DNA from: a virus
Reading direction: 5' to 3' (one strand)
Virus record (IMG/VR): IMGVR_UViG_3300032092_000064
Coordinates: 1 to 45,274 of that record
Length of the DNA: 45,274 bases
The notes beneath the pieces were generated by a model. It did not search any database, was not told where the DNA came from, and was given only the letters and a program-made list of their open reading frames with translations. This document shows positions 1 to 45,274 of this stretch, piece after piece. A program made the translations under genes and the position numbers. Numbering within the stretch: position 1 is the first letter of the stretch; each line of letters begins with the position of its first letter.

Positions 1-106
1 TTTTCCATGAGCTGTTGGTTGATATCGTTCCGAGCAACATACCAACAACAAACCCCAAACCGAAAGGGAGGATCAGAATTGGCCACGGGAAATATTTGTC
101 ACTCAC
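1..106 (-). CDS. small membrane protein, truncated by window edge
   Basis: A GTG-started frame reads leftward off the window edge; 35 codons are visible. Its GTG overlaps the TGA of the preceding gene (GTGA), and AAGGAGG lies 7 nt upstream, inside the last codons of that gene. The visible protein is one hydrophobic helix (roughly residues 8-28, rich in Leu, Ile, Val and Gly) followed by a polar stretch. It is therefore likely a single-pass inner-membrane peptide; function unknown. If the contig is circular, the frame continues at the right end. A single extra A at the junction would end it about 11 codons later. Confidence 0.55.
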   Translation of the reverse strand, partial: MSDKYFPWPILILPFGLGFVVGMLLGTISTNSSWK

Positions 107-387
107 GGCTTGGCCTCCTTGGCTTTGATCCATGCTGCAAGGTGCTTGTCCTTGGTGAAACCATATCCGATCCATCCTTCGTACAACGCATCACCTGCCT
201 CCTCCAGCCGCTTCACTCGCTCCGAAACAACGCTCAGATAATGCCGAGTCGCGGCTAGTTTTCGCTCCAGCCTCCGGCATAGCATACCAAGGTCGGCTAT
301 GTTGTGAGCGGTGCTGTCCGAGATGGGGGTTTCGCTGATCACTCTGTTGGTGCCACTAATATAGTTGTTCACTTGCACTCCTTCCAT
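103..387 (-). CDS. hypothetical coiled-coil protein (paralogue of the truncated gene at the right end)
   Basis: 94 residues, ATG start. Residues about 30-75 are rich in Leu, Arg, Glu and Lys with heptad-like spacing, suggesting a helical or coiled-coil protein. The C-terminus ends KAKEAKP, as does the truncated gene at 45140-45274. Both share a 26-bp DNA stretch that also supplies the ribosome site of the next gene. No catalytic motif is visible. It lies at the downstream end of the leftward operon. I do not recognise a function. Confidence 0.7.
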   Translation of the reverse strand: MEGVQVNNYISGTNRVISETPISDSTAHNIADLGMLCRRLERKLAATRHYLSVVSERVKRLEEAGDALYEGWIGYGFTKDKHLAAWIKAKEAKP

Positions 388-436
388 TTTCTGGGCGTGT
401 CGCTTATCATATTCCTGACCTCACGAAAATGATCGT

Positions 437-640
437 TCATTTCGCATCTTTCACTTGTTGCATCTGCACAAAGTCCAGTCGGTTCTCCTCGTTGATTGCA
501 ATGCCCCAGCCGTTGCGGCGGCAGGACAGTTCGATTGCGCTAAACACTTCGTTCATAACTTTGTCGGGCAGATAGATAGACAGCAGTCCTTTGAATGTAA
601 GTCGATACTGCTCCTTGTCTTCTTTGATTGGTTTGACCAT
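437..640 (-). CDS. hypothetical small protein
   Basis: 67 residues, ATG start, in line with the leftward operon; 72 nt separate it from the ssDNA-binding gene upstream. The sequence is mixed alpha/beta in character with a central hydrophobic segment (LLSIYLPDKV, about residues 19-28) and a basic stretch around CRRNGWG. It has no transmembrane helix or recognisable motif. Position next to the RecE/RecT/DUF669-like set hints at a DNA-metabolism accessory role, but that is inference only. Confidence 0.65.
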   Translation of the reverse strand: MVKPIKEDKEQYRLTFKGLLSIYLPDKVMNEVFSAIELSCRRNGWGIAINEENRLDFVQMQQVKDAK

Positions 641-712
641 AGATACGTTTTTTAATTCTTAGGTTTTAGTTTTGAGCGTTATCTCGGAATGCGCTCCCCT
701 CCGTGATGCGCT

Positions 713-1150
713 TTAGAACGGCTTCGGATCAAGATCGTCGCTATCGACTTCGGTAATCGGAACCTCGCGCATGTTCTTGATGCGGAGCGTCTTCTTCGTC
801 TCGCCGTTGACCATATACTCCTCAAAGCGAGCGGTGATGAGCAACTCCAAGCCGGTCATTGACTTCAAGAACGCCGCGTAGCTGCCCTTGACGCCAAGGA
901 AGTCGTACTCGGTTCCATCGGGAACATTGTGCTTCGTTGCTGCGACAAGCTGATTGACGCGAAACCAGACATTCTCCTGATTGATCATTCGGTCAGTGAT
1001 GGATGCGCCATCTTCAGTCTTGAATGTAACCTTACAGACCTCGCGGCCTTTGGCATCAAGGGTTTCCTCGACCTTGGCTACGGTGACGGTGTAGTCGCCT
1101 TCGGCATCGATGTATCGGCCTCCGGCATCACGGCGGTTTACTGTGAACAT
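713..1150 (-). CDS. DUF669-like ssDNA-binding protein
   Basis: 145 residues. The N-terminus (MFTVNRRDAGG, then a beta-strand pattern around YTVTVAKVEE) resembles DUF669 proteins, which many phages encode beside RecT-type annealases and which behave as single-strand DNA-binding factors. The acidic tail ending DSDDLDPKPF resembles the acidic, Phe-terminated tip that bacterial SSBs use to recruit partners. It lies 14 nt downstream of the RecE-like exonuclease, completing a recT-recE-ssb cassette. The family assignment is by pattern recognition; the tail is directly visible. A second OB-fold SSB is encoded at 42132-42488. Confidence 0.75.
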   Translation of the reverse strand: MFTVNRRDAGGRYIDAEGDYTVTVAKVEETLDAKGREVCKVTFKTEDGASITDRMINQENVWFRVNQLVAATKHNVPDGTEYDFLGVKGSYAAFLKSMTGLELLITARFEEYMVNGETKKTLRIKNMREVPITEVDSDDLDPKPF

Positions 1151-1164
1151 AATTTATTCGGTGG

Positions 1165-1962
1165 TTAGTTTTCGGATTTATTCAGAACCCACTTAGGGCA
1201 TGAAAGGGTTTGTGTCGCTGTTGGATAGGCTGGCCAACTGTCCAGTGCGCGGCATTCGTGCAGCGTCGAGATTGCCTTCCTACGAAGGTTCTCACCAGCC
1301 TGAAGCCATTCGGCATCCAGTTTGTAAATTGCGACGGCGTATGGCGCTTTGCGTTCAACGGCCACGAAGACGAAGCTATGCGCTTCGGTCATTGCCATGT
1401 AATGAGCCGCCTGAATGTGGTAACCGAATGATCCGACCGTACGGCTGAAACCTTCAGGCGTTGCGTCGTCGGTGGTCTTTACGTCCACCAAGATCGCAGG
1501 CTCAAGAACCCACAGATCGGGACGTGCTTTAAGAGCAATGCCGGTTTCCTCGTCCTGAGCGAACACGCTCGCTTCGATCCTATGGGGCAGATGAATGATG
1601 TCCCAAAACGGATGACGACGGACACTGTTGGCCACGCCTTGCACATCGATGTCTTCAGCGTGAGTCAGATGGATGCGCGACTTGTGCGCTTCCTTCCACG
1701 CTTTGCCATCTTTCGTGCGTCCATCGATGTCCGGCGGAATAACGGCGACGACTTGCGAGTAGAGTTGTGGTTCAAGGACAGCAGTGTGAATCGCCGTACC
1801 CATCTGCATGCTCTTCGTAGGCTCCTGACGCTCCTCCAGCGCGGCTTTGTAATGCGCCGGGGACTTGAGGATCTTGGACATCATCGACTTAGAGAGAGCG
1901 TCAACGGCGTGATACTTCTCCGCCGGCATGTCGAGGTTGACGTGTTGATTGAGAATGCTCAT
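1165..1962 (-). CDS. RecE-like PD-(D/E)XK exonuclease
   Basis: 265 residues. The motifs follow the RecB/RecE nuclease order: MGTAIH (His59), RPDLW (Asp149), LVDVKTT (Asp160 and Lys162, the D-x-K pair), and YHIQAAHY (Gln184 and Tyr188, the QxxxY motif). Such enzymes resect duplex ends 5' to 3' and leave 3' overhangs for a RecT-type annealase. Its ATG overlaps the recT-like stop codon (ATGA), so the two are translationally coupled. The length matches an isolated RecE C-terminal nuclease domain. I am confident of the fold and active site; the polarity of resection is inferred from the family. Confidence 0.88.
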   Translation of the reverse strand: MSILNQHVNLDMPAEKYHAVDALSKSMMSKILKSPAHYKAALEERQEPTKSMQMGTAIHTAVLEPQLYSQVVAVIPPDIDGRTKDGKAWKEAHKSRIHLTHAEDIDVQGVANSVRRHPFWDIIHLPHRIEASVFAQDEETGIALKARPDLWVLEPAILVDVKTTDDATPEGFSRTVGSFGYHIQAAHYMAMTEAHSFVFVAVERKAPYAVAIYKLDAEWLQAGENLRRKAISTLHECRALDSWPAYPTATQTLSCPKWVLNKSEN

Positions 1963-2780
1963 TCAGTGGGAGGGTTAGCGAACGTCTTAGCCTTAGAGAT
2001 GAAGCTGTCAGGATCGGCGACGATCATGTTGGCCACCTTCGTGGATACATCGCGGAAGTTTTGCTCAGCCTTGATCAAGTTCTTGCTGACGAGGAACGCA
2101 TTGGCGATATCAGAATGTGGCTCAAGAATCTGCTCTAACTTCTCAACGAGCGAGAAGGCCGGTTCCGGTGTCACATTGACCGTCTGGCGCGTCGTAGCGG
2201 TGATGGTGGGTGTTGGTGAGGTAGCAAAATCAGCAGCCTCCTCCGGGGTATAGACGCCAGCAACAACTTCAGGTGCGAGCATTCGAATAGCCTTGGAGAT
2301 GCAGCGAGCGCGGAGCATAGCTGCCGGATCTTTCTGCCATCCAGAACCAGCCTTCGCGGGAAGCAGTCCTGCGATTTTGGCGTCTTCGGTCGTAAATCCG
2401 ATTTCGCATTCGTTGCCGTCGAATTTCCAGACTCCGATAGCAGCAGTCGAATCGAACTGCTTCCAGATTACCTTGCCGCCCCGAGTCCGATATCCGGCGA
2501 GCATCGCGTCTGAGCGCATCGTCAACGAGCCGTTGACCAGATGAAACTCTCGCTTGAAGTCGAACGGAGTTTTACGAGTGGCTAGGCATTCAAGGGCGAT
2601 CATGTTGCCCTGCTCGTCCTTCTGACAGTTGAAGACTCCGCTTCGCGCAATCCACGATCCGAGTTCCTTGACCGCTTCAAGCGATGTTCCGATGCGGGAG
2701 TAGAACTCGCCGCTGTCATGTTGTGTGGCCACTGCCTGAGTTGGCGTTGGCGCTACTACCGTTAGTGTTTGGTTGCTCAT
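1959..2780 (-). CDS. RecT-family single-strand annealing protein
   Basis: 273 residues from the ATG at 2780, which has a purine-rich AAAAGAGAA upstream; a longer frame from 2813 lacks that. Family-typical segments are GSGWQKDP (about residues 145-152) followed by MLRARCISKAIRMLAP and GVYTPEEA (about 155-180), the signature block of phage RecT-like annealases. They coat ssDNA and pair complementary strands during replication-linked recombination. The N-terminal 20 residues are low-complexity and rich in Thr, Pro and Val. It is coupled by ATGA overlap to the RecE-like gene. Residues about 186-206 form a Thr/Pro linker before a C-terminal helical domain. Confidence 0.85.
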   Translation of the reverse strand: MSNQTLTVVAPTPTQAVATQHDSGEFYSRIGTSLEAVKELGSWIARSGVFNCQKDEQGNMIALECLATRKTPFDFKREFHLVNGSLTMRSDAMLAGYRTRGGKVIWKQFDSTAAIGVWKFDGNECEIGFTTEDAKIAGLLPAKAGSGWQKDPAAMLRARCISKAIRMLAPEVVAGVYTPEEAADFATSPTPTITATTRQTVNVTPEPAFSLVEKLEQILEPHSDIANAFLVSKNLIKAEQNFRDVSTKVANMIVADPDSFISKAKTFANPPTE

Positions 2781-2836
2781 GTTGTATTCTCTTTTTTTGT
2801 TTCTTGGACACATCCACCAGATTGAGGCGGATAAAA

Positions 2837-3343
2837 TTATTTGGGTAAATCGGGATACTTGTGGTGCAAATTATCATGGCAGCGATTGCACAAAAATATG
2901 ACATTGAACCATTGTGATTTTTCGTAACTGTCGTGATGCGCCTCGGGTTTGCATTCAATTCCACACCGCGAGCAATGGTTGGGCCTTTCCATTTTGCCGG
3001 TTCTGATTGCGTTGCAAACCGCCAGCCTCGCACGTTGGCGATCTGGATTTTTCTCGATGGAACGCTTCTTTGCTATCGCGTTTCCTGCTAGGTGCTTAGC
3101 GTACTTTATAGGATCAGCCTTGATTTCGATGTAGGTATTTCGGCTGTAGATTCTGCCATAAGCAGCCATTCGAGGTAAAATTTTGATTCTATTCTCTGCG
3201 TGATATGCTGCTTGGCAGACCTTGCATCTCCACTGTCTTTGGTCTGATGATTTTCTATCTAATGCAAACAAATCAACCGCCTTCTCTTCAAGGCACTTGT
3301 TGCACCGCTTAGTCGCTTGAACCTGTTCAACCTCGATGTTCAT
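2837..3343 (-). CDS. HNH-type zinc protein (putative endonuclease)
   Basis: 168 residues. There are two zinc-knuckle-like regions. The N-terminus has CNKCLEEK and CKVC (about residues 15-42). The C-terminus has CSRCGIEC, then HH, an Asn in WFNVIFLC, and CNRCHDNLHH. The His-Asn-His arrangement between two Cys pairs is the HNH nuclease signature. The start is well supported: AGGAGG lies 8 nt before the ATG, and that ATG overlaps the stop of the HTH gene. HNH proteins in phages are homing nucleases or packaging nickases; this one lies far from the terminase, so a free-standing or regulatory role is equally possible. Confidence 0.75.
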   Translation of the reverse strand: MNIEVEQVQATKRCNKCLEEKAVDLFALDRKSSDQRQWRCKVCQAAYHAENRIKILPRMAAYGRIYSRNTYIEIKADPIKYAKHLAGNAIAKKRSIEKNPDRQRARLAVCNAIRTGKMERPNHCSRCGIECKPEAHHDSYEKSQWFNVIFLCNRCHDNLHHKYPDLPK

Positions 3344-3555
3344 TTAACTTCCTCCTGAGCCTTCGGTTTCCGTGCGAACGGATTTACTTCATCTCGCATC
3401 ACCTTTGAATCGAGCAGCGCGGCCAAATCTGATTCCGTGAACAGGATGCGACGACCAACTCGACGGTGTTGTGCGCCCTCCCGGCAGAGTCGGCGCAATG
3501 TCTCGCTGCATACGTTCAGCATCTCAGCGGCAGTCTTGGTCGTGTAGCACTTCAT
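3340..3555 (-). CDS. helix-turn-helix regulator (excisionase/MerR-like)
   Basis: 71 residues from the ATG at 3555; an upstream in-frame ATG at 3573 adds six residues and cannot be excluded. The sequence TTKTAAEMLNVCSETLRRLCREG is a winged-helix HTH of the type found in excisionase-family proteins, followed by the wing (RRVGRRILF) and a second helix. No integrase is visible, so an excisionase role is unlikely and a transcription factor is favoured. It is the first gene after a candidate promoter and a long inverted repeat, which suggests autoregulation of the recombination operon. It overlaps the HNH gene by ATGA. Confidence 0.75.
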   Translation of the reverse strand: MKCYTTKTAAEMLNVCSETLRRLCREGAQHRRVGRRILFTESDLAALLDSKVMRDEVNPFARKPKAQEEVK

Positions 3556-3568
3556 GGTTCGTTGGTTA

Positions 3569-3644
3569 TGCAATCAGGTGATCATTACAGGTAAAAATCC
3601 GAAACCTTGTTGCGCCACCTCGACGCACTCTACGCCTGATTGCA
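3569..3644. promoter_or_regulatory. long inverted repeat upstream of the HTH gene
   Basis: TGCAATCAGG (3569-3578) is repeated in inverse as CCTGATTGCA (3635-3644), a 10-bp perfect match with 56 nt between the arms. A smaller TGCG/CGCA pair lies inside. It sits in the presumed leader of the HTH gene. It could be a two-site operator for that HTH protein or a leader RNA hairpin. The arms are read directly from sequence; the role is inferred. Confidence 0.5.
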
Positions 3645-3659
3645 GAAAATCGTGGTGAC

Positions 3660-3688
3660 AAGTTATGGGTTGCATCAGGTCGAGTCAA
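3660..3688 (-). promoter_or_regulatory. candidate sigma70-like promoter for the HTH-recT operon
   Basis: On the minus strand TTGACT (3688-3683) is followed after 17 nt by TAACTT (3665-3660). The -35 matches consensus at five of six positions and the -10 is weak. Transcription would begin just before the long inverted repeat. The same TTGACT with a 17-nt spacer is found upstream of the first leftward gene (9811-9783). Confidence 0.35.
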
Positions 3689-3705
3689 ATCTTTTTTCAT
3701 GTTTC

Positions 3706-4260
3706 TCACGCCCAAGCTCTTGCAACCATCGATTCAATGGAGCTGATTGGCCGCGATTGCCTACGGTTTCGTTGGGGTTTTGCGTCGGATTCCGCCTCTT
3801 CCGCCGCCTCCTCCATCGTCTCCGCGTCGGAATACAAGTCGGCCATCTGCTTGTTCAGCCTCTTGATTTCTTTCAAAGCCTTTCGCAGTTCGCCATCCAT
3901 TGCGATGACCCGGCGTTCCAACGCCCGATGCTCAACCAAGATCATGGCGTCCTTGGAGTTCTCATCGGAGGGCAACCAGTCGCAGCCCTTCCACATCCGG
4001 TGGACTTGATCGAAGACCAGCACCTTCGACTTGGGATGCCTCATCGAGTTGAACGCCCGTATCGACCGCCCGATGTCGCACCCCAGATTCTCACCAATGT
4101 AGGCCAGAACTTGCGAGCGGTTCGGGTCCGCATCGTGATGCAGGGGCGGCATTAACCGGAACAGGCTCCGGTGCGTTGATCCGTTTTCTAGATAGCTCAT
4201 ACGAACTTTAAATTCACTCTTCGTTTCGATATTGTCAACATCTCCCAAACTAACTTTCAT
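3706..4260 (-). CDS. hypothetical protein with C-terminal coiled coil
   Basis: 184 residues. The first half is globular with no recognised motif (a WKGCDWLP segment near residue 90). Residues about 110-155 form a strong heptad pattern (LERRVIAMDGELRKALKEIKRLNKQM), then an Asp/Glu-rich stretch, then a basic tail (RNRRQSR). The order of dimerising coil, acidic patch and basic tail suggests an oligomeric nucleic-acid-associated protein, but no function can be assigned. It is preceded by the stacked inverted repeats at 4306-4346 and followed by the candidate promoter of the HTH gene. Confidence 0.65.
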   Translation of the reverse strand: MKVSLGDVDNIETKSEFKVRMSYLENGSTHRSLFRLMPPLHHDADPNRSQVLAYIGENLGCDIGRSIRAFNSMRHPKSKVLVFDQVHRMWKGCDWLPSDENSKDAMILVEHRALERRVIAMDGELRKALKEIKRLNKQMADLYSDAETMEEAAEEAESDAKPQRNRRQSRPISSIESMVARAWA

Positions 4261-4274
4261 CTAACCCACTTTTG

Positions 4275-4346
4275 GCTAACAGAAAGTTAGCATGGTTACC
4301 GCTATCTCCCCTATTGGGAGTTACTTAACTCCCCATAAATAGGGAG
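4275..4346. promoter_or_regulatory. four neighbouring inverted repeats, three mutually overlapping
   Basis: GCTAAC/GTTAGC (4275-4291) is a separate hairpin. Then CTCCC/GGGAG (4306-4320), GGGAGTT/AACTCCC (4316-4333) and CTCCC/GGGAG (4329-4346) share arms, so each GGGAG can pair with the CTCCC on either side. This is the only sizeable gap before the gene at 3706-4260. It could be an operator array or an RNA switch between alternative hairpins. No U-run follows, so a simple terminator is unlikely. Confidence 0.45.
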
Positions 4347-4570
4347 TACAATTCCGCTTTCGCAGACTTGCTTGAACCGCTCCCTGCCGGGGCGGACGCA
4401 GTCTGCGGCGGAATTGAAACCCCTCCAAGACCGCTCAATCGCTCGTTCGACATAGCGTTCAATCGATCAGAAACGCCCCGTAGAGCGATTTTGATTGGCG
4501 AATGACGTGTTGATACCGTTGCGCTGTTGGCGACGCGCAGGGGCGAGGGGGAGGATGGATGGATTTTCAT
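4325..4570 (-). CDS. doubtful small ORF, Ser/Ala-rich
   Basis: 81 residues, ATG start, no ribosome site, and its stop codon falls inside the stacked inverted repeats. The protein is rich in Ser, Ala and Pro, with a hydrophobic C-terminal end (LYSLFMGS) and no recognised domain. It fills a gap of about 370 nt in a genome with few gaps and lies in the operon direction, which are the only arguments for it. The alternative is that 4261-4629 is a regulatory spacer. Confidence 0.35.
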   Translation of the reverse strand: MKIHPSSPSPLRVANSATVSTRHSPIKIALRGVSDRLNAMSNERLSGLGGVSIPPQTASAPAGSGSSKSAKAELYSLFMGS

Positions 4571-4629
4571 GCTCTTGGACAGGGGGTTGAATGGCCTATA
4601 AATTAGATGCGCGGGGCGGATTGGAGAAG

Positions 4630-4884
4630 TTAGATGGAAATTCTGCGAACGAACACCGGAGTCCGTTCGCCGACGTATGCACCGAGTTGGTTGAACTCAT
4701 GGTATTCGACAGCTTCCTCGTAGGTCATCCCTTGGGATTCGAGCGATGCGATGACGCGGTCGTAGTCGTATGCGACGACCGATTCGCCGCCGAACGACTC
4801 GCAGATTCCGATGATGCAGTCATCGAAGCCGTCCATCAGCAGGAGGTCAGGGTCGATTTCAGCCAGTTCGTCGCGAATGCTCAC
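4630..4884 (-). CDS. conserved phage hypothetical protein
   Basis: 84 residues, GTG start with GAAAGG 7 nt upstream and a GTGA overlap with the preceding gene. Segments LLLMDGFDDCIIGICESFGGE, VVAYDYDRVI and MTYEEAVEYHEFN are typical of a small conserved protein of unknown function found in many phages. It is acidic and likely globular and cytoplasmic. It is the last of five overlapping genes that begin with the lytic transglycosylase. Confidence 0.85.
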   Translation of the reverse strand: MSIRDELAEIDPDLLLMDGFDDCIIGICESFGGESVVAYDYDRVIASLESQGMTYEEAVEYHEFNQLGAYVGERTPVFVRRISI

Positions 4885-5126
4885 GGCTTCGGCCTTTCAA
4901 GCGTAGGGTAAATGTCGTAGTCTTCCGGCAATTCGACCGGGACGACCCGAATTCTCCCTTGCGTGTACTCGCCAGGGTTCAATTCACGCGCCGCTCGTTC
5001 GGCATCCTTGCGCGAGGAGAATTCGACCGTGCGGTAACTGACGATCCGCTCTTTGATGTCAGACCAGCCAATCGCCCCGCTGAGTTGGACCTTGTAGATC
5101 GGTTTCGCGAACAGGTTGCGGCTCAT
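4881..5126 (-). CDS. hypothetical small protein
   Basis: 81 residues, ATG start in an ATGA overlap with its upstream neighbour, and GTGA overlap downstream. The composition suggests a small alpha/beta fold (YRTVEFSSRKDAERAARELN, then beta strands around GRIRVVPVELP). The strand-helix-strand run recalls a ferredoxin-like or DprA-wing-sized domain, but no family is recognised. Tight coupling on both sides argues that it is expressed. Confidence 0.75.
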   Translation of the reverse strand: MSRNLFAKPIYKVQLSGAIGWSDIKERIVSYRTVEFSSRKDAERAARELNPGEYTQGRIRVVPVELPEDYDIYPTLERPKP

Positions 5127-5401
5127 GGATACAGTCCTCCGGTGCGGATGAGGCGGATGATCGTTTGAGATTCTTTGATCATCTTCTCGCGTCTAGACAA
5201 TCCTTCCAGCGATTTGTCCTGATACATCTGCGCGTAAAAAAGCGAGTCATCCAGCAGTTCGGCGGCGCGAAGACAAGTTTCCAGCATGAAAGCGGTTGAC
5301 ATCAAAATTCCTCCATCTGGATCATCAATATGGAATTTGTCAGATCTTGCGATTTCGCGGAGATGCGCAACCGGATCGATTTGGTCTTTTGGTAAAATCA
5401 C
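5123..5401 (-). CDS. hypothetical small protein
   Basis: 92 residues. The start is GTG at 5401, with GGAGGA 6 nt upstream and a GTGA overlap with the previous gene, so it is well supported. The protein is largely helical (STAFMLETCLRAAELLDDSLFYAQMY, about residues 35-60), with a hydrophilic N-terminus. No motif is recognised. It lies between two other small coupled genes in the transglycosylase operon. Confidence 0.75.
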   Translation of the reverse strand: MILPKDQIDPVAHLREIARSDKFHIDDPDGGILMSTAFMLETCLRAAELLDDSLFYAQMYQDKSLEGLSRREKMIKESQTIIRLIRTGGLYP

Positions 5402-5631
5402 TTGAGTTCCTCCACTTCACCGATCTGGAGGAGCCTGTCCCCATCCTCGCGCTCGATAATCAGTTCAAGGATTTGCGTGCCGTCCTTCGCGATGAGGGAG
5501 CAGATATGCTTGTTGTCGTCGTAGATTGAGAGCGGGGTTGCGCCGTTTTCGGCTTCCTCGCCGGTTAGGATTGCGTTGAACAGGTCCACGATGGTCTGGG
5601 CGTTCTGTTTGGATTGGATGGTTAGTTTCAT
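5398..5631 (-). CDS. hypothetical small protein
   Basis: 77 residues, ATG coupled by ATGA to the transglycosylase gene. The pattern is helix (KQNAQTIVDLFNAILTG), then several short beta strands with acidic turns (ICSLIAKDGTQILELIIERED), consistent with a small globular alpha/beta protein. Its direct coupling to a peptidoglycan-degrading enzyme might indicate a partner or inhibitor of that enzyme, but this is only positional inference. Confidence 0.75.
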   Translation of the reverse strand: MKLTIQSKQNAQTIVDLFNAILTGEEAENGATPLSIYDDNKHICSLIAKDGTQILELIIEREDGDRLLQIGEVEELK

Positions 5632-5984
5632 TTCTTTGCTGTTGTTTGACTGGTTTCGAGAGAGGAAAGTTTTCGCATGACGCGACGGCCATAGGCGCGG
5701 GAGGATGAACGCTTGATGGCTCGTGGCCCACCCTGCCAGATGCGTGCGAGCGATTCATCGGAGAGGTGTTTGCCGTAGTGGCTTAAATATGCGTGTGCAA
5801 TGAAGAGCGCGACGGCGCGGTTGGTGACTTGGGCGTGCGCGTAGGATGTCCCCATGATGCGGTTCACGTCGCGTACAAGAATCGGCTTGATCTGGAGCGC
5901 GCCAAGCTCGCCGTGACGGCCACGGGCAAGATCATTTCCGTGGGATTCGATCTGAATCAGGGCCGAAAGAAGCAATGGATGCAT
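5628..5984 (-). CDS. lytic transglycosylase (SLT-like, endolysin candidate)
   Basis: 118 residues. LLSALIQIESHGND (catalytic Glu13) followed by GALQIKP (about residues 28-34) is the SLT/goose-lysozyme-like signature: a catalytic glutamate, then the G-x-x-Q-I-x-P motif. Such enzymes cleave the MurNAc-GlcNAc bond of peptidoglycan with 1,6-anhydro formation. There is no signal peptide, so it would need a holin or carriage in the virion. The size fits a minimal phage SLT domain. It lies in the early leftward operon, far from the holin-like genes at 15266-15657, which is unusual for an endolysin. No other muralytic gene is recognised in the window. Confidence 0.82.
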   Translation of the reverse strand: MHPLLLSALIQIESHGNDLARGRHGELGALQIKPILVRDVNRIMGTSYAHAQVTNRAVALFIAHAYLSHYGKHLSDESLARIWQGGPRAIKRSSSRAYGRRVMRKLSSLETSQTTAKK

Positions 5985-6005
5985 GATTTGATGCGTGGGA
6001 AGGTC

Positions 6006-6200
6006 TTATGCGACGAAAAAGTCGTCGGGTTCGCCATTCACCGTCACGTTGTCCGTCCATGTTAAGCCCCAACATCCTCCAGTCGAGCGGCAAACGACGA
6101 ACCACTGGTCATGGCGATCGGTCGTGATTTCGTACGCGCCGGATTTCCAATGGACTTTTCGACCGGACAGGACCGCCGCTTTGATTTCGGAAAGGTTCAT
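6006..6200 (-). CDS. conserved phage hypothetical protein
   Basis: 64 residues from the ATG at 6200, whose first bases overlap the upstream stop (ATGA); a longer frame to 6290 is not needed. The sequence is a compact beta-rich fold: MNLSEIKAAVLSGRKVHW, YEITTDRHDQWFVVC, GCWGLTWTD and EPDDFFVA. I recognise it as a widely distributed small phage protein without known function. Two Cys flank the central turn. Confidence 0.85.
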   Translation of the reverse strand: MNLSEIKAAVLSGRKVHWKSGAYEITTDRHDQWFVVCRSTGGCWGLTWTDNVTVNGEPDDFFVA

Positions 6201-6400
6201 TGTTCGTAAGTTTCTTCGGACGTTTGCCAGTAACCTATTTCGAATTGCTGCTGGTTCGCGTTGACCAGTCGCGTCGATCCGCACCGGCAAGTCTGCTCGA
6301 CCGTCGTCCAGCCATGTGCGCGGGGGTTTGGTCGATGCGAATCAACCGGACCGCTGAAACATCGACTAACGAAATGCTTCGGCTTGTGAGCGTGCTTCAT
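6197..6400 (-). CDS. small zinc-ribbon-like protein
   Basis: 67 residues from the ATG at 6400, which overlaps the stop of the short gene upstream. The segment NPRAHGWTTVEQTCRCGSTRLVN is characteristic of small phage or bacterial proteins with a Cys-x-Cys-Gly knuckle. A single CxC plus His residues makes zinc binding possible but not proven. It sits in a chain of four overlapping genes. Confidence 0.75.
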   Translation of the reverse strand: MKHAHKPKHFVSRCFSGPVDSHRPNPRAHGWTTVEQTCRCGSTRLVNANQQQFEIGYWQTSEETYEQ

Positions 6401-6528
6401 TGGTTGCCTTTCTCGCGAACCACACGTCCGCCGAATCGTTTGACCAGTCGATGCGCGTCGCGCTTGGCGTTGCGGCCTTGGAACGTATACTCGCTTCGAC
6501 CGTAAAAAGCGGTCCAGTAGACTTTCAC
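6397..6528 (-). CDS. very short basic protein (43 residues)
   Basis: A GTG-started frame of 43 codons: the GTG overlaps the upstream TGA (GTGA) and its own TGA overlaps the next ATG (ATGA), with GAAAGG 7-12 nt before the start. The peptide is basic and aromatic at its start (MKVYWTAFYGRSEYTF) and helical after (NAKRDAHRLVKRFGGRVV). The double overlap in an otherwise unbroken gene chain is the main evidence. Its composition suggests nucleic-acid binding, which is inference. Confidence 0.65.
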   Translation of the reverse strand: MKVYWTAFYGRSEYTFQGRNAKRDAHRLVKRFGGRVVREKGNQ

Positions 6529-6833
6529 AGTTGTCCTTTCGCTTTCGCGATAACGGCGCGTGCGTAGTCCAGATCGTCGTCGTCGGCCATAGGGTGCGCA
6601 AGGCGTTCCAGCGCGGCCAGCAAGTCAGGCGCGGAGGCGATTAAGTGGGCGTTGGCAAGCGGCACACTTTCGTCATTGAATGGCATTGCATTGACGTTGG
6701 CCAAAACCAGTGGCAATCCGCCATTGTTTAAAGAGGCGGAACTACCGTCAACGACTTGAACTTTCGAACGCCTAGAGTCGAACTTGTTCTGCTCAAAATT
6801 AACCAGCCAAGGGCCGGGGGTATGGGATTTCAT
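6525..6833 (-). CDS. conserved phage hypothetical protein (HTPGPW family)
   Basis: 102 residues from the ATG at 6833. The N-terminus SHTPGPWLVN and the C-terminal block NAHLIASAPDLLAALERLA are hallmarks of a small protein family very common in phage genomes; its function is not known. The longer frame to 7004 overlaps the upstream gene and is rejected in favour of this start, because the HTPGPW motif normally sits at the N-terminus. An acidic stretch (ADDDDLDYA) precedes the end. Confidence 0.85.
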   Translation of the reverse strand: MKSHTPGPWLVNFEQNKFDSRRSKVQVVDGSSASLNNGGLPLVLANVNAMPFNDESVPLANAHLIASAPDLLAALERLAHPMADDDDLDYARAVIAKAKGQL

Positions 6834-6852
6834 GGGTTCAGGCGCGTAGGGT

Positions 6853-7446
6853 TCAGGCAATCGTCTTGATCCACTCAAGATATTCTCGCGCTTCGGCTTC
6901 ACCTTGACGGTAACCGCCAAGTTCCAAGCGGTCAGATTCTCCGGTTGATTGGCAATAATTGTACCAACGCTCGCGAGCTTCGGACCATTGGATTTCCAAT
7001 TCATGGCTCACGATGCGCGCAAAGGCGGTGAAGAAGTCCTGTCGAACGGATTCAACCGCATCGCCCATGTCGATAGCGCGGAGAAGATCCGCATCCATGC
7101 GGGATAAGGTCATGCGCGGGAGCAGGATTTCGACCGCAAAGTCGCGAGCGTCCGTCCAGACGGAGCTGTAAGCGTTTGTGCTAAGCCACAGGGAGCCGTC
7201 CTGAAATAGGTGGTAAACGGAATCGTCACCGCCAGTGCCGGCGCGGAAGGAGTCTGCAATATCGTCGGCGAATGGGGGCAGTTCCTCGATGAGGTCTTGC
7301 TCCTCGGGAGTGAAACTATCGTCCATGCGGTAAAGATGACGCACATAGGCGCGGGCGGACAACGGGAGCCGGCGCGCTTCGAAAGACGACAGGACCGTAT
7401 CGCGAGCGATTAGCTTTTCGAGGATGGGGATTAGCTTTGGATTCAT
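6853..7446 (-). CDS. hypothetical acidic protein
   Basis: 197 residues, ATG start. It is largely helical and acidic, with several aromatic clusters (SVYHLFQDGSLWLSTNAYSSVW in the middle; EIQWSEARERWYNY late) and no recognised domain, transmembrane segment or signal peptide. It is the first gene downstream of hairpin copy A. Its start has no Shine-Dalgarno site. The function is unknown; length and codon pattern support a real gene. Confidence 0.7.
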   Translation of the reverse strand: MNPKLIPILEKLIARDTVLSSFEARRLPLSARAYVRHLYRMDDSFTPEEQDLIEELPPFADDIADSFRAGTGGDDSVYHLFQDGSLWLSTNAYSSVWTDARDFAVEILLPRMTLSRMDADLLRAIDMGDAVESVRQDFFTAFARIVSHELEIQWSEARERWYNYCQSTGESDRLELGGYRQGEAEAREYLEWIKTIA

Positions 7447-7480
7447 AATTCGGAGTTAATTTGGTAAACCAGGACTTTGA

Positions 7481-7524
7481 TTTACCGCTACTGCCCACCG
7501 TTTCCGATAGACAGGCGCGGGAAA
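7481..7524 (-). promoter_or_regulatory. intercistronic GNRA hairpin, copy A
   Basis: In the transcribed (minus) strand the order is: TTTCCCGC pairs with GCGGTAAA (one C/U mismatch); an internal loop GC opposite TA; CTGTCTA pairs with TGGGCAG (two G-U pairs); then TCG/CGG around a GAAA tetraloop. The G-U pairs and GNRA loop exist only in the minus-strand RNA. It lies 16 nt after the stop of the 61-residue gene and 34 nt before the next start. Confidence 0.8.
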
Positions 7525-7540
7525 TAAAAATTTCCTGGGG

Positions 7541-7726
7541 TTAAATTTTACTGTCGATTTCTTCGATGGAAACGAATTCCCATTGAGCAATGTCCTTCAG
7601 CGCAATGCGTGCGTGGATAAGAGGAGCGCAAAATGCCTCCTGAGCTTCCGGCTTCGCGTCGAATGCGGACACAAGGGATTGCAGGGTGCGGATAAGGTTT
7701 TCCGTCGCTGATTCGGGATATTTCAT
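7541..7726 (-). CDS. hypothetical small protein
   Basis: 61 residues, ATG start with the leader ATCCAATG and no Shine-Dalgarno site. Mostly helical and amphipathic (ENLIRTLQSLVSAFDAKPEAQ, then IHARIALKDIAQ), with no recognised family. It is flanked on both sides by hairpin copies (B upstream, A downstream). That makes it one of the single-gene units of this region. Confidence 0.6.
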   Translation of the reverse strand: MKYPESATENLIRTLQSLVSAFDAKPEAQEAFCAPLIHARIALKDIAQWEFVSIEEIDSKI

Positions 7727-7761
7727 TGGATGCTTTCGTTGGTTCGAGGAAGGACTTGTGG

Positions 7762-7806
7762 CCTACCCTGTCGCGTCACCGTTTCCGATGGCGCGCTTAG
7801 GATAGG
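7762..7806 (-). promoter_or_regulatory. intercistronic GNRA hairpin, copy B
   Basis: Minus strand: CCTATCCT pairs with AGGGTAGG (one U-G); the internal loop is AAG opposite AC; CGCGCCA pairs with TGACGCG (one C/A mismatch); then TCG/CGG closes a GAAA tetraloop. The stem sequence is unrelated to copies A, C and D while the loop is the same, so pairing rather than sequence is kept. Located 4 nt after the upstream stop. Confidence 0.75.
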
Positions 7807-7810
7807 TCAT

Positions 7811-8014
7811 TCAGTCGAGACTTGACCAGAGTGCGGAGCCGCGAAGGCCGCTGTAGTGGACTTCGTAGCGCGGCGGATTCGGGACGCCAACCTCGCGCCA
7901 CAGGTCGAGTTGCTGGCGCGCATAGGCGACGGCGTCCGATTCGGACTTTGACCAGTGGACTAGCTGAGGTTTTGAGCCGCTAGAAAGCGCGGTTTGCATG
8001 ACGTAATAATTCAT
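7811..8014 (-). CDS. hypothetical small protein
   Basis: 67 residues from the ATG at 8014 (the frame to 8095 would overlap the upstream gene deeply). The leader is GCATCCATG with no Shine-Dalgarno site. The pattern (MNYYVMQTAL, HWSKSESDAVAYARQQLDLW, RYEVHYSG) suggests a beta-alpha-beta fold typical of small phage proteins. The helix (DAVAYARQQLDLWREV) is amphipathic. No function recognised. Confidence 0.7.
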   Translation of the reverse strand: MNYYVMQTALSSGSKPQLVHWSKSESDAVAYARQQLDLWREVGVPNPPRYEVHYSGLRGSALWSSLD

Positions 8015-8031
8015 GGATGCGCGGGGATAAA

Positions 8032-8349
8032 TTAAAATTGTTGGATGACCAGTCCGCCGTCGAATTCGACCACTTGCGTCCGGTTCTGAAGCCATTCAAG
8101 CGCGGCTTCCTCAGTGTCGTTTTCCTTTCCACTGGAACCGTAGTCGTGCGCGGCTTTGAGCGCGGAGGGATATTCCGCCCATTCGCAGCAAATCCCTACA
8201 GGATCGAGCGTGATTTCAGTGTCCGTCCATTGTTCGATATTTTCGAAGTGGTCGAATAAGGCGCGGCGTGCGGGGACGGTGAATTGACTTTCGCGTCCGC
8301 ATAGGCGGAAGGAATCGACGAATTGGAATTCTGAAACGGTGGTTTTCAT
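8032..8349 (-). CDS. conserved phage hypothetical protein
   Basis: 105 residues from the ATG at 8349 (leader AAATCCAATG). The sequence FVDSFRLCGRESQFTVPARRALFDHFENIEQ, then ITLDPVGICCEWAEYPSALKAAHDYG, is a recognisable small phage protein family of unknown function. The C-terminal part (EEAALEWLQNRTQVVEFDGGLVIQQF) completes the usual length. Hairpin copy E lies in its 5' leader. Confidence 0.85.
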   Translation of the reverse strand: MKTTVSEFQFVDSFRLCGRESQFTVPARRALFDHFENIEQWTDTEITLDPVGICCEWAEYPSALKAAHDYGSSGKENDTEEAALEWLQNRTQVVEFDGGLVIQQF

Positions 8350-8377
8350 TGGATTTATTGAATCGGGAATCGGGAAT

Positions 8378-8425
8378 GATTCACCGCCGGAGGCTACCCT
8401 TGCGGATAGACTCTCGCGGGGAGTC
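8378..8425 (-). promoter_or_regulatory. intercistronic GNRA hairpin, copy E
   Basis: Minus strand: it begins at the stop codon of the upstream gene (TGACTCC). The outer stem has the same C/U mismatch followed by CCGC/GCGG, with one A/C. The inner stem AGTCTA/TAGCCT has one mismatch, then TCC/GGG closes a GCAA tetraloop. The closing G-C pair of the other copies is swapped to C-G here, a compensatory change. It is the most degenerate copy. Confidence 0.65.
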
Positions 8426-8792
8426 AAAGCGAGCCGTTCGATTCGGCAATGTCGCCCCATGAAGCGATTCTATAGTGTCCGTTCATTCGGACAATTGTGG
8501 GCGCATAAGTGTCCCCCGTGTTCAGGTATTCGACCCAAGTTCCGTTTCGAGTCTGAAAGGCTTCTATGCCGAAAGTTTCCAGTAATGCGTCAAGGCAATG
8601 AAGGCGCACGTCTGAAGTAGTCGGCGCATGATAGCACTCACGCACTCGCTCATTTCCAGCGGGGAGCAATTCAAGTTCGGATCGGCCCATTCGGAATATT
8701 GCCTTGGCCGCTTTACCTTTGCCGGGGAAAGCCGATTCAATGGACTTAATGGACGGGGAGCGGAAGCGGGGAGCGGATTTGGTTATGGTCAT
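8424..8792 (-). CDS. conserved phage hypothetical protein
   Basis: 122 residues, ATG with the leader CAAATCCCATG. The C-terminal half (LETFGIEAFQT, WVEYLNTGDTYAPTIVRMNG, YRIASWGDIAE) is a compact domain that I recognise from many phage genomes without a known function. The N-terminus is basic (KSAPRFRSPSIKS), which may be a flexible arm. It lies between hairpin copies C and E. Confidence 0.82.
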   Translation of the reverse strand: MTITKSAPRFRSPSIKSIESAFPGKGKAAKAIFRMGRSELELLPAGNERVRECYHAPTTSDVRLHCLDALLETFGIEAFQTRNGTWVEYLNTGDTYAPTIVRMNGHYRIASWGDIAESNGSL

Positions 8793-8825
8793 GGGATTTG
8801 ATTTGATTTGGATTTGATCGGCTTT

Positions 8826-8873
8826 AATTCGCCGCTATTCCCTACCGTCGCCGATAGGGAAGCGCGGGGAATC
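8826..8873 (-). promoter_or_regulatory. intercistronic GNRA hairpin, copy C
   Basis: Minus strand: it starts in the TGA of the upstream gene. ATTC/GAAT, one C/C mismatch, CCGC/GCGG, internal loop GC opposite TA (identical to copy A), a perfect 7-bp TTCCCTA/TAGGGAA, then TCG/CGG closing a GCGA tetraloop. This is the clearest copy. Confidence 0.85.
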
Positions 8874-9207
8874 AGAGCCGGTTCAGGATTGATTGAATTG
8901 ATCGGCCCAGTTCAGCGCGGATTTGATCGTCAAATTGATTTGCTTTGGCGCGGATTTGATCGGCTTCTTTGCGTGCGGAGGCAATGATTCGATCAGATTC
9001 GGCTTTGGCTTCGGAGAGCATTTCGCGGCATCGAGCGGAGCAATCTTTGATCGAAGCGGAAGCATAAATTCCCGGATGGAAGTCGCTGCGGATATCGCAT
9101 TCGATGAAAGGGATTTGCTCGCGGAGCCAATCCCCGCAGTACGAACCGGAGCCTAATTTATCTGCGGCATCACTGAGGATTTGGATTTCTTCGGATTTGG
9201 ATAACAT
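8872..9207 (-). CDS. hypothetical protein with long helical C-terminus
   Basis: 111 residues from the ATG at 9207 (leader AAATCCCATG). A GTG at 9258 would add an Asn-Pro repeat coded by the AAATCC array, but it lies inside hairpin D, so I prefer 9207. The first 60 residues hold four Cys (YCGDW, IECDI, KDCSARC). The remainder is a continuous charged helix (AKAESDRIIASARKEADQIRAKANQFDDQIRAEL), probably a coiled coil. No recognised function. Confidence 0.72.
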   Translation of the reverse strand: MLSKSEEIQILSDAADKLGSGSYCGDWLREQIPFIECDIRSDFHPGIYASASIKDCSARCREMLSEAKAESDRIIASARKEADQIRAKANQFDDQIRAELGRSIQSILNRL

Positions 9208-9240
9208 GGGATTTGGATTTGGATTTGGATTTGGATTTGA
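9208..9240 (-). repeat. AAATCC hexamer array in a gene leader
   Basis: Five consecutive AAATCC units on the minus strand directly precede the ATG at 9207. Shorter forms of the same motif (AAATCCCATG, AAATCCAATG) precede the ATGs at 9655, 8792 and 8349. If translated in the long frame it would give Asn-Pro repeats. It is adjacent to hairpin D. Confidence 0.7.
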
Positions 9241-9288
9241 ATACTGATTGCTGCCCACCGATTGCCGATGGGCAGGGTATCAGGATTC
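9239..9288 (-). promoter_or_regulatory. intercistronic GNRA hairpin, copy D
   Basis: Minus strand: it begins in the TGA of the upstream gene. GAAT/ATTC, one C/U mismatch, CTGAT/ATCAG, internal loop ACC opposite CA, a perfect 7-bp CTGCCCA/TGGGCAG, then TCG/CGG around GCAAT, a GNRA-like tip with one inserted base. Confidence 0.8.
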
Positions 9289-9655
9289 AGACCAATTCAA
9301 CGTACGAATAAAATTCCAAATCATGGCGGATTGAATCGGCAATCCCTGATTCGAAAGCTTGCCAAAGGGATTCGGAATCCTCCGATTCGTTGAATTCATG
9401 GGCGATAAATTCGAACGGGGAAAAGTCGCGGGAATTTGTTTCGGCGGCGAAACAAAGCAATTCGTGGTATTCGGCGATATTATCGGCGGTGACAATCTTG
9501 CCCAAGCCGATCCAATCCATGGAGCGGTCGATGGCGTCGCCGATTGACGGGACATTGTGACAAGCGATTCCGTGGCCGTGGTTCCAGCCGAGACGATAGG
9601 CACGTTCTAATGAATCGGAGGCGAATGCGGCGGGGATAGTTTCGGGATAATTCAT
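9287..9655 (-). CDS. conserved phage hypothetical protein
   Basis: 122 residues, ATG with the leader ACAAATCCCATG. It is acidic and mainly helical, with ERAYRLGWNHGHGIACHNVPS near residues 17-37 and many Asp, Glu and aromatic residues later (EYHELLCFAAETN, FEFIAHEFNESEDSE). The GWNHGHG motif recalls small phage proteins of unknown role; the His cluster could bind metal. Followed directly by hairpin D. Confidence 0.75.
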   Translation of the reverse strand: MNYPETIPAAFASDSLERAYRLGWNHGHGIACHNVPSIGDAIDRSMDWIGLGKIVTADNIAEYHELLCFAAETNSRDFSPFEFIAHEFNESEDSESLWQAFESGIADSIRHDLEFYSYVELV

Positions 9656-9666
9656 GGGATTTGTTT

Positions 9667-9771
9667 TTAGAATTGGGATTTAAAGAAGACGAAGAAAAAC
9701 GACCAGCCTGCGATAGCGTAGGCCGTGGCCACGAAGAGGATGGAAGCGAGTTTTTTAAACGTGGGTTTCAT
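9667..9771 (-). CDS. 34-residue single-pass membrane peptide
   Basis: ATG at 9769-9771, stop at 9667. The peptide has a basic N-terminus (MKPTFKKL), a hydrophobic segment of about 22 residues (LASILFVATAYAIAGWSFFFVFF) and a short polar tail. This predicts an inner-membrane peptide with N-in orientation by the positive-inside rule. It is the first gene of the leftward operon, about 11 nt after the candidate -10. Early phage membrane peptides are often superinfection or defence factors, but nothing here shows which. Confidence 0.6.
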   Translation of the reverse strand: MKPTFKKLASILFVATAYAIAGWSFFFVFFKSQF

Positions 9772-9782
9772 TTGACGTGGAC

Positions 9783-9811
9783 AGACTAGGCGACGGGGCG
9801 GAAGGAGTCAA
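9783..9811 (-). promoter_or_regulatory. candidate leftward early promoter
   Basis: Minus strand TTGACT (9811-9806), a 17-nt spacer, then TAGTCT (9788-9783). The ATG at 9771 would follow with a very short leader. The -35 and spacing match the candidate at 3660-3688; the -10 is poor. Confidence 0.35.
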
Positions 9812-9870
9812 AGAAAAAGTTTGAAAAAGTTTTGAGAGAGAGAAAAAGGCCGGATTTACTGGGGAATTTC

Positions 9871-9918
9871 GCGCTTGTCGTCAGCTTGTCGTCAGCGCGC
9901 TTGTCGGGCCGTAAGGCC
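9871..9918. repeat. tandem direct repeats in the divergent control region
   Basis: CTTGTCGTCAG occurs twice in tandem (9874-9884 and 9885-9895). GCGCTTGTCG occurs at 9871-9880 and again at 9897-9906. The palindrome GGCC-GTAA-GGCC follows (9907-9918). The 166-nt region 9772-9937 is the only divergent intergenic region of this kind near the leftward operon, so the repeats may be regulator sites or origin iterons. A further GACAGATGA pair lies at the start of the rightward gene. Confidence 0.5.
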
Positions 9919-9937
9919 GTCTGTACGCTTCCGACAG

Positions 9938-10384
9938 ATGAAGTTGACAGATGACCAGTGGAAAACGGCGCGCGGCCTGTACTTGGCGGGAAGCGACTGG
10001 GGAGGCATTGCAGACAAACTAGGGGCAAAGAAAGCGACTTTACAGAAGCGCGCTGAAAGAGAGGGGCTGACGAAATTAAGACGGGAGGCGAAATCGATTT
10101 CTCTTACAGACATTTCTGTAAAGACAGAAAAGAGTCTTGAGGCTCTTTCTATTCTCGTCAGGAATCGTCTCGCGGCTGATGCAGCTGCAACATTGGAACG
10201 AATCGATTCCTATGAGCTGGACGGTATCAAAGACGAATCGCTTAGAGAGGGAATACTTCAATCGGTTTCGAAGCGATCTGCGCTTGTGTTCGGTTGGTCT
10301 GAAGGTAATGAAGCGACTTCAGTGTCCATTAACTTGCTGGGTTCGATGCCAGATCGGTTCGCGGAGGTTGTCGTCTCGAAGTGA
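9938..10384 (+). CDS. HTH protein, putative terminase small subunit
   Basis: 148 residues from the ATG at 9938. The N-terminal 45 residues (DDQWKTARGLYLAGSDWGGIADKLGAKKATLQKRAEREGL) form a helix-turn-helix of the kind found in small terminases and in some phage regulators. The centre is helical (SILVRNRLAADAAATLERI). The first rightward gene, followed by a nuclease and the capsid gene, fits a packaging-recognition subunit, although the large terminase is 16 kb away on the other strand. A transcription activator of the rightward block is the alternative. Confidence 0.65.
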   Translation: MKLTDDQWKTARGLYLAGSDWGGIADKLGAKKATLQKRAEREGLTKLRREAKSISLTDISVKTEKSLEALSILVRNRLAADAAATLERIDSYELDGIKDESLREGILQSVSKRSALVFGWSEGNEATSVSINLLGSMPDRFAEVVVSK

Positions 10385-10498
10385 AGATAACAGCTAATGT
10401 GCATCACGTAGAAACTAATGGTCAGGATAAGTAAATCTAATGGGACAAAAAGATTGTTTTTTCTAGGATTGGTACGAAACTTGCCGGCAGACCTGGCA

Positions 10499-10559
10499 CC
10501 CCCTTTGCGGGGGGGGCTTCGTTTACGATACCCCCCTCAAAAATTTTCCGTCTTTTTGA
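10499..10559 (+). promoter_or_regulatory. C5-G8-C6 switch-like hairpins before the nuclease gene
   Basis: CCCCC (10499-10503), eight G (10509-10516) and CCCCCC (10531-10536) allow the G run to pair with either C run. Next, TCAAAAA (10537-10543) pairs with TTTTTGA (10553-10559), ending 2 nt before the ATG at 10562. The first hairpin with the following GCTTCGTTT could be a weak terminator. The last hairpin would occlude the start codon. Role inferred. Confidence 0.45.
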
Positions 10560-10561
10560 CC

Positions 10562-11098
10562 ATGTTAAGTAAAATTAAAATTGGTCAAGTTATTTCTCTC
10601 AATCAAGCTGAGAGGAAGTTGGCCCACTTCGTGGCTAAGAATCGTTCCGGCAATAATCGTCATTTCAATCTGACGAACTTGAAGATTAGTCCAGAGGACG
10701 CTTCGACGGTGGATCTGGAGGGCATCTGCGGCGAGATAGCCTTCTGTAAGCTATTCAATGTCTACCCCGACATCGACACGGATCGCGAGCCGCCGCACCC
10801 GCTCTACGACGCGATTATCCCGCCCATCCCACCGGGCATTCGCATCGATGTGAAGACGACGAAGTACGAGAATGGGAAACTATTGGTCGATGCGCGCAAA
10901 GGCTCGAAGACTGATGGAGTGGATTTCTATGCGCTGATGACCGGTCAATTCCCCGGTCCGTATACGTTCAGGGGATTCATAGCGAAGGAGCATATCATCC
11001 AGCCGCACAGGATCGGAACGATCATCAAGGGATACAAAAGCTACATTGCTGACCAGAGCGAGCTAATCGACGGCATTCCCGATCAAGACTTATTCTGA
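10562..11098 (+). CDS. PD-(D/E)XK-like nuclease
   Basis: 178 residues from the ATG at 10562; the longer frame from 10418 runs through the hairpin region and is rejected. LEGICGEIAFCKLF (a Glu in the first helix), PLYDAII (Asp) and GIRIDVKTTKYENGKLLVDA (the D-x-K pair, with the following strand) give the E-D-DxK core of the PD-(D/E)XK fold. A phage enzyme of this size beside packaging genes could trim DNA branches or act on host DNA. There is no Shine-Dalgarno site, and a hairpin lies just upstream. Confidence 0.72.
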   Translation: MLSKIKIGQVISLNQAERKLAHFVAKNRSGNNRHFNLTNLKISPEDASTVDLEGICGEIAFCKLFNVYPDIDTDREPPHPLYDAIIPPIPPGIRIDVKTTKYENGKLLVDARKGSKTDGVDFYALMTGQFPGPYTFRGFIAKEHIIQPHRIGTIIKGYKSYIADQSELIDGIPDQDLF

Positions 11099-11232
11099 TT
11101 GCTAAAGGCGCACCAGTGTGTCTCAGTCCGGCTATCGACCTTAAGCAAGGCGGAGGCTTGGTCAGCCATCGCAAAACTGTCTAAGCGGCAATGACGCTCC
11201 GCATCGGTCAGCGCGTAGGTCCGGTCCGCCAT
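11083..11232 (-). CDS. possible short antisense gene (49 residues)
   Basis: An ATG frame on the minus strand fills most of the 197-nt gap between the nuclease and capsid genes and overlaps the nuclease 3' end by 16 nt. The peptide (MADRTYALTDAERHCRLDSF, later HWCAF) has a normal residue mix and no low complexity. There is no ribosome site and it points against the block. It could be a small early gene or chance. Otherwise the gap 11099-11295 shows no tRNA and no clear promoter. Confidence 0.35.
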   Translation of the reverse strand: MADRTYALTDAERHCRLDSFAMADQASALLKVDSRTETHWCAFSNQNKS

Positions 11233-11295
11233 CGTTTGATGGATGGATAGAATGGCCTACCAAATGCAGATAACGTCGGTTTAATTTTTCTCAAT

Positions 11296-12543
11296 ATGGC
11301 TTGTCCCAATGTCTTCAACGCCTTCGCCGTAGCGACTGAGTCGCTCGCGCAGGACGTCTATAAGCGCGCTTCGTATCGCTCGATGTGGCTCAATATGATT
11401 GAGCGCGGAGAGTATCCTCAAGGTACTGGCTTGACCCAGACCTCGTTCAACACGACCAGCATCGAGCCGACTTCGGCTGAGGAGTGGTCGGCCATTACGC
11501 TGGCGAGCGGTAACCCCGGCGACAACGGCGGCGCTTGCAATGTTACTTACAGCGAGGTTCCGGTTGGTTTTAATTCCGTTACATGGAGTCCTGAGCGTTT
11601 TGCGCTGAAAGGTCCGCTCTTGTGTAAGGATGATCTGACCTATGACCACCGCGTCGAGGCGTTCTTGCGCGTGTACTTGGAGAAGCTCTCGATCCGCGCT
11701 CAGCGTTCATGGGAGACTCGCTATCAGAATACGTTCGCCAAGTTCGCGATCAAGGCTGTGGCCGACTCGTCCTTTACTCAGGTCGAGACGATTCCCTCTG
11801 GCGTGAATGAGTTCCCGTGGATTCAGACTGGTTCTGCCGGTCAGGCGCTCAATCAGTCCACCTCTGAGTTGACTCAGGAGATGCTGGATGTCGCGGCTGC
11901 TACGCTGATTCGTAACGGCGCGACGAACCCTGATAGCTCCGGTTTCATCTCGTACAGCAGCGATGGTCCGGTATTTCCGCTATATATCGGCTTGGAGGCT
12001 TCGCAGCGTATCGCTCAGAACAACCCGGCGTTCCGCGATGACTTGCGCTTCGCTGATCAGGGCAGTGGCGCTGGAGCGGAGTTGCTCAAGCGGATCGGTG
12101 CGAACCGGGTGATTAAGAACTATCGCCATGTGCCGAATCTGTTTCCGCCCCGCTTCACCTATGCCGGTGGCAAGTACACGCTGGTTCAGCCGTTCACTAG
12201 TGCGAGCGGTACGAAGGGTACTGTGTTCAGCGTCAATTCGAGCTGGACGACCGCTCCTTTCGAGGCTGCGTTCATCGTGACTCCGTATGTGTTCAAGAGC
12301 CACATCGTGCGGCCCGTCAATCGGGTTGGCGATCTGAGCTGGATGCCGACCAACTACATGGGCGAGTGGCAGTGGGTGACTGGTGCCTATAAGTTCAATG
12401 TGGATTGCGACGATCCGTTGGAGAAGAAGGGTCAGCATTATGCTGAGTTCGTTCACGCGGCTGAGCCGATTTTTACGAATCAGGGTATGACCATTATCTT
12501 CCGCCGCTGCACTGGCGCGCTGACTCAAATCATCTGCTCGTAA
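11296..12543 (+). CDS. major capsid protein
   Basis: 415 residues. The protein opens MACPNVFNAFAVATESLAQDVYKRASYRSMWLNMI and continues with an extended arm, a helical E-loop-like region and long beta-rich stretches, as in HK97-fold capsid proteins of environmental podo-like phages. Sequence support is family resemblance together with size, composition and the surrounding structural genes; no single motif proves it. It would form the icosahedral shell on the scaffold encoded at 16585-17766, which is oppositely oriented. Two rho-independent terminators follow, consistent with very high expression. Confidence 0.8.
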   Translation: MACPNVFNAFAVATESLAQDVYKRASYRSMWLNMIERGEYPQGTGLTQTSFNTTSIEPTSAEEWSAITLASGNPGDNGGACNVTYSEVPVGFNSVTWSPERFALKGPLLCKDDLTYDHRVEAFLRVYLEKLSIRAQRSWETRYQNTFAKFAIKAVADSSFTQVETIPSGVNEFPWIQTGSAGQALNQSTSELTQEMLDVAAATLIRNGATNPDSSGFISYSSDGPVFPLYIGLEASQRIAQNNPAFRDDLRFADQGSGAGAELLKRIGANRVIKNYRHVPNLFPPRFTYAGGKYTLVQPFTSASGTKGTVFSVNSSWTTAPFEAAFIVTPYVFKSHIVRPVNRVGDLSWMPTNYMGEWQWVTGAYKFNVDCDDPLEKKGQHYAEFVHAAEPIFTNQGMTIIFRRCTGALTQIICS

Positions 12544-12568
12544 TCGATCAGAAGCTTACACGAAAGAT

Positions 12569-12605
12569 CCGCAGGCGTGAAAATGCTTGCGGGTTTTTCT
12601 TTTTG
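12569..12605 (+). terminator. rho-independent terminator after the capsid gene
   Basis: CCGCAGGC pairs with GCTTGCGG (8 bp, one G-U) around an 8-nt loop and is followed by GTTTTTCTTTTT. It lies 26 nt after the capsid stop codon. Confidence 0.85.
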
Positions 12606-12652
12606 GGACATCGTTTCCGCGTTGGATTCACGGGTTAAATGTCTTGTAAATC

Positions 12653-12706
12653 GCCTCACAACGAGGCACCCCGTCACTGGCCCGAAAAGTTGGTGACGGG
12701 TTTTTT
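12653..12706 (+). terminator. second rho-independent terminator, with an extra hairpin
   Basis: CCCGTCAC (12670-12677) pairs with GTGACGGG (12693-12700), followed by TTTTTT. A small hairpin, GCCTC-ACAAC-GAGGC (12653-12667), sits directly before it. With the first terminator it makes a tandem stop after the capsid message. Confidence 0.85.
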
Positions 12707-12762
12707 ATTGCCCGTTATCGCTTAGACATTGACATCCCAATGCGCCGCGTAATGCTCCCCGT

Positions 12763-13047
12763 ATGCCGTCATTTACGATTCCAAAAGGCGTAGAAATCCC
12801 CGAGAACCTTGCGGAGGGCGAAGCGTTCCAGACTATGGCAACTATCGTTCTTGGTAAGAATGGCAAAGCGGAGGTCATTGAGATTGATGGTGTGGCCATT
12901 CCCGGATACGAGAAGAAGTCGAAGGGCAAGAAGCTGGCCGAGCGCGGCGAGGAGATGGAGGAGATGGAGGAGGAGGGCGAGGCTCCCGGCGGCGGTGGAT
13001 TTATCGCCGAGGTGATGCAGCGCGGTGCTGGTCCGATGGCACGATAA
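12763..13047 (+). CDS. hypothetical small protein with acidic tail
   Basis: 94 residues, ATG start. The N-terminal half is a beta-type domain (SFTIPKGVEIPENLAEGEAFQTMATIVLGKNGKAEVIEIDG). The second half is a Lys then Glu-rich linker (KKSKGKKLAERGEEMEEMEEEGE) and a Gly-rich end. It is found just after the capsid gene in this block, so a head-decoration or assembly role is plausible but not shown. Confidence 0.75.
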   Translation: MPSFTIPKGVEIPENLAEGEAFQTMATIVLGKNGKAEVIEIDGVAIPGYEKKSKGKKLAERGEEMEEMEEEGEAPGGGGFIAEVMQRGAGPMAR

Positions 13048-13065
13048 CCGAAACGCTAAAACGAT

Positions 13066-13506
13066 ATGGCTGACATTACATGCGCTGAAACGGCAACGCT
13101 GCTAAGCGAGGTTAGCCCTCTTGGGTGCCGCTCGCCGTGGGAGCGTGATATGGCGAAGCTTGCGCTTTTGAACCGCATCGCCGACGGATCTGGAACGGCT
13201 GCGGCGAATGCTGCTTCGTTCGGAACGGCTCGCTCGGTTACGGCATCCACGTCAATCGTTTCGAGTGATTTCGCGATTATCGCCGATTCAACAGCGGGAG
13301 CGATTACGGTTTCGCTTCCCCCGGCGGCAACGGCCAATGGGCGGATATTCTTCGTGAAGCGCGTGAATGCTGGCGCGAACCATGTCACTGTCGATCCGTT
13401 TGGTTCCGAAACGATTGACGGAACGGCAACTTATTCTTTGACGACGCACTGGTCCAAAGTTTCGATCATCAGCAATGGAACGGCGTGGTTCATCGTAGCA
13501 GACTAA
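13066..13506 (+). CDS. virion protein, fibre-like C-terminal domain
   Basis: 146 residues. Residues 1-40 are a short domain (ITCAETATLLSEVSPLGCRSPWERDM) duplicated in the next gene. The C-terminal 85 residues are beta-rich and end in a pattern common in phage tail proteins: RIFFVKRVNAGANHVTVDPF, then GSETIDGTATYSL and VSIISNGTAWFIVA. That C-terminal pattern usually forms a trimeric surface head on fibres. It is likely a small decoration or fibre protein. Confidence 0.78.
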   Translation: MADITCAETATLLSEVSPLGCRSPWERDMAKLALLNRIADGSGTAAANAASFGTARSVTASTSIVSSDFAIIADSTAGAITVSLPPAATANGRIFFVKRVNAGANHVTVDPFGSETIDGTATYSLTTHWSKVSIISNGTAWFIVAD

Positions 13507-13510
13507 TAAT

Positions 13511-13732
13511 ATGGCCGACTCATCCATAACCTGTACCGAAGCTGCTCAGCTTATCGCCGAGGTTTCGGCAACTGGATGTCGTTCTCCGTGGGAGGTGGAC
13601 ATGCTTGAGCTGGCGCTTTTGAATCGTATTTACGACGTGACTGGTGCGCCTTCTGCATTTCAGCTTACTGCTGATTTGACGTCCATTACGGCTGACGTAA
13701 CGACGATAACTGCGGATGAGACTCAATTTTAA
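13511..13732 (+). CDS. small virion-like protein, paralogue of the preceding N-terminal domain
   Basis: 73 residues. Residues 5-42 (ITCTEAAQLIAEVSATGCRSPWEVDM, then LALLNRI) match the N-terminal domain of the gene just upstream nearly position for position, so a tandem duplication is likely. The end is a short repeat of TAD units (LTADLTSITADVTTITAD) that also occurs in the protein at 27683-29530. Two Cys are conserved in both copies. Confidence 0.72.
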   Translation: MADSSITCTEAAQLIAEVSATGCRSPWEVDMLELALLNRIYDVTGAPSAFQLTADLTSITADVTTITADETQF

Positions 13733-13760
13733 TCTACGGTAAAACCCTTTAACACCCAAC

Positions 13761-14651
13761 ATGGCAAAGCAAACTATCAATATCGGCACATCGCCGAACG
13801 ACGGAACGGGGACGCCGCTGCGGACGGCGTTCGATTACACGAACCTGAACTTCACCGAGCTGTACACGGCCACCGGCCCGAGCGGCAATAACATCGTCGT
13901 ACCCGGAACCGCCACCATCACCGGCGATCTGACGGTGGATACGAACACGCTGAAGGTTGATTCGTCGAATGATCGGGTTTTGATTGGCACATTGACGGCT
14001 CTTGGGTCAGCCAAGTTGTCCATTCTTGGGAAAACCCAAGCTGATACCGCTGTTGCTGCTGATGTAATCGGCAACTTCAACAACACCAGCGCGACTGGTT
14101 ATGGCTTTCGCGTTGGCGGAGGTTCAGCAACTGGCGGATATGCTCTTAGCGTAAACAACAACGTTGGATCTGAGTTCCATCAAATTTCTGGAACTGGTAT
14201 TGCCACATGGTCCAACGTAGGCGGAGTCGCTGGCACCGCCATGACCCTCAACGCTACGGGGTTGGGCGTAAAAGGCACGATTGGAACAGCTTCTGGCGAT
14301 GCTGTTATAGCGTTTGGAACCCGTGGAATTATTGTTGGAAACCAAGCATCTGCTATTGCTAGTGGCAGCTTTATCGACGTTACTGTTGTTACCAGCGGTG
14401 GTGGTTATCAGGGATTCCTGTCGGTTGCTAATACTTTGGATAGCAACGCAAATACTCGCACTCAAACAACCTTTTCTGTTTTTGGGCGCGGCGCTTCTTC
14501 TACAATTACGCAAATTGCCACCGCCAACGGATCAACAGCGGGTGCTTCATTCACCGTAACGACTCCAAGCAACGGCGTGATTCGTATCACGAACACATCA
14601 GGTCTTGCCGCAACCATCTCTGCTCAATTCTTTGGTGGAACCAGCGCATAG
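13761..14651 (+). CDS. tail fibre / receptor-binding-like protein
   Basis: 296 residues. The N-terminus, INIGTSPNDGTGTPLRTAFDYTNLNFTELY, is a widely found attachment-type motif of phage fibre proteins. The remainder is rich in Gly, Ser, Thr, Ala and Asn with short beta repeats (TATITGDLTVDTNTL and so on), as in trimeric beta-fibres. No catalytic motif is seen. It may serve as an adhesin or appendage. There is no Shine-Dalgarno site (CACCCAACATG). Confidence 0.78.
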   Translation: MAKQTINIGTSPNDGTGTPLRTAFDYTNLNFTELYTATGPSGNNIVVPGTATITGDLTVDTNTLKVDSSNDRVLIGTLTALGSAKLSILGKTQADTAVAADVIGNFNNTSATGYGFRVGGGSATGGYALSVNNNVGSEFHQISGTGIATWSNVGGVAGTAMTLNATGLGVKGTIGTASGDAVIAFGTRGIIVGNQASAIASGSFIDVTVVTSGGGYQGFLSVANTLDSNANTRTQTTFSVFGRGASSTITQIATANGSTAGASFTVTTPSNGVIRITNTSGLAATISAQFFGGTSA

Positions 14652-14688
14652 TCTGTTGATTTTAACACATCAAATACACCGCACCACC

Positions 14689-15102
14689 ATGACTACTATT
14701 AAATGGATTATTCAAAGCCTTCTCGTCCGTAAGGTCGAAGGCTCCCTCACCGATGTCGTGATTACAGCCGACTGGCGTTGCAACGGCACTCAGGATCAAT
14801 ACAGCGGCACCTGCTACGGATCATGCTCGTTCTCGCCGCCGTCTGATAACTTCACGCCATATCCTGACCTGACGCAATCGCAGGTGCTTGGTTGGTGCTA
14901 CGCCAATGGTGTCGATCAAGCGGCTATCGAAGCGAACGTGACGCAGCAGATCAACGATCAGATCAATCCTCCGGTGGTGACGTTGCCGTTGCCGTGGGTG
15001 CCGGTGCCGCCTCCGGTGGAAATCGTTCCTCCGTTGATCGAGCAGGCTGTGCCGGTTTTGGTTGCCAATGACGCCAGCGTGTCCGATGCTCCGGCGGCAT
15101 GA
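14689..15102 (+). CDS. virion-associated protein, Pro-rich C-terminus
   Basis: 137 residues from the ATG at 14689 (the frame from 14605 lies partly in the preceding gene). The N-terminal domain begins TTIKWIIQSLLVRKVEGSLTDVVITADWRC and holds four Cys (WRC, GTC, GSC, GWC). The tail is Pro/Val-rich (LPLPWVPVPPPVEIVPP). Small proteins of this type follow fibre genes in many environmental phages. Function unknown. It overlaps the next, interrupted gene by ATGA. Confidence 0.7.
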   Translation: MTTIKWIIQSLLVRKVEGSLTDVVITADWRCNGTQDQYSGTCYGSCSFSPPSDNFTPYPDLTQSQVLGWCYANGVDQAAIEANVTQQINDQINPPVVTLPLPWVPVPPPVEIVPPLIEQAVPVLVANDASVSDAPAA

Positions 15103-15257
15103 TTAAAATTGAACTGACCGTCTAACAAGCGAACACCCTGCTGCAACTCATCGATATCGCCATCAAGGCTGGCGGTTTCCAGAATGCAAAGGCCGGAGTA
15201 CCTCTGGCTGAAATCATTCTCGAAGCCGCCAAATCGCAGGTTCCGCTCGCTAACTAA
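15099..15257 (+). pseudogene. small phage gene interrupted by an in-frame TAA
   Basis: The ATG overlaps the preceding TGA (ATGA). Codon 9 is TAA (15123-15125). After it the same frame stays open for 43 codons to TAA at 15255, reading QANTLLQLIDIAIKAGG and so on to PLAN. Read through, MIKIELTV-x-QANTLLQLIDIA matches a small phage protein type in which that position is usually Glu (GAA), one base from TAA. A nonsense mutation, a mixed population, an assembly error or readthrough would all explain it. Wholesale TAA recoding is unlikely because other genes here end with TAA. Confidence 0.6.
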
Positions 15258-15265
15258 CCATCACG

Positions 15266-15463
15266 ATGACGGACCACCACACCTTTTTCAGAGACATCTC
15301 AATCGGTGTCGGTGGTCCGATCATCGGTATTCTGGGGAACGCGGTATTATCCGATCCTCATCTCAAGACTGCGTCGTTGGCTCTTGGCGCATTCGCCGCG
15401 CTTCTAACCTGCGTCGTGAAAATCGTCGAGCTGTATCAAAAATTCAGGAAGCAAAACAAATGA
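15266..15463 (+). CDS. holin-like small membrane protein
   Basis: 65 residues with two hydrophobic segments: ISIGVGGPIIGILGNAVL (about 11-28) and TASLALGAFAALLTCVVKIVEL (about 35-56), then a basic tail (YQKFRKQNK). Size, two-helix topology and charged tail fit a holin or antiholin. It overlaps by ATGA with a second two-helix protein. Which of the two forms the lesion cannot be told from sequence. Confidence 0.68.
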   Translation: MTDHHTFFRDISIGVGGPIIGILGNAVLSDPHLKTASLALGAFAALLTCVVKIVELYQKFRKQNK

Positions 15464-15657
15464 ACCCTAACATCGCCTCTCTTGTCCGTCACATCTTGAC
15501 CGCTGCCGGTGGTTTCCTCGTCGCCAAAGGGTTGGCCAGTGCTGATCAACTCGCTGAACTTGTAGGCGCTGTCGTAAGCATCGCTGGCGTTGGCTGGTCT
15601 GTTTACAACAACAAGAAGGCCGCAAAAGCTGCGCCCAACATCATCAAAACTGAATGA
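15460..15657 (+). CDS. holin (Pam3 gp28-like)
   Basis: 65 residues from the ATG at 15460. NIASLVRHILTAAGGFLVAKG, a short loop, then LVGAVVSIAGVGWSVYNNKKAAKAA. The order SLVRHxLTAxGG and GVGWSVxNN is recognisable from a family of phage holin-like proteins (Pam3 gp28-type). Two membrane helices and a basic tail. Located between another two-helix protein and the small helical/lipoprotein pair, within a lysis cassette of four overlapping genes. Confidence 0.78.
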   Translation: MNPNIASLVRHILTAAGGFLVAKGLASADQLAELVGAVVSIAGVGWSVYNNKKAAKAAPNIIKTE

Positions 15658-15809
15658 ACTTCTTGGCCGACTTGGTGATGAAGCTGGTTATCTGGCTTCA
15701 CGCGCTGACGAAGCAAGATGTGACAAGCGAAGATGCGAAAAAACAAACCGATCTTAAGCGCGATCTGCTTGCTCGCATTAATGAGCATGAGCGTGAGCTG
15801 CGCAAGTAG
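15654..15809 (+). CDS. small helical protein, possible i-spanin-like
   Basis: 51 residues, ATG overlapping the holin stop (ATGA). A short hydrophobic N-terminal helix (FLADLVMKLVIWLHAL) is followed by a highly charged helix (SEDAKKQTDLKRDLLARINEHERELRK). The N-terminal membrane anchor, charged coil and out-of-frame overlap with the lipoprotein gene at 15733 resemble the Rz arrangement of i-spanins, although it is shorter than usual. The start and overlap are visible; the spanin role is inferred. Confidence 0.62.
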   Translation: MNFLADLVMKLVIWLHALTKQDVTSEDAKKQTDLKRDLLARINEHERELRK

Positions 15810-15957
15810 GGTTGTTTATGTGGCCCACGGTGAGCCTGTGCGCCTCGCTGAGAGCGTTAAGGCAAAGGTTTGGGTGGTTGACTCTACCGGCAAAACGGTG
15901 CGCTCTCAGAACCGTATAACGCTCTCAGAGGGCTGGTACGCACTTCCTAAGCCATGA
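15733..15957 (+). CDS. lipoprotein, possible o-spanin-like (Rz1 position)
   Basis: 74 residues. MRKNKPILSAICLLALMSMSVSC is a lipoprotein signal with a lipobox ending at Cys23, so the mature form would be about 52 residues anchored to the outer membrane. The gene starts inside the previous gene in another frame and runs past its end, like Rz1 in Rz. The mature part (VVYVAHGEPVRLAES, then ITLSEGWYALPKP) is beta-type and not Pro-rich, unlike classical Rz1. It supports a Gram-negative host. Confidence 0.75.
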   Translation: MRKNKPILSAICLLALMSMSVSCASRVVYVAHGEPVRLAESVKAKVWVVDSTGKTVRSQNRITLSEGWYALPKP

Positions 15958-16112
15958 AAAAGAACGTCCCGACCAATACTTCGCTCTACAGCAAGATGAA
16001 GTCAGCGGCGAAATCGAAGTTCGACGTGTATCCATCCGCATACGCTAATGCTTGGCTCGTTCGCGAGTACAAGAAGCGCGGCGGCAAATACAAGGTTGCC
16101 AATGTCGGATAA
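15954..16112 (+). CDS. conserved small basic protein
   Basis: 52 residues, ATGA overlap upstream. KMKSAAKSKFDVYPSAYANAWLVREYKKRGGKY is a highly conserved small-protein signature in environmental phages. It is basic with an aromatic core, likely DNA- or virion-associated; the function is unknown. It overlaps the next gene by 11 nt. Confidence 0.82.
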   Translation: MKKNVPTNTSLYSKMKSAAKSKFDVYPSAYANAWLVREYKKRGGKYKVANVG

Positions 16113-16368
16113 AAAGGTCCGTGGCGGTCTGGGCCGCTGGTTCGCCGAGAAGTGGGTGGACATCAAGACCGGCAAACCATGCGGTCGTCAGGAAGGCGAG
16201 GAACGCGCCGGATATCCAGCGTGCAGACCCACCAAGCGCGTGAACGATAAGACTCCAAAGACGACGATGGAGATGAGCAGCGCGGAGAAATCCCGGTTCA
16301 AACGCGAAAAAACCAGTTTCCAGAAGATCGGTTACCAGCATAGGATGCGGAAGAAAGCAAAATTATGA
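16102..16368 (+). CDS. DUF5872-like small basic protein
   Basis: 88 residues from the ATG at 16102. GLGRWFAEKWVDIKTGKPCGRQEG, GYPACRPTKRVNDKTPKT, then a basic helical tail (SSAEKSRFKREKTSF). This is the pattern of a small conserved protein (DUF5872 type) often paired with the preceding gene. Two Cys (PCGR and PACR) are part of the signature. Biochemical role unknown. Confidence 0.85.
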   Translation: MSDKKVRGGLGRWFAEKWVDIKTGKPCGRQEGEERAGYPACRPTKRVNDKTPKTTMEMSSAEKSRFKREKTSFQKIGYQHRMRKKAKL

Positions 16369-16520
16369 GCAATAACGCACCGTACAAAGGTTCACCCGCC
16401 GTCGGTGGCGGCAGCGGACCTTACAAGCAGTCTCCTCCATCGAAGCCTCCGGTTAAGCCGAAGCCTGCTCCAAGTGGCAGTGGTCCGTATCGCGGCGGCA
16501 GCGGTCCGTATCGTAAATGA
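16365..16520 (+). CDS. small Gly/Pro repeat protein
   Basis: 51 residues, ATGA overlap. Low-complexity: GSGPYK once and GSGPYR twice, separated by Pro/Lys linkers (PPSKPPVKPKPAP). It is probably disordered. It is the last rightward gene before a convergent terminator. No function recognised; Tyr/Arg-rich repeats could bind nucleic acid or a virion surface. Confidence 0.65.
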   Translation: MSNNAPYKGSPAVGGGSGPYKQSPPSKPPVKPKPAPSGSGPYRGGSGPYRK

Positions 16521-16531
16521 TTCAAAGTAAA

Positions 16532-16564
16532 ATCCCCCAGCGGTAACAAAAACCACCGGGGGAT
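16532..16564. terminator. convergent hairpin terminator
   Basis: ATCCCCC (16532-16538) pairs with GGGGGAT (16558-16564); inner bases can extend the stem in part. It lies between convergent genes ending at 16520 and 16585. Neither side has a long U run, so its strength is uncertain. Confidence 0.6.
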
Positions 16565-16584
16565 AATTACTTCTACGCGCTAGG

Positions 16585-17766
16585 TCAGCGTCCTAACGAC
16601 TTCAGGACGTTCGTGACGAAGTCCTCGCTCTTCGAACCATTCGCACTTGATGCGCGGGAGCCGCCAGCCGTTGCTTTCGAGCTAACACCGGGTTCACTGC
16701 CTCGATACTTCGCTAGTTCGGCTTGTAGGCGCTTGTTTACCTCGACCTGAGAATAGAGAAGCTCGCGATATTTAGGCGCGGCAGCGGCCCATAGAGCGGC
16801 CTTAGCGAGGTCTTCTTCGCTGTTCTCGCCATTGAAGATCTGCTGCGCGAGGCTAAGTCGGCTAGTTAGCTCCGTATTCCATTCGTCGTCGTTTTCACGC
16901 GGCTCAAAGATTTCCAGAGCGCGAGCGTTCTCACTGACCTTTGTCCAAGTCTTATTGGCCGACTCCAATGCTGCGCGAGTGCCTTCCTCGTTGTCCTGCT
17001 GGTACTTCGAGATGATCGAGTCGTAATCGGACTTCGCCTCTGACATCTCCGCAGACTTCTCGCCGTTGATTTCGTCGTACTTGACGATCAGAGCGCCAAG
17101 CTTCGCCTTCTTGGAGGGCGAAAGACCCTCAACGATGTCGTCGATCTGCGAGTTCCGATAATCGTTCTCAGGCGACTTGAGTAGGCCAATAAGCCTGTCG
17201 CCATCCGTGCCAACGACAGATTTCATCGAGTCGAACACGCCGGTAATCTTGCCTTCGTACTTTTTGACGAAGTTGGGATGGCGCTCAATGTCGAGGAGTC
17301 GAACACGTTCGGAAAGCGCGTCACGCTCCTCCTGCAAAGTCTTGAGCTGCGCTTCGAAGTTTGGGTTGGCAACCTTGCCAGACTTCATCTCTTCAAGCTG
17401 CTTGGCTAATTGCGCCTTCTCTTCCTTGATCTTACGGAAAGCATCAGCGGCTTTCGTAGACTTGATCGACTCAGGGATGCCAGAGTCATCAGTAGCCGAG
17501 GAATCCTCGGTAGCTGGAGCCTTCTCCTTCGGGCTGAACATCCGCTCGATATCCATCTCAGACTTGCTGAGCTTGGTGTTCGCTTCGGACTTAGGCTGCG
17601 TTTGCTTCTTCTGCTTAGGCTCCTCGGTTACTTGCGAAGCTTTTGCACTATCCTCTCCAGCGGCAGCATCCTCTAAAGTATTAGCCTTGAAAGACTCGAT
17701 GAAGGAGCTTTCGAAATCAGGCGTTTGCGCGGAATTAACGGTCGGTGAGTTCAGTGGTTCTTCCAT
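16585..17766 (-). CDS. scaffolding-like protein
   Basis: 393 residues, acidic, with no hydrophobic core in the first 100 residues (rich in Glu, Ser, Ala, Lys, Thr). Coiled coils occupy about 105-160 (KIKEEKAQLAKQLEEMKSGK, LKTLQEERDALSERVRLL), then helices to about 345, then a Ser/Gly/Ala linker and a short C-terminal helix (SEDFVTNVLKSLGR). This layout, a disordered acidic start, coils and a short basic end helix, is that of phage scaffolds, which bind the capsid protein through the C-terminal helix. It lies downstream of terminase and portal on the minus strand. Confidence 0.72.
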   Translation of the reverse strand: MEEPLNSPTVNSAQTPDFESSFIESFKANTLEDAAAGEDSAKASQVTEEPKQKKQTQPKSEANTKLSKSEMDIERMFSPKEKAPATEDSSATDDSGIPESIKSTKAADAFRKIKEEKAQLAKQLEEMKSGKVANPNFEAQLKTLQEERDALSERVRLLDIERHPNFVKKYEGKITGVFDSMKSVVGTDGDRLIGLLKSPENDYRNSQIDDIVEGLSPSKKAKLGALIVKYDEINGEKSAEMSEAKSDYDSIISKYQQDNEEGTRAALESANKTWTKVSENARALEIFEPRENDDEWNTELTSRLSLAQQIFNGENSEEDLAKAALWAAAAPKYRELLYSQVEVNKRLQAELAKYRGSEPGVSSKATAGGSRASSANGSKSEDFVTNVLKSLGR

Positions 17767-17772
17767 AAAATG

Positions 17773-18048
17773 TTAGTATTGTTTTTCAAATGTTGCTTCA
17801 GGTTCTCTCGTTGTGTCGGTTACTGCAAGTTTTCGAATGTTTTCGAGGCAATGAGCATATCCAGCAGTCACGCCAGCAGCGAAAACAATGTCCGATTCCT
17901 TGCTTCCTTGGGATGGCATAGGCACCGGCATCGACTCAGCCACGATGCGTAAAGCCATCCGAAGAATCGGATTTCGCAAAATAAGCGCAAGTTCGGCCTG
18001 TTGGCCAGCCGTTGTCCATTCGAGAATGTCTACTTCAGGCAAGTCCAT
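17773..18048 (-). CDS. hypothetical small protein
   Basis: 91 residues from the ATG at 18048, which overlaps the preceding gene by 14 nt; an ATG at 18063 is a second option with AAGGAG immediately in front. Mainly helical, with TAGQQAELALILRNPILRMALRIVAES and GVTAGYAHCLENIRKLA. No recognised motif. It sits between the glycan cassette and the scaffold, and resembles small virion-assembly proteins in position only. Confidence 0.65.
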   Translation of the reverse strand: MDLPEVDILEWTTAGQQAELALILRNPILRMALRIVAESMPVPMPSQGSKESDIVFAAGVTAGYAHCLENIRKLAVTDTTREPEATFEKQY

Positions 18049-19387
18049 CAGGCTTTTCGCCATCTCCTTGCGGTTCTTCGTCGAGCCTCTTAGCCAGTTC
18101 ATCATACTTTGATTTTTTGTTTCGTTGTAGTTTGTGTCTCTGCGGAATTGGATCGAGAACATCGTCTAGTTTGATCGGGTTCTCTTTGTTGACGACGTCG
18201 CGCTTGGGTCGAATCACCTTCGTCACCTCAAGCAAGTCGGCCAACGGAATCTTGATGTAACCGCAGTCCACATCGTTGATTCCGTACGAGACGACAAACT
18301 TATTCTTTGCGGTATCGAAGAATGCGCCGCACGGGAATACGACCGCAGGCAATCCCGGCCACCAATCCTGCTGATTCGTTCCAGTCAGAAGCGGCAGCGT
18401 CGTCATTCGAGCGATGCGGAAAGGAGGCTTTGCTTCGAAAGCGTAGGCACCCATGTAGTAGCGGCGCTTTTTGTTGATCCACGGCAGCGAGCTATGGAAG
18501 AAGGTCCAGTACAAGCCGTCGCAAAGGATCGGATTGGAGCCTCCGCGCACCTCGCCAAACTTCCAGAGCGGATTGAACTCGTCGGTGACGTATTCCTCCT
18601 CCTTCTCTAAACGCCCATTAAGGCGCACAACGACGTGAGGATTGGCCGAATACACCATGTGTGGCGCATTATCGTGGACGAAGTAGAGCCAGTTCTTCTC
18701 ATGGCCATCGTTGATCATGGCCTGCGCGTAGTTGTTGCCGTAGATCATGTCTAAGCGCCCTACGTTCAGGAAATGCTTGTCCAGAAGGAACATCCCTTGG
18801 TGCGCGTAGCTCTTGAACGGAACGAATGTGGCGCAACTCACGCCGTACTTGTCGCCGAATTTGACGACGCGAGGATCTTCGAACTGTTCGAGGGGGTAAT
18901 GGGAGATTAACTGGAGCAGCGACTTCTTTGTGGCGCGAAGATCCTGACTCAGCTCGAACACGACGATGTCGTTCTTCTCGATGTAGACATCCTCGTCCTT
19001 CTCGCGCTTGTTACGGCAGCGACGGGTAAAAAGCATGATTCGACCGTCCGGTTCGAGCATGATTGCCGGGTTGAAGTAGTACGTCCCCGTTTCCTGCGGC
19101 AGAACGATTTTGCCAGTCTCCCAATCGGTTTGTTCACTCAGCTTGGGGACGTCATTTTTTGCGTAGCTCATTAGAAACTCGGCAGCGAATTTGATTTCAT
19201 CGTAGAGAGCGAGCCAATGATCGCGCTCCTCGCGGACCTCGGTCAGATGCTCGTCATGTTCTTTGGTTCGAATCTCAAGCGTTTTGCGAAGGTCTTCGAT
19301 TTCCTGAAGAAGATCCGCAGGACCATCGCCGCCGTTTGCAAATCGCTTGAGAGCCTTGAGGGACAGACTTCGGATTATGTCTTTCAT
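18035..19387 (-). CDS. GH130-like glycoside phosphorylase / glycan-binding propeller
   Basis: 450 residues. Residues about 20-70 are a coiled coil. From about 100 the sequence follows a five-bladed propeller: FNPAIMLEPDGRIMLF, then QFEDPRVVKFGDKYGVSCA (Glu170-Asp171-Pro-Arg, the EDPR motif of GH130), PHMVYSANPHVV, GGSNPILCDGLYWTFFH, and GLPAVVFPCGAFFD. GH130 enzymes phosphorolyse or hydrolyse beta-mannosides. The last 60 residues are basic and disordered. It is coupled by ATGA to the upstream methyltransferase. Whether it is active is not decidable from sequence, and the N-terminal coil suggests it might be a virion-bound depolymerase. Confidence 0.75.
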   Translation of the reverse strand: MKDIIRSLSLKALKRFANGGDGPADLLQEIEDLRKTLEIRTKEHDEHLTEVREERDHWLALYDEIKFAAEFLMSYAKNDVPKLSEQTDWETGKIVLPQETGTYYFNPAIMLEPDGRIMLFTRRCRNKREKDEDVYIEKNDIVVFELSQDLRATKKSLLQLISHYPLEQFEDPRVVKFGDKYGVSCATFVPFKSYAHQGMFLLDKHFLNVGRLDMIYGNNYAQAMINDGHEKNWLYFVHDNAPHMVYSANPHVVVRLNGRLEKEEEYVTDEFNPLWKFGEVRGGSNPILCDGLYWTFFHSSLPWINKKRRYYMGAYAFEAKPPFRIARMTTLPLLTGTNQQDWWPGLPAVVFPCGAFFDTAKNKFVVSYGINDVDCGYIKIPLADLLEVTKVIRPKRDVVNKENPIKLDDVLDPIPQRHKLQRNKKSKYDELAKRLDEEPQGDGEKPDGLA

Positions 19388-20010
19388 TGTTTTCGCACAA
19401 ATACCCGTGTTTTTCCGCCTTCCAGATACGTTGAATGCTCGTATTTTTTAAGCGCAATCTCTTGAACAAGCTTCATGGTTTCCCAATTCGCGTCATCCAT
19501 GATGAACAGTCCTCCAACCTTAATCTTTGGAGTCCACGCAATCAAGTCTCGCGTTGAATCCCATTCGGTGTGCGCCCCGTCCAAGTGGAAAATGTCGATG
19601 CTTTCGTCAGCGAAATCAAAAGAAGCGTCCCAAGACGTTTTTCGAATGGTGGTCAAATTCTCGTCTAGCCCAAGAACCTTGAAGTCGCGAACAAATTGAT
19701 TGTAGATCAGATCGAGCTGATCCTGCCCTTCGGTGAGGTGGACACTGTACCCATTTTCGCTCATCGCGCATTTGCTCCACGGGTCAATTGCGAACACTTT
19801 GCATTTGTGAATGAGTGATGCCGCGCAGAAGCTGGCTACGCTTAAGCCTCTCCAAACACCAACCTCAACAACGACGCTAGGCTTCGATTGAAGAACAATG
19901 TCGAACATGTATCGACTCTTCTCTTCAAACGTCCACCCCGGAACAAAGCTCCTAGCCTTGATTACTTTTTCCCAAGCTTCGTTATCCGTGAATTGTACTT
20001 GGTTGTCCAT
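19384..20010 (-). CDS. class I SAM-dependent methyltransferase (Methyltransf_24-like)
   Basis: 208 residues. VVVEVGVWRGLSVASF (46-61) is motif I of a Rossmann methyltransferase. FAIDPW (73-78) is the acidic ribose-binding loop. IFHLDGAHTEWDSTRD (141-155) and GGLFIMDD (166-173) match Methyltransf_24 or cephalosporin-hydroxylase-like enzymes, which methylate hydroxyls of sugars or small molecules, often with a metal. The neighbouring glycosyltransferases make a sugar O-methylation likely. It overlaps the GT25 gene by 29 nt and the GH130-like gene by 4. Confidence 0.78.
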   Translation of the reverse strand: MDNQVQFTDNEAWEKVIKARSFVPGWTFEEKSRYMFDIVLQSKPSVVVEVGVWRGLSVASFCAASLIHKCKVFAIDPWSKCAMSENGYSVHLTEGQDQLDLIYNQFVRDFKVLGLDENLTTIRKTSWDASFDFADESIDIFHLDGAHTEWDSTRDLIAWTPKIKVGGLFIMDDANWETMKLVQEIALKKYEHSTYLEGGKTRVFVRKQ

Positions 20011-20614
20011 TTTGTGTTGCGAGTGGTGGTACTAATGAATAGTGACTAATGGTCGGAAGCGTTCTCTTTTTGAGCTGAATGTCTATCGGAGCGTACATCA
20101 GTTCATTTGTTTCTATGAGATGCTTTACCGCAGTTTTTCGAACCATGTATGCGTGAGTACACATCGGTGGGTTCGGTGTGTGAGCTACTCCTTCGCGGAC
20201 CATAAGCATCTTTGGATCAAGGCAACAATGGCCTACAAAAACAAACTGCCAATCGCTCGGCAAATTTTGAATCTTTGCCATCAGCTTCTCTTTAAAACCT
20301 TCGCAAAGCTCAACGTCATCCTCGACGACCAAAAAATAATCGTCATCCAGATACTCCATGATCCTCCAAATCGTATAATGCGACATGGAACATCCAAGAA
20401 CGCTTTGAGAGATTCGATATGTCGGGCCATCTTCAGGAATCCAGTTCGGATGGTCATCAAGGTATGACAGCTTTGTATCCAAACCCATCCTTGGAGCGTG
20501 GATTGCATCGAATAGATGAAAATCAATTCCATGACTCTTTAGGTGATTGAATACAACTTCCCTTCTTTTAGCTGCGGATTTAAGTGAAACGCAAAATGTT
20601 CTTGGAAATTTCAT
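19982..20614 (-). CDS. GT25-family glycosyltransferase
   Basis: 210 residues. TFCVSLKSAAKRREVVFNHL (about 6-25), SVLGCSMSHYTIW (71-83) and FLVVEDDVELCEGF (94-107) are the three hallmarks of GT25, the LPS or galactosyl transferase family. The EDD acidic motif would bind the metal and nucleotide sugar. It has no signal or membrane helix, so it is cytoplasmic. Coupled by ATGA to the methyltransferase upstream. Likely adds a hexose to a glycan or to virion protein; the acceptor is unknown. Confidence 0.85.
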   Translation of the reverse strand: MKFPRTFCVSLKSAAKRREVVFNHLKSHGIDFHLFDAIHAPRMGLDTKLSYLDDHPNWIPEDGPTYRISQSVLGCSMSHYTIWRIMEYLDDDYFLVVEDDVELCEGFKEKLMAKIQNLPSDWQFVFVGHCCLDPKMLMVREGVAHTPNPPMCTHAYMVRKTAVKHLIETNELMYAPIDIQLKKRTLPTISHYSLVPPLATQNGQPSTIHG

Positions 20615-21180
20615 TTTATGTTAGTTATTAAAATTGCAGATTTGATTGATTCTCCTATTTTAAACATTCTCAAGAGCTTGGAGTTGGGCCAAAACAACAC
20701 GTTAATCGGTCTGTGTTGACCTGCTTCAATGTCTAAGTTCTTTTCGCAATGATCGTTGACGACAAGTACATATTTGTTTTTTGAAGCATATCCTAATATT
20801 TTATCGCATTCAATTAAAGGGAGATGCTGAAGAACATCTTTGATGTGAACAAAATCAAACGATTCGTTTATTTCGTTTATCTGTTGATTTGATATTTCCG
20901 TTCCTTCTGGAGCCTTTGATTTCGCAGCTATAACCGCATTCTTGCTGACATCAATACCTTTGTATCTAATTCCAGTAAAATCAATTCGCGCTCCTAGTTG
21001 CCAATCTCCGCATCCAACATCTAAAAATGATTTTACATTTAACGAGCGCAACAGATCGTTTAAATAAGAAACATACTCAGTTGTGTTTGCTATGTTTGAA
21101 CCGGGTCCAGAGCCTCCCTTCCATCTATCTTCCCTGTAGATATCATCAAAGATATTTTGAAGCGTGTTCGCAGTAGACAT
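20611..21180 (-). CDS. class I SAM-dependent methyltransferase
   Basis: 189 residues. SFLDVGCGDWQLG (51-63) is motif I, GIDVSK (75-80) motif II, and FVHIKDVLQHLPL (110-122) the motif IV region typical of small-molecule and sugar methyltransferases. It is visibly richer in A and T than its neighbours, suggesting separate acquisition. It overlaps the GT32-like gene by 35 nt. The substrate is unknown; the context suggests a glycan. Confidence 0.82.
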   Translation of the reverse strand: MSTANTLQNIFDDIYREDRWKGGSGPGSNIANTTEYVSYLNDLLRSLNVKSFLDVGCGDWQLGARIDFTGIRYKGIDVSKNAVIAAKSKAPEGTEISNQQINEINESFDFVHIKDVLQHLPLIECDKILGYASKNKYVLVVNDHCEKNLDIEAGQHRPINVLFWPNSKLLRMFKIGESIKSAILITNIK

Positions 21181-21874
21181 TTTCTTTTTTATTTATAATT
21201 TCTTCAGTTAAAGAGTTCATCCTAGGCGTGTGGTATGACCTCCACAAATGAGCAATCACGCATCCATCTAGTGAATAGTTGGGTTTCCAGTATTTGCCAG
21301 ATTCGCAGTGAATGAATCCAAGCATTTCGAAATCAACCGCTTTACAAAGCCCCGGATTTTCCTGATGCAGCTTCCACGGATATTGAACCGAAAACTCGTT
21401 CCATCCGGTGCCGTCAAACTTTTGCCATTCTTGAAGCCATTTCCACTGAAACTGTCCGTGCATCCTGCTGTACATGACAGCGTTGCACAGGCCAATGGTG
21501 CCTTCTCCGCAGAACTCGCGCCCTAAAACAGCGTCATGCTCAAGCCATTCCCTTGGAAACGGAGCGAGAGTAATCGTGTCGGTGTCAGCGTACACGCCGC
21601 CCATCGCGTATAAAACAGCATGGCGAATCAGGTCAGCGCGATGTTGATAATTGTGAACAACCTTCCCGTTCCACGTCTTGAAATTGTCAACCAACATCAC
21701 GCGAACCGGAACCTTCGCTTTCAACTTATCCCACTGCTCGCCGGTAGGTTCCTGAGGACACCAAAGAAAAACGCTCCAGTCAGGATTGTTCATCCAAGCT
21801 GAAGCGATTGCGATTCTGTCGCAAATATTGAAGCCGTCGTTATGAAGACCGTGAACGAAATGTATGTTTTTCAT
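21146..21874 (-). CDS. GT32-like glycosyltransferase (DXD sugar-binding)
   Basis: 242 residues. HRADLIRHAVLYAMGGVYADTDT (about 78-100) is the signature of Gly_transf_sug / GT32 enzymes: Arg84 for the nucleotide and Asp97-x-Asp99 for the metal. FGLCNAVMYSRMHG-like residues (GLCNAVMYSR) follow. The family adds mannose, galactose or related sugars. There is no signal peptide. It is the first gene after the portal, coupled by ATGA, so it is translated with a structural gene. Confidence 0.85.
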   Translation of the reverse strand: MKNIHFVHGLHNDGFNICDRIAIASAWMNNPDWSVFLWCPQEPTGEQWDKLKAKVPVRVMLVDNFKTWNGKVVHNYQHRADLIRHAVLYAMGGVYADTDTITLAPFPREWLEHDAVLGREFCGEGTIGLCNAVMYSRMHGQFQWKWLQEWQKFDGTGWNEFSVQYPWKLHQENPGLCKAVDFEMLGFIHCESGKYWKPNYSLDGCVIAHLWRSYHTPRMNSLTEEIINKKENVYCEHASKYL

Positions 21875-24120
21875 CCCTGACGCGACAAGTTGGATTCCGC
21901 AGTTGCGTTCGCACGCTGAATATCAGCGGTCGTCTTCGCATTCCGGCGTGACAAATCTGCCATCGCCTTCGTGTTCTGACGCTGAATGTTGGCCATAGTC
22001 TCGGCGTTCTGGCGAGCGATTTTCGCCTGAACCTCCGCGTTCATCACGGCTGTACGAGGATCAGAGCCTTGCTGAATCGCCTGAGCCTGCTGCTGCTGAG
22101 CCATCGCTTGCTGCTGCTCTTGGAGCATCTGGCCAAGCTGCTCAACGGTCTGACCGAGCATTCCGAGCTGCTGGACGTACGCATCGACCTGCTGCTTGCG
22201 CGACGGATCGGTTGCAAGCCGCTGGATGTGCTGCTGAACATGCTGACCAATACCCTGCATGAAGAGCATGATTTCCTCTGGGTTTCCGCCACCTTGCAGA
22301 GAAGACGCTGCTTCGTTCGCCGCGCCAAGATGCGTCTCGATGTGGATGATCTGGTTCTGCGTGTCGGTGACGAGCGGCATGTTGCCCTGACGCAGCGAAG
22401 CGTGTTCGAGAACAGCGAGAGCGGCTTGATCCTGCGTACGAGACGACTGGATCTGCGAGGGCAGATAACGATCCACCATCTGTTGGCCAACCTGTGCGGC
22501 AATATAGTCCTTGAGCAGGTTAATTTTGCCGCCCTCTGGAAGCGAACCGGACAACTGGAGAAGCTGACCAAGAAGCTGTTGCTTAGCGAACTGAGAACCT
22601 TGGCCCACAGTCCTAGTCGCCTCAACGTAGTCGATATCCATCATCGCCTGCACCGGAACGCCACGCTCTTTGCATCGACGTTGGAACTCGATGGCGTCCT
22701 TATCGGACTTCGTAATCGGGTTTAGGTTGGGATTCGAAGCGCGGTTGTACCGTTCCTCAAAGAAGGAATCGAGCTGAGTGTAATACCGGCTCAATTGGGT
22801 CTTGCCGATGGCTGACTGCTGCGAGACGATGGCGTTGACTTCCGTCGCCGTCCGTGGATTACCAACGGGCTTGTTGAGCGATTGGCGATACTGAGAGAGA
22901 TTGCCTTGAAGAACATTTTCAAGGTCCGCATTGACCGCCATTGGAGCATCCAGAACTCCAGCAATATTCTGCTGAACGACTTCATAATCTGGCGGAAGTA
23001 TGGCATACGGTCCTTGCTGTACGACGCTTGTCTTGCTCAGCGCATTGGCGTTCAGGGGTCGGAACAGAATCTGAGTCCTCGCAAACGCGCTGTCTACCAT
23101 CGAGCAGCGAAGACGATTCTTGAGTTCCATCGGCTGAAGCATCTTGATGCCTAAGCCCTTCACACCGTGATGCTCGCCGTCGCCACGGTCGTAGTACATC
23201 GGATGAATGACCTGCTCCCACCGGCTGAATCGGCGAAGCTTGCGATACATGAAGTCTTCGCTGTCGCGTTCATCGATGATTACATGGCTAATCTGACCAT
23301 CAAATTCCTTGTAGAAAACGTGGCACATCAGCACCACCTCGGAACGTGCGCTGAACGTGATGTCGTTTGAGCGAAGCTGCTTCTGGAAGAACTCCCAGTC
23401 GTACTGAACACCTGAGCGATACGGCTCGGGCATCGCCGCACGAATGCGCTCGCGGACATAATCGACATCCCAACCGGAAGCTTTTGCCGCCTTTTCGTCT
23501 TGGATCTTCTCGAACAGATCATCCACGCCCATGCGCGTGCGGACGCAGGCTACCTTCCAGTCGCTCACGTTTGACTTAGTGCCGTCTGGGACAAGCAGAT
23601 CCGTCGCCATGATGGCTTTGCAGCGCCAGTTGGTGTTGTCTTCGAAGATCAGCGGACCATCGCCAATAAGGACCATCTCGCGCTGCGAGAGCTGCATGAT
23701 GTAGTCGAAGTCCTTGTCGAGCTTCTGGAGTCGGTCAAACTCCTCGGTGATGATCTTCGACCATTCCTCCCGCTTATCCATGTCGTTACCGTACGCGGTA
23801 CGAATGTTCGTGTAAGTCGGCACCTCGGCGAACACGTCGTAGAAGGCTGACATCGCCAGCGTGAGGAACGCTTCCGACTCACGGAAATTGACGTTGGTGC
23901 GGAACGCTTGGTTGTTGCGGCGCAGTTCTGCTGGATTGTACGGAGGATTTCCATCGACCAGACCGCGCAGCTTGGCTCGCGTACTATTACGCAGCTCATC
24001 GGCCATGATGAGCTTCTGGAAGATTTCGCGAGCGGATGCCGCGTCGGCTATGCGCGTTTCAGGCGCTTTGCCGTCTTCGTTGATAGTTTCAAGCGGCAGT
24101 TGGGCTAAGTTTCCGTACAT
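21871..24120 (-). CDS. portal protein
   Basis: 749 residues, the size of a podo-type portal. It follows the terminase by one gene and precedes the scaffold, the classic order. The long alternation of helices and strands in residues 60-500 (for example VNFRESEAFLTLAMSAFYDVFAEVP, SDWKVACVRTRMGVDDLFEKIQ, DYEVVQQNIAGVL) fits the ring-forming core. The C-terminal 130 residues are Gln-rich (MLQEQQQAMAQQQQAQAIQQG) and end in about four 11-residue repeats of the type QRQNTKAMADL. Such a helical extension could form a barrel inside the capsid. Start ATG 24120. Confidence 0.82.
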   Translation of the reverse strand: MYGNLAQLPLETINEDGKAPETRIADAASAREIFQKLIMADELRNSTRAKLRGLVDGNPPYNPAELRRNNQAFRTNVNFRESEAFLTLAMSAFYDVFAEVPTYTNIRTAYGNDMDKREEWSKIITEEFDRLQKLDKDFDYIMQLSQREMVLIGDGPLIFEDNTNWRCKAIMATDLLVPDGTKSNVSDWKVACVRTRMGVDDLFEKIQDEKAAKASGWDVDYVRERIRAAMPEPYRSGVQYDWEFFQKQLRSNDITFSARSEVVLMCHVFYKEFDGQISHVIIDERDSEDFMYRKLRRFSRWEQVIHPMYYDRGDGEHHGVKGLGIKMLQPMELKNRLRCSMVDSAFARTQILFRPLNANALSKTSVVQQGPYAILPPDYEVVQQNIAGVLDAPMAVNADLENVLQGNLSQYRQSLNKPVGNPRTATEVNAIVSQQSAIGKTQLSRYYTQLDSFFEERYNRASNPNLNPITKSDKDAIEFQRRCKERGVPVQAMMDIDYVEATRTVGQGSQFAKQQLLGQLLQLSGSLPEGGKINLLKDYIAAQVGQQMVDRYLPSQIQSSRTQDQAALAVLEHASLRQGNMPLVTDTQNQIIHIETHLGAANEAASSLQGGGNPEEIMLFMQGIGQHVQQHIQRLATDPSRKQQVDAYVQQLGMLGQTVEQLGQMLQEQQQAMAQQQQAQAIQQGSDPRTAVMNAEVQAKIARQNAETMANIQRQNTKAMADLSRRNAKTTADIQRANATAESNLSRQG

Positions 24121-24734
24121 GGTCGTTTTTTCCAGCAGTGAGCCGGAAGGTTTTCGTTCTCTGTAGCGTCCGAGAATTTATGGAGGGTTTCAATGGGAAA
24201 CCAAACCATGCTTCTGATAAAGCAACCGCAAAACTCGCAGCTTTGCAGGCTTTCGTCCATCGGAGTACTGCCGTGTTGAGAGAAAGTTTTAACGGCATCC
24301 TTCAGCACACGGGCGTTGCATCCCGTGCATCCGAGTGGTTTTCGGTTGAATGAACAGGTTGAGCATATGCTTGCGCGCCGATTTGCTTCCGCTTGATCGA
24401 CCTTGCCACCGCCAACCGTAAGACCGTGGAGAAGGCTCATGCTGAACCGGATGACGTCGCCGATCTGAAGTGATTTACGACCTTCTGGCTTGGGAACATT
24501 GACTTCGTCGTAAGAGCAATCAGCACCGTTACGACACGCATATTCGGTGATTAATGTGTCAAGGTTGCTCGGGATTTGAATGGCGTTCGCCGTGTAGTGA
24601 TTGCGGACAAACTCATGGAGCTGCGCCCACGATCCTCCTGGCACTTCAATCCCAGTCTCGGGAATGCGGTAATGCCATCCGCCGGGGATGACCATGTGTT
24701 CGTTCAGAACTTTGTAACCAGTGGTTTTGCTCAT
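24105..24734 (-). CDS. Cys-rich zinc-ribbon protein between terminase and portal
   Basis: 209 residues. The N-terminal half carries HYRIPETGIEVPGGSWAQLHEFV, a compact motif. The C-terminal half has about ten Cys in CSTCSFN, LGCTGC, CEFCGCFI and AHCWKKRPC, suggesting one or two structural zinc sites. The position, between large terminase and portal and coupled to both by short overlaps, suggests packaging or head-neck assembly. I do not recognise a named family. Confidence 0.75.
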   Translation of the reverse strand: MSKTTGYKVLNEHMVIPGGWHYRIPETGIEVPGGSWAQLHEFVRNHYTANAIQIPSNLDTLITEYACRNGADCSYDEVNVPKPEGRKSLQIGDVIRFSMSLLHGLTVGGGKVDQAEANRRASICSTCSFNRKPLGCTGCNARVLKDAVKTFSQHGSTPMDESLQSCEFCGCFIRSMVWFPIETLHKFSDATENENLPAHCWKKRPCTET

Positions 24735-26431
24735 GCTTCAATCGTTTCGTCGTAGTAAATTGAATCTGCGTCCTTCACCAGCTTTTCCCACACCTTGTCC
24801 ATCTTCGTGAAGCGCGGCTCTAAAACAGCAGTTTTGCGGACCAGATCAAGCAAGACTACAGCAGCGTCGGCCAGATCAGGCGATTTTCCGGTCCGCTGCT
24901 TCATCACGGTCTTGGATTCGACCGATATCTTTCGCTTGGAATCATCGAACATTCGACCGCAGAACTCTTGCAGCGTCTCAATGTCCATGCCGCCAACCCG
25001 CTCCTCGACAACCCATTTACGCATCGAGAACCAGAGTTCGGTTACCTTTCTATCGTAAGCTTCATTGGATGGCCTACTATCTTCATCGCTAACAGGGATG
25101 GTTGATGGCGAACCGCCGAACTCAGTGCGATGAATTACACCCCATTCGCGGGTCAAGATGTCGGCCAACCCACCACCTTCACCGCTTGAATCCAGACCAA
25201 ACTTGTCCGGTGGAACACCGCGCTTGTTGCATTCTTCTTTAACCCGATTGGCTATCTGGTAATGCACCGGCTCCGTTAGCTGAGCGTTGACGGATATGTG
25301 GATGATGTCCTGAAAAAGTATGCTGACCTTGTCGTTTGCGGTGCCAACCTTTGCAAAGCGAAGGATACATCTGTCGCCACCAAAGCCCGGATCAAGACCG
25401 GCAACGATTTGGACATTGGTCGTAAACACCAAACTTTTTGTAGGTGTGTGCGTCTCGATGAGCGATTCGGACAAGACCGTCTTGACCATGCCGTCCGGCG
25501 ACCAGAATCCGCGTGTGTACTTCCAGAACGTGGGGCTTTGCTCTCCCTCATGTCGCATAGCCGATAACACCTGATCCTGAGTAATGAGGTACGGATACTT
25601 CGTTCGACCTTCGCTGATGTTCGGCGACTTCATGCCGTCAAAGCGTCGGCACATCCCGCGTTCTGTCAGCCAATGCTGGTCTTCAATCGTTACGCTGCGC
25701 CAACCTTTTGCCGGTGTGCAGAAGCGCCCATGCGGATCAAACTTTGAGGCAGGGTTTCCGATGACCAACATCTTGAACTCGCGGCAACCCTTAGAAAGGT
25801 TCGTACACGCTTCAAAAGCTGCTTCGGGCGTATCCGTAGCTTCGTCGATAATAACCATCACACGCTCGGCGTGGATGCCCTGAATGTTGGCCACAGCCTT
25901 GGATGTGTTGCCCTCGGCGACGGCGATAGCGGAAATTGAGTGTCGGTCGTCGCCTTTGATGGCTTGAAGACTCATCTTCGAATCAACCATGTTTCCGGGG
26001 AATCCGCGTGATTTCCGAACAAGATCCTGAAGATTTGCCCACATACGCTTTCGGATCATCTTTGCCGTTGTAGACGTGAGAACAACGGTTGTCTTGGAAG
26101 GGTTGGCCAACCACCAAACAGTCGCAAAGAGCGTCGCGCCGAAAGTCTTTCCGCTCGCACCGCAACCGGCCCATCCGACGTAGTCGTGTTCGCAAAGACC
26201 TTCGACTTGTGCTTCAAGCCACGGGTTCCAGCTCATCTTCGGCCATAACATTTTCGTGGCGTTACGAAAATGATCGAAAGTACCCAGTCCGCCTTCATTC
26301 GGTTGGAGCCGATTTCGGAATGCGTAGAGTTCCAGTTCTAAGTCTGGAATCTTGACGGGCGAACGAATCCCGTACTTGTGATCGATCAATGGATGCTCTG
26401 ACACTTGCTCTGGCATAGTTTGGCCTTGCAT
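24731..26431 (-). CDS. terL: terminase large subunit
   Basis: 566 residues from the ATG at 26431 (an ATG at 26416 is also possible; the extended TTG frame would overlap the divergent fibre gene). ATPase: Walker A AGCGASGKT (about 88-96), Walker B VMVIIDEAT (Asp196-Glu197), motif III TTVVLTSTT earlier at about 114. Nuclease: AGLDPGFGGD (Asp347), FGLDSSGEGGG (Asp414) and SPDLADAAV (Asp519/Asp522), the RNase-H-like metal triad. It translocates and cuts DNA at the portal. Coupled by ATGA to the Zn protein. It faces the fibre gene at 26471 head to head, with a 39-nt gap. Confidence 0.93.
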   Translation of the reverse strand: MQGQTMPEQVSEHPLIDHKYGIRSPVKIPDLELELYAFRNRLQPNEGGLGTFDHFRNATKMLWPKMSWNPWLEAQVEGLCEHDYVGWAGCGASGKTFGATLFATVWWLANPSKTTVVLTSTTAKMIRKRMWANLQDLVRKSRGFPGNMVDSKMSLQAIKGDDRHSISAIAVAEGNTSKAVANIQGIHAERVMVIIDEATDTPEAAFEACTNLSKGCREFKMLVIGNPASKFDPHGRFCTPAKGWRSVTIEDQHWLTERGMCRRFDGMKSPNISEGRTKYPYLITQDQVLSAMRHEGEQSPTFWKYTRGFWSPDGMVKTVLSESLIETHTPTKSLVFTTNVQIVAGLDPGFGGDRCILRFAKVGTANDKVSILFQDIIHISVNAQLTEPVHYQIANRVKEECNKRGVPPDKFGLDSSGEGGGLADILTREWGVIHRTEFGGSPSTIPVSDEDSRPSNEAYDRKVTELWFSMRKWVVEERVGGMDIETLQEFCGRMFDDSKRKISVESKTVMKQRTGKSPDLADAAVVLLDLVRKTAVLEPRFTKMDKVWEKLVKDADSIYYDETIEA

Positions 26432-26470
26432 TAGTTCTCGCTGGACTTGACGGTCTGGCAAAGGAAAAAT

Positions 26471-27679
26471 ATGCCGTCGCAACTTGTTTCTTCAACCGGC
26501 TGCTGCCAGCCTTGCGATACCGTTCCGGTTGTCGTGAATGTCCCCGGACCACAGGGTGCTGCGGGTACTAACGGAACGAACGGCGCGAACGGCTTAAACG
26601 CGTTCACTTACACGACGGCGGCAGCTTTGGTTCCTCCACTTGGCGGATACGTTGTTGTTCAGGTTCAGGACAGCTCATTCCTTCCAGAGTCGATTGCAGG
26701 ACAATTTTTCGTTTCTGTTCAAGGGTGCGGCTACATGCAGGTGGTAGACGTTGTTGGATTGAGCGTAACTCTTGGAAATCCGGCTGCTGGCGTCTTGAGC
26801 ATTCCGAATGCTATTCCGACCACTCCAATTTCAATCGGCTCGCTTATCACGCTTGCTGGAGCGATTGGTCCTCAAGGTCCGGCTGGAGCGTCTGGCGGAG
26901 CATCCTCCGCAGCGACGTACATTGTTCGAACTCCCGACGCATCGGTTCCAAGCGCAACAGCCCTTAATTCGTTTTCATCTGGTTACATCAAGACTCAAGG
27001 GTCGAGCGGATCTGGATTTCTATCGACCGTCGCAACGGTTCCTGTTGGAGACATCAGCGGCGTGTTGCCGGTTGCAAACGGCGGAACGAACGTCGCAACC
27101 ATACCTACCAATGGCCAACTGCTCATTGGAAATGGTTCTGGATACACGTTGGCAAGTCTGACCGCAGGCTCGAACATCACGATTACTCCGGGTGCTGGAA
27201 CGATTAGCATCGCATCGACGGCCAGCGGAGCAGCGTTCAACTACGTCACGTTTACGCGGAGGCTGACTGGCAACAACCTGATTGCAGCGGCAGCAACTAA
27301 AAACCCATTCAGCCTTGGCGATTTTCCTTCTGGATCTTGGGCAGGAATAGATACCGCGTCTGGATTTACTGCTGCGACTGGTCGATTTACAGCTCCATTC
27401 ACTGGGTACTACAAGATTGATGCAGTGTTCAACTTGCTTGGAAGCACTGGCACTGCAAGCGTAATTGTATTTTTGCGTAAGAACGGTTCAAACATTTTAC
27501 AGACTCAAGAGTTCAACGCTACAAACGCTTCTCCGCAAAGTCTTATTCCAGTTTCACTTTCTTATATAGATCAAGCTACTGTAATTACTGATTACTACGA
27601 CATTTTGATTCAAACTACTGGGTTTGGAGTAAATGTCGTAACTGGCTCCTCATTCTCCATCCAGCGGATTCAGGCTTAA
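26471..27679 (+). CDS. collagen-like tail fibre with C1q-type head
   Basis: 402 residues from the ATG at 26471 (AAAGGA 7 nt upstream). A short Cys-containing start (SSTGCCQPCDTVPVV) precedes collagen-like triplets (GPQGAAGTNGTNGANG, about 25-40, and GPQGPAGASGG about 132). A beta-rich middle follows, with GDISGVLPVANGGTN, a motif of fibre shafts. The last 130 residues (FTAPFTGYYKIDAVFNL, IVFLRKNGSNIL, YDILIQTT) resemble the C1q/TNF-like trimeric head. It is a strong receptor-binding candidate. Starts a rightward block, divergent from terL. Confidence 0.8.
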   Translation: MPSQLVSSTGCCQPCDTVPVVVNVPGPQGAAGTNGTNGANGLNAFTYTTAAALVPPLGGYVVVQVQDSSFLPESIAGQFFVSVQGCGYMQVVDVVGLSVTLGNPAAGVLSIPNAIPTTPISIGSLITLAGAIGPQGPAGASGGASSAATYIVRTPDASVPSATALNSFSSGYIKTQGSSGSGFLSTVATVPVGDISGVLPVANGGTNVATIPTNGQLLIGNGSGYTLASLTAGSNITITPGAGTISIASTASGAAFNYVTFTRRLTGNNLIAAAATKNPFSLGDFPSGSWAGIDTASGFTAATGRFTAPFTGYYKIDAVFNLLGSTGTASVIVFLRKNGSNILQTQEFNATNASPQSLIPVSLSYIDQATVITDYYDILIQTTGFGVNVVTGSSFSIQRIQA

Positions 27680-27682
27680 TCC

Positions 27683-29530
27683 ATGAGCGAACGCGCACCA
27701 CGGCGGTACACGGATGGGTCTGTCACCTTTGAGGGTGGCATTGACGCTGGTGTGATGCCGTCTGAGGTGGACAAGAATCAGGTCGCCTTCGCGGTCAATG
27801 CCAGTTTTCGGCAGGGATTCATCTCTCCTCGACCCGGTTTCATCCAGAAAGATTACGACGTATGCTTGTCGATTACGGCAGACAGCACGCTCGTTACTGC
27901 GGATCAAACTAATGTCACGGCTGACGGTTTCTCCGAGGAGTGCTACGGTTCGAGCAATTTAACCGGCGTCTTCCAGTGTGCGCTCCCGTACATCGGCGAT
28001 AACGGAGCGACGTTTATCCTGATGTTGATCAGTGGTAAAGTGTGGCTTTACGACTGCCTTCAAAACAGCGTTCAGAATCTTTCAGCTTCGCCCAATCTTG
28101 AGAACCCATCGAACATACTCGATGGCTGGATGGTTCAGGCGGAGAACTTTGTCGTCATTCAAGATGGCCAAAGCACACCGCTGATCTTCAACGGATCAAA
28201 CCTGCGTCGCGCAACCATCGACGAAATCAAATGCGGTAGAGTAATGGCCTACGTCAACGGACGTATCTGGTACGCGCTTCCGAATGGATTCTCATTTAGA
28301 GCAACCGACATCGTTTATGGAGATGGCACGCGAGCGAGCGTTCTCAAAGAAACCGAGAACACCTTCCTCAATGAAGGCGGAGACTTTGCGGTTCCGTCGG
28401 ATTCAGGTGGCATCACGGCAATGGCCGTCCCCGGCAATCCAGACACGTCGCTTGGACAAGGTCCGCTCCTAGTTTTTACTCCTCGATACGTCTTCTCGAT
28501 TCAAGCTCCTGTTGATCGTGATACATGGAAGAATCTGAACTATCCGATTCAAGCCATCAGCTTGCTGACCAGCGGTGCGCTTGGCGCTAGGTCGGCCATT
28601 ACTGTCAACGGTGACGTGTTCTACCGCGCAGTCGATGGCGTCCGCTCGTTCATCATCGCTCGTCGCTCGTTCACTGATCCGGGGAATACGCCGATCAGCG
28701 GCGAGATTCTGAACATTGCTGAGAACGATCAGGCCAGTCTTCTGTGGTCTGGCTCTGCGGTCGTGTTCGACAATCGATTGCTGATGACCGCACAGCCTCG
28801 GTATAATGCCGAAGGTGTTATCCACAAGGCGCTGATGGTTTTGGATTTCGACCTGATTACGTCGATGCGGAAAAAGTTTCCTCCCGCGTGGGCAGGAATC
28901 TGGACCGGACTCGATGTGTTGCAGGTCTTAAAGACGGAGAGCGTTTACGGAGATAGATGCTTTTCGATTGCTCGCGGCGAAAACGGAACCATTCAGATTT
29001 GGGAAATCAGCAAGGGCGACAAGTTCGATAACAACATTGCTGATGGAAAGAAGGAGATTCAGTGGCTGGTTCATACTCGCGCCTACAACTTCGAGATTCC
29101 GTTTGGACTGAAGCGGCTTGATTCGGGCGACATCTTCATTGATTCGTTAGACGGAGACGCTTCTTTCAATGTCGAGTATCGACCCGACCAGTATCCCGGA
29201 TGGATTGAATGGGCAGACTGGGCTGAATGCGCGACAACTTTGCAGTGCCAACCGGCTTGTCCGCTGGTCAATTTCCAGCCGCAGTACAGGCCGAAGATGC
29301 GCCTGCCGACTCCTTCGGATATCCCGTGCAATTCGAGCATTAGCACGCCGACTCGAAACATGTACGAGGTTCAAATGAGCCTGACAGTTACGGGATATTG
29401 CCGCATCAAGAGCATCCGAGTTCACGCTTACGACGTTCAGGAACCTGCGGTGGGCGAGTGTCTTGTTTTCGAAGGATGCAAGACTCTTGATGCTTGCGAC
29501 GTAAACCCGTTTACCTACACATCGGAATAG
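27683..29530 (+). CDS. large tail/virion protein
   Basis: 615 residues, mostly beta with regular aromatic repeats (NGRIWYALPNGFSF, GDVFYRAVDGVRSF, AVVFDNRLLMTA), which suggests a propeller or a tail-hub-like fold. Its first part has the line TYGGI-like 'FEGGIDAGVMPSEVDKNQVAFAVN' that is common in podovirus tail-stabilising proteins. Three TAD units (SITADSTLVTADQTNVTAD) echo those of the gene at 13511. A C-terminal Cys cluster (ECLVFEGCKTLDACD) is present. It is probably part of the short tail; the specific role is inferred from position. Confidence 0.7.
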   Translation: MSERAPRRYTDGSVTFEGGIDAGVMPSEVDKNQVAFAVNASFRQGFISPRPGFIQKDYDVCLSITADSTLVTADQTNVTADGFSEECYGSSNLTGVFQCALPYIGDNGATFILMLISGKVWLYDCLQNSVQNLSASPNLENPSNILDGWMVQAENFVVIQDGQSTPLIFNGSNLRRATIDEIKCGRVMAYVNGRIWYALPNGFSFRATDIVYGDGTRASVLKETENTFLNEGGDFAVPSDSGGITAMAVPGNPDTSLGQGPLLVFTPRYVFSIQAPVDRDTWKNLNYPIQAISLLTSGALGARSAITVNGDVFYRAVDGVRSFIIARRSFTDPGNTPISGEILNIAENDQASLLWSGSAVVFDNRLLMTAQPRYNAEGVIHKALMVLDFDLITSMRKKFPPAWAGIWTGLDVLQVLKTESVYGDRCFSIARGENGTIQIWEISKGDKFDNNIADGKKEIQWLVHTRAYNFEIPFGLKRLDSGDIFIDSLDGDASFNVEYRPDQYPGWIEWADWAECATTLQCQPACPLVNFQPQYRPKMRLPTPSDIPCNSSISTPTRNMYEVQMSLTVTGYCRIKSIRVHAYDVQEPAVGECLVFEGCKTLDACDVNPFTYTSE

Positions 29531-29531
29531 T

Positions 29532-30230
29532 ATGCCAAACCTAACCCTAATCACGCTTACACCTCCAAGTCTTCCGGTGAGTTATTGTCCGTTGAACTAC
29601 CAGAACTTGGCCAACGATATCATCGGAGGCACGCAAGCCGTTTTCAACAGCACGATTGGAAACTCGTTCTTCAATTTTGGACCGACGTTTCCATCGATCA
29701 ACAATCGGATTTATCCGTGGCTTGATGAAAATGGACAGTGGTGGATTTTTGATCAGGGATTCTGGGTTTATAAAAATCCGGTTGCAGCGAATGGTTATGA
29801 TCGTCGCATCTTTGTTGGAACGACTACCGATCTTCTCTCGTACGACGGCGGTGATGGAACTGCTGTGGCAACCACTACAACTGGTCCGATGTGGATGGTT
29901 GATACCTCGTTTGACGCTCGATTCCCGGTCGGTGTTGGAGCATTTGCGGCGAGTGGTTCGGTTGCTGTTCTGGGTACGGCTACATCCACGTCAATCGTCG
30001 GCGAGGATCAGCACACGCTGACGGTTCCTGAGATACCTGCTCACACTCACAACTTCTTTCCGCTTGTGACTGCGGATGCGAACAATGGCGGAGCTAATGG
30101 TGTTCAGTATGGCACCACGGCAAATGTTGCCACTTCATCCACTGGAGGTGGAGTCGCCCACAACAACCTTCCTCCGTTCTACGGCGTTTACTTCATCAAG
30201 CGAACCATCCGAGTCTATTACACCAAATGA
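29532..30230 (+). CDS. tail-collar-type fibre protein
   Basis: 232 residues. FDARFPVGVGAFAASG followed by GEDQHTLTVPEIPAHTHNFF and GGGVAHNNLPPFYGVYFIKR is the tail-collar (microcystin-dependent-like) domain, with the conserved HxH in AHTH. Such domains form the trimeric tips of short tail fibres. The N-terminal 90 residues probably attach it to the tail. It starts one base after the preceding stop and overlaps the next gene by ATGA. Confidence 0.85.
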   Translation: MPNLTLITLTPPSLPVSYCPLNYQNLANDIIGGTQAVFNSTIGNSFFNFGPTFPSINNRIYPWLDENGQWWIFDQGFWVYKNPVAANGYDRRIFVGTTTDLLSYDGGDGTAVATTTTGPMWMVDTSFDARFPVGVGAFAASGSVAVLGTATSTSIVGEDQHTLTVPEIPAHTHNFFPLVTADANNGGANGVQYGTTANVATSSTGGGVAHNNLPPFYGVYFIKRTIRVYYTK

Positions 30231-31201
30231 AGCTAATCGTTCAGGACATTCGCTCGACAATCGCCCGTGTAGTCGGCGTCTGCGTCGATGACCCTCGCGT
30301 TTACGACTACATCAATCAGGCGTGCCGACGGCTTTTGCACAAGGGGTTGTGGGCAGGCGCGTACGGACGCTTCACTATCCACACGGTCGGAGGGTGCATC
30401 ACTTGGCCGCGTCATATCGAAACCATCGAGTCGGTAGCCGATTGCTGCGGCGTAGGAACGGTTCGCAATCAATGGTTCGAGTTTCAGGAAAGCGGATACG
30501 GATTGCTCGGAGAAAACAATGGCGGGTGCGTAGGCAAGCAGCTTGTGGATCGTGGCACAGTCGTTTCTTACCGCGACATGTCCGGTGGCACGAACAGCTA
30601 CATCCGAGTCTATCCCGGTGATGCTTCAGATGTCGGCAAGACCATCATCCTGCAAGGCGTTGACGCGAGCGGAAATTGGATTCGCACACTGTCTGGCGGC
30701 GTATGGATTGACGGCGAGAAGCTGACGCTCGCTCTTCCGTACGTTCAATCGACCAAGAAGTTCATATCGCTGACCGGCGTCATTCGTCAGGCAACCAACA
30801 CATCGAGCCGGTTGTACGAGTACAATGCGACGACCTTGCTGGAGCTTGATCTGGCAGTTTACGACCCTGATGAAACTTTGCCGCAGTATCGCCGCAGTTA
30901 CCTGACGGATCGTTGTAACAACGAAGAAGATAAGCCGGTGACGGTCATGGCAAAGATGCGCCATATCAACGCAACGAGCGTCAATGACTACCTCATTCCA
31001 CCGAGTCCTGACGCCATCAAGCTGATGGTCATGGCGATTCGTAAGGAGGAAAACGATTTGATTCAAGAAGCAGTGGCCTACGAAGCCAAAGCAGTTCAAG
31101 CTGTTCAGGAGCAAACAATGCAATACCTTGGGGACGCAGTCGCAACAATCCGAATGGTCGGCGTCGGATTAAACGGCGGTGGATTCTCCCAATGGTTCTA
31201 A
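30227..31201 (+). CDS. virion-associated protein, podovirus tail-tube-like candidate
   Basis: 324 residues. The start (VQDIRSTIARVVGVCVDDPRVYDYINQACRRLLHKGLWAGAYG) is the helix-rich region expected of a neck or tail-tube protein that contacts the portal. A beta-rich middle with FTIHTVGGCITWPRHIETIESV follows, then helices at the end (ALxIRKEENDLIQEAVAYEAKAVQAVQEQ-type). Position after the collar protein and before ejection proteins fits. The family is not certain. Confidence 0.7.
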   Translation: MKLIVQDIRSTIARVVGVCVDDPRVYDYINQACRRLLHKGLWAGAYGRFTIHTVGGCITWPRHIETIESVADCCGVGTVRNQWFEFQESGYGLLGENNGGCVGKQLVDRGTVVSYRDMSGGTNSYIRVYPGDASDVGKTIILQGVDASGNWIRTLSGGVWIDGEKLTLALPYVQSTKKFISLTGVIRQATNTSSRLYEYNATTLLELDLAVYDPDETLPQYRRSYLTDRCNNEEDKPVTVMAKMRHINATSVNDYLIPPSPDAIKLMVMAIRKEENDLIQEAVAYEAKAVQAVQEQTMQYLGDAVATIRMVGVGLNGGGFSQWF

Positions 31202-31217
31202 ACCAAAATAATAATTT

Positions 31218-32036
31218 ATGGCAATAGGCGCAGCAATTTTGGGTGGAGCGGGAATATCCGCTGTCGGCAGTTTGCTCGGTGGACTTTTCGGCGGAAAAAA
31301 GCCGAAGGTGCCTGAGCTAAAGCCGATTGATTTTGCGGCAGAACAGAAGCAGGCGATCCAGCAGAATATCGCATCGCTTGAGTCTGCAACTGATTTGGCC
31401 ACCAAGACGACCGCCGCCGAGCAGTCACAGCTTGAGGCGCAGCTTCGTCGTGCGATTCCCGGTTACGATCAGTTGATTCAACAAGCTGGAAAGAATATCG
31501 GATCAGCTTTGCGGGGCGAGGTTTCTCAAGATGTTGCTTCTCAGCTTCAACGATCTTCTGCTGGACGTGCGCTTAGCGGAGGGTATGGCGCTGGTTCGGG
31601 CGTTGGTAGAAATTTAGCCGCTCGCGACTTTGGTCTGACATCGATGCAGATCCAGAATCAGGGTCTTGCTCAGGCGCAAAACTTCATCCAGCAGCAGCGG
31701 ACTTTTGGCATGGCTCAACCGTTCTCGGTGAGCAGCATGTTCATCACGCCGTCTCAACGGATTGGGGCGTTGCAGGAGCAACAGTCCAGAATGTACGGGC
31801 GTGATTTGACCGCCGCTCAGGTTGCTGCCGCTCCGTCTCCGATGGCTCAAGCTGCTCAGACTGCCTTCACTAATTTTGGTGGAACTGTTGGTGGCGCACT
31901 GTCGCAGTATGGTCTTTCCAGCGCATTGATGTCTGACTACTCCAACATGATGCGCCAAACGCCTCAAATCGATGTTCCGAATCTGATGGCTCCGCCGCCT
32001 TCAATGTCCGCTCCTAGTGTCAGATTTGGACCTTAA
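31218..32036 (+). CDS. internal virion / ejection protein, small
   Basis: 272 residues. The N-terminus (AIGAAILGGAGISAVGSLLGGLFGGKK) is a Gly/Ala-rich amphipathic segment typical of membrane-active pilot proteins. Helices follow (EAQLRRAIPGYDQLIQQAG, QSQLEAQ), then Gln/Ala/Met/Pro-rich regions. With the next two genes it resembles the three-protein ejection set of podoviruses, placed inside the head and injected with DNA. No enzymatic motif is visible. There is no Shine-Dalgarno site. Confidence 0.68.
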   Translation: MAIGAAILGGAGISAVGSLLGGLFGGKKPKVPELKPIDFAAEQKQAIQQNIASLESATDLATKTTAAEQSQLEAQLRRAIPGYDQLIQQAGKNIGSALRGEVSQDVASQLQRSSAGRALSGGYGAGSGVGRNLAARDFGLTSMQIQNQGLAQAQNFIQQQRTFGMAQPFSVSSMFITPSQRIGALQEQQSRMYGRDLTAAQVAAAPSPMAQAAQTAFTNFGGTVGGALSQYGLSSALMSDYSNMMRQTPQIDVPNLMAPPPSMSAPSVRFGP

Positions 32037-32048
32037 AAAGATCATTTT

Positions 32049-33575
32049 ATGGCCGACCAATCTCTTCAAGCATTTCAGCTAGGCGCATCGCTCTACGACC
32101 GCGCACAGACGCAGCAGCGGATGATGGAGCAATTGCAGGTGCAGACGGCTGATCAAGTGATGCGTCAGCGTCAGGCTGATCTTCAGAATAAAGTTCAGAC
32201 GTTTGCGCTAGGTCGTGCGATGAAGGATCAGGAAGACGAGCTTGCTGACGTTGACAACATGAACTACAATGTTCAGTCAGTTGATACGTTTTTTATAAAT
32301 CCAAACGCGCCGTTCCCGACTTTTAGGCCGGTTAAGTCGGCTAAGAATCAAGCAATTCTAAACCAGTATCGTCAGCAGCTTGATGATTATTCCGAGCGTT
32401 CAAAGCTTATGAAAGGTTTAGCCGCAAGCAAGAGCGCTTTAGCCAGCCAACTCAACATTGCAAACAAATGGGCCGAGGAAAATAATCAGTATGATGTTCT
32501 TTGGGATAACAACAATGGTCTTGATCAGTATGGAAATCTTGATCCTCAAAAAATAAGGCAGATTTATTCAATTCTTGGCCCAAAGATTCAAGGAAGCCAA
32601 AATCTTTCAAAGGCATCAAAGCTTGCTGATTATGGAAGTGTAGCCGCAATCAATTCATCGTCTGAAACACCAGAGGTTAAAGCTCAAGCTATTTCGATTT
32701 TTACCGCAAAGCAGGCTGAGCAATTCCCTAAAGAGGTCAGAGCATTGATGGCTCTTGGAACCCCAGAGGCAATTTTGGCTGCTCCTGCCGCAGATCAAAA
32801 CGCTAAAGATGCGGCAATTAAAGGGTTGGCGGCAGCACAGAAAGCGAAACTTTCTCAACGTGAGCCTCTTAAAGCTGCTGTTGAAGATTGGAAAGCGGCT
32901 TCTCCTGAAAATAAAAACGAGGCGTTTCAGTTTCTTAAGGCTCAAGCTACAAAATTTCGCAAGGATGTTTCAATTAGCCCCTATGGAGAAATTGAGTTGA
33001 AGCCCGAAATACCAGCAAAGACTAGGCAGGATTTGATTGGCGGAATAAGGGCTGCAAATACGGCTATCAGTGAAATTGACAAGATTACAGACGATCAAAT
33101 TGAAAGCGCATTTGGATTAGGTTCTGGTTTTCAGTCTGCAACTCAATCTCTTGGACTTTCAGGTATTCCTTATCTTGGACTTAATCAAGATCAGATTGAA
33201 ATTGAAGGCTCCATAGAACTTTTGAAGTCTCTTGTTTCTCGCAGTCTTTTGAACGAAAAAGGCGTTCAAAGCGACACGGACAAAGCAATTGCAGGAAGAG
33301 TTTTAAATGCCGATTTTTCAAAATTAAATCCAGAGCAATTCAGGAGAAAGCTTGATAACGCCAGGCGTTTATTCTCGGATTCAATTAAAAGAATGGAATC
33401 TCCGCTTGGAATTGTTGCGCTTGAAGAAGTTAAATCTGGAGGCCAACAATCGGGAGCTTCTGCTCAATCGGCAGAACCCGTCATTCAGACTTTCAATTCA
33501 ATGGAAGAAGCTGAAACGTACGCTCCTGTTGGCGCTCGCGTTCGTGTCGGAAACAAAGTTTTCATCAAGGAATAA
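32049..33575 (+). CDS. internal virion / ejection protein, medium
   Basis: 508 residues. Helical and Gln/Ala-rich (SLYDRAQTQQRMMEQLQVQTADQVMRQRQADL), with coiled coils at the N-terminus and about 150-280. No catalytic motif. The DNA becomes A/T-rich from about 32,280 onward. Second of three consecutive candidate ejection proteins; the boundaries to its neighbours are 12 and 2 nt. Confidence 0.68.
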   Translation: MADQSLQAFQLGASLYDRAQTQQRMMEQLQVQTADQVMRQRQADLQNKVQTFALGRAMKDQEDELADVDNMNYNVQSVDTFFINPNAPFPTFRPVKSAKNQAILNQYRQQLDDYSERSKLMKGLAASKSALASQLNIANKWAEENNQYDVLWDNNNGLDQYGNLDPQKIRQIYSILGPKIQGSQNLSKASKLADYGSVAAINSSSETPEVKAQAISIFTAKQAEQFPKEVRALMALGTPEAILAAPAADQNAKDAAIKGLAAAQKAKLSQREPLKAAVEDWKAASPENKNEAFQFLKAQATKFRKDVSISPYGEIELKPEIPAKTRQDLIGGIRAANTAISEIDKITDDQIESAFGLGSGFQSATQSLGLSGIPYLGLNQDQIEIEGSIELLKSLVSRSLLNEKGVQSDTDKAIAGRVLNADFSKLNPEQFRRKLDNARRLFSDSIKRMESPLGIVALEEVKSGGQQSGASAQSAEPVIQTFNSMEEAETYAPVGARVRVGNKVFIKE

Positions 33576-33577
33576 AC

Positions 33578-36500
33578 ATGCCTCTTAGAGAAATTACCGA
33601 ACAGGAACTTTCCGCTGGCAACCAAGCAGATCAAATTGCAGCGCCAGTCCTTCAGCAGACTGCTGCTCCAAAAAATGCTGACGAACAGCTTTTGCAAGCT
33701 GGCTCTCCTGCGGCATTAAAAGCTGCTGTTGATAATTCAAAATTGCCGCCCCCTGATTCGCTTGTTGAGGCAGCGAGTTTTTATCTCGGGAAGAATAGCG
33801 CAAGGAAGTTTCAAAAATATGTCGAAGGCAATTATGAGCCGATGGCTGATGAAGACTTCACGGATCAAGAAAGGCAATTTCTTGTAAATTTTGAGAACAA
33901 ACGAGGACGCAAAGTCCTTGGAGGCGCAATTCGATATGGTGGTCCGCTTGCGTTGATGGCTGTTCCCGGCGCACAAACGCTTGGAGGCGAGATGATTGCT
34001 AATGTTGCTCTTGAAGGCTTAGCTCAACTTGCAGAGCCAGAAAAAATGCGGCCATATCAAATTGCCGCCGAAGCTCTTCCTACATTTGGAATTGCAAAAG
34101 AAGGAACTGGGAAAGGTTTAAAAAAAGCGCTGACCTCAGAAACTGGGGTTGGCCAACAAGCTTCGATTAAAGCTCAGGCGCTTAAAGAAGTTGGATACGG
34201 CGGAGCAAGATCTGGCGCTCAAGCTGGAATTGAAGCGCAAGGAGAAGACGTTACTGGCGGTGAAATTGCGCTTAGAACTCTAACTGGAGGTCTTTTGTTT
34301 CCGGGTTTATCCGGGGTAGTGCGTGGAGTAGGTGCCGCTAAAAGATCTGGTTTTAACTTTCCGGCCTTTGTGGGTGAGTTTAATCGCCCGTTTGTTCAAA
34401 AAGCTCTTTCTGAAAGGGCTGATTTTATCAGAAAAGAACTTGGAAATGAAGCAGGAATTGACCCTGCACTCGCTCGTCAAGTTGCAGATGCTGTTTACAC
34501 TCCGTCGTTTTCTGGTTCTAGTCAGGAACAATTTGATCAGTTTGCAGACAATGTTTATTCGTTTTTGACGCAATCAGTTGTGCAAGGTCGCGCTTCCGGT
34601 CTTTCTGGAAATGATTTGACTCAAGCAATTGTTGGAGAGCTGAAACGTGTTTCTGGTAATGCAGAAATCAATCCTGCGGTCATTGAATCTGTTATTCGTC
34701 AGTCCGATTTTCTTATAGAAAAAGCTACTCAAAAAGTTGACTCTCTTCTTTCAAAAAGAAGCGAAAGAGCAGCCGCTGGGGCAGCCAGAAAAAAGAAAGA
34801 GATTGCTGGCGAAGTTGAAGCGTTGAAGTCTGAAAAAACCAGCCTTGAACAGCAGATGGCCGATGCTGAGCAAAAATCCCAAGATATACTTGAGGAAAGA
34901 AATAGCAGGGCTGTTGCTTTTGCTAGAAGGGCAGAGGACCGTCTTCAGCTTGAATCTGAAGATCTTGTTGGCGAGATAAGGGCATTGAACAAGCAGAAGT
35001 CTGAACTTGCGGCCTCAGATGTTGCAAATCGAACTAGAATTGAAGCTCAAATTTTCAGAAATCAAGAAGAGATTAAAGCTATTGAAAATGGATTTGATGA
35101 AAGGTTTGCTGCCTCAAAGCCAGTTGGTTCTTTTGAAGCTGGAAGCGTAATTGGAGAAAACTGGAATAAGATCGTAGACGAACTTGATGCTCGATCAAAA
35201 AAAGGATTTGATAAAATTAGACCAGATTTAAAAAAAGCAACAATTGAGGTTGACTTAGGAAGAAAAGATAAAAATGGAGATACTGTTCTTGAGACTAAAA
35301 ATTTAGAAGATCTTCGTTTAATACGATCTCAAATTTATAGACAATTTAATTTTAATGCTCAGGTTCAACAAGGAACCTTTGAAAGCTGGCGAGAATTAAA
35401 CTACATAAACGATCAAATAACTGCTGCATTCGAAAAGTATCCACCGCTTAAAGCTGCGCTTGAACAAGAGAACAAGCTGCACTCAGAAGCCATGAGAAGG
35501 GTTAAAGGATCGTTTGCAAATAAGATTCTTAGGGATATTGGAGAAGGAGGAGGAAAACCAGAATCCATAGCGGCAATTATTGGCCCACAAGGATCAACTA
35601 CTCTTGAAATATTGAAAGAGGCATTTGCGGAGAAGTGGGAAACAGAAGCAAAACCAATTTTAAAAGATTTTATTTACAATCAGATTCGAGGAGAAAAGCC
35701 GACTGATTTTCTTAATGCTTTGACTCAGGCAAAGTCTGGGAAAAACAAAGGCATTTCAAGAAATGTTGTTGAAGAGTTTTTTCCAGCATTTGGAGAAATT
35801 CAAGATGTTGCCGCAAAGTATGGGTCTTTAATTGATGAAGGCTCAAAACTTGAAAAGCAATTTACCGATTTAACAAAAGAATCCGAAAGTCTTGCTCAAG
35901 ACGTTGAAAAAAACGTAAAAGGAGCTGAAGCTCTTTTAAAGGAAAACTCTGACAAAAAGAAAGAAATTAAAAAAAGGCTTTTTCAGTTTCAAAAGAAAAA
36001 CGAAGATGTTGAGCTTAAAGGTGTTTTAGCTGAGCCGTCCCAGCAAGCCGCTGAGTTGCGCGGTAAAATTGCTGAAACCGGAAAGGAGATTTCACAAAAA
36101 GAAAAAGAAGTAGCTGGTGTAACCAAACGCCTTGCAGAATTTCAAAAAAGCGAAAGACCCCTGACTGGAGTTCTTGCGAAGCCAAAGGAGTTTAGAGATT
36201 TACTTATAAGCATAAAAGCCAAGGTTGATAGCGGGGCAAAGTTGGATAACGAGGAGGTGGCTCAAATTATTTCAAATCCTGACGCAAAATCCATGCTTCA
36301 AGACTTGAACGACTATGTCACTGAGTCTGCTAAAAAAGTTTCCGAGTTTGAAAAGCTGGCAAATAGAACCGTAAAGACTGGCAGGTTTGACGATGTAAAT
36401 GTTCCGCCGGGTGAAATTATCGATTTCTTGAAATCGTCTTCTGGAGACATTCCGTCTCGAATCAGGACTAAAGAGTTTGTTGCCGCGCTCAAATCCAGCA

Positions 36501-37099
36501 GACCGGAACTTCAGGCAGATCTTCAGAACATTCTGCTTGGAAGGATTGTCAACGAGTCGCTTGTTCAGGGTAAAAAATCAATCGACACCAACAAGATGAA
36601 ATCGTTGATTGCAGGTGGAGACTCTCCGGGTGAATACAACGCCATTGTTTCTCAACTGTTTGGCGATGGAGGCGTAGAAAAAATTAGCACCATTGCGGAT
36701 CAGTTGGCAAAGGTTATGGACAACAAGGACAGCCTTGTTAAGAAATCAATCGTCCCGGCATTGGCCACATTGGCTACCGGAGGAGCATATCTTTCAAGCG
36801 GACCGGGAGCTGCGCTTGGCACTGGTCTTCTTGGATTTGTTGGCAGGAAATTGGTCTTAAGCGCTGTCGGTCAAGCGACGTTAGCTGGGGTTGGAAAAAT
36901 GCTGCAATCACCAACTTACGGGAAAACGGTAAGCACTCCAATCGATCAGCTCACTCAAGATCAAATTGATCTTTTCAATAGAAATTGGTCGAGACTTTTG
37001 AAGCTTGAAACCGACAAGGCAATGATGCAGTCAGAAGAGCGCCAGATCGAAGAGAAGCAGATGCGTGAAGCTCAACGTCAAGCTCGTCGCCGCGAATAA
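33578..37099 (+). CDS. large internal virion / ejection protein
   Basis: 1173 residues; ATG at 33578 with AAGGAA just upstream. It has a helical N-terminal segment with hydrophobic stretches around 120-150 (GGPLALMAVPGAQTLGGEMIANVALEGLAQL), long coiled coils at about 380-480 and 760-870, and a C-terminal hydrophobic run (SIVPALATLATGGAYLSSGPGAALGTGLLGFVGRKLVL, about 1060-1100). It ends in a very basic tail. No transglycosylase motif was found. The coding DNA is A/T-rich with long A runs, unlike its neighbours. Overlaps the next ATG (TAATG). Confidence 0.72.
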   Translation: MPLREITEQELSAGNQADQIAAPVLQQTAAPKNADEQLLQAGSPAALKAAVDNSKLPPPDSLVEAASFYLGKNSARKFQKYVEGNYEPMADEDFTDQERQFLVNFENKRGRKVLGGAIRYGGPLALMAVPGAQTLGGEMIANVALEGLAQLAEPEKMRPYQIAAEALPTFGIAKEGTGKGLKKALTSETGVGQQASIKAQALKEVGYGGARSGAQAGIEAQGEDVTGGEIALRTLTGGLLFPGLSGVVRGVGAAKRSGFNFPAFVGEFNRPFVQKALSERADFIRKELGNEAGIDPALARQVADAVYTPSFSGSSQEQFDQFADNVYSFLTQSVVQGRASGLSGNDLTQAIVGELKRVSGNAEINPAVIESVIRQSDFLIEKATQKVDSLLSKRSERAAAGAARKKKEIAGEVEALKSEKTSLEQQMADAEQKSQDILEERNSRAVAFARRAEDRLQLESEDLVGEIRALNKQKSELAASDVANRTRIEAQIFRNQEEIKAIENGFDERFAASKPVGSFEAGSVIGENWNKIVDELDARSKKGFDKIRPDLKKATIEVDLGRKDKNGDTVLETKNLEDLRLIRSQIYRQFNFNAQVQQGTFESWRELNYINDQITAAFEKYPPLKAALEQENKLHSEAMRRVKGSFANKILRDIGEGGGKPESIAAIIGPQGSTTLEILKEAFAEKWETEAKPILKDFIYNQIRGEKPTDFLNALTQAKSGKNKGISRNVVEEFFPAFGEIQDVAAKYGSLIDEGSKLEKQFTDLTKESESLAQDVEKNVKGAEALLKENSDKKKEIKKRLFQFQKKNEDVELKGVLAEPSQQAAELRGKIAETGKEISQKEKEVAGVTKRLAEFQKSERPLTGVLAKPKEFRDLLISIKAKVDSGAKLDNEEVAQIISNPDAKSMLQDLNDYVTESAKKVSEFEKLANRTVKTGRFDDVNVPPGEIIDFLKSSSGDIPSRIRTKEFVAALKSSRPELQADLQNILLGRIVNESLVQGKKSIDTNKMKSLIAGGDSPGEYNAIVSQLFGDGGVEKISTIADQLAKVMDNKDSLVKKSIVPALATLATGGAYLSSGPGAALGTGLLGFVGRKLVLSAVGQATLAGVGKMLQSPTYGKTVSTPIDQLTQDQIDLFNRNWSRLLKLETDKAMMQSEERQIEEKQMREAQRQARRRE

Positions 37100-37410
37100 T
37101 GAAAACCTCCCTCTCCAAAAAGGGTAACACCTATCAGGGCAAGAAGGTGACGCTGGAAAATCCCTTCTACACGCCGGGTGAGCGTAAGAAGAGCGCGGTG
37201 TACGTTAAGAACGACAACGGCAATGTCATCAAGCTTCGCTTCGGCGATCCTAATATGACGATCAAGAAGTCAAATCCTAAGCGTCGAAAGAATTTCCGTG
37301 CGCGGATGAACTGTGCGGAGGCGAAGGACAAGACGACGCCTAAGTATTGGAGCTGCGCGGCATGGATTCTTGCGATTGTTCTGTCGGTTTTAACCTCAAA
37401 CCCTATCTGA
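37099..37410 (+). CDS. conserved small basic phage protein (DUF5754-like)
   Basis: 103 residues, TAATG overlap. KKVTLENPFYTPGERKKSAVYVKNDNGNVIKLRFGDPNM, then KKSNPKRRKNFRARMNCAEAKDKTTPKYWSCAAW, is a well-known small phage family, near virion genes and often annotated DUF5754. The usual form ends after YWSCKMW; here a hydrophobic tail (ILAIVLSVLTSNPI) extends it, so it may be membrane-associated. Role unknown; basic charge suggests DNA or RNA. Confidence 0.8.
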   Translation: MKTSLSKKGNTYQGKKVTLENPFYTPGERKKSAVYVKNDNGNVIKLRFGDPNMTIKKSNPKRRKNFRARMNCAEAKDKTTPKYWSCAAWILAIVLSVLTSNPI

Positions 37411-37414
37411 TTTT

Positions 37415-37603
37415 ATGGACAAGATGAAACTTGGTGGTGGCGGTCGTTACGAGAAGCTTATCGGCTCTCTTGAGAAGAAGGGCGTTCGCGATCCTCGCTC
37501 TCTCGCGGCCTACATTGGTCGTAAGAAGCTCGGCAAGGCGAAGTTCCAATCGCTCGCCGCGAAAGGTCGTCGCCGCGCTGAGAGTCAGTCTAGCTACGCT
37601 TAG
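37415..37603 (+). CDS. conserved small basic phage protein
   Basis: 62 residues. KLGGGGRYEKLIGSLEKKGVRDPRSLAAYIGRKKLGKAKFQSLAAKGRRR is a recognisable small protein usually next to the preceding family. Very basic and probably DNA-binding or virion-packaged. Its last 14 nt overlap the end of the primase-helicase gene on the other strand, so the two blocks converge with no terminator between them. Confidence 0.82.
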   Translation: MDKMKLGGGGRYEKLIGSLEKKGVRDPRSLAAYIGRKKLGKAKFQSLAAKGRRRAESQSSYA

Positions 37604-39431
37604 GATAGCGTCCTTTGACGTACGGCTTCTTGGCCGACTCCTTATCGACGACGAACTTCTGTGGATCTGCGTAGTTCCATGAGATGTCGCCGCCCGTGCC
37701 ACGCTGGATCATAATCGATCCGGTGACTTTTCCGTCTTTGTCCGTCATGCCGGAACGATCCGCTCGCTTCGCCATTCCGAGCATAAATTGTCGAGGTTGA
37801 TTGAAGCCAACTTCCTTCATCACAATCACCTCTCTGGCCCAGTTCGTTAGGTCCGACGATCCGAATCCTGAGTAGGCCATCTCTGCCACGCTCTCCGGTT
37901 TGTCGTCTCGACCTTTGGGCTTCGGGAAGTGATGAACGAGAATCAGGACTACGCCTGTCTCCATCATAATCGGCTGGAGCAAGTGCCGCGTAAAGTTCGC
38001 GCAGACCTCGATATCCGATGGATTGCCGCCCATGTAGGAGAGCAGAGGATCGATGTAAACCACGTCCACCTTAGTCTTGCGAACGAGGCGGCGGAGCATC
38101 GTCGCGAAGTCGGAGCCGGTTCTTACTGTTTCGCGGAAGAATAACATGTTCGCACTCCGAAGACCTCGCTCCCAGTTCTCCTTTCCGAAGGTCATCTGAG
38201 CAGCGCCCTTGAGCGCATCATGCTGATCGGCAATGTCGTTTTCCGCCTGAATGTAAGCTACTTTTAGCGCCCGGACGGGCTTTACGCCAAACCAAGCTTC
38301 GCCGGATGCCCATTTCAAACCCTGATACGCGGCCATTGAGCTTTTGCCGCATCCGCTTTGACCGACAAAGAGAAGCGAAGATCCGCGTCGAACCCATCTG
38401 TCACCGATCAAATTGTCAGGATCATTCTGCGGATCGTACTCGATGATGCTGTCTATCGAGAACTCCATCGGCATGTCCTGCGCGTCCATGTCGTCCTTGA
38501 ACGCTTCCCAGTTCACTGCGCCCACATTGACGGCTAAGAGCTTCTGCTCCTTGCCATCGCGCATTACACCGGCCAGACGGCTGAACCGGCTCGCGTTCTT
38601 GTTCTTCGGATCGATGCCGATGCTTTCGAGGTAGCGATAGACAACATCGCGGCGCTCGTTCCACTCCTCTCTATTGGCCGCTTCAACGCGCACCCAGCCG
38701 TGCAGACTCTTGCCGCCGGAATCTATGACCACAGATAGCGGGAGCTTCGACTCCTTCAACGCTGTCCATTGCTCATCCTTCGTCTTCTCGTCCATCTCGA
38801 CTAGGACATGGCGGAAGTTCGCCACGCCAGAGTCCGAACCGCTCTCATCGAAGCATGGATTGATGCGGACGTATGCACCCTTGCTATCGCTGCCATTCCA
38901 CATGGCGCTGATGGGCGGCGTGAAGTGGTTCTTAATCCATTCGTCGCGCTTAAGGAACGTACCCTTGGAGGCTGGCCTACCTCGACCCTCTTCGTCGAAA
39001 ATAATGTCGTTGCAGATGCAGACAACTTCGTCCGACTCGAAGCAGGCTTTCAGGAAGTCGATTGTCGTAAACGGAGACGGAGGTTCTGGCATCGTTTGGA
39101 TCGTGCGAACGACGAACTTGCCGGTAGGCGAGATGGGATTGCCGCCCTGTCCAATGCCCGATTGAGCGGATAAGAGCCAGCCACGCGGCTTGTCGTGCGT
39201 CACGGTCATTGCCTGATTCACCTTGTGGGCCAATTCATAGGCATTCCACGGCGGAGAGCATTTCTCGTTGTACTCGGATAGTAGTGCTTCAGCCGATCCT
39301 CGCGACAGCTCGAATCCATGCACCAGAGCGGTAGCTACTGCGAAGGTTGCGTTATGACCGCCTTGTCCGCTGACGGCTCCCGGCGTGTTTCTGAGCCATG
39401 CTCTGGCACGGTCGATCTTTGATTGATTCAT
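37590..39431 (-). CDS. primase-helicase (AEP-like plus RecA-like ATPase)
   Basis: 613 residues. Residues 1-80 resemble a primase-associated helical domain. VEMDEK (211-216), SGGKSLHGW (238-246) and SRFSRLAGVMR (281-291) form the D, sxH and R motifs of an archaeo-eukaryotic primase core. The C-terminal RepA/AAA_25-type ATPase has Walker A GQSGCGKS (357-364), Walker B VVYIDP (Asp461) and LVHHFPKPKG (about 499-508). It would prime and unwind phage DNA; no phage polymerase is seen. Long for a RepA-type helicase alone, in keeping with a fused primase. Active-site integrity of the primase half is less certain. Confidence 0.82.
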   Translation of the reverse strand: MNQSKIDRARAWLRNTPGAVSGQGGHNATFAVATALVHGFELSRGSAEALLSEYNEKCSPPWNAYELAHKVNQAMTVTHDKPRGWLLSAQSGIGQGGNPISPTGKFVVRTIQTMPEPPSPFTTIDFLKACFESDEVVCICNDIIFDEEGRGRPASKGTFLKRDEWIKNHFTPPISAMWNGSDSKGAYVRINPCFDESGSDSGVANFRHVLVEMDEKTKDEQWTALKESKLPLSVVIDSGGKSLHGWVRVEAANREEWNERRDVVYRYLESIGIDPKNKNASRFSRLAGVMRDGKEQKLLAVNVGAVNWEAFKDDMDAQDMPMEFSIDSIIEYDPQNDPDNLIGDRWVRRGSSLLFVGQSGCGKSSMAAYQGLKWASGEAWFGVKPVRALKVAYIQAENDIADQHDALKGAAQMTFGKENWERGLRSANMLFFRETVRTGSDFATMLRRLVRKTKVDVVYIDPLLSYMGGNPSDIEVCANFTRHLLQPIMMETGVVLILVHHFPKPKGRDDKPESVAEMAYSGFGSSDLTNWAREVIVMKEVGFNQPRQFMLGMAKRADRSGMTDKDGKVTGSIMIQRGTGGDISWNYADPQKFVVDKESAKKPYVKGRYPKRS

Positions 39432-39655
39432 TTGATTCCAAGTTGTTTGCGCGCTATGTCCCCGCTTTCGCCCAGATCATTCGAGGCGATTTGCTGGAGA
39501 ACCGACTTTGATTCTTCGAATTTTGCGAAAAGGAGAGACAGCTCTTTGGGAGTCATCAGGTACTTGCTCCAGTGTTGAATTGGTATGGAGCGAGACTGAA
39601 ACTTCGCAAAGAGCTGCTCTTGTGCTGCGATGTAGAGTTTAGGGTGCTTGTTCAA
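39428..39655 (-). CDS. hypothetical small protein
   Basis: 75 residues if started at the TTG at 39655, which lies 17 nt inside the upstream gene; no in-frame ATG exists earlier without deeper overlap. Helical, with HWSKYLMTPKELSLLFAKFEES and ASNDLGESGDIARKQLG. ATGA overlap with the primase-helicase argues for a coupled partner, possibly a helicase loader or primase accessory. The start is uncertain. Confidence 0.6.
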   Translation of the reverse strand: MNKHPKLYIAAQEQLFAKFQSRSIPIQHWSKYLMTPKELSLLFAKFEESKSVLQQIASNDLGESGDIARKQLGIK

Positions 39656-39797
39656 TGACCGGAGTGAACTTGGCCTCGAATTCGGCTTTCGTTCGAACGT
39701 ACACCTTGGGTTTTCCGTCACGGGTGTAGGCTATCCCCACCCATTTCATTTCCCCGATTCGTATCTCTACGTCGTCGGAAATGACTTCAACCTGCAC
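39639..39797 (-). CDS. hypothetical small protein
   Basis: 52 residues with GTG at 39797, preceded by AGGAAA; an ATG at 39827 would add ten residues and overlap the upstream gene by 41 nt. Beta-rich: VEVISDDVEIRIGEMKWVGIAYTRDGKPKVYVRTKAEFEAKF. It looks like a small OB- or SH3-like strand set. No family is recognised. Confidence 0.55.
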   Translation of the reverse strand: MQVEVISDDVEIRIGEMKWVGIAYTRDGKPKVYVRTKAEFEAKFTPVIEQAP

Positions 39798-39990
39798 CGT
39801 ACTGTTTCCTGAGTTTTTGAATTTCATCTTCTGAGGCGTTATCGAGATGTCCTGTACCAGCCGCATGCCAAACGCCGTCAACAATTAGAGCCTTTGGCTT
39901 GGGCTTGGTTATCCAACCTCGAAGAATCGCATAGTCGATCAATGCCGGTGCTTCCTTCAATAACTGTTCTCTCGTGATTTGAGTTTGCAT
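39787..39990 (-). CDS. hypothetical small protein
   Basis: 67 residues, ATG. ITREQLLKEAPALIDYAILRGWITKPKPKALIVDGVWHAAGT is a helix followed by a short beta segment. No motif recognised. It lies upstream of another small gene in the replication operon. The end overlaps the next start. Confidence 0.62.
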   Translation of the reverse strand: MQTQITREQLLKEAPALIDYAILRGWITKPKPKALIVDGVWHAAGTGHLDNASEDEIQKLRKQYGAG

Positions 39991-39993
39991 TAA

Positions 39994-40188
39994 TTAACCT
40001 TTTTTGACCGTCTTTCCGCGCCATCCGCCTGCTTTTCTCATCCCGATTTCCTGACCAAGTTCGTTGACGAATCCGCGTCGGACTAGCCACTCCTTGTACT
40101 TCTGGTCGATGTAAGCGAAGTGAATCTTTTCGGGCGCTTCATTTGAATCCGCTATCCGTATGATTGATAATTTATTTCCGTCGCTCAT
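39994..40188 (-). CDS. hypothetical small protein
   Basis: 64 residues from the ATG at 40188 (ATGA overlap with the gene upstream). KLSIIRIADSNEAPEKIHFAYIDQKYKEWLVRRGFVNELGQEIGMRK: mixed alpha/beta with a basic end (GWRGKTVKKG). No recognised function; overlap is the main evidence that it is real. Confidence 0.65.
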   Translation of the reverse strand: MSDGNKLSIIRIADSNEAPEKIHFAYIDQKYKEWLVRRGFVNELGQEIGMRKAGGWRGKTVKKG

Positions 40189-40379
40189 TTGTATGTCTCG
40201 ATTGTGTGTTTGTAGTGTCGCTCGGCTTGGGTGCAGTTCCAGCAAAGGTCTTGAGTTCCGTTGCATCCGCACCCGAGAGATTTGAAAAGTACGTTGGCCA
40301 ACCATTGGTATTCTGCGATGGCCGCTCGCAATGTCTCCACGTCCGTTTCTTCGGACATGGGCTTGATATTCTCGCTCAT
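40185..40379 (-). CDS. small Cys-containing protein
   Basis: 64 residues, ATG with ATGA overlap on both sides. The helix TDVETLRAAIAEYQWLANVLFKSL precedes CGCNGTQDLCWNCTQAERHYKHTIE, where four Cys in C-x-C...C-x-x-C could hold a zinc. Position in the replication operon suggests nucleic-acid binding. Not identified. Confidence 0.65.
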   Translation of the reverse strand: MSENIKPMSEETDVETLRAAIAEYQWLANVLFKSLGCGCNGTQDLCWNCTQAERHYKHTIETYK

Positions 40380-40495
40380 TTGATGACGAAGAGAATGAAG
40401 TAGGCCGCAGTGATAACCATGCCCATGCAGAACGCCATGATGAGCAGATGTTTCAACTCCTCGGGCGAGGGCGGACGATTGGCTTTGTGGATCAT
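40376..40495 (-). CDS. 39-residue single-pass membrane protein
   Basis: ATG at 40495 in an ATGA overlap with the RuvC-like gene; the longer frame to 40624 is rejected. A polar start (MIHKANRPPSPEELKHL) is followed by one membrane helix (LIMAFCMGMVITAAYFILFVI) and a final Lys. Likely an inner-membrane peptide. Function unknown. Confidence 0.6.
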   Translation of the reverse strand: MIHKANRPPSPEELKHLLIMAFCMGMVITAAYFILFVIK

Positions 40496-40953
40496 CTGCC
40501 GCCCCCCATCGCGTAGTGGAGGATCAAAAGGGCGTCGCAGTTTTTGAGCGTGACGTCCAGATTCGGATATAGTTCCTGAGCTTTGCTTTTTAGCTTTCGC
40601 TTCCATTCTGGTCCGGTTTCGCATGATTTACGTCCTCCGAGTCCAAGTGGCTCTTGCCAGATTTTAGGTTCAACACGGTGGAGTGCGTAGCCTTGCGCGT
40701 AGCCAAGCCCCTGCACAATCCCGTAGTTTTCATGGAGTGTCGCCATGCTGGCCGACGATGTGAGTTTGCTGACGAACTTTGGTACTTTCTCGACCCATAG
40801 ATGAGAGTCGGCCACCTTGAATCCTGCCAGTAATTGCGCCGTGTCAGTCAGCGAATCGGGCATTGGAAACAGGAGTATTCCTTCCGACGTGCTGACCGCG
40901 AATCCGCCGCCCACACCCGGATCGACCGCAACGATTGTTTGGTTTGATTTCAT
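40492..40953 (-). CDS. RuvC-like Holliday-junction resolvase
   Basis: 153 residues. Acidic sites in RuvC order: IVAVDPGVGGG (Asp11), HLWVEKVP (Glu55) and LKNCDALLILHYA (Asp140), the metal-binding triad of the RNase-H-like resolvases. The spacing and length (usual 150-175) agree. It would resolve four-way or branched DNA before packaging, working with the RecE/RecT-like system. Coupled by ATGA to the DpdA-like gene upstream. The highly variable motif II region (KNCD) makes this family-level only. Confidence 0.82.
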   Translation of the reverse strand: MKSNQTIVAVDPGVGGGFAVSTSEGILLFPMPDSLTDTAQLLAGFKVADSHLWVEKVPKFVSKLTSSASMATLHENYGIVQGLGYAQGYALHRVEPKIWQEPLGLGGRKSCETGPEWKRKLKSKAQELYPNLDVTLKNCDALLILHYAMGGGR

Positions 40954-41543
40954 AGTAATTTTGGATTTTCAATAGACCGCTTGATTGATTCTCTCATGTG
41001 CGAATATTTCGCCAGTCCAGTTCCGTCGCATGAGTCCGCTCCGAGTTCCTCAAAGTATTCGTATCTGCCGGGAGTATTGATTCGTCCAATATGGCACCAC
41101 TTTCCAAGAATCTTAGACGCTTTGACAATCGCGGCAGCGTGACGGGAAATTTTCCACTCGGTTGATCCACCGATAAAGATCGCGTCGATTTCATCCCAAG
41201 GAATCGACAGATGCTCTTGCCCATCTTGGCAGACGAGCGCAATCGGCCAGCCGGTCAACTTTGGACTCCAACGCTGGAAACACTCCAGAGTTCTGATCGC
41301 AGAACCGACAACATCCGGTGCAGCTACAAATCGGCAGAGGTTTTTTCTGGGTTCATGCTTTTTGAGAGTCCGCATGAAAGCTTCAGCGTTGAACTTACTG
41401 AAGGCTCCGTTGTCGATTCCAAATCTACCATTGGGACGCTTTGGGTTCAGACCCGTAAGCGGAGTGAACAACTGCTCAACCTGAACTCCCAATTCGCTCT
41501 CGCACAAATCGAAGTCTGTGGATGTATCTAGCATCACGATCAT
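40950..41543 (-). CDS. DpdA/TGT-like 7-deazaguanine DNA transglycosylase
   Basis: 197 residues from the ATG at 41543 (ATGA overlap with queC). FGIDNGAF (about 41-48), VAAPDVVGSAIRTLECF (73-89), QDGQE (106-110), FIGGSTEWK (123-131), HIGRIN (151-156) and GADSCDGT (168-175) are the TIM-barrel motifs of the queuine tRNA-ribosyltransferase-like proteins in phages. DpdA proteins exchange guanine in DNA for a 7-deazaguanine base, such as preQ0. The two Asp (DNG and DSCD) would be catalytic. The link to queC next door supports DNA rather than tRNA. It is shorter than bacterial TGT, as phage forms often are. Confidence 0.78.
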   Translation of the reverse strand: MIVMLDTSTDFDLCESELGVQVEQLFTPLTGLNPKRPNGRFGIDNGAFSKFNAEAFMRTLKKHEPRKNLCRFVAAPDVVGSAIRTLECFQRWSPKLTGWPIALVCQDGQEHLSIPWDEIDAIFIGGSTEWKISRHAAAIVKASKILGKWCHIGRINTPGRYEYFEELGADSCDGTGLAKYSHMRESIKRSIENPKLL

Positions 41544-42100
41544 AAGCCGGAATCGTTGAGCTTCAAGCAAGCGGGACAGACTCCGCAGGGTTTCAATCCT
41601 CCGTTGTAGCAAGTCCAGATGTTTGAGCCGTTGATGCCCATGTCTCTGGCGATTCCGGCAATCTCCCATTTGCGCTTGTCGATGTACGGAGCGCATATTT
41701 CGACGCTGTAGCCGGATTCGTTGACTGTCTTTTGCATCGCTTCAATGAATCCTCGCCGACAGTCTGGGAATTGCTCTTCATCGTCCTTGTTACATCCAAT
41801 CGTCACGGTGTCAGATCCAGACTCGCAAGCGAAGTTAACGGCAACGCTTAGGAAGATGGCGTTGCGATTCGGGACAACCCACGATTGCTCGGTGAGTCCA
41901 CCAAGCGGAGGAAGATCTACAACAGTGAAGACTACTCCAGCAAGCTTTGCATGATACTTGGCGCACAGCAATTCTTGGCTGTGACGCTGCTTGTAATCGA
42001 ACATCAGCGCATGCAGTTGATGCCCCTGATTTAATAGGTCGTACATCATCGTTACGCTGTCGAGTCCGCCAGATAGGAGATGGATAATTTTTTTGTTCAT
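41540..42100 (-). CDS. queC: 7-cyano-7-deazaguanine (preQ0) synthase
   Basis: 186 residues from the ATG at 42100 (leader AAATCCCCACATG; an upstream ATG at 42115 adds five residues). SGGLDS (10-15) is the ATP-PPi loop. VPNRN (76-80) and FPDCR (111-115) are QueC signatures. Cys164, 172, 175 and 178 (GVCPACLK) bind zinc. QueC converts 7-carboxy-7-deazaguanine to preQ0, using ATP and ammonia. FolE, QueD and QueE are not seen in the window, so the substrate must come from the host. Shorter than bacterial QueC (about 220), as phage versions can be. Confidence 0.92.
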   Translation of the reverse strand: MNKKIIHLLSGGLDSVTMMYDLLNQGHQLHALMFDYKQRHSQELLCAKYHAKLAGVVFTVVDLPPLGGLTEQSWVVPNRNAIFLSVAVNFACESGSDTVTIGCNKDDEEQFPDCRRGFIEAMQKTVNESGYSVEICAPYIDKRKWEIAGIARDMGINGSNIWTCYNGGLKPCGVCPACLKLNDSGL

Positions 42101-42131
42101 GTGGGGATTTTTCATTCGCTCAATATTATTT

Positions 42132-42488
42132 TTAGTAACAAAGGATAGTGACGTTCTCGGCAGCGATTCGAACCGCTGATTTCGTGTCTCCGCCCTCGCT
42201 CCACTTCTCGACCTTTACGCGGCCTTTTACGCGCACTAGAGCGCCGTTCTGAATCTCGATGATCTTCTCTGCAACTTGTCCCCATGAGGACAGCTCGAAC
42301 TCATCGAAGTCTTCGTGGAAGCGCCCCTCGCTGTCGGTCCAGTGACGGGCGATGGATATAACGCGGCGCACCATGAGCGAGCCGGTTTTGGTTTCGGTTT
42401 GCCGACTGACGCCGCGTAGTTCGCCGATCAGATAGACTACGTTCTCGGTCGGCGTGGATGTTTCGTTTGCTGTCGTGGATACACTCAT
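42132..42488 (-). CDS. single-stranded DNA-binding protein (OB fold)
   Basis: 118 residues from the ATG at 42488. VVYLIGELRGVSRQTETKTGSLMVRRVISIARHW, EFELSSWGQVAEKI, NGALVRVKGRVKVEKWS and AENVTIL follow the strand order of the SSB / PriB-type OB fold. No acidic C-terminal tip is present, unlike bacterial SSB. It overlaps the helicase upstream by ATGA, so it likely serves the same replication complex. A separate DUF669-like binder is encoded at 713-1150. Confidence 0.8.
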   Translation of the reverse strand: MSVSTTANETSTPTENVVYLIGELRGVSRQTETKTGSLMVRRVISIARHWTDSEGRFHEDFDEFELSSWGQVAEKIIEIQNGALVRVKGRVKVEKWSEGGDTKSAVRIAAENVTILCY

Positions 42489-43573
42489 TGGAAAATACAA
42501 CCTAGTTCACGGTAGCAGGTCATGCGCTTCTTAGCGTGGAATGCTCCGATGGGGTGGAACTTGTCAGAGAAATCTACGATTGTCGCGCAGTTCTTGGTTT
42601 CTGTTTTCCGCAATGCCCGACTGGCTCGCTGGATGGTCTTCTGCGACGACCGACCGCCGCTGACCATGATGAGCAGTTCGACGTTGGGCAGATCCAATCC
42701 TTCGTCGGCCAAGCTTGTGGCGATCATGGTTCGCAGGTTGCCAGCCTTGAATTCTTCCATCGCGGCCTTGCGCTGCTTCTTCGCAATCTTGGAATGAACG
42801 AGCAGAGAATTCGGAATCCGCTTCTCGTAGTCCTCGCCCAGCGTGATGCGCGGGATGAGGATGAGCGTCTGCATGTCAAGGTGTTCGACCGCGTAGTTGA
42901 TGGCGTAGTTGTTGCGCTCACGGTTCTGACAGATGCCGATATCGACGAGCGATTCCCAAGCGCACATCTTCTTCAGATCTTCATCACTTATCCGCATGTA
43001 CCGCCGTCTTGTTACAAACAGCCGGTCGATGTTGTCATCGATCTTCTGCTTCAGATTCAGATCGGTTGCGTCGGAGAGTTGGAGATAAGCGTCGGCCAAT
43101 GAATCGCCAATGTCGCTGCGGCTTATCTCGTAGGTGCGGTTGCGGAAGAGCGTTCGAGTCACCGTGTTCCGGTCTGGATCGTCGCCCCACGGCGTGGCGT
43201 CAAATCCATAACGTATACCGTTACAGGACTCGATGATGCGACGCCATCCAGCGGCAGGGCTGTGCTTCGCTTCGTCCACGATCAGCATGTCCTTCTTGCT
43301 GAAGTCCACTGATTCATGCGGACAGCGCACCTCAACGACCTCGTCAGGTACACCGGCAACGCGGAGCGATGTGCGCGCTTGCTGACATGTCTCGCGTGTT
43401 GGGGCGAGCCATCCAATTTTGCACGGGTAGTCTTTGAGGTGATGCTGTTCTAGGAAGTGCTTAATGATGCTCGCGGCAATCCATGTCTTACCGCTACCGG
43501 CGGGGGCGACGATCAGACCATCGCTAGTTTTGGCCCACTCTACTGCTTTTTGTTGGTATTCTCTTAGATTCAT
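42485..43573 (-). CDS. superfamily 2 DNA/RNA helicase
   Basis: 362 residues. Motif I APAGSGKT (23-30), Ia LAPTRE (56-61), II IVDEAK (98-103; DEAK instead of the usual DEAH/DEAD), III FDATP (124-128), V AxSLADEGLDLP (near 290-301) and VI QRASRALRK (about 327-335). It is a compact UvsW/XPB-like two-RecA-lobe enzyme. Such phage helicases remodel D-loops and branched DNA and are partners of recombination. There are no accessory domains. ATGA overlap with SSB. Confidence 0.88.
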   Translation of the reverse strand: MNLREYQQKAVEWAKTSDGLIVAPAGSGKTWIAASIIKHFLEQHHLKDYPCKIGWLAPTRETCQQARTSLRVAGVPDEVVEVRCPHESVDFSKKDMLIVDEAKHSPAAGWRRIIESCNGIRYGFDATPWGDDPDRNTVTRTLFRNRTYEISRSDIGDSLADAYLQLSDATDLNLKQKIDDNIDRLFVTRRRYMRISDEDLKKMCAWESLVDIGICQNRERNNYAINYAVEHLDMQTLILIPRITLGEDYEKRIPNSLLVHSKIAKKQRKAAMEEFKAGNLRTMIATSLADEGLDLPNVELLIMVSGGRSSQKTIQRASRALRKTETKNCATIVDFSDKFHPIGAFHAKKRMTCYRELGCIFQ

Positions 43574-43577
43574 AGTT

Positions 43578-43655
43578 TTAGGAAATTTGCCCCTCCGCCC
43601 ACTGCTTCATAGTGAGCGAAGGATTTTGTCCGCACCACACGGTGCGATTCGCCAT
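43578..43655 (-). CDS. possible 25-residue ORF
   Basis: An ATG frame whose start overlaps the TAA of the RHH gene (TAATG) and which ends 5 nt before the helicase start. The peptide MANRTVWCGQNPSLTMKQWA is basic and aromatic with no motif. The overlap is typical of this genome, but the peptide is very short; it may be a leader peptide or chance. Confidence 0.3.
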   Translation of the reverse strand: MANRTVWCGQNPSLTMKQWAEGQIS

Positions 43656-43846
43656 TATTCGTTCGTTGTACTGGCGGCAGAAGGCGCGCTCGATTTCGTC
43701 GTGGCGCACCTCTTGTCCAGCAACTTCCTTAACGCTTGATTGGCGAAAAATCCGATCTTCAATCCATACTCATCGCAATGTTTACGAACCTCTTCGTGAA
43801 GTGCTGAGTCGATGGTGATAACTGTGTATTTGGCTGTTTTCTTCAT
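43655..43846 (-). CDS. ribbon-helix-helix (Arc-like) DNA-binding protein
   Basis: 63 residues, ATG with the leader TTTCCCCACATG. KYTVITIDSALHEEVRKHCDEYGLKIGFFANQALRKLLDK is a beta strand (YTVITI) followed by two helices, the RHH fold; the strand would dock in the major groove as a dimer. The Ser/Thr/Ala-rich tail is disordered. A likely transcriptional regulator of this operon or of late genes. Confidence 0.75.
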   Translation of the reverse strand: MKKTAKYTVITIDSALHEEVRKHCDEYGLKIGFFANQALRKLLDKRCATTKSSAPSAASTTNE

Positions 43847-43858
43847 GTGGGGAAATGT

Positions 43859-44407
43859 TTATTCGCAGGTGTAAACGGTGTCGGTCGTGATAAGTCCGGT
43901 TGGCCATTCAGTTTCAGTGAACGACTTCTCGATAAATACCACCTTGTCGGTGGGTTGAATTGTGAGTCTGTCGCCATCGGTTCGGATGAACATAAACTCC
44001 TTGGCCTGATTAGGCTGACGACTCCAGCTATCGCCGATGGGCGCAGCGGTGAAGAGGTAGTCGCCAGTGGTGATTAAGTCATCGCATTTGACGTTACATT
44101 CAAGCCCCCGCAGGAACGTGTACTCAATCGTGGCGAAGTCGGTGCCGTAGCAATCCCATCGCTGAGCGTTTTGTTTGCTCCAGATGAGGTCAGGCTGTAG
44201 ATCGAATGCTATGGCGTGAGGCGGAACAGCGCGATAGACCGCTCCGCATTCGAGCATGATGGTGCAGCCCCACATTCGACCGGGAATGGATACCAAGCCA
44301 AACCAGACGCACGGGACGAAGCCAGCGCCAGAGCCAGCGCCAAGGAACGAGGCATCGACGAAGCAGTATTGATGATGGGGCAGTTGGCCAGATTGTGAGT
44401 AGATCAT
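43859..44407 (-). CDS. conserved phage hypothetical protein
   Basis: 182 residues from the ATG at 44407 (ATGA overlap). The N-terminal half contains VWFGLVSIPGRMWGCTIMLECGAVYRAVPPHAIAF, the most characteristic segment of a family seen in many phages. Beta-rich throughout with several Cys (CVWFG, GCTIM, ECG, DCYG, NVKC). Not membrane-bound. No enzymatic role is known to me. Confidence 0.8.
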   Translation of the reverse strand: MIYSQSGQLPHHQYCFVDASFLGAGSGAGFVPCVWFGLVSIPGRMWGCTIMLECGAVYRAVPPHAIAFDLQPDLIWSKQNAQRWDCYGTDFATIEYTFLRGLECNVKCDDLITTGDYLFTAAPIGDSWSRQPNQAKEFMFIRTDGDRLTIQPTDKVVFIEKSFTETEWPTGLITTDTVYTCE

Positions 44408-44592
44408 TGGATAATGAAGTCGAAGTTGATCTTCCAGTTGTCGCCGAGGCGGTTGTATGTGTCGCCCTTGATCTTCCAAGTGCGCGGATCGCGGGTCGTT
44501 TTCGTGTGACGGCAGCGGATACGGACATCGATGTCCTTGAGCGCCACATTCCTCAATCGGTGGTCTTCCGGCAGTTCGTGCAGGTGCTTCAT
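44404..44592 (-). CDS. hypothetical small basic protein
   Basis: 62 residues, ATG. ALKDIDVRIRCRHTKTTRDPRTWKIKGDTYNRLGDNWKINFDFIIQ: a beta-rich small fold with many Arg and Lys. ATGA overlaps both up- and downstream, so it is surely in the operon. Nucleic-acid binding is possible. Confidence 0.7.
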   Translation of the reverse strand: MKHLHELPEDHRLRNVALKDIDVRIRCRHTKTTRDPRTWKIKGDTYNRLGDNWKINFDFIIQ

Positions 44593-44786
44593 TTTAGCAG
44601 GTGTTTGATGATGAGGTTCCGGTCTTTGATCGTCGCTCGGAGAATGCTCTCAAGAACAACGTGAGGGTTGATTGTTGCGACGTGATTCCATTCTGGGCTT
44701 TGGTCTACGTTTTGAGCTGTATCAATACTTTCAACGCGCACTAGTCCGTTAGATTTATTGACGTATATGAATGCGCAATCTCTCAT
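44589..44786 (-). CDS. hypothetical small protein
   Basis: 65 residues from the ATG at 44786, with a strong AAGGAGG 5 nt upstream that lies in the last codons (KKEDK) of the previous gene. CAFIYVNKSNGLVRVESIDTAQNV and PHVVLESILRATIKDRNLIIKHLLK: beta then helix. No recognised family. Confidence 0.7.
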   Translation of the reverse strand: MRDCAFIYVNKSNGLVRVESIDTAQNVDQSPEWNHVATINPHVVLESILRATIKDRNLIIKHLLK

Positions 44787-44965
44787 TTGTCCTCCTTCTT
44801 GTGGGCGTTGTTGTAGTTTTTCCAAGCTGCCACTTCTAATCGTTTTATGAGTTCCTTCGCTTCGTTAAGCTCGCGTTCTATATCACAACCGACACGATAA
44901 ACATCTCCGGTCATATGTTCCATTGCGGCCATCTGCGCCGCTTTCATGCGTGGGGTGTCATTCAC
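44783..44965 (-). CDS. hypothetical small helical protein
   Basis: 60 residues from the GTG at 44965 (GGGAGG about 10 nt upstream). The same ribosome site also precedes a two-codon ATG-GCG-TGA frame. Almost entirely helical (MKAAQMAAMEHMTGDVYRVGCDIERELNEAKELIKRLEVAAWKN), likely a coiled coil. An ATG at 44947 is the alternative start. Coupled to the following gene by ATGA. Confidence 0.65.
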   Translation of the reverse strand: MNDTPRMKAAQMAAMEHMTGDVYRVGCDIERELNEAKELIKRLEVAAWKNYNNAHKKEDK

Positions 44966-45143
44966 GCCATTTGTCCTCCCGCCAGAGCAGCAGATCGGCT
45001 CTCATTGCGTCGTTCTCGGTTTCGAGTTGCTTGATGCGGTCTTCTATTTTACGGACCTCTAGAGCAATTTTGCGCAGTGAGTTTTTATCACACAGGCCAA
45101 ACGGATCTTCCGCTATGTACAGCAGTCGTTGTTCAATGTTCAC
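44958..45143 (-). CDS. hypothetical small coiled-coil protein
   Basis: 61 residues from the GTG at 45143, which overlaps the upstream stop (GTGA), with AAGGAGG 7 nt before it. LCDKNSLRKIALEVRKIEDRIKQLETENDAMRADLLLW is a clear heptad coil. The longer frame from 45215 is rejected because it reads through the neighbouring gene. Function unknown. Confidence 0.72.
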   Translation of the reverse strand: MNIEQRLLYIAEDPFGLCDKNSLRKIALEVRKIEDRIKQLETENDAMRADLLLWREDKWRE

Positions 45144-45274
45144 GGCTTGGCCTCCTTGGCTTTGAGCCACAATTGCTTTGCTGGAAGATTCTCTCCAGCT
45201 ATAGATAAAAGACATTCGTCTAAGTAGTTTCCAGCTTTCACTAACCGATTGATATACTCCTCTTGCTCGCGAAT
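45140..45274 (-). CDS. C-terminal part of a helical protein, cut by window edge
   Basis: 44 residues are visible, entering from the right edge: IREQEEYINRLVKAGNYLDECL..., ending KAKEAKP. Its last seven residues and 26 bp of DNA match the end of the gene at 103-387, so it is a paralogue. If the contig is circular and one A is missing at the junction, an ATG (position 8-6 of the minus strand) would supply the start MEK. Function unknown. Confidence 0.65.
   Translation of the reverse strand: MREQEEYINRLVKAGNYLDECLLSIAGENLPAKQLWLKAKEAKP

Follow-up and report, generated by a model that had tools for sequence, protein, structure and literature searches.

About 100 related viral contigs, recovered by model and pattern searches, carry a family of hairpins that almost always sit between two genes. 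The family is a real, widely conserved and unrecorded RNA element. Five copies lie on the minus strand of the window, by which we mean the whole stretch analysed, 45,274 nucleotides of IMG/VR record IMGVR_UViG_3300032092_000064. We consider it probable that these elements serve as RNase III processing signals like those in the T7 early region, here in phages that are not related to T7; both the cleavage and the enzyme are inferred, with no transcript or cleavage data and no known host.

Five hairpins in a block of small genes

The hairpins occupy five of the eight junctions of a block of small genes (Table 1). The 105-aa gene and the gene that follows it have no hairpin between them, and a longer start at position 8095 is possible for the latter. 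The promoter-like sequence ahead of the block has a weak second hexamer, falls below the threshold of the promoter scanner and is absent from its list. That the block is an early region is our inference from the small genes of unknown function and the promoter-like sequence ahead of them.

A sequence-only reading of the window had placed five minus-strand hairpins here, and folding bore this out, with z scores from -3.1 to -5.4 relative to dinucleotide shuffles and none of 200 shuffles folding as well as the native sequence for any of the five; a wider stretch around hairpin D reached a z of -6.84. A 1x1 C/U or C/C mismatch had been described for four copies, and is present in A, C, D and E, while hairpin B has a U.G pair at that place; the three copies said to begin in the upstream stop codon (C, D and E) do so. 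Other details needed correction. The seven base pairs followed by three closing pairs are present, but they form one continuous 10-pair stem, with a mismatch in B and in C. Copy E had been called weaker and its closing pair inverted; its inner stem is in fact perfect, and the C-G closing pair belongs to copy C.

Table 1. Features of the hairpin block, in the order of minus-strand transcription. Hairpin sequences are given as RNA; z, folding score relative to dinucleotide shuffles; bits, score with the inner-hairpin model (R2).
Feature	Position	Strand	Structure or context	Predicted cleavage strand of internal loop	z	Basis
Promoter-like TTGACT-17-TAGTCT	9783..9811	-	Ahead of block			Read by eye from sequence
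34-aa ORF	9771-9667	-	After promoter-like sequence			
Small gene, 122 aa	9287..9655	-	No family; relatives carry hairpins; hairpin E next			ORF; no Pfam match
Hairpin E	9240..9287	-	C.U mismatch below lower stem CUGAU/AUCAG (5 bp); 3x2 loop ACC/CA; inner stem 9251-9275, perfect 10 bp; 5-nt tip GCAAU; 5' edge inside upstream stop codon	9250-9249	-5.39	Free fold; 26.8 bits
Small gene, 111 aa	8872..9207	-	Between hairpins E and D			ORF; no Pfam match
Hairpin D	8827..8872	-	C.C mismatch; CCGC/GCGG; 2x2 loop GC/UA; inner stem 8838-8861, perfect 10 bp; tip GCGA; 5' edge inside upstream stop codon	8837-8836	-5.21	Free fold; 30.1 bits
Small gene, 122 aa	8424..8792	-	Between hairpins D and C			ORF; no Pfam match
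Hairpin C	8379..8424	-	CCGC/GCGG; 2x2 loop GA/CG; inner stem 8390-8413, one U.C mismatch; tip GCAA with C-G closing pair; 5' edge inside upstream stop codon	8389-8388	-3.14	Free fold; 32.0 bits
Small gene, 105 aa	8032..8349	-	After hairpin C			Sequence; no Pfam match
Small gene, 67 aa	7811..8014	-	Then hairpin B			ORF; relatives up to 97% identical
Hairpin B	7761..7807	-	8-bp lower stem CCUAUCCU/AGGGUAGG; 3x2 loop; inner stem 7772-7795, 10 positions including one C.A mismatch; tip GAAA	7771-7770	-5.41	Free fold; alignment A5; 30.3 bits
Small gene, 61 aa	7541..7726	-	Between hairpins B and A			ORF; no Pfam match
Hairpin A	7480..7525	-	Outer AUUU/AAAU; C.U mismatch; CCGC/GCGG; 2x2 loop GC/UA; 10-bp inner stem 7491-7514; tip GAAA (7504-7501)	7490-7489	-4.25	Free fold; alignment A4; 32.4 bits
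197-aa gene	6853..7446	-	After hairpin A; last of hairpin block			Bait for relatives

A covariance model of the five copies, searched over the 45-kb record, returned these five only (54.5-70 bits, E of 5e-14 or better). The next matches were the antisense of the same hairpins, scoring much lower and explained by their palindromic nature, and then noise. Rfam (release 15) gave no match over the whole record at gathering thresholds, and at relaxed thresholds only one chance miRNA-like match outside the hairpins. An exact short pattern, too strict for the purpose, found nothing in the record itself, and the matches to a 16-nt tip pattern with three mismatches allowed were not above chance.

Conservation, covariation and placement in related contigs

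The 197-aa protein has 50 viral relatives in IMG/VR (55-86% identity over full-length matches), on whose contigs the five-copy model located well over 100 hairpin copies. A 36-nt DNA pattern, for which about 0.01 chance matches are estimated in the whole collection, matched 101 stretches of viral contigs; 61 of these stretches, from contigs new to the search, hold further copies by the model. A dedicated scan of 1.4 Mb recorded 361 copies; the reversed sequences yielded none. The 211 of these copies that are distinct together with their context were taken as the set for counts of geometry and placement. When ten records were searched whole, all strong copies fell in one short block on one strand, and no locus carried copies on both strands. 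The sequence-only reading would have been refuted by a lack of homologous hairpins at equivalent places in relatives, or of covariation above background; the homologous hairpins exist, and the covariation described below lies far above background.

Gene order around the hairpins is highly mosaic, with 82 distinct pairs of upstream and downstream families in 198 contexts. Because the terminases of some hairpin-carrying contigs are only about 23% identical to that of IMGVR_UViG_3300032092_000064, we conclude that the hairpin-bearing small genes move between phages with different structural genes. Records of isolated phages gave distant terminase matches only, or none. Searches of GTDB genome contigs with the terminase, and with a profile built from 25 members of the 197-aa protein family, detected no relative, and the host was not found.

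Covariation was assessed in gapless alignments made without regard to structure. Copies with a 2x2 internal loop (A4, 44 sequences) and those with a 3x2 loop (A5, 25 sequences) were aligned separately, because MAFFT misplaced the tip columns when the classes were mixed. Double compensatory changes occurred at 16 of 18 pairs in A4 and at 13 of 18 in A5. Standard pairs were formed in 95.5% of cells in A4, compared with 32-51% when the partners were slid, and in 94.4% of cells in A5, compared with 39-45%; the covariation scores were 0.62 and 0.74, respectively, against at most 0.16 with slid partners. As the sequences are related, the shuffle counts are not probabilities, though the margin is still very large. 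Pair 3 is U.G in 190 of the 211 copies; read from the opposite DNA strand, this wobble would become an A.C mismatch, and the conserved object is therefore the transcript. The compensatory changes, the strand-specific G.U pairs and the GNRA tips together support the earlier proposal of an RNA element.

The geometry is strict. In free folds, the distance from tip to internal loop was exactly 10 nt per arm in 189 of 211 copies, the internal loop was 2x2 or 3x2 in 192, the lower helix was 4-5 bp long in 157 copies and 8 bp long in 26, and a 1x1 mismatch followed the lower helix in 166. Stems were stable, with a median of -29.9 kcal/mol per 68 nt. The scan, which favours GNRA tips, returned only one copy without such a tip; in free folds of 103 model matches the tip was GAAA or GCAA in 77, and most others were GNRA or GNRA-like. 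Sequence conservation is concentrated at the tip and at pairs 3, 4 (A-U in 178/211) and 6, and the remaining pairs drift by compensation. Internal loops include GC/UA, GC/CA, ACG/AC and others, with CA, AC, AA, CG or UA on the 3' strand.

Both flanking genes lie where expected in 198 of 211 contexts. The upstream gene ends within the tested range in 206, usually 10-11 nt ahead of the inner stem (the median from the end of the stop codon is 10 nt), and the stop codon is thus usually in or at the outer stem. In 203 copies an ATG comes within 90 nt, and its median distance beyond the hairpin is 29 nt. G is scarce in the leader that follows the hairpin, whose consensus reads AAATCCCATG, and a Shine-Dalgarno core was found in none of 202 such leaders. 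Across the record, only 2 of 43 starts inspected had such a core, so its scarcity is not special to the hairpin block. The class of a hairpin is predicted better by the upstream than by the downstream gene family (conditional entropy of 0.37 versus 0.74 bits; bootstrap interval of the difference 0.23-0.47). By this measure the hairpin behaves as the 3' end of the preceding gene.

Proposed role and its alternatives

Processing combined with 3'-end stability is the best-supported role, in keeping with the earlier suggestion that the element acts in processing, stability or translation; the name of the enzyme is inferred. We propose that host RNA polymerase would transcribe the small-gene block as one polycistronic RNA, itself an inference. 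Each gap is predicted to fold into about two turns of imperfect double-stranded RNA, with a GNRA tip, 10 pair positions and an internal loop, below which come 4-5 bp (8 in the class of hairpin B), usually a mismatch, and then more stem. The inferred cut by host RNase III falls in the 3' strand of the internal loop. It would leave the upstream mRNA with a stable 3' hairpin, presumed to shield it from 3' exonucleases; the downstream mRNA would begin with a short leader, poor in G, in which some 40 nt separate the cut from the ATG and which may be open for initiation independent of a Shine-Dalgarno sequence.

Part of this pattern could arise with no cut at the hairpin. If transcript ends came from another nuclease, or from Rho-dependent termination and trimming, the hairpins might only stop 3'-to-5' exonucleases; they are very stable, lie directly behind the stop codon and travel by class with the upstream gene, as such stabilisers should. 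An exonuclease block needs no 10-pair spacing to an internal loop, no GNRA tip and no fixed U.G, yet all of these are conserved, and we judge this explanation unlikely. The same concentration of conservation at the tip and at pairs 3, 4 and 6, with drift elsewhere, would suit a binding site for a phage or host protein that reads the GNRA tip and the U.G and A-U pairs below it, whether a translational operator or an antitermination site. The nut boxB of lambda and the put sites of HK022 are RNA hairpins in early phage transcripts, and the boxB loop is GNRA-like. Unlike boxB, which is a short stem with a pentaloop found once or twice per operon near the promoter, the family consists of two-turn imperfect stems repeated behind most genes of the block, a placement that argues against a boxB/put-type antitermination site. 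The hairpins also follow the upstream gene rather than a leader to be controlled, the same tip pairs are present in T7 R1 and R1.1, both of them RNase III sites, and the genes scanned include none recognised as coding for a candidate binding protein, all of which leaves a protein site of this kind unlikely. A further alternative, unlikely but still to be taken seriously, is punctuation of the RNA by a phage-specific protein, or a host protein other than RNase III, that would read the GNRA tip and the fixed U.G and A-U pairs at a distance of exactly ten pairs from the internal loop. With the stop codon in the outer stem, a terminating ribosome would have to open the lower stem and could in this way gate such a protein. 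Each small gene would then have its own translation-sensitive 3' end, and hairpin and gene would form an exchangeable unit.

Two other explanations fare much worse. GC-rich stable stems at gene ends recall intrinsic terminators or attenuators between early genes, but in none of the 211 copies do the 8 nt that follow the hairpin contain five or more T, and a scan for terminators lists none of hairpins A-E. The missing U tract largely refutes termination, which we regard as very improbable, and agrees with the earlier judgement that the hairpins are not simple terminators. The mosaic gene order, and the carriers with only distant terminases, could instead point to repeats that act as DNA, either as recombination boundaries for gene cassettes or as protein-binding DNA sites comparable to the ESAS of cluster K mycobacteriophages. 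Against this, arm sequences differ completely between copies yet keep their pairing, and the U.G wobbles and GNRA tips exist in the transcript only; shuffling may exploit the shared leader and hairpin sequence, but that leaves the structure unexplained. A DNA site as the main function is largely refuted by the covariation, and we find it scarcely tenable. ESAS do resemble the family as many inverted repeats between phage genes, restricted to the non-structural half, in one orientation, and kept while genes swap (PMC3203893). Each is a 17-bp inverted repeat beside a 13-bp start-associated sequence; its arms do not covary, their differences do not in general support RNA pairing, and the authors favoured a DNA-binding role (PMC3203893). 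The two arms of our hairpins, by contrast, change together, and the hairpin follows the upstream gene whereas ESAS are tied to a start-proximal motif. Strong arm covariation, along with a class that tracks the upstream gene, rules out membership of ESAS.

RNase III processing thus remains our preferred reading. It would most likely place a new element within a kind of mechanism already known, processing of the RNase III type at a hairpin; should the enzyme differ, the kind itself would be new.

Comparison with T7 and T3 RNase III sites

The sequence-only reading had not seen how closely the family appears, by comparison, to match the RNase III sites of T7 and T3 in geometry, tip sequence and placement. 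In both systems there are several sites per early operon (an inferred one in our phages), between small genes, each an irregular hairpin of about two turns without a U run, and the distance from tip to internal loop is 9-10 bp. R1 of T7 and T3 folds as 9 bp, a 2x3 loop, 5 bp, a 1x1 mismatch and 4-5 bp; T7 R1.1 has an upper stem of 10 bp and a GCAA tip, and R0.3 of T7 also has a GNRA tip. In the family, too, roughly one helical turn separates the internal loop from the tip and the lower stem spans roughly another, and the copies occupy intercistronic positions between stop and start codons, several times over (five in the record). In T3 the annotated sites have their first nucleotide at -6 to +19 nt relative to the stop codon, several T7/T3 sites beginning at that codon as some of our hairpins do, and the ATG comes 20-50 nt after the site; the placement of the family agrees.

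A model of the inner hairpin only (R2; 24 positions), built without T7 and run unfiltered, was searched against the whole 40-kb T7 genome. Its top match (5861-5884, 23.3 bits, E of 2e-4) is the upper stem of R1.1, a site that is cut at nucleotide 5887 (PMC8708148), and its second (3114-3135, 16.8 bits) is R1; a gap separates these two from the third match at 11.2 bits. On T3, the annotated R1 ranked first and R0.5 and R1.1 fourth and fifth, and the R1 result was repeated in the T3 relative phiYeO3-12. When 9-bp stems were brought into register starting at the internal loop, random pair orders scored at least as well as the real order in 0.04% of cases for T7 R1, 0.5% for R1.1 and 2.6% for R0.3. 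This significance indicates that the likeness to T7 sites goes beyond both being hairpins. An A-U at position 7 and a U.G at position 8 from the internal loop are common to the family and to T7 R0.3, R1 and R1.1. The T7/T3 sites R1.3 and R4.7 and the R0.3 of T3 did not match the model; neither did the annotated sites of gh-1, which do not fold into the shape of the family.

Phage lambda fails as a negative control, since it holds one strong match to the model (24372-24395, minus strand, 22.3 bits), about as strong as R1.1, where no site is annotated. That match falls in the gap between ea31 and ea47. A single T7 match, or the T7 E-values alone, are consequently not decisive, and the sites of the T7 group are interrelated and hence no independent tests. 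The argument is carried by the identity of the top two matches with known sites, together with the shared architecture.

The two systems also differ. The conserved internal-loop sequence of T7 (CUCA / UUUAUG) is absent from the family, and for this reason we describe the hairpins as working like T7 sites, not as homologous to them. Internal loops are 2x2 or 3x2 rather than the 2x3 that predominates in T7/T3, the 10-pair rule and the GNRA tip are kept more strictly, copies are restricted to one block whereas T7 has late sites too, and the leaders lack Shine-Dalgarno motifs. The terminase of the phage has only distant phage matches, and no T7-like RNA polymerase was recognised among the proteins scanned. 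Generic RNase III substrates do not require so strictly conserved a GNRA tip and U.G pair, a point that counts against our reading.

If our reading is correct, RNase III processing behind most early genes, best known from the T7 group, would extend to a large group of uncultured mosaic phages, and its presence in phages with unrelated structural genes would reflect convergence or very old descent. The more than 200 distinct copies would form a large natural alignment of candidate RNase III substrates; because they combine a strict ruler with fixed bases, the poorly understood substrate rules of RNase III would become testable. In viral metagenomes, the family also provides a conserved RNA mark of early-gene cassettes. 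The resemblance to the T7 sites suggests that phages unrelated to T7 may likewise cut a polycistronic message into single-gene messages.

Translation starts and leaders

We inspected 43 gene starts across the window (1-45274) and found a Shine-Dalgarno core at only two. Because almost all starts of the phage lack this core, its host probably relies on Shine-Dalgarno-independent initiation. In the leaders, the stretches from hairpin to downstream ATG in the window and its relatives, G is nearly absent ahead of the start codon, and the consensus reads AAATCCCATG. AAATCC/AAATC repeats make up these leaders (window 9207-9240 and 8792-8827, and relatives).

Early block and other genes

Small early genes adjacent to the hairpins recur in other hairpin-bearing viral contigs (L055-L152) at up to 98% identity to those of the window, including contigs whose terminase is only ~23% identical to that of the window; judged by these sequence identities, the early block is strongly mosaic. 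The first ORF of the block is preceded by TTGACT-17-TAGTCT, and no hairpin follows this ORF. Elsewhere, the sugar-gene run is unusual cargo for a 45-kb phage, the adjacent nuclease and RecT-like genes are likely a recombination pair, and the QueC-like gene possibly has a role in DNA modification.

Genes of the window discussed in the text
Feature	Position	Strand	Content
First ORF of block	9667-9771	minus	34 aa, membrane-like
Sugar-gene run	18035-21874	minus	GH130-like mannoside phosphorylase, glycosyltransferase family 25, DXD sugar transferase
QueC-like gene	41540-42115	minus	queuosine/7-deazaguanine
Nuclease and RecT-like genes, adjacent	1165-2813	minus	DUF3799 PDDEXK-type nuclease; RecT-like

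A hairpin in phage lambda

In phage lambda (NC_001416), the ea31/ea47 gap holds a minus-strand hairpin (24372-24395), which is possibly an unannotated RNase III site, or else a chance occurrence; its tip (GGUCAUUGGCAACAGUGGC) resembles that of the T7 RNase III site R1.1.
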